Shown here: positions 1 to 41,288 of the stretch, one piece after another
How the letters are laid out: the number at the start of each line of letters is the position of its first letter
Numbering within the stretch: the stretch's first letter is position 1
Source: Candidatus Treponema equifaecale
Lineage (GTDB): Bacteria; Spirochaetota; Spirochaetia; Treponematales; Treponemataceae
Reading direction: 5' to 3'
Length of the DNA: 41,288 nucleotides
Assembly: GCA_018064905.1 (NCBI GenBank)
Contig: JAGHUJ010000029.1
Location: forward strand, 1 to 41,288
The notes under the pieces: model-generated
Told to the model about the DNA's origin: nothing
Seen by the model: the letters and a program-made list of their open reading frames with translations, nothing else
Database searches by the model: none
Position numbers and translations under genes: made by a program

Positions 1-23
1 AACTAAGAGTTAAAATATATAGT

Positions 24-2387
24 ATGAGTGATTATCTTGACGCTACAAACGAAGAATTACTGAAAGACTACTTCTCAGAATCTGAACAGATGGTGGACAA
101 CCTTGAGAGCAATATTCTTGCTATCGAGACTGATCCAAACAACCACGACGCGATTGATGAAATCTTCCGTGCTGCCCATACGTTAAAAGGTAACTCGGCA
201 ACTGTTGAATTTTCAGAGATTGCTCACTTTGCTCACACAATGGAAGACCTTCTTGATGAGGTTCGTTCAGATCGTGTAAAAGTAACAGAAGATGTAGTAG
301 ATACTCTTTTGAAAGCTCTTGACGTAATCAAGGCCATGCTTGAAGCCAGAACCAACGGTTCGATTTACGAAGAAAGCACTGAAGAAATTTCAAATACAAT
401 TCGCGCTATGATCAGTGGAGGCGGTGCCGCACCGGCTGCAGCTCCTTCCGCTCCAAAACCAGCCGCTGCACCAGCTCCTGCTGCCGCATCTGCTTCATCA
501 GGCTCTGTAAAGGTTGACCTTTCAGAATACGAGCTTCTTGAACTTAAACAGGGTTGCGCACCAGATCAGAAGCTTTGGTCAGTTACTGTTGAATTTGACG
601 AATCAAACCCAATGAACAGTGTTGGTGGTATTCAGGTATTTGCCGCACTCAAAGCTTGTGGTACAGTTCTTAAGACTGTTCCAGACTTTGATGCCCTTTA
701 CGAAGATGAATTCCACAAGAATGTAGTATATTATGTTGCTACAGCAAACTCAGGCGAACAGCTTGAAGACACTGCATTCCTTGATGACGTAACTTTGAGT
801 ACTGATGCAAAATGTCTGGACAATGCCGTTGCAACTGATTCAGAATCAGCTGCCGCTCCAGCACCAGCTCCTGCCGCAGCACCTGTGGTAGAACAGAAGG
901 CTCCAGAGCCTGCTCCAGCACCAGCTCCTGCCGCAGAGGCTAAACCTGCTGCACCGGCAAAGGCTCCTGCAAAATCAGGTGCTCCAGCAAGCGGACACGC
1001 ACAGCAGAGTTCAATTCTCCGTGTAGACTCAAAACGAATCGACTACCTCTTGAACCTTGTTTCGGAAACTGTAATTACAAAGGCTTCTTTCAACCAGAGC
1101 CAGCAGCATTTTGCAGATATGCTTATTCAGTTCCAGACATTGGATTCATCATACAAGGAAAAAATCCGCCGTATGTTCGAACAGCTTCCTCAGTATCTTG
1201 AGGAAATCCAGAACGGTGTTGCTGTTAAGGACATCAAGGCAAATATCCTTAATGAATTCGGTGATATTTCAAACTTCTTCGATGCGTTTGAAACACACTT
1301 CAAGGATCTTAACTCTAAGTTCCATTCTGCTACACAGAACCTGGGCCGCATCACTGGTGAGCTTCAGGAAGGCGTAATGAAAATTCGAATGGTTCCTATC
1401 AGTCAGATCTTTGACCGTTTCCCTCGTGTTGTCCGCGATTTGCAGAAAGACCTTGGAAAGAAAGTTAACCTCCTCATTGAAGGTGAAGAGACAGAACTTG
1501 ACAAGACAGTAATTGATGATCTTATGGATCCAATCATGCACTGTGTACGCAACTCTGTTGACCACGGTATCGAATCTCCAGAAAAGCGTAAGGCTGCTGG
1601 AAAAGACGAGACTGGTACAGTTCTCCTCAAAGCTGCCAACGAAGGTAACATGATTGTTATCGATGTTGTAGATGATGGTGGCGGTATCAACGTAGAAAAG
1701 GTAAAGGCTAAGGCTATTGACCGTGGTCTTATCCATCCAAATAAAGTTCTCAGTGACCAGGAAGCTGCACAGCTTATCTTCATGCCTGGTTTCTCTACAG
1801 CAGAAAAGATCACAAACGTTTCAGGACGCGGTGTAGGTCTTGATGTTGTTAAGACAATGATTGACAAGCTCAACGGTACAGTAAACGTAACTACTGAACC
1901 AGGTAAGGGTTCTAAGTTCAGTATCAGACTTCCTCTTACACTTGCCATCATTCAGGGACTTTTGGTACGCGTTGGAAGAGAAACATACTCAATTCCAATC
2001 GCTTCAGTTATTGAAAGCGTTCGCGTAAAGAAATCTGAAATCAATACAATCGACAATTACGAAGTTTTGAATGTTCGAAACGAAGTAATCAGCGTTCTTC
2101 GCCTGAGCCGATTGTTCAATATCAGAACTACTGATGAAGGCGACTACTGCTTCGTAGTAATCGTTGGTTCACAGGACAAGAAGATTGGTGTAATGGTAGA
2201 CAACCTTATCGGCGAAGAGGATGTCGTAATTAAGCCATTGCGCGATCAGTTCACTCAGTCACCAGGTATTGCTGGTGCATCTATCCTTGGTGATGGTTCG
2301 GTTTCACTTATCATTGATGTTACACAGCTTCTTGAGCTTGGTGTTCGTCAGGAAATCGAAGCTCGTCAAGAGAATGGAAATTTTTAG
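24..2387 (+). CDS. cheA: Chemotaxis histidine kinase CheA (Hpt, Ala/Pro linkers, dimerisation, HATPase, CheW-like domain)
   Basis: ORF 787 aa; Hpt motif AAHTLKGNSATV; HATPase motifs SVDHGIE, DDGGGI, GRGVGLDVV; C-terminal CheW-like regulatory domain. Confidence 0.97.
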   Translation: MSDYLDATNEELLKDYFSESEQMVDNLESNILAIETDPNNHDAIDEIFRAAHTLKGNSATVEFSEIAHFAHTMEDLLDEVRSDRVKVTEDVVDTLLKALDVIKAMLEARTNGSIYEESTEEISNTIRAMISGGGAAPAAAPSAPKPAAAPAPAAASASSGSVKVDLSEYELLELKQGCAPDQKLWSVTVEFDESNPMNSVGGIQVFAALKACGTVLKTVPDFDALYEDEFHKNVVYYVATANSGEQLEDTAFLDDVTLSTDAKCLDNAVATDSESAAAPAPAPAAAPVVEQKAPEPAPAPAPAAEAKPAAPAKAPAKSGAPASGHAQQSSILRVDSKRIDYLLNLVSETVITKASFNQSQQHFADMLIQFQTLDSSYKEKIRRMFEQLPQYLEEIQNGVAVKDIKANILNEFGDISNFFDAFETHFKDLNSKFHSATQNLGRITGELQEGVMKIRMVPISQIFDRFPRVVRDLQKDLGKKVNLLIEGEETELDKTVIDDLMDPIMHCVRNSVDHGIESPEKRKAAGKDETGTVLLKAANEGNMIVIDVVDDGGGINVEKVKAKAIDRGLIHPNKVLSDQEAAQLIFMPGFSTAEKITNVSGRGVGLDVVKTMIDKLNGTVNVTTEPGKGSKFSIRLPLTLAIIQGLLVRVGRETYSIPIASVIESVRVKKSEINTIDNYEVLNVRNEVISVLRLSRLFNIRTTDEGDYCFVVIVGSQDKKIGVMVDNLIGEEDVVIKPLRDQFTQSPGIAGASILGDGSVSLIIDVTQLLELGVRQEIEARQENGNF

Positions 2388-2405
2388 TGAGTAAAGGGGA
2401 AGATT

Positions 2406-3824
2406 ATGGAAGCTGCAACAAATGAAAAGCCAACAATCAACTCTGTATTAAAAGAAAGTCTTGGAAATCTCCAGAGCTTCGCCGGTCCTGATGCTGCTGA
2501 TGGAGCTGTTCAGGAAAAGAAAGACAACATGGTAGTCGTAGACTACAAAATGGTAACTTTCTCTTTGGCTGGAAAAGACTACGCTATTGATATTATGAAG
2601 GTAAAGGAAATTGCGAAAGCAGGTCGTTTTACTTACGTTCCAAATACTTTGCCTTTCGTTCTTGGTGTATATAACCTTCGTGGTGAAATTATTCCAATCA
2701 TCGACTTGCGTCTGTTCTTCAATATTGATATGCCGGAACGTGAAGTTGACGCCGTGGAGAATATGCTTATCGTTACAATCGGCGAGCAGACTTTCGGTGT
2801 TGTTGTTGATGAAATTGATAAAGTAGTTGGTATTCAGAAGTCAACTATTAATCCACCACATCCTTTGTTCGGTGATATCAACATCAAATATATTCAGGGT
2901 GTAGTAGAAGTTAACAACAGACTGTACATCCTTTTGGACATTGAAAGAATCTTTGGTTCAAAAGCTGACAACAAAGCTGCTGAAGCTGAAGTTGTAAAGA
3001 ACATGTCTGCAAGAATGAATATGCCAGGTGCTGGTGCTCCTGCTAAGAAAGTAGAAAAGAAACCAGCAGCTCCTGCTGCTCCAGAAAAAGTAGACTATTC
3101 ATTCGTTGTTGATTCACTTTCATCAATGAGAAAATTCAATGCATCTCCTTTGAATGACAAATGGATGCAGATTCGTTACAAGGAATGGGAAAAAGAAAGA
3201 GGAAAGGATAAAACTCAGCTTCAGGATGCTGGAGATGCAGAAGCATTCCTCAAATCATTCTTCTCTCCATGCAACGGAACATGGTGGACAAAAGAATATG
3301 CAGATGCTGTCTACAAGGCACTTCCAGATAATACTGCTAAGCAGATTGTTGTATGGAATCCAGGTTGTGGAAAAGGCTGCGAAACTTATTCTATTGCCTG
3401 CTTGCTCAGAAAGCGTTATCCAGAAGCAAAAATTAGAATTTATGCACATGAAGTTGATCTTCTTGCAATTTCTAATGCACCGCTTCTTTCTGTACCTGCT
3501 GATGTTGCAAACGGCTGGTATGCTCCATATATCACAAAGAAAGCAAATGGTGACTTTACATTTACTTCTGATGTTCGTGATAGTATAATGTTTGAATACC
3601 ATGACTGTGCAAATACAAATGCTTTGCCAGCTTGTGATATTATTTTTGCACGTGATGTGCTTTCGTTCCTTCCTGCAGCTTCACAGCAGACAATTTCTGC
3701 TGATTTTGCTGAAAAGTTGAAGGGAAATGGTATTGTAGTCCTTGGTCAGAACGAATCATTGGAAGGCAATGCTGCTTGGTCCGCAAAAACTGTTGGGTCA
3801 ATCACAATTTTCGAAAAAAAATAA
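2406..3824 (+). CDS. cheW: CheW fused to a CheR-like methyltransferase domain
   Basis: N-terminal CheW (YAIDIMKVKEI...VLGVYNLRGEIIPIIDLR); Ala/Pro-rich linker; C-terminal Rossmann-type segment VVWNPGCGKGCETYSIACLL...DIIFARDVLSFL resembling the CheR SAM domain. Confidence 0.93.
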   Translation: MEAATNEKPTINSVLKESLGNLQSFAGPDAADGAVQEKKDNMVVVDYKMVTFSLAGKDYAIDIMKVKEIAKAGRFTYVPNTLPFVLGVYNLRGEIIPIIDLRLFFNIDMPEREVDAVENMLIVTIGEQTFGVVVDEIDKVVGIQKSTINPPHPLFGDINIKYIQGVVEVNNRLYILLDIERIFGSKADNKAAEAEVVKNMSARMNMPGAGAPAKKVEKKPAAPAAPEKVDYSFVVDSLSSMRKFNASPLNDKWMQIRYKEWEKERGKDKTQLQDAGDAEAFLKSFFSPCNGTWWTKEYADAVYKALPDNTAKQIVVWNPGCGKGCETYSIACLLRKRYPEAKIRIYAHEVDLLAISNAPLLSVPADVANGWYAPYITKKANGDFTFTSDVRDSIMFEYHDCANTNALPACDIIFARDVLSFLPAASQQTISADFAEKLKGNGIVVLGQNESLEGNAAWSAKTVGSITIFEKK

Positions 3825-3840
3825 TTAGGAGTAAAAACTC

Positions 3841-4326
3841 ATGAGAGTAGAGTGCATTAACCCATTTGTTGAAACTTCGTATCAGGTTTTGAAAGAAGTT
3901 CTTGGTGGTGCAACTGTTACACGCGGTGACTTGTATCTTAAGTCTACAGCTATGCCAGTAATGGGCGTTGCAGCACTCGTTGGTCTTGCCGGTGATGTAG
4001 AAGGTCGTGTTCTTTTTGATATGACTTTTGAAACAGCTTTGAACATTGCATCAAAGATGAACGGCGAACAGCTCACAAAATTTGATGATTTGGCTAAGGC
4101 TACAATCAGCGAACTTGCAAACTTGATCACTGCTCAGGCTGTAACAAAGCTTCATGAGCTTGGTTTTAAATTTGACCTTACACCACCTGCACTTTTTGCT
4201 GGTGAGAAAATGGAAATTGCTGCCCTTGGTGGTAGCTCTGCAAACAGTGTTGAGGCACTTATTGTTCCTCTTATCACTGAATGTGGTAAAATCGAAGTTA
4301 ACGTCGCAATTCGCGAACGCATGTAA
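3841..4326 (+). CDS. cheX: Chemotaxis phosphatase CheX
   Basis: 161 aa; CheX/CheC-like SELANLITAQA motif; position between cheW and cheY. Confidence 0.93.
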   Translation: MRVECINPFVETSYQVLKEVLGGATVTRGDLYLKSTAMPVMGVAALVGLAGDVEGRVLFDMTFETALNIASKMNGEQLTKFDDLAKATISELANLITAQAVTKLHELGFKFDLTPPALFAGEKMEIAALGGSSANSVEALIVPLITECGKIEVNVAIRERM

Positions 4327-4344
4327 AATAAGGAGTGGTAGATT

Positions 4345-4779
4345 ATGAAAACTAAAGAAGATTTCCCTTCAATTAACCAGCGTCCGCCAGAGGGAATCAA
4401 CGCTGACGGAACAAAGATTCGTGTTCTCGTAGTAGACGATTCTATGTTCGTTGCTAAACAGCTTGGCCAGATTCTTACAAGTGAAGGCTATGAAGTTGTT
4501 GCAACTGCTGTAGATGGAAAAGACGGTGTTGATAAATACAAGGAACTTTGTCCTAATGTTGACCTCGTAACAATGGATATCACTATGCCACGCATGGATG
4601 GTATCACAGCACTTGAACAGATTATGGCTTTTGACAAGAATGCAAAGGTTATCATGGTTTCAGCTCTTGGTAAGGAAGAATTGGTTAAGAAATCACTTCT
4701 TCTCGGTGCTAAGAACTACATCGTAAAACCATTGGATCGCAAGAAGGTTCTTGAAAGAATCTCTGCAGCATTCAAATAA
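4345..4779 (+). CDS. cheY: Response regulator CheY
   Basis: Receiver domain: VLVVDDSMFV, DLVTMDITMPRMDG, VSALG, KPLDRKK. Confidence 0.96.
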   Translation: MKTKEDFPSINQRPPEGINADGTKIRVLVVDDSMFVAKQLGQILTSEGYEVVATAVDGKDGVDKYKELCPNVDLVTMDITMPRMDGITALEQIMAFDKNAKVIMVSALGKEELVKKSLLLGAKNYIVKPLDRKKVLERISAAFK

Positions 4780-4800
4780 TAGCTGATTTGCTTCAGTCCG

Positions 4801-4832
4801 AACTGGTACACGTTGTTGTGCCGGTTTTTTTT
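4801..4832 (+). terminator. Intrinsic terminator of the che operon
   Basis: AACTGGTACA-CGTTGT-TGTGCCGGTT (10-bp stem with two G.U pairs) followed by TTTTTT, 21 nt after the cheY stop. Confidence 0.85.
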
Positions 4833-4883
4833 ATTTTTAGACTTGTTTTCTTTACTCTCTGTTTCTGATATAATCTATGAACT

Positions 4884-5270
4884 ATGTATCAGGTTAGAGT
4901 TGAAACATCTTTTGCCGCAGCTCATTTTCTCAGGGATTATCACGGTAAGTGTGAGAATCTTCATGGACACAACTACAAGGTTTATGTTCATGTGCAGGGA
5001 AACAAATTGGATGAGGGCGGAATGCTTTTGGACTTCACTATTCTAAAAAAGGCGCTCAAGTCTGTATGTGAGAAAATTGATCACACAAATTTGAATGATC
5101 TGGCATTTTTTGATCAGAATCCCAGTGCAGAAAGAATTGCAACTTACATCTACAATCAGCTGGTGGAGCAGATTCCTTCGCTAAAAAAACAGAATGAAGA
5201 AGATGCTCACATTCATGCTGTGGATGTTTTTGAAACCGATACCAACAGAGCAAGATATTTGCCGGAATAA
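4884..5270 (+). CDS. queD: 6-pyruvoyl-tetrahydropterin / 6-carboxytetrahydropterin synthase family
   Basis: SFAAAHFLRDYHGKCENLHGHNYKV (zinc His motif and catalytic Cys), IDHTNLND. Confidence 0.88.
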   Translation: MYQVRVETSFAAAHFLRDYHGKCENLHGHNYKVYVHVQGNKLDEGGMLLDFTILKKALKSVCEKIDHTNLNDLAFFDQNPSAERIATYIYNQLVEQIPSLKKQNEEDAHIHAVDVFETDTNRARYLPE

Positions 5271-5276
5271 CTAAAC

Positions 5277-5364
5277 GGGGCAGGGATTGTAAGGGCGCGT
5301 AGCGTTGGCACAGCCAATGAAGCGAAAGCGGAACCCTGAAAAGCCCGGTGGCAGAGCCAGCCCC
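5277..5364. repeat. Structured intergenic element, family F2 copy 1
   Basis: Outer GGGGC/GCCCC, second stem CAGGG/CCCTG, hairpins TTGGC-ACA-GCCAA, GC-GAAA-GC, TGGC-AGA-GCCA; shares layout with 18505-18598. Confidence 0.7.
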
Positions 5365-5379
5365 CCATTTGGAGACAAT

Positions 5380-6981
5380 ATGAAAAAAATTTCAGTTCTT
5401 GATTCAACTTTAAGAGACGGTTCTCAGGGCGAGGGCATCAGTTACTCGGTTCAGGACAAAATCAATATTGTAAAAGCCCTGGATGAACTTGGTGTAACCT
5501 ATATTGAGGCTGGAAATCCAGGTTCAAATCCAAAGGACATGGAATTTTTTGCAGAGGCAAAGAAGCTGAAATTACAGCATTCAAAACTGGTGGCTTTTGG
5601 TTCAACTCGTCGCAAGGGAATTAAATGTGCTGAGGACGCAAACCTCCAGAGCCTGCTTGCCGCTGAAACTGATGTTGTCTGCATTTTTGGTAAGACCTGG
5701 GATTTTCAGGTAACGGAAATCATTCACGCAACTTTGGAAGAAAATCTTGAAATGATTAGAGAAACTGTTGCCTTCCTGGTTGAAAACAAAAAAGAAGTAA
5801 TTTTTGATGCTGAGCATTTCTTTACAGGTTATGCTGCAAATTCTGAATATGCGCTGAAATGTCTAGGTGCTGCTGTTGAAGGTGGTGCAAGTTGTCTGTG
5901 TCTTTGTGAGACTAAAGGTGGTGAAATGCCGATGCAGTGCTATGAGGCAACAAAAACTGTTGTGGAACGATTTGCCAAGAATGGGGAAGTTGTTGTTGGT
6001 GTTCATACACATAATGATACTGGTCTTGCTGTGGCAAATTCGCTGATGGCTGTGGAAGCCGGTGCTGCACATGTTCAGGGGGTTCTGCTTGGTTTTGGAG
6101 AACGTACCGGAAATGCAAATCTTAGCACAATCATTGCCGACCTTCAGCTTAAAATGGACTGCAACTGTATTCCTGAAGAAAATATGGTTAAGCTCACCCC
6201 AATCTGTAAGCGCGTGGCTGAGATCACAAATATTGCGCTGGATGCAGGTATGCCTTATGTTGGTGGAAGTGCTTTTGCTCACAAGGCTGGAATGCACATT
6301 GATGCTGTAATTAAGAATCCTTTTGCATACGAACACATCACTCCTGAGACTGTTGGAAACGAACGCGTGTTCCTTATGAGTGAAGTCGCTGGAAAGAGCA
6401 TGATTGTGGAGAAGGTTCAGAAATTTGACTCTTCGTTGAACAAAAATTCCCCTGTGGTTGCTGAAATCGTAAAAAAAGTTAAGGAACTTGAACATATCGG
6501 TTATCAGTTTGAGGGTGCCGATGCAAGCTTTGAAATTCTTGTTCGCAAGGCTATCGGTAAATATCAGCCATTCTTCAACCTGCATTATTACAAGACCAGC
6601 GGTGAATTTCCTAGATTTGCTGATGATCAGAGCGCATTTGCACAGTTTAAGATCGATGTTGATGGCAAGGTTGTTGTTTCCGCTGGTGACGGTGATGGTC
6701 CAGTAAATGCATTGGACGTCGCAATCAGAAATGCATTGGAGCAGTTCTATCCAAATGTGGCCCAGATTCATCTTACAGACTACAAAGTTCGTGTTCTTGA
6801 TGGAAAAGGGGCCACTGCAAGCCGTGTTCGCGTTCTCATTGAATCCAGCGATGGCGAATCTCATTGGGCTACTATGGGTGTTTCAAGTGACATTATCGAA
6901 GCTTCTTATCTTGCTTTGGTTGATTCTTTTGAATACAAACTTATCAAGGATCTGGAAAGAAAATTCGGAAAGCTGATCTAA
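5380..6981 (+). CDS. cimA: Citramalate synthase (isopropylmalate synthase family)
   Basis: MKKISVLDSTLRDGSQGEGISYSVQDK..., HTHNDTGLAVANS, C-terminal LeuA allosteric-like domain; ATG at 5380 preferred to the track start 5305 because GGAG lies just upstream and the first 25 aa translate repeat DNA. Confidence 0.88.
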   Translation: MKKISVLDSTLRDGSQGEGISYSVQDKINIVKALDELGVTYIEAGNPGSNPKDMEFFAEAKKLKLQHSKLVAFGSTRRKGIKCAEDANLQSLLAAETDVVCIFGKTWDFQVTEIIHATLEENLEMIRETVAFLVENKKEVIFDAEHFFTGYAANSEYALKCLGAAVEGGASCLCLCETKGGEMPMQCYEATKTVVERFAKNGEVVVGVHTHNDTGLAVANSLMAVEAGAAHVQGVLLGFGERTGNANLSTIIADLQLKMDCNCIPEENMVKLTPICKRVAEITNIALDAGMPYVGGSAFAHKAGMHIDAVIKNPFAYEHITPETVGNERVFLMSEVAGKSMIVEKVQKFDSSLNKNSPVVAEIVKKVKELEHIGYQFEGADASFEILVRKAIGKYQPFFNLHYYKTSGEFPRFADDQSAFAQFKIDVDGKVVVSAGDGDGPVNALDVAIRNALEQFYPNVAQIHLTDYKVRVLDGKGATASRVRVLIESSDGESHWATMGVSSDIIEASYLALVDSFEYKLIKDLERKFGKLI

Positions 6982-7045
6982 CTGATTTTTCAGTTTTAGA
7001 ATTTTTCGCCGTTCTCCCTGAATCTGGCGTTTTTTGGAGAATATC

Positions 7046-8431
7046 ATGTCAGAAGAAAAAATAGATGAAAGATTTTCAGGAATCATGGCTCAGTCCATTG
7101 TTTATATTTACAAATCCGTGTTCAAGGATTTTATTTACAAGCAAAGAGAAATGGAGCCTTTTTATGAGCAGATTGCTGAAATGGTTCCAGAAAACAAAGA
7201 TTTCTTTGTGAATTGGTTCAAAGGTTTTGTGGCAGTTGCCAGCTTTGATTTTGTTCAGGCAAAGGAATTATTTCTGGCAGGACTTTCTTCTGTGGATTTT
7301 AAGAGTGAATATGCTCCACAGTTTCTTCAGCAGGGCTTTGCACTGTTTATGTATGACGGCGACAGGGAAACTGCGCTTAAATTCTGGAATTGTGGTGTAG
7401 AAAATAAAATATTTGCCTTTTCTGCGGACAAGCTTTTTGCAGGTTCAAATGCCAAAGAACAGTTCTGGATTCAGTTTCCCCCAAAGATGTTTGTTGAAGA
7501 AGCAAAAGCCCAGGATCGTGTGATTTCAGATTATACGAAAGAAAATTTGAATGATTTGCAGAAGGCAATTGAGGACTGTGATTTTTCCAAATTCAAGAAG
7601 CTTTCTGAAACTGTTGATTTTGATACATGCAGAATTGATGATGTCACTCCGCTGTATTATGCGATTCAGAAAAAGGGTGTTGTTTCTGGCGGTGTGGAAA
7701 AATTCACTGAAAAGATGGTCATGTTCCGAACCCAGCAGGTGCTCAACTCAATAGATATGTCCAGACTTCCAATGGAAGCTCGTCAGGAGCAGTATCTTTC
7801 AATTGTGCATCAAATGAGGGTGACTTTTGAACTTTCTGGGCTTGCCCGTTTGATTTACATTGCTGGAAACGGAACAGAAGAAGAACAGAAGAAAAAATTA
7901 AGTGATATTGAAAAAATAATTGCTCTTTGTATTGAAAAAACTTCGGCTCCAGATGAATTTGTGAAGCAGATTGAAGGAAAGATGGGTGCAAATGCACTTC
8001 ATCTGGCTGCGGAATATGATGATGAAAAGACATTGACTGCACTTTTGAACAAAGGTTGTGATGCCCAAAAGATCATTGGTCATGCTGATTTTGGAATGAA
8101 GTATTCTGACGGAAGCACTGTAGCTACAAGTGTTCCAAATTCCCTGGTGTACCGTTTAATCAGCTTTAAGTCCTGGAACTGTCTTAAGCTTTATCTTTCT
8201 GAATTCAACGGTCTGGTTGGAAAAACCATGACTGAGAAAAGTGACAAGTGTAACATCACTCCGCTGGTTTATTTTATTCTGAACACGATTTACACAGCAA
8301 TGACCGAAGATGACTTTAACAAGAATAAGGAACTGGTGGACGGTTTTATTCCATTGTTCGTGAATTGCGGAGCTGTTCTTGATGAAAATACTGCTTTTGG
8401 AACTGCTAAAGCTCTTCTTGGAATGAAATAA
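7046..8431 (+). CDS. Hypothetical protein with ankyrin-like segment
   Basis: ATG at 7046 preceded by GGAG; segment GANALHLAAEYDDEKTLTALLNKGCDAQ resembles an ankyrin repeat. Confidence 0.75.
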   Translation: MSEEKIDERFSGIMAQSIVYIYKSVFKDFIYKQREMEPFYEQIAEMVPENKDFFVNWFKGFVAVASFDFVQAKELFLAGLSSVDFKSEYAPQFLQQGFALFMYDGDRETALKFWNCGVENKIFAFSADKLFAGSNAKEQFWIQFPPKMFVEEAKAQDRVISDYTKENLNDLQKAIEDCDFSKFKKLSETVDFDTCRIDDVTPLYYAIQKKGVVSGGVEKFTEKMVMFRTQQVLNSIDMSRLPMEARQEQYLSIVHQMRVTFELSGLARLIYIAGNGTEEEQKKKLSDIEKIIALCIEKTSAPDEFVKQIEGKMGANALHLAAEYDDEKTLTALLNKGCDAQKIIGHADFGMKYSDGSTVATSVPNSLVYRLISFKSWNCLKLYLSEFNGLVGKTMTEKSDKCNITPLVYFILNTIYTAMTEDDFNKNKELVDGFIPLFVNCGAVLDENTAFGTAKALLGMK

Positions 8432-8502
8432 AAAACAAATTTATTTGAATGGTGCTCGTGAAGAAAATTTTACTTGCCGTTTGAAACTTTTATTATTATA
8501 TT

Positions 8503-8531
8503 TTGTTTATTCAGTATAAGACAAATATAAT
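8503..8531 (+). promoter_or_regulatory. Candidate sigma70 promoter for the RelA-type gene
   Basis: TTGTTT - 17 bp - TATAAT, followed by ATTGGAG ribosome-binding site and TTG start at 8550. Confidence 0.6.
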
Positions 8532-8549
8532 TTTAATTGGAGCACTGTT

Positions 8550-9249
8550 TTGAATATTGATGAAATTGCAACTGAAAGCGTTCCAGATTATGGCGAAGAT
8601 GCTTTGCCTTCAGTTATTACAAACAAACTTGCAAATCCTGATGAATTCTACAAGATGGCCTTTGAATTTCAGCAGATAATGATGATTTATGAAAGCGCCA
8701 TCAAACAAATTGAAACAAAGCTGGACATTCTTAACAAGGAAAACAAGGTTTCGGGGAGAAGAAATCCTATTGAAACCGTAAAATCCCGTGTAAAGTCGCC
8801 CCAGAGCATTTCTGGAAAGCTTCAGAAAAAGGGGTTGCCTGTAACTTTTGATTCAATGGTGAACAATCTGGATGATATTGCCGGAGTTCGTGTTGTATGT
8901 CCTTATATTTCTGATATTTATGCAGTAAGGGACATGCTTCTGAAGCAGCCGGACATCAAGCTGATTCTTGAAAAAGACTATATCAAAACGCCAAAGGAAT
9001 CTGGCTACAGAAGCCTTCATCTTGTAATTGAAGTTCCTGTATTTCTTTCTTCTACAACCCATGAGGTTCGGGTGGAAATACAGCTCAGGACGATTGCGAT
9101 GGATTTCTGGGCTTGTCTGGAACATGAACAAGACCACCACAAAGGTTCCTGAAAGTATCCGCCGTGAGCTGTTCCGTGTTGCTGAGACAATCGCTATGAC
9201 TGACCGAGAGATGGAAGAAATTGCTGTAGAACTTCAGCAGCTGGACTAG
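8550..9249 (+). pseudogene. RelA/SpoT-type small (p)ppGpp synthetase, apparent frameshift near 9129
   Basis: Frame 1 (8550-9152) has DDIAGVRVVCPYISDIYAVRDML, ESGYRSLHLVIEVPVF, VEIQLRTIAMDFWACLEHE then QDHHKGS*; the expected continuation KTTTKVPESIRRELFRVAETIAMTDREMEEIAVELQQLD is in another frame to 9249. Confidence 0.85.
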
Positions 9250-9266
9250 ATTTTTTCAGATTTTTA

Positions 9267-9297
9267 GGGGAAACTGTGGCTAAAAAGTGGTTTCCCT
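9267..9297. terminator. Bidirectional hairpin between convergent genes
   Basis: GGGAAAC (9268-9274) / GTTTCCC (9290-9296), flanked by T-rich/A-rich tracts on both sides. Confidence 0.6.
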
Positions 9298-9840
9298 GAT
9301 TTTTTCTCCTGAAATTTTATAAAGTCCTGCTTTTACCGTGCCGTCTGGATTTGTTTCAAAAAGGCCACAGGTCTTTCCGTCATCGCATTTTGGAAGAGAA
9401 ATCGAACCCGGATTAAAATAGAAAAGACCTTCCTGTTCTTCCATTACTGTAACATGGGTGTGGCCGCTGACTACAATTGTATCATCCGGTAAAAGCTCTT
9501 TTAGCTCTGAACGGTCATAAAGATGGCCGTGATGAATGAAGATTCTTCTTTTATTATCCGTGAACAAGGTTGTGTAGGCGTTCAGACACGGAAAAGTCAG
9601 AAGCATCTGGTCAACTTCACTGTCACAGTTGCCGCGAACGCATACAATTTTCTGTTTGTATTTGTTGAGAATTTCTGCGGTTTTCTTAGTGTCCCAGCCC
9701 TCTGGAAGTGGATTCCGTGGGCCGTGGTTCAAAAAATCCCCGCAGAGAATGATCAGATTCACATCCTTTTCAAATGAATCAAGAGCAGTCTGCAAACTCA
9801 AAGCGCTTCCATGAATGTCAGAAAGAACGAGATATTTCAT
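9280..9840 (-). CDS. YfcE/MJ0936-type metallophosphodiesterase
   Basis: MKYLVLSDIHGSALSLQTAL, CGDFLNHGPRN, RGNCDSEVD, HHGHLYD, VSGHTHV, NPGSISLP. Confidence 0.92.
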   Translation of the reverse strand: MKYLVLSDIHGSALSLQTALDSFEKDVNLIILCGDFLNHGPRNPLPEGWDTKKTAEILNKYKQKIVCVRGNCDSEVDQMLLTFPCLNAYTTLFTDNKRRIFIHHGHLYDRSELKELLPDDTIVVSGHTHVTVMEEQEGLFYFNPGSISLPKCDDGKTCGLFETNPDGTVKAGLYKISGEKIRETTF

Positions 9841-9870
9841 TGGTTTTCTCCAGAATTAAAGGATAAAAAA

Positions 9871-9963
9871 GGTGGTTTCGACATAGGGAGCGTTAAACAA
9901 ACACCTGAGAGGTGTTTGTAGCGAGTCTCCTGGAGAGCTGTGCTCGTAAGGCTCAACCACCGC
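9871..9963. repeat. Expanded copy of the GGTGGTTTCGA...CTCAACCACCGC intergenic hairpin
   Basis: GGTGGTTTCGAC at 9871 and GGCTCAACCACCGC at 9950-9963 with nested ACAAACACCT-GAG-AGGTGTTTGT. Confidence 0.7.
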
Positions 9964-10020
9964 AAATTTTTCAAAAACTTACGCACAGGAGGTGCGAACA
10001 AAGCAAATAATTTTTTATCT

Positions 10021-11850
10021 TTACATTTTATCCAAGTATGGAACCAATACCAGTTCCATTGCTTCTTTAAGTACCTGCAATGTTGCTTTTGCCAATGCAA
10101 GGCGTGCAGATTTAAGTTCAGCTGATTCTGCGCTCATGATAGGACACTGCTGGTAGAATTTTGAGAAAAGCTTTGCTATGTCGTAGATGTAGCCTGTCAT
10201 TACAGATGCATCCTTGTTTTCTGCAGAACGTGCAATTGTCTCAGGATATTCGCCAAGACGCTTGATAAGATCCCATTCTTCTCCGGCCTTAAGAAGTTTT
10301 GCTGCTTCTGTGGCTGTAGCTGGCTTAACACCTTCAGATTCAGCCTTACGGAGAATTGAAGAAATGCGTGCACCCATGTACTGCAAGTATGGACCTGTGT
10401 TTCCGTTGAAGCTCAATGATTCTTCAGGATTAAAAATCATATCTTTAACTGGTGAAACCTGAAGCAAGTAGTAGTGAAGGGCAGCAAGTGCAACCTTTTC
10501 TGCAACAACATCTGCATCACCAACTTCTTCTTCACGGCCTTTTTCCTTGATTGCAGCCAAAGCATCTGCGTGGAGTGAATCAATCAAATCATCGGCATCA
10601 ACTACTGTGCCTTCGCGGCTCTTCATGCGTCCATTTGGAAGGTTTACGAGACCGTAGCTAAGGTGATAGAGTTTTTTAGCCCAGTCAAAGCCAAGTTTTT
10701 TGAGGATGTAGAACAAAACCTTAAAGTGGAAAATCTGTTCAGAAGCTACAACGTAAACCAGTTCGTTGAAAGCCCAGTCATCGTGACGGCTGATTGCTGT
10801 ACCAATGTCCTGAGTGATGTAAACTGAAGTCCCGTCTTTGCGGAGAAGAACTTTTTCGTGGTCTTCACCGTCCTTGCCCTTTCCAACAGCTTCTGTAACG
10901 TCTACGCGAGTTGAACCGTCCTCAGCCTTAAAGAAAACTCCTTTTTCAACGCCTTTGAGGATTTCGTCCTTTCCCTTAAGGTAGGTTTCTGATTCAAAAT
11001 AGAATTTGTCGAATGAAACGCCGGTTCTGTCGTATGTTTCTTTTACGCCGTCAAAAGTCCAGTCATTCATCATCTGCCAAAGCTTGCGGATTTCTGGATC
11101 TCCTGCTTCCCACTTGATAAGCATTTCTTCGGCCATTGTCTGAGCCTCTGGATGAGGTGGAATTGTTCCGTCCTTTGAACCTTTAAGGTACTGGTCAAAT
11201 TCAACATAGCATTTTCCAACAAAGTGGTCGCCCTTCATTCCCATTGATTCTGGTGTGTCACCATTTGCTTCGTGGAAGAGCTTGTATGCCAGCATTGATT
11301 TACAGATGTGGATTCCGCGGTTGTTGATGAGGTCAACTTTGAAAACTTCTGCACCTGCTTTTTTGAGGATTCTTGAAACTGATTCACCCAAAGCATCGTT
11401 TCTCATGTGTCCAAGGTGAAGGGGTTTGTTTGTGTTTGGTGAAGAGAACTCAATCATGATTTTGTGGCCTTCAAGATGAGGCTTGCCATCGTTGTTGAGG
11501 GTACCGAATTTTTCGCCCTGTGATTCGATTTTTGAAAGAATGGCAGAAGCGGCACCTGTTTTGTCCATCTTAAGGTTTACATAAGGTCCGACTGCAAGAA
11601 CTGTTCCGATTGAAGAAGCCTTTTCACCGATTTTTGCAACTACTTCAGTGGCAATTGCAGGTGGTGCAAGTCTGAGTGATTTTGCAAAAGCAAACATTGG
11701 TGAACCGATATCGCCCATTTCTGGATTTGGTGAATCCTGAACTACGATTTTTTCAGCTTCTGCAGCAGGGGCTTCAATTCCCTTTTCCTTGATGATTTCG
11801 TTTACTGCATCTGCAAGAATTTTTCTGAATTCTGTCTTTACGTCAGCCAT
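10021..11850 (-). CDS. argS: Arginyl-tRNA synthetase
   Basis: SSPNTNKPLHLGHMRNDALGES, LINNRGIHICKSM, GRMKSREGTVVDADDLID. Confidence 0.97.
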   Translation of the reverse strand: MADVKTEFRKILADAVNEIIKEKGIEAPAAEAEKIVVQDSPNPEMGDIGSPMFAFAKSLRLAPPAIATEVVAKIGEKASSIGTVLAVGPYVNLKMDKTGAASAILSKIESQGEKFGTLNNDGKPHLEGHKIMIEFSSPNTNKPLHLGHMRNDALGESVSRILKKAGAEVFKVDLINNRGIHICKSMLAYKLFHEANGDTPESMGMKGDHFVGKCYVEFDQYLKGSKDGTIPPHPEAQTMAEEMLIKWEAGDPEIRKLWQMMNDWTFDGVKETYDRTGVSFDKFYFESETYLKGKDEILKGVEKGVFFKAEDGSTRVDVTEAVGKGKDGEDHEKVLLRKDGTSVYITQDIGTAISRHDDWAFNELVYVVASEQIFHFKVLFYILKKLGFDWAKKLYHLSYGLVNLPNGRMKSREGTVVDADDLIDSLHADALAAIKEKGREEEVGDADVVAEKVALAALHYYLLQVSPVKDMIFNPEESLSFNGNTGPYLQYMGARISSILRKAESEGVKPATATEAAKLLKAGEEWDLIKRLGEYPETIARSAENKDASVMTGYIYDIAKLFSKFYQQCPIMSAESAELKSARLALAKATLQVLKEAMELVLVPYLDKM

Positions 11851-11968
11851 TTTATGTACCTCAAAAAAAATTACTTCACTTATTAAAAATTATATTGTAT
11901 TATAGATGAATATGATGAAATTTACTAGAGAGTGATTTTTTTCATCATGATTTATCAGGAGTAACAAA

Positions 11969-13123
11969 TTGGATACAAAGGTTATCGACCAGTACATCGA
12001 TGATTTGATGACTAAATCAACTGCAGAAATTCCTGTTTGGAATATTGAAAAAGCCCGTGCCGGAACAAAATCTGGCTGGGATTATATTGACGGCTGTATG
12101 ATTATGGCTCTTCTTGAAATGTATGAGACAAGCCATGACGAAAAATTCCTTAAATTTGCTGACTATTACGAGGATTTCCGCATTCATGATGATGGTTCAA
12201 TCGACGGTTATGACAGAGACGAGCTGAACATTGACAACATCAACGGTGGAAAGAATCTGTTCCCACTTTATGCTCTTACAAAGAAAGAAAAATACAAGAA
12301 AGCTTTGGAAAATATCTATGAGCAGATCAAGATTCAGCCAAGAACAGCTGAAGGAAACTTCTGGCATAAAAAGATCTATCCAAATCAGGTTTGGCTCGAT
12401 GGTCTTTACATGGGACAGCCATTCTACATGGAATATGATGCTACATTCAACGGCGGAAAGAACAAGGATGATATCTACAACCAGTTCTTCAATGTTGAAA
12501 AATTGATCAAGGATCCTTCAAACGGATTGTATTTCCACTGTTATGACAGTTCAAAATCTGCATTCTGGTGCAACAAGGAAACTGGTCTTTGTCTGAACTA
12601 CTGGCTCCGTGCTTTGGGCTGGTTCAGCATGGCTATGCTTGATACTTTGAATAAGGCTCCGGACCGTGGAAGCGACAACTGGAATCACCTAAAGCAGATG
12701 TTCATCGACTTGCAGGATACAATGCTTAAATTCCAGGATCCATGCGGAATGTGGTGGCAGCTTCCAGACAAGGCTGGACAGGTAGACAAGAACGGAAAGC
12801 CTAACTATCTTGAAACTTCTGGTTCTTCAATCTTTGCTTATTCTTTGATGAAGGGTTACAGAACTGGAATCCTTTCTGACAAGAAATATCAGGAAGCTGG
12901 TGTAAAGGCCTTCAACGGTATCTGTGACAAATATCTTAACACAGATTCTGGTAAGCTCAGTCTTGGCGGCATCTGTCTCGTAGCTGGTCTTGGCCCAGAA
13001 ACAAACAAACGCCGTGACGGTACTTTTGAATACTACATGAGCGAACCAATCGTTCAGGATGATGCTAAGGGTGTTGGCCCATTCATCTTGGCTTACAACG
13101 AAATTAAGCAGCTTAATAAATAA
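11969..13123 (+). CDS. Glycoside hydrolase family 88/105 (unsaturated rhamnogalacturonyl hydrolase-like)
   Basis: TTG start with CAGGAG upstream; WDYIDGCMIMALLEMY, WLDGLYMGQPFYMEYD, FWCNKETGLCLNYWLRALGWFSMAMLD, SGSSIFAYSLMKGYRTG; no signal peptide. Confidence 0.9.
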   Translation: MDTKVIDQYIDDLMTKSTAEIPVWNIEKARAGTKSGWDYIDGCMIMALLEMYETSHDEKFLKFADYYEDFRIHDDGSIDGYDRDELNIDNINGGKNLFPLYALTKKEKYKKALENIYEQIKIQPRTAEGNFWHKKIYPNQVWLDGLYMGQPFYMEYDATFNGGKNKDDIYNQFFNVEKLIKDPSNGLYFHCYDSSKSAFWCNKETGLCLNYWLRALGWFSMAMLDTLNKAPDRGSDNWNHLKQMFIDLQDTMLKFQDPCGMWWQLPDKAGQVDKNGKPNYLETSGSSIFAYSLMKGYRTGILSDKKYQEAGVKAFNGICDKYLNTDSGKLSLGGICLVAGLGPETNKRRDGTFEYYMSEPIVQDDAKGVGPFILAYNEIKQLNK

Positions 13124-14012
13124 CAAATGCAGCCTGAACCGTCATGCTTTTGCTTCGTGCATCGGCATCAAGTTCAGGTGGTAAAAAAGCAGCCTGTCTT
13201 CGGAAACTTCCGAAGACATTTTTTTTGCTATTTGAATCAAAACAGGTACAGCAGGTGCAGTCTGTTGCGACAACGATGTTCTCTTCTGGAATTCCTGCGT
13301 TTTTTAATACTATGAGATTTGCTTCTGTAAGGGAAAGTGCATAAGGAAATCTTTCATCCTTAATTACTGAAGGTTTTGAAATGCACTGAGGACCAAAATT
13401 TTCAGTAAAATAAACTTTTCTTTCTTCATCCACATTGTAGCAGCAGTTTCCGATGTGAGGCCCAATGGCAGCGCAGATTTTTTCCGGCTTTGAACCGTAA
13501 AGTTCAGTCATTTTTTTAACGCCTTCACCAACGATTCCAGTTCCTTTCCAGCCTGAATGGAATGCACCCACAGCACCTGATTCTGTGTCATACAAGAAGA
13601 GCGGAACGCAATCTGCAACTGTAACAGCTGGAACCAAAAATCTGTTTCGCGTAATGATGCCGTCTGCCTTTTGATTCAGTGTGTCTTCGGCTGATTTTGC
13701 TTCAAGTACGATTTTTGAATGAATCAGTTCAACACTCGTGAATTTTTTCTTGCAGTCACAGAGGTGGCCTTCTCCAACGCAGCTTCCGGAACAAGTGAAT
13801 TTGTCCAGCTCCTTTAGGATTTGTTTGATCTGATCTTCTCTGTTTTGATTTGTCTCATTCCATCTGAAGCGCATTGTACCTGCCGTAAGCAAGGTCATTC
13901 CCCATTTTGGAGAATTTTCCAGAGGTTTTGAATCTAAATAGAATGGCAGGGTGATGTAATGAGATTCTTCCTTGCCTTTAAGATGATCTTTTACAGAAAT
14001 TTTATTCAACAT
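13113..14012 (-). CDS. pgeF: Multicopper-oxidase/laccase-domain protein (YfiH/PgeF family)
   Basis: ADCVPLFLYDTESGAVGAFHSGWKGT, AAIGPHIGNCCYNV, DCTCCTCFDSNSKKNVFGSFRRQ; overlaps the convergent GH105 stop by 11 bp. Confidence 0.88.
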   Translation of the reverse strand: MLNKISVKDHLKGKEESHYITLPFYLDSKPLENSPKWGMTLLTAGTMRFRWNETNQNREDQIKQILKELDKFTCSGSCVGEGHLCDCKKKFTSVELIHSKIVLEAKSAEDTLNQKADGIITRNRFLVPAVTVADCVPLFLYDTESGAVGAFHSGWKGTGIVGEGVKKMTELYGSKPEKICAAIGPHIGNCCYNVDEERKVYFTENFGPQCISKPSVIKDERFPYALSLTEANLIVLKNAGIPEENIVVATDCTCCTCFDSNSKKNVFGSFRRQAAFLPPELDADARSKSMTVQAAFVIY

Positions 14013-14024
14013 AGTCGTTTTTTT

Positions 14025-15731
14025 TTAGAATCGTGTCTTTTTGTTGTCCAAATCTTCAAGCTGGGCAATTAAGGCCTGTGCATTTTCCATGGTCATTTTT
14101 GCTTCACGCAGGTTTTTCTGGAATTTTTCATTGTCCTTTGCCATTATTCTGGTGAGGTTTTCAACTCCGTCATATCGCATGTCCCGTGCAAGTCCAAGAA
14201 CCGTTCCAATAATGTTTATCATTATTCTGCTGGACTCCGTAAACTGATGGAGAATAGAGCCAAAGTCTGATTCAACCCGGCGCATCATCTGTTCAACCTT
14301 TGTCTGTGCTGAAAGTGTCTTTAAATGCTCTTCCTGAAGCTTTGTGAACAACATTCCGAATTCGCCGTTTGGTGCGCACTGATGAACAAGAGTCTCAAAA
14401 TCGATGGAAACCTGAATCATTCCGTTGAAGGCATCAGAATAGGCTGTGTGGGTTTCCCGCTTTTTGAATGAACCTTCTGAAAGCAAAGTTTTTAAGTAAA
14501 TTTCGTATTCCTGAAATTTTTTCTTAAGGAACCAGTAAAGGAATCCGGCTGTAAGATCGTAGCGGAAGTGAACCCCACCCCAAAGCTGAAGCCATGGCTT
14601 TTCTGGAAGCGCAGGAAATTCATTCAGGTCAAAATTGCTTTTGAGATTCACCTTAAGGAATTCCTTCTGGCAGTCCTTTGCCCATGAAGACCATTTCTGT
14701 TCAAAAATTTTTTTCCATGCATTCTTATATTGAATGAACCAGTCTTCTCCGCCACCAAAAGGTATTTTCTGCCAGTGAACGTCATTGTTCACAAGTTTTC
14801 CAATGGAAATAAGCGGAACACTAGTCATAAACATGTGCAGCAGGGAAATGCAGGAATTGGCCTTGTCCAGAAACTGTGAGGCATCGCTTTCCTTTGCCTG
14901 ATCCGGCGTAAGTTTGTTTCGTTTTACGGAAAAAAGATAAAGTGCCTGAAGAAGAGTGTCTGAAATTACGAATTGTGTTGAAAGAACCTTTGCAAAAGTG
15001 TTGATTTCGCTTCCCAAAGAACTGAAGGAACAGTTGTAGTCTCCTTCATTGACTGTGGAAAATTGATTCATGAATTTAGCAAAAGGAAGCTTTATGAACT
15101 GATTCAGCCATTCTGCAGCTTTAACAGCTTCATACATTCGCGTCTTGTCCTGAGCCGGAATGTTGTCAAAAATTTCGTCCATTTTGCGAAGAAGTTCCAT
15201 TCTGAGTTCAGGTTTTGCTGTTTGTGTTACCTGTGTTGTGTATGGATCAACATCAGCATTCAAATTTCCAGAAACCTCTGGCATAACCAGAGAACTTAAC
15301 AGAACGTAGAATGCCCCCTGGTCTTCTTCCGTGGCAGAAACAAAAGGTCTTAGATATGCTGCTGAAGCCTGAAGTTCTTCAAGCTTTGTGTAAAATGGGG
15401 CGAGGAGAAGTCCTTTTTTTGAATCAATGAGTCCTGGAAAAGTTCGTTCAATATTTTTGCCGATGTTTGCAAGTTTGTATTCATTGTACAGTGATTCAGC
15501 GGGAGTATTTGTAAAAAAGGATTTGAACCAGAGAACGAATCGAAGTAAAAGGGATTCCTTTTGAATTTGTTCTGAAAATGGTGCAGGACTGTCATCCAGA
15601 TTTTCGTTTATGGGAGAAATTGCCTGGTCCTCATGGGACTGGGCTGAGCTGGTAAGTTGTTCCAAGATGCTTTGTCGCTCATCATTGGTAAGTCCTGATG
15701 CCAATCGTTCGAAAGAATCTACATTTGCCAT
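14025..15731 (-). CDS. Conserved hypothetical protein (likely spirochaete-specific)
   Basis: Single 568-aa ORF, coding-like composition, same strand as neighbours; no recognised motif. Confidence 0.75.
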   Translation of the reverse strand: MANVDSFERLASGLTNDERQSILEQLTSSAQSHEDQAISPINENLDDSPAPFSEQIQKESLLLRFVLWFKSFFTNTPAESLYNEYKLANIGKNIERTFPGLIDSKKGLLLAPFYTKLEELQASAAYLRPFVSATEEDQGAFYVLLSSLVMPEVSGNLNADVDPYTTQVTQTAKPELRMELLRKMDEIFDNIPAQDKTRMYEAVKAAEWLNQFIKLPFAKFMNQFSTVNEGDYNCSFSSLGSEINTFAKVLSTQFVISDTLLQALYLFSVKRNKLTPDQAKESDASQFLDKANSCISLLHMFMTSVPLISIGKLVNNDVHWQKIPFGGGEDWFIQYKNAWKKIFEQKWSSWAKDCQKEFLKVNLKSNFDLNEFPALPEKPWLQLWGGVHFRYDLTAGFLYWFLKKKFQEYEIYLKTLLSEGSFKKRETHTAYSDAFNGMIQVSIDFETLVHQCAPNGEFGMLFTKLQEEHLKTLSAQTKVEQMMRRVESDFGSILHQFTESSRIMINIIGTVLGLARDMRYDGVENLTRIMAKDNEKFQKNLREAKMTMENAQALIAQLEDLDNKKTRF

Positions 15732-15796
15732 GGAAATATTTTACATTAGATGGAAGAATTTATAAAGGGAAAAAACTCATATGCAAAAGCTGAAAA

Positions 15797-15893
15797 AAAT
15801 AGCCGCCATGGATGGCGGCACATAGCAAAGCGAGAATTTGCACTTTCGCAAGCGAAAGTGGCCGAGAATTGCAAGCAATTCTCGCGGCTATTT
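15797..15893 (-). terminator. Multi-hairpin terminator-like structure at the 3' end of leuB
   Basis: Outer AAATAGCCG/CGGCTATTT (9 bp) enclosing three palindromes; on the minus strand it ends in a seven-T run. Confidence 0.7.
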
Positions 15894-16982
15894 GTTCAAA
15901 TATTCTACAACAAGCTGACCCATTTTCTTTGTTCCAACGAGTTTGCCTGCAGCCTTAACTTCAGCAAGTTTAGCACCGGCGATATCACCAGTTCTCCAGC
16001 CGTCATCAAGAACTTTTTCTACAGCAGTTTCAATTGCCTTTGCTTCTGTTTCAAGCTTGAATGAGTAGCGGAGGAGCATTGCAGCAGAAAGGATTGTTGC
16101 CAATGGGTTAGCAAGGTCTTTTCCAGCAATGTCTGGAGCAGAACCGTGGATTGGTTCATAAAGGCCTGGACCAGTTCCGTCACCGATAGAAGCAGATGCC
16201 AGCATACCGATTGAACCTGTAATCTGTGAAGCTTCATCAGAAAGGATGTCACCGAACATGTTAGATGTAGCGATAACGTCGAACTGACGAGGATTACGAA
16301 CCATCTGCATAGAAGCGTTGTCGATGTAGAGGTAAGAAAGCTGAACTTCTGGATAGTCCTTCTTTACATCTTCTGCAACACGGCGCCAAAGCTGTGAAGA
16401 GTTGAGGATGTTTGCCTTGTCTACAACGCAGAGTCTCTTCTGGCGACCCATAGCATATTCAAAGCCCATGCGAACGATTCTTTCGATTTCTGGGCGAGTA
16501 TATTTTTCTGTATCCCAAGCTGTGTTCTGATCTTCTGAAGTACCTCTTTCACCGAAGTAGATACCACCAGTCAATTCACGAACGATAAGTATATCAAGAC
16601 CGTCGCCAACGATTTCGTCTTTAAGTGGACAAGCATCTTTGAGCTGTTTGAACATAAGAGCTGGACGAAGGTTAGCAAAAACTTTCATTCCACCGCGCAT
16701 ACCGAGCAAAGCTTTTTCTGGGCGGATTTCTGAAGGGAGGTTATCCCATTTTGGACCACCAACAGCACCAAGAAGAGCAGCATCTGATTTGAGACAGATG
16801 TCAAGCTGATCCTGTGGAAGTGGATGACCGAACTTGTCGATGGCACATCCACCAGCAAGAACGTTTGTATAGTTCCACTTGTGACCGAATTTTTTTGCTA
16901 CAGCGTCGAGAACATTAACAGCTTCTGCAACTACATCAGGACCGATTCCATCACCAGGAATCAAGGCGATTGTCTTTTCCAT
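15888..16982 (-). CDS. leuB: 3-isopropylmalate dehydrogenase
   Basis: MEKTIALIPGDGIGPDVVAEA, VRELTGGIYFG, SNMFGDILSDEAS, EPIHGSAPDIAGKDLANP; ATG at 16982 with GGAG upstream preferred to 17078. Confidence 0.95.
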   Translation of the reverse strand: MEKTIALIPGDGIGPDVVAEAVNVLDAVAKKFGHKWNYTNVLAGGCAIDKFGHPLPQDQLDICLKSDAALLGAVGGPKWDNLPSEIRPEKALLGMRGGMKVFANLRPALMFKQLKDACPLKDEIVGDGLDILIVRELTGGIYFGERGTSEDQNTAWDTEKYTRPEIERIVRMGFEYAMGRQKRLCVVDKANILNSSQLWRRVAEDVKKDYPEVQLSYLYIDNASMQMVRNPRQFDVIATSNMFGDILSDEASQITGSIGMLASASIGDGTGPGLYEPIHGSAPDIAGKDLANPLATILSAAMLLRYSFKLETEAKAIETAVEKVLDDGWRTGDIAGAKLAEVKAAGKLVGTKKMGQLVVEYLNK

Positions 16983-17209
16983 TTTATATCTCCAGTTTTT
17001 ATCCACAGATGACACGGGTTTACACAGATTCTGTGGAAAATTTCTTTTAAGTTTATCAAATTTTATGGTCTTGTACAAATGATGAAGTAGATTGCCACGC
17101 GGATTCCTGAATTGCTATGCAATTACCGTTTGCTACGCAGAGTCAGATTTGTCGGTACTCTATAAATGTTGTGAGATGCGTTTTTAATTCCTAATTATAG
17201 AAACTGTGG

Positions 17210-17221
17210 TAAAATATTGTT
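17210..17221 (+). promoter_or_regulatory. Extended -10 (TGG-TAAAAT) immediately upstream of cdd
   Basis: TGGTAAAATATTGTT-ATG, no Shine-Dalgarno sequence. Confidence 0.45.
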
Positions 17222-17614
17222 ATGACAGATAAAGAACTTGTTGAATCGGCACTGGATGCCAGAAAAAATTCCTATTCTCCTTACTCAAATTACAGGGTTG
17301 GAGCAGCACTTCTTTGCGAGGACGGTACTGTTTACACAGGCTGCAACGTGGAAAACGCTTCTTACCCTTGTGGAATTTGTGGCGAAAGAACTGCAGTTGC
17401 AAAGGCTGTTTCGGAAGGACATCGTAAATTCTCAGCCATTGCCATTGCTGGTTCCAGCGAAGAAATCTGTACTCCCTGCGGAATGTGCCGTCAGGTTCTG
17501 TATGAATTTGCTCCGCAGCTTAAAGTCCTTTGTTCTGACAGCAAGGGCAATTTTGAGGAAAAGAAATTGTCTGACCTTTTGGTTGCAGGATTTGGCCCTG
17601 AATCAATGGAGTAA
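17222..17614 (+). CDS. cdd: Cytidine deaminase
   Basis: YSPYSNYRVGAALL, GCNVENASYPCGICGERTAV, CTPCGMCRQVLYEF. Confidence 0.95.
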   Translation: MTDKELVESALDARKNSYSPYSNYRVGAALLCEDGTVYTGCNVENASYPCGICGERTAVAKAVSEGHRKFSAIAIAGSSEEICTPCGMCRQVLYEFAPQLKVLCSDSKGNFEEKKLSDLLVAGFGPESME

Positions 17615-17618
17615 ATTT

Positions 17619-18062
17619 CTATTCTTCAAACCAGTTTTCAAGCTTTAGCGGAAAATGCTCTGCAATTGTTTCAAAATGCTTTGTGTTTCTTGTAACCAGT
17701 GTCATTTCTTCGGCAATGGCGATGGCGGCAATGAGACTGTCATCATAAGGTGAAGGTTTTCCAATTTTTGCCAACTGACTTTGAATGTCGGAATGAATTT
17801 CAGCTGCTTTTTCTGACAAAATTTTTACCTTGAAATTTTCCCTTACGTCATTCTGAATGAAATCCATAAGCGCATTTTTTTTATGACCGTCCGCCAGAAT
17901 TTTTACTCCGTACAGCAATTCATCTAAGGTTATTACGGAAATTGCCATGTCTGAGGAATGAGAAACCATCTTTTTTAATAAATTAAAGTCTGCATTATAT
18001 CTGAAAAGCTCTGAAACAATGTTTGAATCCAAAAGGTAGTGTTCGTCTTCGTCTCTAATCAT
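17619..18062 (-). CDS. PIN-domain toxin (VapC-like)
   Basis: YLLDSNIVSELFR, YDDSLIAAIAIAEEMTLVTRNTKHF; ATG at 18062 with GGAGGG upstream, overlapping the antitoxin stop. Confidence 0.87.
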   Translation of the reverse strand: MIRDEDEHYLLDSNIVSELFRYNADFNLLKKMVSHSSDMAISVITLDELLYGVKILADGHKKNALMDFIQNDVRENFKVKILSEKAAEIHSDIQSQLAKIGKPSPYDDSLIAAIAIAEEMTLVTRNTKHFETIAEHFPLKLENWFEE

Positions 18063-18399
18063 TTGTTCCCTCCATGATTCCGTCAAATAAATGTGCGGCT
18101 TCTTCGTAGTGTGGACAAGAAAGATCTCTGTTGTTTATAGCTTCAATAAATTCATCAATTTCACCATCAGAATATAAATCCTTGTTCTCTTCCTTAAAAA
18201 GCTGGAGCCGTTCCAGAAAAGTCATTTTGCTCTTGCTGGCCTTAACCTGTTTTAAGAGGGACTGGTATTCTGCCATTGAAATGATTACTGCTACATCCTT
18301 GTTTCTTCTGCTGAGAACTACAGGACCTTCTTCTTCGGCCTTGTGGATGAATAATGGAAGCTTGTTTTTTGCTTCGAAAATTGGAATTGCATTGCTCAT
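18055..18399 (-). CDS. Phd/YefM-family antitoxin
   Basis: IPIFEAKNKLPLFIHKAEEEGPVVLSRRNKDVAVIISMAEYQSL; translationally coupled to the PIN gene. Confidence 0.87.
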   Translation of the reverse strand: MSNAIPIFEAKNKLPLFIHKAEEEGPVVLSRRNKDVAVIISMAEYQSLLKQVKASKSKMTFLERLQLFKEENKDLYSDGEIDEFIEAINNRDLSCPHYEEAAHLFDGIMEGTND

Positions 18400-18504
18400 G
18401 GATACCTCCAGATTTGTTTGACTATATAATATCGTTTAATGGCTATTGTGTCAAATTTTTATAGCTACCTTTACAAAGTTTGAATAAATTTGGTATGATT
18501 GATT

Positions 18505-18598
18505 GCGGCAGGGATATGGAAGGCGGCGGAGCCGTTGCGAAGCAATGCAGGCGCGGTAGACGCCGGAACCTGTAATAGCCCGACCCGAAGGGTGCCGC
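18505..18598. repeat. Structured intergenic element, family F2 copy 2
   Basis: Outer GCGGCA/TGCCGC, CAGG/CCTG, hairpins CGGC-GGA-GCCG, TTGC-GAA-GCAA, GGCG/CGCC, ACCC-GAA-GGGT. Confidence 0.7.
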
Positions 18599-18723
18599 CC
18601 ATTGTTTTTGGTGGCATCTTTGGCCGCCTGTATTCAAAAAAAGGTAAAACTGTGGTAACCTACTATTATTAAAATTGTTGTGTCCGTTCGTGGCATATTT
18701 TGAATGAAGTTTAGGAGACAATT

Positions 18724-19410
18724 ATGGAATCATACAAAAAAGAATTCATTGACTTTATGGTTGAGTGTCAGGTTTTGAAATTCGGGTCATTTACACTTAA
18801 ATCTGGCCGCCAGTCACCATTTTTTATGAATGCTGGTGCTTATGTTACTGGAAGCCAGTTGAAGAGACTTGGTGAATATTATGCTAAGGCTATCCACGAT
18901 AATTTTGGGGACGATTTTGATGTTTTCTTTGGTCCTGCTTACAAGGGAATCCCTCTGGCTGTTGTGACTGCCGTTGCTTATTCTGAACTTTATGGAAAAG
19001 AAGTGAAATATTGCTGTGACCGTAAGGAAGAAAAAGACCACGGTGCTGATAAAGGTGCTTTGTTGGGCTACAAAATCAAGGACGGTGACCGTGTTGTAAT
19101 TATTGAAGATGTTACAACTTCGGGTAAGTCTATAGAAGAAACTTATCCAAAAATCAAGGCTCAGGAAACAACTCCTGGTGGAATTAAAATTGTTGGTGAA
19201 ATTGTTTCTTTGAACCGCATGGAAAAGGCTCCTGATTCAACTAAGGCTGCCCTTGATGTGATCACTGAAAAGTACGGTTTCCCAGCAAAGGCTATTGTTT
19301 CTATGGCTGATGTTGTTGATGCCCTTTACACAAACGGTGACAAAAAACTGATTACAGACGAAATCAAAACTCAGATTGATGCATATTATGCAGAGTATGG
19401 AGCAAATTAA
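18724..19410 (+). CDS. pyrE: Orotate phosphoribosyltransferase
   Basis: KFGSFTLKSGRQSPFFMNAG, GPAYKGIPLAV, RVVIIEDVTTSGKSIEE. Confidence 0.96.
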   Translation: MESYKKEFIDFMVECQVLKFGSFTLKSGRQSPFFMNAGAYVTGSQLKRLGEYYAKAIHDNFGDDFDVFFGPAYKGIPLAVVTAVAYSELYGKEVKYCCDRKEEKDHGADKGALLGYKIKDGDRVVIIEDVTTSGKSIEETYPKIKAQETTPGGIKIVGEIVSLNRMEKAPDSTKAALDVITEKYGFPAKAIVSMADVVDALYTNGDKKLITDEIKTQIDAYYAEYGAN

Positions 19411-19444
19411 CTGTCTTTTGTAGTTTAGTTCCTGTAAAATTTGT

Positions 19445-19471
19445 GGTGGTTTCGAGGGCCTCAACCACCGC
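19445..19471. repeat. Minimal GGTGGTTTCGA...TCAACCACCG hairpin between convergent genes
   Basis: GGTGGTT (19445-19451) pairs with AACCACC (19463-19469). Confidence 0.7.
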
Positions 19472-19485
19472 ATAACTTGTGTTGA

Positions 19486-20337
19486 TCAATCTGTCTGCTG
19501 CTTTCTGAACTCTCTTGGGGATTGGCCTGTGTGTTTTTTGAAGGCGTCCCCAAAATAGTTGCTGTTGGTAAAACCGCAGGCCAGGGCGATTTGGGTTATG
19601 GTGAGCTGTCCGTTTAAAAGCATTTCCTGACTGTGCTGAAGACGGATATTGGTAAGGTATTCCTTAAAACCGTAGCCCGTAACTTCCTGAAATTTCCTTG
19701 AAAAATATGTGTCCCTCATTCCTGCAATCTGGGCCGCCTGTTCAAGTGAAATGTCCTTTTCGTAATTTTCAAAAATGAATCTTGCGGCTTTCTGAATTGA
19801 AGCTTCTGTTTCACCAATAAGCTGTTCCCTTTCATTGCGACCGTCTGAATTTCTTGCAATTTGTATCAGCAGCTTCAAAAGACAGCTTTTTCTGTTTATC
19901 TCTGAAAATTCGTCATTTTTTCTGGATTCGTACAATAATTCATCAAAGTTTTCTTCTAGTTTTACCCTGGAATTTGAATTGAAAGTCATTTTTCCCATTT
20001 GTACATTAGTTTTGAAAAAATCCTTTCCCAGAATTGATTTTATGTTTTCAAGATAAGTTTCTGTAAAACTCAGAGTGATTCGTTCAACCTTGTCTTCATA
20101 TTGGGTTCGGTGAAGGGTTGAGGGCGGTAAAATTACCAGTTCTCCTTGTGAAAGAATGAAAAGGCTGTGACCCACGAACATTCTGCAGGTTCCTTTTACA
20201 ACATAAAAAAGCTCATAATACGGATGGTAGTGGGATTCTGCCATGGATTCAGTTCTTACGAGCCTGTCTACAAAAAAATCCTGAACCTTATCCCTGTAGA
20301 GACCGTTTCGTTTTGTGTCATAAATCGCGTGTGTCAT
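19486..20337 (-). CDS. AraC-family transcriptional regulator with cupin N-terminus
   Basis: ESHYHPYYELFYVVKGTCRMFVG; C-terminal AraC HTH (LEQAAQIAGMRDTYFSRKFQEVTGYGFKEYLTNIRL...GFTNSNYFGDAFKKHTGQSPREFRK). Confidence 0.93.
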   Translation of the reverse strand: MTHAIYDTKRNGLYRDKVQDFFVDRLVRTESMAESHYHPYYELFYVVKGTCRMFVGHSLFILSQGELVILPPSTLHRTQYEDKVERITLSFTETYLENIKSILGKDFFKTNVQMGKMTFNSNSRVKLEENFDELLYESRKNDEFSEINRKSCLLKLLIQIARNSDGRNEREQLIGETEASIQKAARFIFENYEKDISLEQAAQIAGMRDTYFSRKFQEVTGYGFKEYLTNIRLQHSQEMLLNGQLTITQIALACGFTNSNYFGDAFKKHTGQSPREFRKQQTD

Positions 20338-20427
20338 AAAAAATCAGTAGTTTTGCCTAAAATTTCATAAAATTATCGTATTTTTACATTTTAATTTGAC
20401 TTATGATTATTTGTAAAGGAAATTTAT

Positions 20428-21825
20428 ATGAAGCTTGGCTTGTCTAAAAAAGATGAAAAATTCAGGGAGTTTTCGCTGAACGGAAACATGTTCAGGGTAA
20501 TTCTGTACGTGTGCATTCCTCTGGCACTTTACCAGAGCCTTACACAGGTTTTCAAGGTGTTCGATACAATGATGGCGGCTCACATCAGCGCAACTGCAGT
20601 TTCATCCGTTGCATATATTTCACAGATTCAGCTTATGCTTGCGGCTCTTGGAAGCGGACTTGCAGTTGGTGCCAGCATAAAGGTGAGCGAAGCATTTGGT
20701 GCAGGTGACTATGAGCTTGTAAGCCGCCGCGTTTCCACAATGATTGCAATGTGTGCCTTGTTTGGAGGAGCAATTCTGGTGATTCTTCTTCCGGCTTCAA
20801 AAGCCTTTTTGCGATTTATGAAAACTCCAGAAGAATTCATTGACATTGGAACAACCTATTTCAGAATAGAAATTCTGGCTCTTGTTGTAACTTTCTTCAA
20901 TAATATATACATCGCCATTGAACGAGCCCGCGGAAATTCAAAGAAAATTCTCTGGCTTAACATGGGAATCGTTGTTACAAAGCTGAGTTTTACCGCCGTT
21001 TTTGTTTACATTCTTCACTGGGGTGTTACTGCCATTGCCGTTGCAACTTTAATCGCTCAGCTTTCCGTGCTTTTTATTGCAATGTACAGCCTCCTTAAAA
21101 AAGACAATGTTTTCAGCTTTTCAATGGGAATGGTTTCATTTAAAAAAGAAATCACAATGCCAATGCTTAAGCTTTCCTTCCCTGTAATGATTGAAAAAGC
21201 TGCCTTTGCCGTTGGAAAAGTAATTGTAAACGCAATGTGTACCCTTTACGGGCCTCAGACTGTGGGTGCTCTGGGAGTTTCAAACAACATCGGTGGAATT
21301 ACCACAATGCCTCAGGCGGGATTTCAGGAAGGTGGAAGTGCAGTAATCAGCCAGAACCGTGGTGCAAAAAAGTTTGACCGAACAATGAAGGCCTTCTGGT
21401 GTGTTCTCATCTGCAATCTGATAATCGGCGTGGTTTTGATGACAACTTCTATTCTTTGCATTGAATACATTTCAAAATTTTTCGCAGGAAAGGATGTGGC
21501 TTTTCAGGAAATGATCAAGGACATTTACCGTTACGAAGCCTGGGGAGCAATTCCTCTTGGGGTTAACGCATCGGTTCTGGCTTTGATGTATGGTTTTGGC
21601 CGAACCCGTGTTACACTTTTTATGAATTTCTGTAGAATTTTCCTTTTCCGTGTGCCGGTTTTGATGGGATTGCAGAAGTTTACGGATTTTGGCCGTGAAA
21701 GTGCCGGAATTGTAATGGGGGTGAGCAATATGTTGAGCGGTCTTCTGGCGCTGGTTCTTGGAATTACAACAATTCTTTCTATTAAAAAGAATCTTGCAAA
21801 AGAAGTTCAGGAAGAAAATAAATAG
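20428..21825 (+). CDS. MATE-family multidrug/solute efflux transporter
   Basis: 465 aa, about 12 hydrophobic segments, MATE-like architecture (VFDTMMAAHISATAVSSVAY, PQAGFQEGGSAVISQNRGA). Confidence 0.9.
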   Translation: MKLGLSKKDEKFREFSLNGNMFRVILYVCIPLALYQSLTQVFKVFDTMMAAHISATAVSSVAYISQIQLMLAALGSGLAVGASIKVSEAFGAGDYELVSRRVSTMIAMCALFGGAILVILLPASKAFLRFMKTPEEFIDIGTTYFRIEILALVVTFFNNIYIAIERARGNSKKILWLNMGIVVTKLSFTAVFVYILHWGVTAIAVATLIAQLSVLFIAMYSLLKKDNVFSFSMGMVSFKKEITMPMLKLSFPVMIEKAAFAVGKVIVNAMCTLYGPQTVGALGVSNNIGGITTMPQAGFQEGGSAVISQNRGAKKFDRTMKAFWCVLICNLIIGVVLMTTSILCIEYISKFFAGKDVAFQEMIKDIYRYEAWGAIPLGVNASVLALMYGFGRTRVTLFMNFCRIFLFRVPVLMGLQKFTDFGRESAGIVMGVSNMLSGLLALVLGITTILSIKKNLAKEVQEENK

Positions 21826-21839
21826 AGATTTTGAAAAAA

Positions 21840-21968
21840 GGGCACTACGGCTTCGCCGCCGCTACGTCCGCCCTTCGCTAACGCTCATTCTAAAGCAGTT
21901 CTGGTGGTTTCGACTGAGCTCAACCACCGCCACAGCTTTAGAACTACGGGGCTACCATCGCTAGTGCA
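21840..21968. repeat. Structured intergenic element, family F1 copy 1
   Basis: GCACTA/TAGTGC outer, TTCTAAAGC/GCTTTAGAA, GGTGGTT/AACCACC, CGGC-TTC-GCCG. Confidence 0.75.
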
Positions 21969-21988
21969 TTAATTAACAGGAGACAATT

Positions 21989-23338
21989 ATGGAAGTTACA
22001 TTGGAACAGTTTGGCGGTAAAAATGACGGTGTTTTTAACAATATGAATGCCTTTGCCATGGCCTTTAACACACTTGCCAGAAACGGAGGCGGAAAGCTTC
22101 TGGTTACTGAAGGAGTGTGGCTTACAGGACCAATGGACATTCCATCCGATACAACGATTGAAATTTCAGAGAAAGCCGAAATTCGATTTTTGAACGATTA
22201 CAAATATTATCCACCAGTTTATACCCGCTGGGAAGGCTGTGAATGTTACGCAATGCATCCGCTGGTTTATGCAAACGGGGCAAAGAACATCAAGATTACA
22301 GGAAAAGGCACTTTGAACGGATGCGGTGAACCCTGGTGGAAACTGGCACTTGCAAAGCGTGACGACCAGATGGAACCAATTGAACCAGTTGAAAAGCTGT
22401 TCGCATCGTTGAATCCAGATTACAAAAATCAGCCGGGTGGCGGCGGTGGAAGGGAAAGTCAGTTCCTTCGTCCAAGCATGATTGAATTTGCAAACTGTGA
22501 AAACATTACCCTTGAAGGCGTAAAAATCATGAATTCACCTTTCTGGACAATTCATCCGCTTTATACAAAAAATCTGGTTCTCAAGGATTTGTATGTAGAA
22601 AATCCCTACGAAGCACCAAATACAGACGGAATCGACATTGACTCCTGCAAGGATGTTCAGATTTTGAACTGCTATGTATCTGTTGGAGACGACGGAATCT
22701 GCCTTAAATCTGGTTCAGGGCCAGACGGAGTACGCTGCGGTGTTCCAACGGAAAATGTATTCATCAAAGGCTGTACGGTTCGATTTGCCCACGGAGGAAT
22801 CGTTCTTGGCTCGGAAACCGCAGCGGGAATTCACAATGTAACAGCCGAAGACTGCGATTTGAACGGAACAGACAGAGGAATCAGAATCAAGTCTAGAAGA
22901 GGAAGGGCCGGTGATTTGTCTGGAGTTCACTTGAAGAACATCACAATGGACAACACGCTCTGTCCGATAGCCATAAACATGTACTACAGCTGCGGTGAAT
23001 ACGATCCAAAGTCATCATTGTTCAGCCTTGAACCACAGCCAGTAACAGAAACGACCCCAACTTTAAAAGACGTAACGATTGTAAATGTAAAGGCAAAAAA
23101 TTGCCGTGCCAGTGCAGGTTTGATAGCAGCGCTGCCAGAAGTTCCAATTGAAGGCCTTGTAATCCGTGACTGTGAATTCAGCACAGATGAAACTTCAGAA
23201 GAGTCCCCAATGAGAAGCGACATGTTCTTTGGCTTGCCAGAAGTAAAAGAGAAATCCTTCAGAATAATAAACGCAAAGAATGCAGTTTTTGAAAATGTGA
23301 AGGTGACAGGACCGAAAGACGCGTTTATTTATGGATAA
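21989..23338 (+). CDS. Glycoside hydrolase family 28 (polygalacturonase-like), no signal peptide
   Basis: NTDGIDIDSCKDV, VGDDGICLKSG, AHGGIVLGSE, RGIRIKSRRGRAG catalytic motifs. Confidence 0.93.
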   Translation: MEVTLEQFGGKNDGVFNNMNAFAMAFNTLARNGGGKLLVTEGVWLTGPMDIPSDTTIEISEKAEIRFLNDYKYYPPVYTRWEGCECYAMHPLVYANGAKNIKITGKGTLNGCGEPWWKLALAKRDDQMEPIEPVEKLFASLNPDYKNQPGGGGGRESQFLRPSMIEFANCENITLEGVKIMNSPFWTIHPLYTKNLVLKDLYVENPYEAPNTDGIDIDSCKDVQILNCYVSVGDDGICLKSGSGPDGVRCGVPTENVFIKGCTVRFAHGGIVLGSETAAGIHNVTAEDCDLNGTDRGIRIKSRRGRAGDLSGVHLKNITMDNTLCPIAINMYYSCGEYDPKSSLFSLEPQPVTETTPTLKDVTIVNVKAKNCRASAGLIAALPEVPIEGLVIRDCEFSTDETSEESPMRSDMFFGLPEVKEKSFRIINAKNAVFENVKVTGPKDAFIYG

Positions 23339-23395
23339 AAAATGAATGATGATTGAAGCTTATATCAAAAACACTGATAACTTGTTTACATGAAT

Positions 23396-23436
23396 CTTAT
23401 TTTAATCACCATTAAGTTAATGATGATTAAAATAAG
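23396..23436. terminator. 41-bp near-perfect palindrome between convergent genes
   Basis: CTTATTTTAATCA-C-CATTAA-G-TTAATG-A-TGATTAAAATAAG. Confidence 0.5.
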
Positions 23437-23466
23437 ATGATGAACTTTCACTGAAGATATTTTATA

Positions 23467-23787
23467 TTACTTAAACTCATTCTCCACAAATTTCGCAAAA
23501 TCATTTATCAGATTACTTTTTACTGTTTCTAATTTTTGTTTTAAGATGGAATCTTTTTCATTTTTTGACTCACACTGAAAGAACATAAGGGAATCTATTT
23601 CCAGTGCTTCTGCAAGTTTTTCGAGCATTTGCGGTGATGGATATTTCTTGCCGATTTCAATTGTTCCAATGTAATTTGTTGAAGTTCCTGCTTTTTCAGC
23701 CAACTGTTCCTGAGTAAAACCCCGTATTTTTCTGAATTTTCGTAAATTTTCCGCAAGAACCTGCTGTATTTTTGTCATCGAATCCAA
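23467..23787 (-). CDS. XRE-family HTH regulator
   Basis: LRKFRKIRGFTQEQLAEKAGTSTNYIGTIEIGKKYPSPQMLEKLAEAL; TTG 23787 or ATG 23778 start. Confidence 0.92.
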   Translation of the reverse strand: MDSMTKIQQVLAENLRKFRKIRGFTQEQLAEKAGTSTNYIGTIEIGKKYPSPQMLEKLAEALEIDSLMFFQCESKNEKDSILKQKLETVKSNLINDFAKFVENEFK

Positions 23788-23859
23788 CCTTTTAGAATAT
23801 TATTTACCATGAACCAGAATGTTTTTATTTACTAAAAAGTTGTATTATTGTTAAATTGT

Positions 23860-23878
23860 TATATACTGATAGTATATA
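23860..23878. promoter_or_regulatory. Candidate operator palindrome TATATACT-GAT-AGTATATA
   Basis: 8-bp perfect arms in the divergent XRE/lipoprotein intergenic region. Confidence 0.5.
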
Positions 23879-23895
23879 AAATCATTGGGGGTTTT

Positions 23896-25281
23896 ATGAT
23901 TATTTCTAGAAAAATCTTATTTAGTTTTTGCTCTTTGCTTTTGACAGGAGCTGTTTTTGTCGGTTGTAGTGAATCAGATGAAAAGAAATCTGCTACAGGT
24001 ATTGTCATTTCTGGTGATGAAACTGTTGTAGTTGGTGAACAGATTAGTTTAACCGCAACTGTAACACCAAACGATGCGGAAGACAGTGTTTCTTGGACTG
24101 TGTCAAATGCTAATGCTGAAATTGCAGGTGCAAACAAAACTGCAGTTCTTACTGGAAAGGCAGCTGGTTCTGTTATTGTTACTGCAACAGCTGGCAGTGC
24201 AAGTGCTACAAAAACAATTACCGTAAGTGCTGCTGGTGGTGCAGGGGCATCTGGAATTGATTACGAAAACCATAGTGCCGAAACAAACTATCTTTTGAAG
24301 ATTAGAAACAATACTTCAAAGAAACTGGTTGCATTCAAAGGTTCGCCTGCGGCTGATACACTCATTGGTGGGATTCCTGCAAGCACTTCAAATCATTGTC
24401 TTGCAAGAGCATCTTCATTGTTTCCAACTTCACAGGATTTCATTCTTTTTATTGTAACTGAAGAAGATTATTTAGCTAATAAGGATAGTTTGACAAGTCT
24501 TGCGAATATTCCTTTTGCTCGTCTTTATGCTTATTACAACACAAATTCTAACAACAATTTCGTTTATGAAATTTCTGGAAAAATGGGTGGAAATGCACAG
24601 ATTCTGTTGAACAACAACACTCCATACAATGTTGAACTTAGGAAAGACGGAATTTATGGAGAAACAATCGGTTATACAAGTGCAAGAACAATCAACACAA
24701 CATTCAAAGTAGAAAGCGGTGATTACTATATTTTCCCAGTATTCAGAAAATTTGATACAACTTTGAATGAAATCGTAACTGTTTATCCTAAGTATACAAC
24801 TGGAAATGCCACTGGAAACGCAATTGTTGAATATTTCAATGTTGATGATCAGAATCCTGCTCAGCTTGATGCGGCAAATTGGCAGCAGGGTGTAACATTT
24901 ACTTCAGGTTATGCTTATATCCGAATCAACAACCAGAGTTCTACTGGTATTAACTTCTATAACAGTGCAAATGGAGTTGCACTTACAACTTCAACTGGTG
25001 GACAGGCAATCAATTCTGGAAAGAGTCAGGTGTTTACTTTGGCAATGGACTTGAATTCTTCCAACAGTTCTACAGGCGATTATAAGTATGAATCAAGCAA
25101 GAGTTATGCACAGTTCCGTGTCGGCAATTCTTTGAAGAATGATTACTACATCACTGGAAGTTCTGATACTCCTTATACTTATGAGGCTGGAAAAATTTAT
25201 ACATACACAGTTACTGGATCAACAATTTATGATTTAGTTGTTAATACAACTCCAACTGTTTCTGATATTGGTGAATTCTAA
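23896..25281 (+). CDS. Lipoprotein with Big_2-type Ig-like domain
   Basis: Lipobox LLLTGAVFVGC; ATGIVISGDETVVVGEQISLTATVTPNDAEDSVSWTVS; TTGGGGG upstream of ATG 23896. Confidence 0.85.
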   Translation: MIISRKILFSFCSLLLTGAVFVGCSESDEKKSATGIVISGDETVVVGEQISLTATVTPNDAEDSVSWTVSNANAEIAGANKTAVLTGKAAGSVIVTATAGSASATKTITVSAAGGAGASGIDYENHSAETNYLLKIRNNTSKKLVAFKGSPAADTLIGGIPASTSNHCLARASSLFPTSQDFILFIVTEEDYLANKDSLTSLANIPFARLYAYYNTNSNNNFVYEISGKMGGNAQILLNNNTPYNVELRKDGIYGETIGYTSARTINTTFKVESGDYYIFPVFRKFDTTLNEIVTVYPKYTTGNATGNAIVEYFNVDDQNPAQLDAANWQQGVTFTSGYAYIRINNQSSTGINFYNSANGVALTTSTGGQAINSGKSQVFTLAMDLNSSNSSTGDYKYESSKSYAQFRVGNSLKNDYYITGSSDTPYTYEAGKIYTYTVTGSTIYDLVVNTTPTVSDIGEF

Positions 25282-25324
25282 AAACTGATTAAGGGGCTGC
25301 CCCAGAAGTTTTGCCGGGGCTATT

Positions 25325-25440
25325 CTAAAAGTTCGTAGGTGTCACCTCGAACGTAGTGGAGAGGTCTGTAAATCATTGCAATACAAAGAATTATAGATTT
25401 CTCGACTTTGCTCGAAAAGACAAATCTTTACTTGTTGGGC
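25325..25440. repeat. Dispersed-type intergenic repeat remnant (SFRAKSRNL / RFLDFARKD type)
   Basis: AGGTGTCACCTCGAACGTAGTGGAGAGGTCTGT...TTATAGATTTCTCGACTTTGCTCGAAA; spurious translations RFLDFARKD (+) and LSFRAKSRNL (-). Confidence 0.55.
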
Positions 25441-25460
25441 GGCTCCATTTTCCCTTCGTT

Positions 25461-27353
25461 ATGAAATTTAAGTTTCTTGCATTTTTAATAATTTCATTAC
25501 TTTTTTTCTCTTGTTCTGATTCTTCTGATGTAACTGTCGCCTCGTCTGATAATAAGTTAGAAGAAAAAGAAGAAGATAAAAAGAAAGACGAAGAAAATAA
25601 TGATGATTCCAAAACAGAGTCGTCAAAAGTTCAAGTCACATTTTCAAACATAAGCTCCTTTGATGTAAAGGTTTATGCCTATCAAAATCCAATTACAAAG
25701 TCCAGAGCTGATATTCTCGTTGAAGCGGGGAAATCAGGTCAATTAAATCTCGACAAAAGTGTAAGTTCTACAGGTGATTCATTTTATTTTGAATATCTTG
25801 TTCCTGTAGGAGACATTTCATTTCCGTATTTCAGTTATGAAAATTCAAAAATCCACAGAATCTGTGATGAAAGCGAAAATAAAATCATAATCGACGAACT
25901 AAAATCTTGTCCTACAAAGTCTGCTTACATTCTGCTGGAAAACAAAAGCAACACAGATTTTTATTTGCTAAACGGAAGTTCAATTCTTTCTCCAGAAGGT
26001 GCTGTTTCTCCAGTAATTCCATCTGAAAAAAGTGGTGTTTACATTTTGGGAGAAAACAGCGGGGCAGTGTATTACAAGGCAAATCTTCTGAAAGTTCAGC
26101 AAGGAACAGAAACAATCCCTTTGCCCGAAGTTGATTTTGAACTAGGAAACATCTACACATTTTCAGTTAGTAATTCTCTGATTTCATTAAAATCCGTAAC
26201 CCCATTTGATTTGGACACATCAAAAAAAATATGGTTCAAAAATCTTAATGTTTTTGCATCGAATGTCCCTCTAAAACCTGTTGCAAAGGAATCTTCTGAT
26301 TTGAAAAAGGGAACAATTGTTCTCGGAACGCTCAATACGAATCAAAAAGCCATTGGAATTGCAAGAATCGACACTTATGGAAATTACGCACCAGACATTC
26401 CAAATGCTATTTTTGACTCAAATTCAAACCTTGTGAAAAGCGGTGTTCTTGATTTTGCAGAGGCTCAGGACGGCTCAATAATTCTTCTTGTACAAAATGA
26501 ATATTCTGACGGCAATTACAGACAGATTCTGGTGAGATATGATTTTGAAAACAAAAATTTGCTTTGGATTCATCCGTTTGAAGAAACTTTGGCATTTTCA
26601 ACTGAAAGCCGAAATAAACTTCTTCTTGTGGATGAGGAAGTTCTTTTCTGTGGAAGTCAGATATCCGAAACAGGAATGCATCCGTTTTTTGGAAAATTCA
26701 ATCAAACCGAAAAATCATTGAGTTTCTGGAAATCTTCCAATGCTTCTGATTTTTTTACATCAGGAGCAGAAAGCATGTTCACTTCGATTTATTTTGACGG
26801 AACTGATTTTTATGTTTGTGGATTTGAGAACTGTGACTATCAATATTCCAGTCGCGTTCATTCTGGCATTGTATATAAATTTGATTCTTCACTTTCAGCT
26901 CAAAAAATATATAGCAAAGACAATGTAATCTTCTATTCGATTGACGGAACTGGAAAAAACTGGTTTGCATGCGGCGAAATCGCCGATTCTGGAACAATTC
27001 TTAAAGGCATCGTTGCTTCAAATCTTTATTCAGAACCGATTATCTACACCGTAAAAAATCCTTATTGCTGGTTCAAGCAGCTTTTTGTTCATAATTCAAA
27101 AATTGTCCTGTGCGGAAAATCCAGCAAAGATTTTTACGGAGAAAATTCTGCTTCTCTTTTTACAGTCTCATTTAATTTTAACGGCAAGCAGTTATGGTTC
27201 AATGAAGATTTTTCATCATCAACAGAAAATTTCACAACATACACAGATATTCTTGGAATAACACCGAACTCAATCGGAACATATACATTGGAAGTTTTCG
27301 ACTCAACAAAAAGTCGAATAGGCATAAAAGCAGCAGATTTGTTAGGGAGATAG
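25461..27353 (+). CDS. Lipoprotein with probable beta-propeller-like C-terminal region
   Basis: ATG at 25461: MKFKFLAFLIISLLFFSC lipobox; repeated GTIVLGTLN / GSIILLVQN / LLLVDEEVLFCGSQ / KIVLCGKSS strands. Confidence 0.8.
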   Translation: MKFKFLAFLIISLLFFSCSDSSDVTVASSDNKLEEKEEDKKKDEENNDDSKTESSKVQVTFSNISSFDVKVYAYQNPITKSRADILVEAGKSGQLNLDKSVSSTGDSFYFEYLVPVGDISFPYFSYENSKIHRICDESENKIIIDELKSCPTKSAYILLENKSNTDFYLLNGSSILSPEGAVSPVIPSEKSGVYILGENSGAVYYKANLLKVQQGTETIPLPEVDFELGNIYTFSVSNSLISLKSVTPFDLDTSKKIWFKNLNVFASNVPLKPVAKESSDLKKGTIVLGTLNTNQKAIGIARIDTYGNYAPDIPNAIFDSNSNLVKSGVLDFAEAQDGSIILLVQNEYSDGNYRQILVRYDFENKNLLWIHPFEETLAFSTESRNKLLLVDEEVLFCGSQISETGMHPFFGKFNQTEKSLSFWKSSNASDFFTSGAESMFTSIYFDGTDFYVCGFENCDYQYSSRVHSGIVYKFDSSLSAQKIYSKDNVIFYSIDGTGKNWFACGEIADSGTILKGIVASNLYSEPIIYTVKNPYCWFKQLFVHNSKIVLCGKSSKDFYGENSASLFTVSFNFNGKQLWFNEDFSSSTENFTTYTDILGITPNSIGTYTLEVFDSTKSRIGIKAADLLGR

Positions 27354-27358
27354 AAGGG

Positions 27359-28531
27359 ATGAAAGTTTTTAGAATGATGTTATTGGGATTAGTTTGTAGT
27401 GCCGCATTTGCTCAACCTGTTTACAAAGAATTTGATGTAAATGGGAAAAAAATCAGCAAGTGGGTAACGCAAGATTCTTATGAAGAATACGATGAGAAAG
27501 GAAATCTTATTCATGGTAAATATAGCGATGATTCTGAAAGTTTTTGTGAATATGATGAAAAAGGAAAGTTAATCCTCAAAAAATGGATTAATGGTGAAGA
27601 ACTATTGTGTGAATATGATGAAAAAGGACATGTAATTCATGAGAAATTTAACACAGGTAGCGAAACCTGGTATGAATATGATAATAAAGGAAATGAAATT
27701 CATAAAAAAGTGAGTGATGGAACTGAAATTTGGACTGAGTATGACGAAAAAGGGAACCCTATTCATGGAATCGAGAGTGATGGATATGAATGGTGGAGCA
27801 AATTTGATAAAAATGGCAGATGCATCTATGAGAAATTTAATACAGGTGGTGAAACATGGAATGAGTATGATAAAAAAGGAAATCTTGTTTTATTGAAATG
27901 GTCTAATGGTTATGAATCTCATTACGAGTATGACAAAAAAGGTAGAGAAATTTATCACAAAGATTCTGATGGAAATGAAGTTTGGACTGGTTATGACAAA
28001 GTTGGTAATAAAACTTATGTAAATTATGGAAATGAATTTGAAGATTTCTTTGAAAATGAATATTGGTCGAATGGAAAATTAAAAAAGGTAACGACATATA
28101 CTGTTAAAAATTCAAATCCTCCAAAAGATAGAATTGTTCAAGTTAATGAATTGAATCTATCTGTTCCAACTTCGTGGACAATACAACGATACCCGAGTTA
28201 TGTACAATTGATGAGTCCAAAAGAAAATGATGCGGATAATTATCTTGATAATGTAATGATGCAGTATTGGCAAAAAAAGACAGGAACTTCTTTTGAGGAA
28301 AATATTAATGCATTGTTTTCTCTTTCAGATGCTCAAATTGAGTTAAAAAATTTTAGAACGGAAAATGAGTTCTACAAATATGATTTTGAGGTGAATGGTC
28401 AAAAATGTTCTCAGATAACCAAATTCATAGAAAAAAATGGATATTTCTATGCAGTTTGTGGAACTTCAACAGTTGAAGAATACAAAAACTGGGAAGACTT
28501 ATTTATAAACATTTTGAAATCTGCAAAATAG
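27359..28531 (+). CDS. Secreted protein with ~8 tandem 21-aa YDEKGN(x)IH repeats and a distinct C-terminal domain
   Basis: Signal peptide MKVFRMMLLGLVCSAAFAQP; repeats such as YDEKGNLIHGKYSDDSESFCE / YDEKGKLILKKWINGEELLCE. Confidence 0.85.
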   Translation: MKVFRMMLLGLVCSAAFAQPVYKEFDVNGKKISKWVTQDSYEEYDEKGNLIHGKYSDDSESFCEYDEKGKLILKKWINGEELLCEYDEKGHVIHEKFNTGSETWYEYDNKGNEIHKKVSDGTEIWTEYDEKGNPIHGIESDGYEWWSKFDKNGRCIYEKFNTGGETWNEYDKKGNLVLLKWSNGYESHYEYDKKGREIYHKDSDGNEVWTGYDKVGNKTYVNYGNEFEDFFENEYWSNGKLKKVTTYTVKNSNPPKDRIVQVNELNLSVPTSWTIQRYPSYVQLMSPKENDADNYLDNVMMQYWQKKTGTSFEENINALFSLSDAQIELKNFRTENEFYKYDFEVNGQKCSQITKFIEKNGYFYAVCGTSTVEEYKNWEDLFINILKSAK

Positions 28532-28574
28532 CATATTCTGTTTGTCTTAGATGAAACAAAGTGGAGTCAGAATT

Positions 28575-31292
28575 ATGAAAAAGAATATTTTTATATTTAT
28601 TGCATTGCTCATTGTTACAGCCTGTTCAAATAATTTCAGTGAAAATAAAACAAATGCAGAAATTTCAGGAAAAGCCTATATAACAATAGATTTTTCTTCT
28701 GCAAGAACCGTTTTACCAGAATTTGAACTTACAAAGCTTTCAAACATTGTGCTGAAAGGCTCTCGTAACGGTGCAAGTCAGGAAATTTTAGCAAGTTTTG
28801 ATACTGTTTCTTCTATAAATAATGTCGGAATTGATGTTGGAAACTGGGATTTTACTTTAATCGCGAAACAAGGGAACACAAGTTTTTCTGGAACACAGAC
28901 AAAAAAGATTGAAGTTGGTGAAAATTCGTTGAGTTTTACTTTGAGTGTTGTTGATTTTGGTGATGTGGTTGATGTTGGAAGTGTGAAAGTGTCGTTGGAA
29001 TTTCCTGCTGATGCTGGTGTTGTCTGTGTTAAGGCTGGATTGTTTGATGTTTCTGGAAAAAATCAGGTCAGTGGTTTTGCTTTAGAATCTGTTGCGATTG
29101 GTGGTGCTAAAGTTGTCTATGAAAAAGAAAATGTTCCAGTCGGCCAGTATCTTTTAAAATTTGATTTTTATGGAGACGCAGACTGCAAGGCATATATAAA
29201 CACTTATAAAGAAATCGTGAAAGTTGCCAGCGAATGTATAAGTACAGCAGAACGAAGTGTTGATAACTTGAATGAAGTCTATCAAATTTCGGTGAAACTG
29301 AATGGTGGTGAACTGGTTGACGGAGTAACTATTCCTGCAGCGTACACAAAAAATTCTGAAAAAATTTTTTTGCCGGATGTATTTTGCGTAAAAAAGAAGA
29401 ATTATTATTTTGATGGATTTTACAAGACTTTTGATTTTGCTGGAGATAAAATTACACAAATAATATCCACAACAGAAAGCCTGACATTATATGCAAAATG
29501 GGTGCGTGGATATTACATTTCTGCAAATGAGATTAATTCTCTCAATTTAAAATCTGAAAAAGAAGAAATTACCGTTAAAGTGTATGGCGAACTTACTAAA
29601 TCTCAATTCACATCCCTTGCAGAGAAAATAAAGAGTTTATCTATACTTGTAAATCTTGATTTGGAAAATACAACAGGATTAACAGAAATACCTGCTTTTG
29701 ATTTTGCATTCCATTCTAGTAGTTCTTGCACTTCGTTAAAAACTATCAAACTCCCTGAAGGAGTTAAGAATATTGGTTGGGGGGCATTCTATAACTGTAC
29801 TTCACTGAAAACGATAGAAATACCAAAGGAAGTCACGACTATAGGCGAGGATACCTTCTATGGTTGCACTTCACTGACAACAGTAGAAATACCAGAAGGA
29901 GTAACGAGTATAGGCGGTTCTGCATTCAGTGGTTGCAGTTCATTGACAGCGGTAAAAATACCAGAAGGTGTCACAAGTATAGGCAGTTGTGCATTTTATG
30001 GATGCAGTTCACTGACAGCGGTAAAAATACCAGAAGGAGTCACAAGCATAGACGATCGTGTGTTTTATTACTGCAGTTCACTGACAGCGGTAGAAATACC
30101 AGAAGGAGTCACAAGCATAGGTAATTATGCATTTTATTACTGTAGTTCACTGACAGCGGTAAAAATACCAGAAGGTGTCACAAGCATAGGTGATTCTGTA
30201 TTCCGTGACTGCAGTTCACTGACAGCAGTAAAAATACCAGAAGGAGTCACAAGCATAGGTGATTCTGTATTCCGTGACTGCAGTTCCCTGACAACAGTTA
30301 AAATTCCATCAACTGTAACTACAATTGATTCAGCAGCATTTTATCAGTGTGACAGCATAAAGAATGTTTATTACGAAGGAACAGCATCACAATGGTGTAA
30401 TATAGATTTTGATGATGGTATGAATTTTTTATCTGGCATTAATTTTTATTGTGAAGATGAATTGTTGGAAAATGTCGTTTTGGATTCAACAGTTACGAAA
30501 ATCCCACGATACGCATTTTACAAAAATGAAAATATTAAAACTGTAGAGATATCAGAAGGTGTGTTAAGTATAAGTGATCACGCATTTGCTGGATGTAGAG
30601 CATTGACAATCATAAAAATACCTACGAGTGTCACAAGCATAGGTGATTCTGTATTCCGTGACTGTAGTTCACTGACAGCAGTAAAAATACCAGAAGGAGT
30701 TACGAGTATAGGTGAAAACGCTTTTGAGAATTGCACTTCACTGACAACAGTTGAAATAACAGAAGGTGTAACTACCATAGGTAAAGAAGCATTTTACTAT
30801 TGCACTTCGTTAAATGAGATTCATATATCTCAGTCTGTAAAAAAAATAGGAATTTCTGCATTCTACGGCTATGGTGTGAAGAATAGAAAAGTCTTTTATT
30901 CAGGTACTGCTTCTGATTGGTGTAAGATAGATTTCTCTGGTGGATCAGGGAATCCATTGTGCTATGGTGGTACAGATGGATTGTTTATAAATGGAGAGCC
31001 TGTTCGGTCTGTTGTTTTGAATTCAACAGTTACAACGATTCCAAGTTTTGCTTTCCAAAATTGTTCACAGTTAGAAACAGTTGTGATTTCTGAAAGTGTT
31101 TCACAGATTGGTTATTACGCATTCAATAATTGTCAGTCTCTGATATCGGCTATATTTCCTGATAATTCAATATGGCTTATTACCGATAAATCTGATTTTA
31201 CAAATGGAGCTAGGATTGATGTTTCAATTCCTGCACAGAATGCAAAATGTCTTACAGGAACGGATATCTATAGATATTTATATCGACAATGA
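28575..31292 (+). CDS. BspA/TpLRR-type leucine-rich-repeat lipoprotein
   Basis: ATG 28575, lipobox LLIVTAC; 23-aa LRR_5 units SLTAVKIPEGVTSIGDSVFRDCS; InlB-type repeat ending SLTLYAKW. Confidence 0.92.
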   Translation: MKKNIFIFIALLIVTACSNNFSENKTNAEISGKAYITIDFSSARTVLPEFELTKLSNIVLKGSRNGASQEILASFDTVSSINNVGIDVGNWDFTLIAKQGNTSFSGTQTKKIEVGENSLSFTLSVVDFGDVVDVGSVKVSLEFPADAGVVCVKAGLFDVSGKNQVSGFALESVAIGGAKVVYEKENVPVGQYLLKFDFYGDADCKAYINTYKEIVKVASECISTAERSVDNLNEVYQISVKLNGGELVDGVTIPAAYTKNSEKIFLPDVFCVKKKNYYFDGFYKTFDFAGDKITQIISTTESLTLYAKWVRGYYISANEINSLNLKSEKEEITVKVYGELTKSQFTSLAEKIKSLSILVNLDLENTTGLTEIPAFDFAFHSSSSCTSLKTIKLPEGVKNIGWGAFYNCTSLKTIEIPKEVTTIGEDTFYGCTSLTTVEIPEGVTSIGGSAFSGCSSLTAVKIPEGVTSIGSCAFYGCSSLTAVKIPEGVTSIDDRVFYYCSSLTAVEIPEGVTSIGNYAFYYCSSLTAVKIPEGVTSIGDSVFRDCSSLTAVKIPEGVTSIGDSVFRDCSSLTTVKIPSTVTTIDSAAFYQCDSIKNVYYEGTASQWCNIDFDDGMNFLSGINFYCEDELLENVVLDSTVTKIPRYAFYKNENIKTVEISEGVLSISDHAFAGCRALTIIKIPTSVTSIGDSVFRDCSSLTAVKIPEGVTSIGENAFENCTSLTTVEITEGVTTIGKEAFYYCTSLNEIHISQSVKKIGISAFYGYGVKNRKVFYSGTASDWCKIDFSGGSGNPLCYGGTDGLFINGEPVRSVVLNSTVTTIPSFAFQNCSQLETVVISESVSQIGYYAFNNCQSLISAIFPDNSIWLITDKSDFTNGARIDVSIPAQNAKCLTGTDIYRYLYRQ
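29745..30305 (+). repeat. Tandem 69-bp repeat tract encoding LRRs
   Basis: Nine consecutive 23-aa units; units at 30145-30213 and 30214-30282 differ at two positions. Confidence 0.85.
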
Positions 31293-31345
31293 GAGAAATT
31301 ACATTAATAACGGTTATTGGTTAAATTTAAAAACCTGGAGAAAAA

Positions 31346-32146
31346 ATGAGTACATTCGAAATTATTTCATACAATGCTAATAAGTTATATTTAGAAAATG
31401 AAGAAGACAAAAATCGTGCTGACTTATTTTATGATATTATGAAACAAGAAAATAAGCCGCATATCATATTAGGGCAGGAAGTAAATGCTCAAAATGAGGA
31501 TGATATTAAGAAGAGTGCAAACAAAATTGGTGAATACTGGAATGGCTTTGCAACATTAAAGTATTGCAAAGAAAACTCCCAAAATAATGTGATATTTTAT
31601 GATTCGAATATATTTGAGGGGGAAGAATTACAAAATGAAAGTTATAACAAACAATTTCAAAATAAGAATTCTAATTTTCTCGCTGTAAAATTTAAAGAAA
31701 AAAAAACGGGTCAAGAATTTATTTGTTGTTGTGTTCACATTTCACTAAATAAACATGACGATATAGACTCGTTTTCAAATTATATACAACAACTTAGAGA
31801 TGATTATCAGTGCACAAAAATTTTAATTGGTGGCGATTTTAATGTAACTAAAGAGAAGCTTTCTAAATATTTTTCTACACCTTCTTTTACAATAGATGGA
31901 GACTGTGAAGAGTTACAAACGCTATGTTCCTCTGATAATTGTTATGATCATTTTATTACAAGAGACATAAATGCTGTAAGTAAGTCTTTGGATTATGCTG
32001 TTAAATTTGATACAAGTAACACGTTTATTACAATCTATAGATCTACGACAAAATCTAGTGAAAAATTTTATTGGACTAAAGGCGAAGAACAATCCTATGC
32101 TGCTATTTCCGACCATGCTCCAATAAAAATGAAATTTACCCTGTAG
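31346..32146 (+). CDS. Endonuclease/exonuclease/phosphatase (EEP) superfamily protein, no signal peptide
   Basis: EIISYNANKLYL, ILIGGDFNVTKE, SDHAPIKMKF motifs. Confidence 0.78.
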   Translation: MSTFEIISYNANKLYLENEEDKNRADLFYDIMKQENKPHIILGQEVNAQNEDDIKKSANKIGEYWNGFATLKYCKENSQNNVIFYDSNIFEGEELQNESYNKQFQNKNSNFLAVKFKEKKTGQEFICCCVHISLNKHDDIDSFSNYIQQLRDDYQCTKILIGGDFNVTKEKLSKYFSTPSFTIDGDCEELQTLCSSDNCYDHFITRDINAVSKSLDYAVKFDTSNTFITIYRSTTKSSEKFYWTKGEEQSYAAISDHAPIKMKFTL

Positions 32147-32157
32147 AAGTGTGCATT

Positions 32158-33750
32158 ATGAAAAAAAAATTGCGATATTTACTAACTTGTATATTGTTCA
32201 TTGTATCGATTGTTGCCTGCAAATCCGATTACTCCCCAGAAGAAAAATATTCTGCAACAATTTCTCTTTCCCTGTATTCTTCTGCTCGTACAGTTTTACC
32301 AGAAGTTGAACTTTCTGAAATGACGGATTTTGTTTTAAAAGGAAAAAAAGCAAATGAGTCCGAGAAGATTCTTTCAACTTTTTCTGCTGCGGCCGAAGTT
32401 AATTCTTCAAAACTGCAAATCGATGTGGGCGACTGGATTTTTTCACTGACTGCAAAGCTCGGTGATTCTGTCTTTTATTCCGTAATTTCAAAGTCAGTTG
32501 TGACAGGTGACAATATTCTGTCTTTTAATCTTAAACTTTCAGGAATTGGTAAGGGGACAGGAAGTATAAATGTCAGTCTGACTTTTCCAGAAAATGCTGA
32601 AATTACTTGTATAAAGGCGGGGCTTTTTGATGTTGAAACAGATTCTGAAATCATAGAATTTGAATGCGAAAATCTGACTTTCGCAGATTCAAAAGTAACT
32701 TACTTGAAATCTGTAGTTCCTGCAGGTTCATACTGGCTTAAATTTATCTTTTACGGAAAAGATGATTTATATCTGAATACATATAAAGAACTTGTAACAG
32801 TCTCTTCTGACTTGGAAAGCTGTGCAGAGAGAAAAATTGAATCTTTGAACGAAGTTTATTCAATTCAATTTGTGACGAATGGCGGTGAATTTTCAATCGA
32901 AACTATTCCTGGTTCATATACACGGTATTCTGATTTTGAAATCCCAGAGGATATCATTCGCCCCAACTATACTTTCCTCGGATGGTACACAACACCAGAC
33001 TTTAGCGGTGAAAAAACAAGTTCAATTGCTATTGGAACAACTGGAAACTTAGAACTTTATGCAAAATGGTCTGCCAATACAAATACAAAGTATTCTGTAA
33101 AACATTGGTGGCAAAATATTTCTGATGATGGCTATACCTTGCACGAAACCGATGAAAAAACTGGAACAACTGATACCGAAACAAATGCAATCGAAAAGAG
33201 CTATGTCGGCTTCACTTCTAAAAGTTTTGTGCAGAAAAATATCTCTGGCTATGGAACAACGGAAGTTAACATATACTATGATCGTAACATTATTTCTCTT
33301 TCAATAAATCTTGATGGTGGTTCTTCTTTAACATCTGTTGTAAATGGCAAACTCAATGGAAGATACGGTGCACCTGTTGATTTCTCTACACCTTACCGAA
33401 TGAACTACAAATTCATCGGCTGGAACGCCGCGGGCGGAACTCTTCCTGCCAAATTTACAGAATCTGCAGCTTATACCGCACTCTGGTCAAAATCAGCCTT
33501 GAGTGTTTCATTGAACCAACTTTCTGACATTTCAATGTCTTATAACCAGTCTGGTAGTGTAATCACATTTACCGCCGATTCTGGATATTCAAGTTATTCA
33601 TGGGAACTTGACGGATCTTCTCTGTCTTCAAGTTCAAAATCAGTTTCAATCGATACAGCAAACTTCAGAAAAGGCACATACGAAGTGTATCTTCTTGCCG
33701 AGAAGAACGGCGATTATCGAAGTGCAACTGCCTTTATTAAAGTTGAATAA
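32158..33750 (+). CDS. Lipoprotein with InlB-B-type repeats
   Basis: Lipobox CILFIVSIVAC; YSIQFVTNGGEFS...GWYTTPDFSGEKTSSIAIGTTGNLELYAKW. Confidence 0.85.
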   Translation: MKKKLRYLLTCILFIVSIVACKSDYSPEEKYSATISLSLYSSARTVLPEVELSEMTDFVLKGKKANESEKILSTFSAAAEVNSSKLQIDVGDWIFSLTAKLGDSVFYSVISKSVVTGDNILSFNLKLSGIGKGTGSINVSLTFPENAEITCIKAGLFDVETDSEIIEFECENLTFADSKVTYLKSVVPAGSYWLKFIFYGKDDLYLNTYKELVTVSSDLESCAERKIESLNEVYSIQFVTNGGEFSIETIPGSYTRYSDFEIPEDIIRPNYTFLGWYTTPDFSGEKTSSIAIGTTGNLELYAKWSANTNTKYSVKHWWQNISDDGYTLHETDEKTGTTDTETNAIEKSYVGFTSKSFVQKNISGYGTTEVNIYYDRNIISLSINLDGGSSLTSVVNGKLNGRYGAPVDFSTPYRMNYKFIGWNAAGGTLPAKFTESAAYTALWSKSALSVSLNQLSDISMSYNQSGSVITFTADSGYSSYSWELDGSSLSSSSKSVSIDTANFRKGTYEVYLLAEKNGDYRSATAFIKVE

Positions 33751-33767
33751 TGTAGGAGTCCCCATAA

Positions 33768-36380
33768 ATGAAATTAACCTCAAAAAATATATTCCAGCTT
33801 TTCCTGATTCTTCCATTCCTTTTCTCTTGTTCTGCCATTTCTTCTGTTCATGATGATCCTGAACCTAATCCACCTGCTGAGGAGACACCAGATAATCCAG
33901 AGACACCTGATGATAATGATGAAGATGATCCTGACAACCCCACAACTCCAGTTACTCCACCAACTCCAACAAAATCAATCTCAGACCAATTCTTCTGGGG
34001 GACTTGGGTGCGAATGGACAATGGTGAGGAATATCTTATTTCAGAAACCTCTGTTCAAAAAAACGGAGAGGACTTTGCAGTTCAGAATTCAAGCGAAACA
34101 AAACTTAATGTAAACGGACTCGGTTCTTTTGAAAAACAGTCGGATAGTGTAATCATAAGCAATTTTATTCCATATTTTAGAAAAGGCGGTGCAAATCTTG
34201 AATACACTTTGAAGCTTGTTGGATTTGAAGAAAACGTTTCCCGTGCTTCGGCTTCTTCATCATTAAAAGGATATAAAGCCAGCGGAACTTCGGAGAAATT
34301 TTCAAGCTTTAAAACAGAAACAGAATCGGATGAAAACGGGACAATAAAGTTGACGGCTCCAATTTCTGGTGATGTTCAAACTGTAACTGTAACAAACGAT
34401 TCAGAAGTAATCGTAGTTCCTGGTATTACAGTAAAAAACTCAGGTGACTATCTCGGAACTGTGCCTGTTGGTTCTGATGGAAGCTATATTCTGAAGGTCA
34501 CAGGTGAAATTCCTGAAAGCGAAAAGAATGACGGTTATATGTATGCCAATAACTACAAATCTTATCCACTTACTCTTACAGTTACAAATGTCAGCGAAGT
34601 TTCAAGTTCATATTCTCTGTGTAAAATAACTTCAGATAACAACAATCTTAAAATTTCTTCGTCGGAAAATATTTCAGAAGGAATTGCCATATCTACTCTC
34701 AAACCAGGTATGACAAAGACAATTAATCTTGAAGTTTCTTTCGGGGCTTTGAACGAAGGCTATGTAAATACTGGTCTCAATGTTGAAATCACAAACGGTT
34801 CAAACAATCGAACTTGGGTGGATTATGTTCCTTTGCGATTTTACAGAGGTCTTCTTCCTGTTACAATTGCTGCAAAAAGTACAGAGAATAATCCTAATGC
34901 CAGTTTGAATGGATTCATTGTCTACCCTGACGGAAACAGTAAATTTTTTCAAGTTTCAGAAAATTCCACTGAAACTATCTATGTTCCAACATTTATGAGT
35001 ACGGAATCTTATTTGTTTTCATTCTGTGGTGCAACAGTTGAAGGCACACTTTCTGATTCAACAGAAATGTTCTATACGGTTGCAGTTGGCAGTAAAAACA
35101 AAAAAGAAATCCTTACAACTGGTACAAACGCTTTTTCGTCGTTCCAATATGGAGAACCTAACGAAAATGAAAACACTGCTTTCCGTGCTGATTCGGAATT
35201 TCAGGCTTATATTGGTGATGGTGAAATCGATTATTTCAAAATTGCCATGTCTTCTGAAAATATAGAATCACCATCAGGAACGTCATTTTTTAACATAAGA
35301 TTTGCTACAGAGCATTCTGCTGCACCTGAATCTTTTACTAAGGAAAAAGGTGAAATTATCTATCAATCTGAATTGCCTAAACTGGAAACTAAAGGTTATG
35401 TTTTTGATGGATGGAAACTTAATGGTAATTTCTTCACTCAATTTGAAGTGACCAGAAGTGTTAGTCTTTCTGCAAGCTGGACTCCTGTTGTATATTCTAT
35501 AGGATATGAATTGAATGGTGGCAGAAACGATTTCTCAAATATTGATTCTTACACAATCGAAAATGCTGTTTCTTTTGAAGCACCTTCAAGAGCTGGCTAT
35601 ACTTTTGACGAATGGTACTTAAATGCTGATTTTTCAGGAAGCAAAATAACTGGCATAAATAAAGGTTCTGTTGGAGAAGTCAAACTTTATGCAAAATGGA
35701 CTGCAAATACTGACACTTCTTATGTCGTAAGGCATTACCGTCAGAATATTCTCGATGATGAATACACTCTGTTTGAGTCAGAAAATCTTTCTGGAATTAC
35801 TGATACAAATACTGCAGCAAATGCAAAAAATTATACAGGTTTTAATTCTCTTGATTTTGAACAGATAAACATTTCTGGCAACGGGTCTTCTGTTTTGAAT
35901 ATTTATTATGACAGAAAAATAATTACCTTAACGTTTGACCTTGACGGCGGAACTTCAGAAACTGAACTTACAGGAAACAAGCTTTCTGGAAAATACGGTG
36001 CTAATATTGTTTTTGCTGAACCGAAAAAGGCTTGCTATAAATTTGTCGGCTGGAACTCAGCAGGAGAAACTCTTCCAGAACTCTTTGCAACTGACAAAAC
36101 TTACAAAGCTCTTTGGGCTGGTTCAGGTATTGTCTGTACTGTTTCTTCACTTTCTGACATTACGGTTGTCTCGACTCAAAATGGGAGCACCATAAGTTTT
36201 GTTGCAGATTCAGGTTATGATTCATACATTTGGTCTGTTGATGATGTTAAGCAAAGTTCTGTAGAAAACAGCTTTGATTTTGATACTTCAGCTTTACCAG
36301 TTGGAACTTATGAAATTGTTCTTCTCGCCAAAAACTCAACTTCATACAGAAGTGCCACAATTTTTGTTGAGAAAAAATAA
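33768..36380 (+). CDS. Large lipoprotein with acidic/Pro linker and InlB-B-type repeats
   Basis: Lipobox ILPFLFSC; DDPEPNPPAEETPDNPETPDDNDEDDPDNP linker; YELNGGRNDF...EWYLNADFSGSKITGINKGSVGEVKLYAKW. Confidence 0.85.
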   Translation: MKLTSKNIFQLFLILPFLFSCSAISSVHDDPEPNPPAEETPDNPETPDDNDEDDPDNPTTPVTPPTPTKSISDQFFWGTWVRMDNGEEYLISETSVQKNGEDFAVQNSSETKLNVNGLGSFEKQSDSVIISNFIPYFRKGGANLEYTLKLVGFEENVSRASASSSLKGYKASGTSEKFSSFKTETESDENGTIKLTAPISGDVQTVTVTNDSEVIVVPGITVKNSGDYLGTVPVGSDGSYILKVTGEIPESEKNDGYMYANNYKSYPLTLTVTNVSEVSSSYSLCKITSDNNNLKISSSENISEGIAISTLKPGMTKTINLEVSFGALNEGYVNTGLNVEITNGSNNRTWVDYVPLRFYRGLLPVTIAAKSTENNPNASLNGFIVYPDGNSKFFQVSENSTETIYVPTFMSTESYLFSFCGATVEGTLSDSTEMFYTVAVGSKNKKEILTTGTNAFSSFQYGEPNENENTAFRADSEFQAYIGDGEIDYFKIAMSSENIESPSGTSFFNIRFATEHSAAPESFTKEKGEIIYQSELPKLETKGYVFDGWKLNGNFFTQFEVTRSVSLSASWTPVVYSIGYELNGGRNDFSNIDSYTIENAVSFEAPSRAGYTFDEWYLNADFSGSKITGINKGSVGEVKLYAKWTANTDTSYVVRHYRQNILDDEYTLFESENLSGITDTNTAANAKNYTGFNSLDFEQINISGNGSSVLNIYYDRKIITLTFDLDGGTSETELTGNKLSGKYGANIVFAEPKKACYKFVGWNSAGETLPELFATDKTYKALWAGSGIVCTVSSLSDITVVSTQNGSTISFVADSGYDSYIWSVDDVKQSSVENSFDFDTSALPVGTYEIVLLAKNSTSYRSATIFVEKK

Positions 36381-36419
36381 GCAGTATTTCATATTGCTCA
36401 AAGTAATTGTCTGGTTTCT

Positions 36420-37862
36420 CTATCCCTTCACTAAATCAGGATTTGTCCTATAAAGATTTGTCCTGCCGGATGTTATTTTTATCAAATAGCCCTGGGATTC
36501 AAGATTTTGCAGAATTTTCTCGCGTAGGTATGATGAATTGGAAAGTCCAAGAAAATTCGCGATTTCAGCTACTTTGCGGGACTTTTCAAAACAGTATGCC
36601 AGAACTTTTTCGTCGTGTTCGGTTGCATTTTTTGCTGGAATGAAATCAATCTTTAAAAGTGCTTTACCTCCAGAAACTCCTTCTGTAAAAGTCAAATCTG
36701 GCAAAACCAGCGTGAAATGATCTGATGTGGAATAAATGAATGGCTTGTGATTTGAATCAGCTTTTTCATAATCCTGGCTTATTTTGTCAAATCCAGTTCC
36801 AGCAGCTTCCATTACATTGCATTTCACTAGAATTCCGCAGATTAGTTCATTTCGCCTTTTAGAGATTACATTGGAAAGATCATAAGTTTTGCCTATTTTT
36901 TCCCCCTGATAGAAACTTCCTGGAGATGAAATTTCAAGACGGTCTTTGAACATATCCAGTTGAATCTGTGTTCCGTCAAGGAAATAATCTCGGTGGGCTA
37001 TGGCATTTATAAATCCTTCAAAAAGTGCGCGTTCTGGATAAGAATCAATATTTTCCCTTCCATCAGCATGTTTAATGAATGAATGGTTCATTCGCTGTTT
37101 GACAAATTCCATCATGAATGCCAGTGAATCCGTAAGGCATCCTGTAAATCTGTTCACAGTAACAACCCGTTCACTGCCTTTGTTAAAACCTGAGAATACA
37201 GAGCACATTACTTCTGTCTTCGAGTCCTTGCAACCATCGGCAAATAAAAACGCACCATTTTTAAGTTTTTTGTCTTTATTGAAAAATCCCAGTGAAGCTA
37301 GTGCTTTATCAGAAAGGTCTTTGCCTTCATTATGCTCTGAATAGAACTGAAGGAGTTTTGAAAAATCAGCACGGTTGTAGTTCAAATCTGAGTCTGTTAC
37401 ATCATATTGGGCTTTTTGACTCTGTATGCTCATCGAAATTATTTCTTCGTAGGTGGCACCGTTTGTAAAACCTTCTCGACGCATATAGATGGAGGGAACA
37501 TTGTTGAATTTTAAAATTATGGGTTTAACAGGAGATTCTTTAACATCCACCTGAATTACAAACAGTTCCCGTTGGTTATTTTCATATCGGATGAATGAAA
37601 TGTGATAGAGTGGGCGAGGGAAGATATGTTCATTTATCTGGTTATTGAAGAAGTTGCGCTCTTTATCTGCTCCGTTACGGTCAAATCCGATGAGTTTGTT
37701 TGTTCCATCTTCAACACCAATGAAGAATTTTCCACCAGATGCATTGGAAAATCCTGCAATTGTCTTAAGCCAGCCTTCAACATTTGTTCTGTCCAGCTTA
37801 AGCTTTGTTTCCATATTTACTGTTTCAATCGCAGAAATATCGATAAGTTCATCCAAAAGCAT
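36420..37862 (-). CDS. AlbA_2/Schlafen-like ATP-binding protein with C-terminal winged-helix (putative transcriptional regulator)
   Basis: ETVNMETKLKLDRTNVEGWLKTIAGFSNASGGKFFIGVEDGTNKLIGFD; ERALFEGFINAIAHRDYF...RLEISSPGSF; C-terminal wHTH KVAEIANFLGLSNSSYLREKILQNLESQGYL; ATG 37862 with GAGG upstream. Confidence 0.88.
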   Translation of the reverse strand: MLLDELIDISAIETVNMETKLKLDRTNVEGWLKTIAGFSNASGGKFFIGVEDGTNKLIGFDRNGADKERNFFNNQINEHIFPRPLYHISFIRYENNQRELFVIQVDVKESPVKPIILKFNNVPSIYMRREGFTNGATYEEIISMSIQSQKAQYDVTDSDLNYNRADFSKLLQFYSEHNEGKDLSDKALASLGFFNKDKKLKNGAFLFADGCKDSKTEVMCSVFSGFNKGSERVVTVNRFTGCLTDSLAFMMEFVKQRMNHSFIKHADGRENIDSYPERALFEGFINAIAHRDYFLDGTQIQLDMFKDRLEISSPGSFYQGEKIGKTYDLSNVISKRRNELICGILVKCNVMEAAGTGFDKISQDYEKADSNHKPFIYSTSDHFTLVLPDLTFTEGVSGGKALLKIDFIPAKNATEHDEKVLAYCFEKSRKVAEIANFLGLSNSSYLREKILQNLESQGYLIKITSGRTNLYRTNPDLVKG

Positions 37863-37873
37863 ATTCACCTCGT

Positions 37874-37895
37874 ATAATTGAAGTACTTCAATTAT
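37874..37895. promoter_or_regulatory. Perfect 22-bp palindrome ATAATTGAAGTACTTCAATTAT
   Basis: Directly upstream of the GAGG ribosome-binding site of the AlbA_2 gene. Confidence 0.8.
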
Positions 37896-37961
37896 ACTTC
37901 AAATGAACTTCAAATACAACTTCAAATAAACTTCAAACACAACTTCAAATGAACTTCAAAT
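37885..37961. repeat. Seven-copy ACTTCAA(A/T) iteron array, 11/12-bp period
   Basis: ACTTCAA at 37885, 37896, 37907, 37919, 37930, 37942, 37953. Confidence 0.95.
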
Positions 37962-37992
37962 AGGTTGTTGAAGTAGTTCAAGAATCTGAATC

Positions 37993-38034
37993 AAAAAAAG
38001 CCCCCAGCCAGAAAAAACTCCAGCTGAAGGCTTT
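37993..38034 (-). terminator. Intrinsic terminator downstream of the SulP gene
   Basis: Minus strand AAAGCCTTCAGC ... GCTGGGGGCTTT (12-bp stem, two G.U) followed by a T tract. Confidence 0.8.
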
Positions 38035-38055
38035 TCAATTCGTTTTAATCAAAAA

Positions 38056-39756
38056 CTACTGACTTACAATCTGATTTGCTCTTTCCAAAGCACCGTTGAT
38101 GTTGTCAAAGATGTTTTCTCTTCCCATTTTGTCTGCCATGCCTGTTTTTTCAAAGAGCATGTATGGCTGGGTGTGGATTCCTGAAATTACGAGCTGGAAA
38201 CCGTTCTTTTTGCTCAGGGCAAGTGCCTGTTCAAGGGCTTTGATTCCGCCTGCATCAAGATAAATTGTGTTTCTCATGCGGAGAATGAGTACCTTGCAGT
38301 CTGAACCTGCTCTTTCAAGGGCGTATTCAAATTTTCTTACTGTACCAAAGAAAAGTGAACCTTCGATTTCGTAAACCATTACTCCCTTTGGAAGCTCAAT
38401 TGTTTCTGTTGTTCCGTTTCCAAGGATTCCTGTAACGACTGTTTTGTTTCCGCTCTGAACTTCTGAAAGGTCGATAATTTTCTTGATGAAGAAGAATGCT
38501 GCAATTATAAGACCAATTCCGATGGCGTAAGTCAAATCTACGAATACTGTGATGAGGAAGGTTACTGCAAGAACTGTAATGTCCGATTTCTGACCTTTGA
38601 TAAGTGCTCGGATTGCTGGGATTCCTGCCATGTTCCATGCTACGTTCATAAGGACTGCTGCAAGGGCAGCCATTGGGATGTATTCAACATATTTTCCAAA
38701 AAGCATCATAATCAAAAGGAGTACGATTGCGTGAATAATTCCTGCAACTGGTGTGCGTCCGCCGTTGTTGATGTTTGTTGCTGTTCGGGCAATGGCTCCT
38801 GTTGCTGGAAGGCCACCGAAAAGTGGTGAGAATACGTTTGCAATTCCCTGTCCGATAAGTTCGTTGTTTGAATCGTGTTTTGCACCAATCATACCGTCTG
38901 CAACTACTGCAGAAAGGAGGGATTCAATGGCTGCAAGAACTGCGATTGATACTGCTGTTGGGAATACTGTTTTGATTGTTCCAAGACTCAATGATGGAAG
39001 TGCAGGTGAAGGAAGTCCAGATGGAATCTTGTAGCGGTCACCGATGAGAACTGTTTCCAATCCCATTGTTTTGTTAAGAAGAAGGTGAATGAGTGTTGCA
39101 AGAATGATTACAACAAGGGAACCTGGAATCTTTTTTGTTACTTTTGGCCAGAGGAAAATTGCTGCAAGGCTTACTACTGCCATGATGCATGAGTACCAGT
39201 TGATTGTAGCTGCCGATTTGATGTAGACAATCATTTTTGGAAGGAAGTCACCTGGCATTTTTGAATATTCTTCACCAAGAATTACCATTGGTTTTGAAAA
39301 ATCTGGTGTAAGGCCGAAGAAGTCTCCGATCTGTCCTGAAGCGATTGTTACTGCGATACCTGCTGTAAATCCAACTACGATTGTATATGGAATGAATTTT
39401 ACGAGACCACCCATCTTGAACACGCCAAGAAGGATGAGCATGATTCCTGCAAGCACTGTGGCTGTGGCAAGTCCTGAAACTCCCAGCTGTGGATTGTTTA
39501 CGATTGCATAGATGATTACTGTGAAGGCACCTGTTGGTCCTCCAATCTGAACTCTTGTTCCGCCAAAGGCAGCAATACAGAAACCTGCGATGATGGCTGT
39601 GTAAAGACCTGTTTCAGGGCTGCAGCCAGATGCGATTGCGAAGGCAATTGAAAGTGGAAGTGCTACGATTCCGACAATAATTCCCGCGATGAAATCAGTT
39701 GTGAACTGCTTGCCCGAATAGCCTTTCAATGAGTTTAAAAGCTCTGGTTTGTACAT
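38056..39756 (-). CDS. SulP-family anion transporter with C-terminal STAS domain
   Basis: DFIAGIIVGIVALPLSIAFAIASG, GGTRVQIGGPTGAF, GGLPATGAIARTATNINNGGRTPVAGIIHA; STAS segment LDAGGIKALEQAL. Confidence 0.95.
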   Translation of the reverse strand: MYKPELLNSLKGYSGKQFTTDFIAGIIVGIVALPLSIAFAIASGCSPETGLYTAIIAGFCIAAFGGTRVQIGGPTGAFTVIIYAIVNNPQLGVSGLATATVLAGIMLILLGVFKMGGLVKFIPYTIVVGFTAGIAVTIASGQIGDFFGLTPDFSKPMVILGEEYSKMPGDFLPKMIVYIKSAATINWYSCIMAVVSLAAIFLWPKVTKKIPGSLVVIILATLIHLLLNKTMGLETVLIGDRYKIPSGLPSPALPSLSLGTIKTVFPTAVSIAVLAAIESLLSAVVADGMIGAKHDSNNELIGQGIANVFSPLFGGLPATGAIARTATNINNGGRTPVAGIIHAIVLLLIMMLFGKYVEYIPMAALAAVLMNVAWNMAGIPAIRALIKGQKSDITVLAVTFLITVFVDLTYAIGIGLIIAAFFFIKKIIDLSEVQSGNKTVVTGILGNGTTETIELPKGVMVYEIEGSLFFGTVRKFEYALERAGSDCKVLILRMRNTIYLDAGGIKALEQALALSKKNGFQLVISGIHTQPYMLFEKTGMADKMGRENIFDNINGALERANQIVSQ

Positions 39757-39877
39757 GATTTTTCCTCGATTTTATCCTATAAATTATAGAAAAGCAATGA
39801 AAATTATGATGTTTTGTGAACTTTTTTGCAATAACCAGATACTATTTTGAAACAACCGTGTTTAAGTAAAAATGGAA

Positions 39878-40005
39878 CGCACCAGCGATTGGAACCCCGT
39901 AGTTCTAAAAATACGGCGGTGGTTGAGCCTAGCGAAACTACCAGAGTATTTTTAGAATGGAGCGAAAGCGGAAGGGTGTAAGTAGCGGCCCGAAGGGAGG
40001 TGCCA
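39878..40005. repeat. Structured intergenic element, family F1 copy 2 (inverted relative to 21840-21968)
   Basis: GCACC/GGTGC outer, TTCTAAAAATAC/GTATTTTTAGAA, GGTGGTT/AACTACC, CCC-GAA-GGG. Confidence 0.75.
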
Positions 40006-40036
40006 AATTTATGAAAAGTGTGATAAAATATTCTAC

Positions 40037-41288
40037 ATGCTGAAAAAAAATACTGCCCTGACATTTCTTGGATTTTCTCTTCTTACATTGAATCTTTCGT
40101 GCAGTCGTGTTCCTGAAATGTCTCTGGCGGAAATTGAGGCTTATCGTGCTTCCAGTCAAAATGAGCTGATTCAAAAAACTGTTTCAAAACCCTGGCATGA
40201 TGAGGCTTGGGTGAACGGAAAACAGGGCGGAACCTGGTACGGTACAATTTCTGGTGACCCTAAGAGCTTTAATTTTTTGATTGCTGAACGTGACGGCGAA
40301 ACTTCCGGTATTCTGCAGAATCTCAACGATTATCTTGTTGACTATAATATGGAAAAAAAATCCTGGGTGCCTCGTCTTGCTTCATTTGAAATCAAAACTT
40401 TTGAAGAAAATGGCACTATGGATGTAATCTACACTCTTCGCGACGACCTGTACTGGAGCTTCTATAAAAATTCCAGACCTCGGGTTAAGGTTACCAGCGA
40501 CGATGTTGTTTTCTGGTACGACGAGATTGTTGGAGATTCGGAAATGGGTTCTTCTGGCTATAACGCCCAATATATGGAAATGGAGAATGGTGAAGTTCAG
40601 AAAATCACTATTGAAAAACTGGACGACCTTAGATTTGTGTTCCATTTTCCTAGAATTGTGGCTGAGCCTCTTCTGGCTACCAACATGGATTTTGGTCCTG
40701 CCTTCATTTATCGTGAGGCCAAGGAAAAAGGCGGCGCACAGGGGGTAAAGGATCTTCATTCTGTTGCCACTGATCCAAAGACTTTGCCTTGTCTTGGTTC
40801 ATATTTTATTTCTGAATATACGCCGGGGCAGAGAATTGTCTATGAACGCAATGATGACTTCTGGGAAAAGATGAAAATGGAAAGAGCATTTACTATCCTG
40901 AAAAGGTCATTTGTACGATAATCAGCGATCCCAATACAAAATTGCTGTTGTTCAAGCAGGGCAAGCTGGAAACATTTTCCCCAAGTCCTGAGCAGCTGGA
41001 AGAAGTTGTGAATTCTGCCTCGAATTATGGAGAAGATTCTTACACTGTGTTCAATGCCGGCGGTTCCATGAGTGCTCCGTTCTGGACTTTTAATCAGAAT
41101 CCAAAGAATTCAGAATTAAACTGTTACAAATGGTTCACAAAAAAAGAATTCAGACAGGCCATGAGTTGCCTTTTGAACCGTGAGAGAATCATTTCCCAGA
41201 CTTACCGAGGACTTGCAGAACCAAAATACGGATTTTTCCCGGAAGCAAATGCTTTTTATGACGAAAATATCATTCTTCAGTACAGATT
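40037..41288 (+). pseudogene. Oligopeptide ABC transporter substrate-binding lipoprotein (SBP_bac_5), frameshifted near 40870 and running off the window
   Basis: Lipobox LLTLNLSC; GTWYGTISGDPKSFNFLIAERDGETSGILQNLNDYLVDYN; a second frame from 40873 reads ENGKSIYYPEKVICTIISDPNTKLLLFKQGKLETFSPSPEQLEEV... without stops to 41287. Confidence 0.85.

Follow-up and report, generated by a model that had tools for sequence, protein, structure and literature searches.

The locus at 21.8 kb raises the question of what kind of structured element lies between two unrelated genes of Candidatus Treponema equifaecale, and why its stems should be paired at all. The window is the whole stretch analysed here, 41,288 nucleotides long. 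A sequence-only reading had proposed that the element has a second copy at 39.9 kb with compensatory differences in its stems, and that it is either a non-coding RNA or a mobilised REP/MITE-like hairpin. Both copies are present: BLAST with copy 1 recovers the one at 39.9 kb (E=1e-17, 78% identity). The folded strand is minus for the copy at 21.8 kb and plus for that at 39.9 kb.

Copies in the window and architecture of the element

A covariance model of the element core, R1, was made from 11 copies with the structure supplied by hand; its scores of 103 and 93 bits for copies 1 and 2 are those of sequences that both belong to its training set. Judged by this model, the resemblance far exceeds chance. 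The window contains the following features.

20428..21825, plus strand: flanking gene for a MatE-family transporter (Pfam PF01554, E=1.5e-37)
21989..23338, plus strand: flanking gene for a glycosyl hydrolase of family 28 (Pfam PF00295, E=1.3e-42)
21840..21967, minus strand: element copy 1, whole, from P1 to P1 plus the unpaired CC tail (GG at 21840-21841 on the plus strand)
21858..21962, minus strand: conserved core of copy 1, with P2 and its 3x3 loop, the variable P3 and the P4 GNNA hairpin (R1, E=1.4e-23 in the window)
21903..21928, minus strand: REP-like hairpin GGTGGTTGAGC..GTCGAAACCACC, which forms the end of P3 in copy 1 (BLAST and reading)
39879..40004, plus strand: element copy 2, whole (R1 core 39884-39989, 93.5 bits)
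5277..5366, plus strand: element copy 3, divergent, with an extra small hairpin, P1 GGGGC/GCCCC and a CC tail (read directly; R1 match at about 5282-5349, 24.8 bits, E=4.8e-4)
19444..19471, minus strand: stand-alone REP-like hairpin, GGTGGTTTCGAGGGCCTCAACCACC on the plus strand (read directly; partial R1 match, E=0.18)

Copy 1 thus lies, as had been claimed, between the stop of the MATE gene (21825) and the start of the GH28 gene (21989), and Pfam supports both assignments.

The element is about 90-130 nt long and is described here 5′ to 3′ on the folded strand. A 5-bp outer stem (P1) is followed by an A and by stem P2, whose internal loop places G-N-A opposite G-N-A. The branch inside P2 consists of P3, a very variable hairpin of 10-60 nt, and P4, a short hairpin of the form TGAGC-GNNA-GCGAA. 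Beyond P4 the strand runs back through the second half of P2 and GAC to P5, a small hairpin that varies, and closes with the 3′ arm of P1, followed in most copies by an unpaired CC. The conserved letters are mainly those of the junctions and loops; in the stems, paired letters change together. The loop of P4 reads GNNA, its third position being a pyrimidine in 47 of 82 cases, and the sequence of P1 differs from copy to copy (GCGGT, GCGTT, GCGCT, GCACC and others).

Related element types carry a small hairpin added before P3 or have a different 3′ part. A variant whose outer stem is CGCC/GGCG, and which has a further conserved segment on its 3′ side (GGTCGAGTTAGCC...TGGTAGAGC...ACCGTCC), was seen at nine loci (L075, L076, L109, L115, L120, L123, L160, L085 and L099). 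It is mostly co-directional with the next gene and could be a different functional class.

Support for a maintained fold

The three compensating stems reported for the pair of copies are all there: the outer stem is GCACTA/TAGTGC in copy 1 and GCACC/GGTGC in copy 2, the central stem has 9 bp in the former and 12 bp in the latter, and the small hairpin is CGGC-TTC-GCCG and CCC-TTC-GGG, respectively. The same behaviour extends to many more copies. In a first set, 96 distinct sequences from loci found by pattern, 91.8% of the pairs are standard and 268 double-sided changes were counted, compared with 79 after shuffling; the covariation score is 0.358, against 0.096 for shuffled alignments and at most 0.063 when the pairing partner is slid, the signal being lost with a shift of 1-3 columns. 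A second set from six genomes gave 93.4% standard pairs, 360 double-sided changes (104 shuffled) and a score of 0.548 (0.136 shuffled, at most 0.081 slid). Some loci occur in both sets, which are therefore not independent, and the model structure guided the fitting of each alignment, so that the pair counts lean towards it. P1 provides a cleaner test of the fold, because it was outside the covariance model: in 49 of 58 copies the 3′ arm exactly complements the 5′ arm of that copy, but it complements the 5′ arm of another copy in 4.2%. The predicted DNA folding energy is only modestly better than that of shuffled sequences (z about -0.8 to -2.4). Covariation, together with the complementarity of P1 within rather than between copies, strongly supports the original proposal that a fold is maintained by compensatory changes.

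Distribution and genomic surroundings

The suggested covariance-model search of Treponema genomes did find further copies. R1 detects about 26 copies in the 2.8-Mb assembly (E below 0.01), and others occur across Treponema. BLAST of copy 1 against the whole genome found the element nearly in full seven times and in part five times, besides numerous short matches to one 28-nt hairpin. In this genome P3 of the near-full copies ends in the REP-like hairpin GGTTGAGC..GTCGAAACC, which is also found alone at about 25 places.

Among sampled genomes of the same genus 42 of 59 have the element, with up to 32 copies per genome, and it was found in none of 40 genomes from 26 other genera of the order. 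Named matches are almost all from Treponema, mostly ruminant MAGs, and a pattern scan of a species-wide collection returned nearly exclusively Treponema or other Spirochaetes, including T. ruminis and T. berlinense. A locus labelled actinobacterium (L092) and another (L157) have no model match and look like chance, as does a single match in a viral contig, which lies inside a coding sequence; the phages and plasmids searched gave no match. The family is best read as restricted to one genus, Treponema, and among the open-access papers searched we found this repeat described nowhere for Treponema.

Copies are intergenic, in either orientation, and lie beside unrelated genes; with simple ORF-based calls, all four arrangements of gene and element occur (25, 18, 12 and 7 cases). 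In copies selected for a CC tail, the flanks outside P1-CC are AT-rich and show no target duplication above shuffled sequences. Within single genomes, copies whose cores are 90-100% identical differ in P1 and P5, each of which is still paired; for two copies of one genome (L296 and L297) the core is 100% identical. This is the pattern expected if gene conversion homogenises the cores. Orthologous copies in two genomes (L066 and L298, neighbouring proteins 99% identical) differ almost only by P3, which has been replaced as a whole. At the coaE-polA, gatC-gatA and galE sites, named from inspection of the proteins, copies have stayed in place and in the same orientation in species that share 57-84% identity in the neighbouring proteins, and the stems of these copies have changed in compensation. 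Such retention could mean that the copies are under constraint or that they are renewed again and again.

At the L297 site, one related genome is without the complete 161-nt intergenic insert; because other repeats adjoin the element there, its ends are not base-precise. Three other candidate empty sites were too diverged or out of register, and none of the candidates examined was clean and base-precise. In the scanned loci for which no full model match is listed, no ORF that would indicate an autonomous version was seen inside a hairpin loop. Among the neighbours of the element there is likewise no recurrent transposase or protein family resembling an autonomous partner; the largest neighbour cluster comprises, by eye, generic ABC-transporter-like proteins. 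At two loci, L181 (G000:C72) and L090, GGGCGGA(C) of the element is directly followed by the end of an insertion sequence (GGACCCCAAAAGTTGGACAC or similar) that looks, by eye, IS3-like. Since the loci belong to different genomes, this suggests recurrent insertion into the element.

Nature of the element and comparison with known systems

In RNA stems G-U pairs are common and the mirror A-C mismatches are rare. The stems of the element are almost free of both. P1 has 466 Watson-Crick, 5 G-T and 4 A-C pairs; P1, P3 and P5 together have 1472, 39 and 46 (n=1591) with no strand bias (p=0.52); and P2a and P2c have 1072 Watson-Crick pairs with at most 2 G-T and 3 A-C. Wobble pairs thus make up about 2% in the element and about 15% in the stems of tRNAs encoded at these loci, a small control of 11 tRNAs (16 G-T and 1 A-C among 108 pairs). 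cGNNAg loops and tandem sheared G-A pairs are stable DNA motifs. The rare wobble and the GNNA rather than GNRA loop argue for folding as DNA more than as RNA, and judged from these sequence features the element is more likely to fold as DNA. P3 alone behaves differently, with G-T exceeding A-C by 11 to 0 in one count and by 37 to 7 in the other, where the first pair was left out; one strand may therefore be the folded one, which fits RNA as well.

The main alternative is that the element is a structured non-coding RNA, or a leader or processing element of mRNAs. Many loci would then be transcribed, and the junction nucleotides would bind a protein or ligand. The very strong covariation, the branched fold with its conserved junction and the P3 mismatches are all compatible with this, as are the constant orientation of several orthologous copies and the position of some copies directly upstream of a ribosome-binding site. 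However, orientation to genes is mixed overall, neighbours share no function, the wobble frequency is far from that of tRNA stems, and the P4 loop breaks the GNRA rule. Rfam 15, searched at gathering and permissive thresholds in the window and the loci, places nothing on the element, so that the suggested comparison with Rfam did not reveal a known family, and inspection by eye revealed no promoter or terminator common to the copies. We regard an RNA as unlikely, though still a serious contender. Of the two options offered by the sequence-only reading, the data lean towards the REP/MITE-like DNA repeat, as the copies are dispersed, intergenic, free in orientation, without a consistent neighbour and almost wobble-free.

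The pairing might also be kept by mutation bias alone, through palindrome-templated repair and gene conversion, in sequences with neither function nor current mobility. Near-strict Watson-Crick pairing without strand bias, the exchange of cores between copies and the replaced P3 of the L066/L298 pair could be explained in this way, but arm-to-arm repair does not account for P4, the CC tail or the junction letters that are conserved though unpaired, and copies are retained at the diverged orthologous sites. This makes mutation bias as the sole cause improbable. Mobilisation as a REP/BIME by a RAYT (Y1 HUH transposase) or an IS200/IS605 element is slightly more doubtful again. Hairpins, GTAG motifs, a CC(A) tail and the lack of target duplication do resemble GTAG/CGTC REPs (PMC3733652), and Y1_Tnp, present in 14 of the 59 genus genomes, occurs in 13/42 element-positive and 1/17 negative ones, an excess that is weak and confounded by assembly quality. 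Yet 29 of the 42 positive genomes show no Y1_Tnp, including the copy-rich G036, G048 and G051; of 22 Y1 loci none has a full copy less than about 1.5 kb away, one locus giving a partial match (E=0.8); and conservation lies in the core of the element instead of at a tag plus stem foot. A direct RAYT/Y1 association is mostly refuted, and the transposase link that had been considered was found neither at Y1 loci nor among the element neighbours.

Integron attC sites are single-stranded and recognised by shape, with a stem sequence that is free to vary. Since 20 of the 59 genus genomes carry integron integrases over the cut-off, the copies might be attC sites or orphan cassette sites, but this is hardly credible: in about 190 kb of sequence surrounding integrases, the genuine attC arrays of the genus (CTAACA...GTTAGG) differ in sequence and structure, the model finds only one element near integrases (L325) and none in the L318 or L322 arrays, and the elements are scattered singly in both orientations. 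The genus's own arrays thus lead us to reject an attC identity. L318 and L322 are themselves cassette arrays of gut Treponema, with attC beside full-length integron integrases.

With modest confidence, we favour a non-autonomous dispersed palindromic repeat, REP/BIME- or MITE-like, of one Treponema genus that acts mainly at the DNA level. One strand, exposed as single-stranded DNA, would fold into the cloverleaf and be recognised by its shape. Copies would be dispersed by an enzyme that probably acts on single strands, which is proposed because target duplication is absent. Cores may afterwards be swapped between copies through gene conversion, with P1 and P5 diverging but staying paired owing to selection or to palindrome-templated repair; effects on neighbouring transcripts would be secondary, as for REPs. 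Against this mobile-repeat explanation, no mobilising enzyme was found at Y1 loci, integrase loci or element neighbours, and retention at coaE-polA, gatC-gatA and galE exceeds what is expected for freely moving neutral repeats. The lack of a clean empty site among the candidates, the G-T excess of P3, the small size of the tRNA control and the modest gain in predicted DNA folding energy also count against it. More tentatively, the element could be genus-specific mobile or host-domesticated DNA read by shape alone, in which a protein would read the folded single strand at its junction letters and its sheared G-A/GNNA motifs, so that the stems could drift freely, and in which the mobiliser would be neither a Y1 transposase nor an integron integrase. 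The element makes a good, if unproven, candidate for a repeat, mobile or regulatory, that is recognised by its shape. If it were a second attC-like shape system, hundreds of natural variants in dozens of genomes would make shape-based DNA recognition testable; if true, spirochaetes may yield a transposition enzyme not yet described or a new class of structured RNA.

To our knowledge, few dispersed bacterial repeats keep a structure so strongly with an almost free stem sequence, attC being the textbook case. Like attC sites, the element conserves shape above sequence and keeps its unpaired positions, but it has no R boxes and lies outside cassette arrays. TD-2 RNA (RF03162) is also a Treponema-associated structured family, with one strong and one weaker match in element-bearing loci (L107:6539-6627 and L143:3266-3360, one over the gathering score); it differs in its place and its three separate hairpins with GGA loops, and does not overlap the element. 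GTAG/CGTC-tagged REPs are short dispersed intergenic palindromes with short unpaired tails, often CCA, and CGTC REPs, which have no known transposase, have been reported from Spirochaetes (PMC3733652). An array of CGTC-tagged REP-like units (GATTCCGAATCAAGTTCGGAATGACG) lies at L115:1-150, and another intergenic repeat family (GGCGTTGCGGGC...GGGGGTAGCGACCAACGNAGTGGGCGCG...GGGGGAGACTTCCCCC) occurs at L301:1970-2091, L091 and L064. The element is multi-copy, extragenic and palindromic like RAYT REPs. In contrast to GTAG/CGTC REPs, it is a branched structure conserved in its junctions and not in stem or tag sequence, with no GTAG or CGTC 5′ tag at its end and no fixed tag outside the variable P1. 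With BIME/MITE composites it shares multi-hairpin intergenic units without an ORF, in many copies and variable between related species, whereas a classical DDE-type MITE would have sequence-conserved terminal inverted repeats and a target duplication, neither of which is seen in the element, as its outer stems differ between copies. Because the defining features of RAYT-REPs, MITEs and attC sites were tested and are not those of the element, it is best filed among the dispersed palindromic repeats, apart from these three.

Follow-up and report, generated by a model that had tools for sequence, protein, structure and literature searches.

Why does a solitary Schlafen-type gene carry seven identical heptamers across its own promoter? 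The window, as we call the whole 41,288-nt stretch of Candidatus Treponema equifaecale DNA analysed here, holds such a run directly upstream of a gene that is flanked by a sulP-type transporter gene on one side and a probable lipoprotein gene on the other (Table 1). An earlier note on this DNA had proposed cooperative autoregulation through the array, with repeat-number phase variation as an alternative. We found that the array is inherited together with the gene, that it stands in a fixed register with the promoter, that its motif covaries with the recognition helix of the encoded protein, and that this protein joins a Schlafen-type domain to a winged helix. We consider it probable that this solitary bacterial Schlafen gene is autorepressed, with the array as its operator and the protein's own winged helix as the reader.

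Table 1. Features of the Schlafen-type gene and its upstream region, in window coordinates
Feature	Position	Strand	Basis
Solitary Schlafen-type gene, 480 aa, ATG start	36420..37862	-	ORF and domain search
C-terminal winged helix, residues 407-480, likely iteron reader	36423..36644	-	AlphaFold model, structure search
HATPase_c_4 domain, residues 297-387	36702..36974	-	domain search, 69.7 bits
SLFN_AlbA_2 domain, residues 14-131	37470..37823	-	domain search, alignment, structure
Shine-Dalgarno GAGGTG	37866..37871	-	read from sequence
Perfect 26-bp palindrome GTATAATTGAAGT/ACTTCAATTATAC	37872..37897	.	palindrome measured; start site (about 37884) inferred from -10
Iteron array, seven TTGAAGT (ACTTCAA on +)	37885..37959	-	read from sequence, unbiased detector, TRF
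-10 hexamer TATAAT, linker between first two iterons	37891..37896	-	read from sequence
-35 hexamer TTGTAT, weak (3/6), 17 bp from -10	37914..37919	-	register of orthologs' TTGAC[AT]
Degenerate distal copy of palindrome core, TTGAAGTAGTTCAA	37968..37981	.	read from sequence

All seven ACTTCAA copies are exact and start where the earlier note had placed them, at 37885, 37896, 37907, 37919, 37930, 37942 and 37953, with spacings of 11, 11, 12, 11, 12 and 11 bp. TRF described the array with periods of 11 (6.9 copies) and 23 (3.4 copies), and a motif-free tandem detector returned a 7-copy chain; 100 dinucleotide shuffles of this region never gave more than 3. It is the sole array with at least three iterons in its own genome (2.8 Mb), and an Rfam scan of the window gave no match. 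Elsewhere in the window, at 29784-30808, 69-bp tandem repeats (7.6 and 2 copies) lie within a gene whose product is a surface protein of the leucine-rich-repeat type. The palindrome at the promoter end is perfect, as had been claimed, but is 26 bp long rather than 22, and it contains an inverted iteron at 37878-37884; the degenerate distal core and the minus-strand TATAAT are likewise as described. We place the gene start at the ATG at 37862, behind GAGGTG, and not at the GTG that opens the reading frame. Because of this ATG and its Shine-Dalgarno sequence, the palindrome, which had been said to cover the -10 and the start, covers the likely transcription start, where it falls on the expected site, and not the start codon. 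The proposal that every copy lies on one face of the helix holds for neighbours but fails for the array as a whole: at offsets of 0, 11, 22, 34, 45, 57 and 68, and compared with 10.5 bp per turn, the sites drift by ~5 bp (~170 degrees) from the first copy to the last, so each is aligned with its near neighbours only.

Comparison of upstream regions, which had been set beforehand as a refutation test, showed that orthologs have arrays too. At least three TTGAAGT iterons (3-10 matches) lie within 200 bp of the start in 23 of 24 non-redundant orthologs, and unbiased chains of at least four copies were found in 20 of the 24; in one ortholog (L018) the array is almost absent. These orthologs (58-75% identity) come from Treponema, Lachnospiraceae, Flexilinea and Coriobacteriaceae, and thus from four phyla. 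A shared neighbouring gene was sought across 14 ortholog loci and none was found, so the array and its gene travel together from one unrelated context to another. The ortholog on the Butyrivibrio proteoclasticus plasmid pCY360 has seven iterons with 11/12 spacing; this copy (L157 / L178, 54086-56512) adjoins a tyrosine recombinase gene. The exact pattern of three TTGAAGT iterons gave no match in the genomes of L009, L015 and L018 because the arrays there are degenerate, and these arrays were found protein-first. A search of IMG/VR with the family alignment returned no relative, and phage records contained distant relatives only, plus a 62% identical fragment truncated by the start of its contig. 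Replication iterons were ruled out as an explanation of the array by the absence of an initiator gene or origin, the varied chromosomal contexts and the lack of a common neighbour.

The iterons are interleaved with the promoter. By strict criteria, the best sigma-70 promoter stands in a fixed iteron register in 19 of 24 orthologs, with the -35 in one linker and the -10 two linkers on, whereas shuffling the non-iteron bases (200 trials) gave this register in 0.4 orthologs on average and in 3 at most. In the layout of the TTGAAGT clade, the -35 (TTGAC[AT] in most members) begins 6 nt past an iteron start, the 17-bp spacer reads TTGAAG-N5-TTGAAG, and the -10 follows directly; the promoter register is missing from L014, L015, L018 and L019. 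The window's -35, which a generic promoter scan of the window misses, was located by this register, and the candidate operator in the window lies across the regulator's own core promoter, as it does by register in the 19 orthologs. Steps of 11 bp occur 63 times and steps of 12 bp 29 times across the TTGAAGT clade, and it is in the 12-bp intervals that the -35 sits, with TTGAC[AT] in 16 of the 29. The 11/12 alternation is therefore better accounted for by promoter hexamers occupying the linkers, 12 and 11 summing to 23 bp. Strict helical phasing in this clade was ruled out by spacing arithmetic, the mean being about 11.2-11.3 bp.

Paralogs at ~30% identity, from Treponema and Lachnospiraceae, have arrays of their own in 10 of 10 cases (L037-L042, L109, L110, L115 and L116), with 4-10 copies of a different word: GGCAATGT (or G[CA]AATGT), and AATGAT in one member, L110. 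Among 23 other homologs examined, three of them with an unsettled start codon, there was no chain above 3 copies. In the tree, the TTGAAGT and GGCAATGT groups each form a clade (100/100), and homologs that have no array fall between the two. Each word has its own recognition helix: S[DN]S[ST]Y[FL]R for TTGAAGT, YKSRS[RQ]FL for GGCAATGT and YNSRTSFL for AATGAT. Such covariation fits direct reading of the array by the encoded protein and is not predicted if a host factor reads it. The iterons of the GGCAATGT clade are spaced by 10 or 11 bp, with a mean of about 10.5, and these arrays are thus truly helically phased; in most members the -10 is found 11 nt away from where the last iteron starts, and the -35 overlaps the next-to-last iteron. 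In a further clade, at 38% identity, the upstream regions (L033-L035) have inverted TGAAGT words and no long direct array.

Pfam matches above cut-off in the window protein were SLFN_AlbA_2 (57.4 bits, against a curated cut-off of 25.3) and HATPase_c_4 alone, with no receiver domain and no recombinase domain; an NCBIfam search gave no match, and in PADLOC pAgo-type models matched weakly and partially only. The AlphaFold model (mean pLDDT 84) is good per domain, and with a pTM of 0.55 we restricted its reading to single domains. Visible in it is a winged helix, and structure comparison matches this domain to ArsR/MarR-type repressors (Z about 9, rmsd about 2 A). The N-terminal domain compares with the SAMD9 tRNase domain at Z 10.8 and with Schlafens at Z about 9.5. 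Residues E13 and E18 are invariant in 23 aligned homologs and align to the Schlafen E-x4-E, whose carboxylates are two of the three residues that the RNase activity of SLFN13 requires (PMC5862951). The third position holds E51 in the window protein and D51 in the 38%-identity clade; in the GGCAATGT clade it is S or G. The closest solved whole-protein structure, DIP2311 of Corynebacterium diphtheriae (PDB 3lmm; Z 22.7, residues 2-392), has its domains placed differently from the model, with a high rmsd, and is a structural-genomics entry whose title names no function. The AlbA_2 domain and winged helix named by the earlier note were both recovered, in an account left incomplete by the HATPase_c_4 domain that sits between them. 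Rather than as a plain regulator, the protein is better seen as a solitary bacterial Schlafen and candidate RNase that carries a repressor domain of its own. In the accessible part of a survey of bacterial Schlafens, the domain order (Schlafen/AlbA_2, HATPase-like, wHTH) is the same as in the window protein, and no mention is made of arrays; the window gene differs in being solitary, away from BREX loci, and in having a promoter-embedded iteron array. Winged-helix Schlafen RNases are described as widespread and linked to phage defence in what is accessible of a recent survey, which there assigns no role to the winged helix.

Autorepression, in the model that we favour, comprises direct binding, repression, RNase activity and a trigger, all of which we infer. 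The C-terminal winged helix would read one 7-bp iteron per monomer, and adjacent monomers would line up in head-to-tail order at intervals of 11-12 bp, the promoter end carrying an inverted pair. The -35 and -10 lie in linkers two units apart (23 bp) and the spacer contains one iteron, so that RNA polymerase should be shut out once the array is occupied. This expectation makes negative autoregulation the simplest reading; even one or two bound subunits over the promoter stretch should suffice. Expression would then be set by the protein's own concentration, with quick release if the protein were titrated or its conformation changed, possibly via HATPase_c_4 and possibly on phage infection, and release would supply more Schlafen-type RNase. 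Tight autorepression makes sense for a probable RNase. Counting against this model are the weak -35 of the window, the nearly array-less L018, the four orthologs that lack the promoter register, the orphan arrays without an intact gene, and the 11/12 alternation, as compared with the strict spacing of PhoP-type cooperativity. The cooperative autoregulation originally suggested is thus partly supported: the ortholog arrays favour its core, and the strict phasing and the plain regulator have to be given up.

A pattern-first search of 274 Treponemataceae genomes for three exact TTGAAGT iterons returned 12 genomes. In eight of these an array precedes an ortholog, with the open frame shortened in G111, and one of the eight, G198, has a second array that precedes the remnant of an ortholog. 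The same gene-less array is shared by two related genomes among the 12, in G079 an array abuts a gene reading as thyX, and one match looks like a repeat within coding sequence. The gene-less array of G079 (L130 / L156, G079:C67) has a -35 and -10 in register and lies directly before the thyX-like gene, which may have captured the array promoter. Gene-less GGCAATGT arrays were also seen (L062, L063 and L067, in regions L091-L093, and L090). In L092 and L093 the orphan lies near tRNA-Met, and the gene behind it begins MAD(I)KELEEQIAKLPIGYITEKVI and has inverted GGTGTTAAA words of its own; in L091 DNA methyltransferase-like genes come after the array.

Winged helices are a common fold, and the array could be read by an unrelated host regulator with the Schlafen gene as one of its targets. 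We regard this as unlikely, as one word accompanies the same protein clade across four phyla, the other accompanies a paralog in the same genus, both occur in one genome (G198), the window's own genome has no other array of three, and a change of word goes with a change in the protein's own helix. That array and gene travel alone would also suit a small mobile unit composed of the two, with the array as its recombination or attachment site and promoter overlap secondary. In L006 array and gene are bracketed by a perfect 20-bp direct repeat, GCACTTCCTTTTTCATGAAA (4887-4906 and about 6450-6469), hinting that the unit was inserted; gene-less arrays lie at island borders near tRNA-Met, and the pCY360 copy has a tyrosine recombinase as its neighbour. 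However, the 20-bp repeat is found in one ortholog only, the protein contains no recombinase domain, and an empty-site search for the window and L006 found sulP/transporter relatives in which homology stops at the gene end, fixing no insertion boundary. An attachment site would also give no reason for the register between promoter and iterons seen in 19 of 24 orthologs, and we judge it very unlikely.

Changes in repeat number could instead make the array a phase-variation switch. Compared with L032 and L012, L014 is missing ~44 bp, the -10 included; compared with L026 and L027, extra 23-bp units are present in L153. Both changes, seen between related genomes or alleles only, adjoin either a broken gene or a promoter element that has been lost, which decay would predict; L153 (G198:C125:1-400) is an allele of the L027 locus in which the extra 23-bp units are double iterons and the gene is internally deleted. 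The linkers differ from one another, unlike slippage-prone simple repeats, and the -35/-10 spacing is unaffected by distal copy number. Copy-number variation between close relatives is probably drift or decay and slippage, and phase variation as a design, the alternative raised in the earlier note, is not supported and appears very unlikely. The array might also be the DNA arm of a toxin restraint, in which the RNase is held inactive as an oligomer and transcription control is part of the output. The nuclease-type and DNA-reading domains share one polypeptide and up to 10 iterons are present, beyond what occlusion needs, but the precise promoter register makes transcription at least one output, and there is little probability in this reading. 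There is slightly more, and still very little, in a one-gene toxin whose antitoxin is in the DNA, the RNase being stored inactive on its own promoter array so that the gene is repressed and the enzyme restrained; if this were true, a phage signal stripping the protein off would free active RNase and derepress the gene in one step, and orphan arrays elsewhere would tune the threshold.

Autorepression of the Schlafen gene by its own product, the reading that we prefer, would be of a known kind, that of an autorepressor on direct repeats. Operators of the PhoP/PhoB type have tandem 7-bp motifs with a 4-bp spacer, and PhoP of M. tuberculosis binds such 7 + 4 bp repeats through head-to-tail winged helices, with cooperativity to three and four motifs (PMC4832192). 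The window system shares with these the direct 7-bp repeats every 11 bp and the winged helix, along with, as proposed here, cooperativity beyond the dimer, and its array differs in tolerating 12-bp steps and in its position inside the core promoter; the window protein differs in having no receiver domain and an ArsR/MarR-like winged helix. An OmpR/PhoB-type operator was ruled out by the 29 12-bp steps, against a strict 4-bp spacer, and by the missing receiver domain. The likeness to PhoP is, by our analysis, one of operation and not of family. NanR on its (GGTATA)3 operator is, in the accessible part of its description, a repressor on a short direct-repeat run, as proposed here, although it belongs to another family and uses three contiguous 6-bp repeats to control a metabolic operon (PMC8012715). 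Autorepressed type II toxin-antitoxin operons, as far as the accessible part of the source goes, place a potentially harmful protein under autorepression of its own promoter (PMC4803016), a likeness that we propose for the window system, in which nuclease-type and DNA-binding domains lie in one protein and there is no separate antitoxin gene. The literature within reach, which covered a minority of the subscription journals, yielded no description of arrays at AlbA_2/Schlafen genes, nor of such use by solitary bacterial Schlafens of repeats woven into the promoter with clade-specific words.

A gene and its probable operator travelling together as one unit across phyla make this a clean case, and the two clades, with different words and the same logic, provide a ready specificity code. 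Named and sequenced sources exist in Treponema ruminis RU1 and Butyrivibrio proteoclasticus B316. For the winged helix of these bacterial Schlafens we propose a role, that of reading an iteron array interleaved with the protein's own promoter, and this answer would be cheaply testable.
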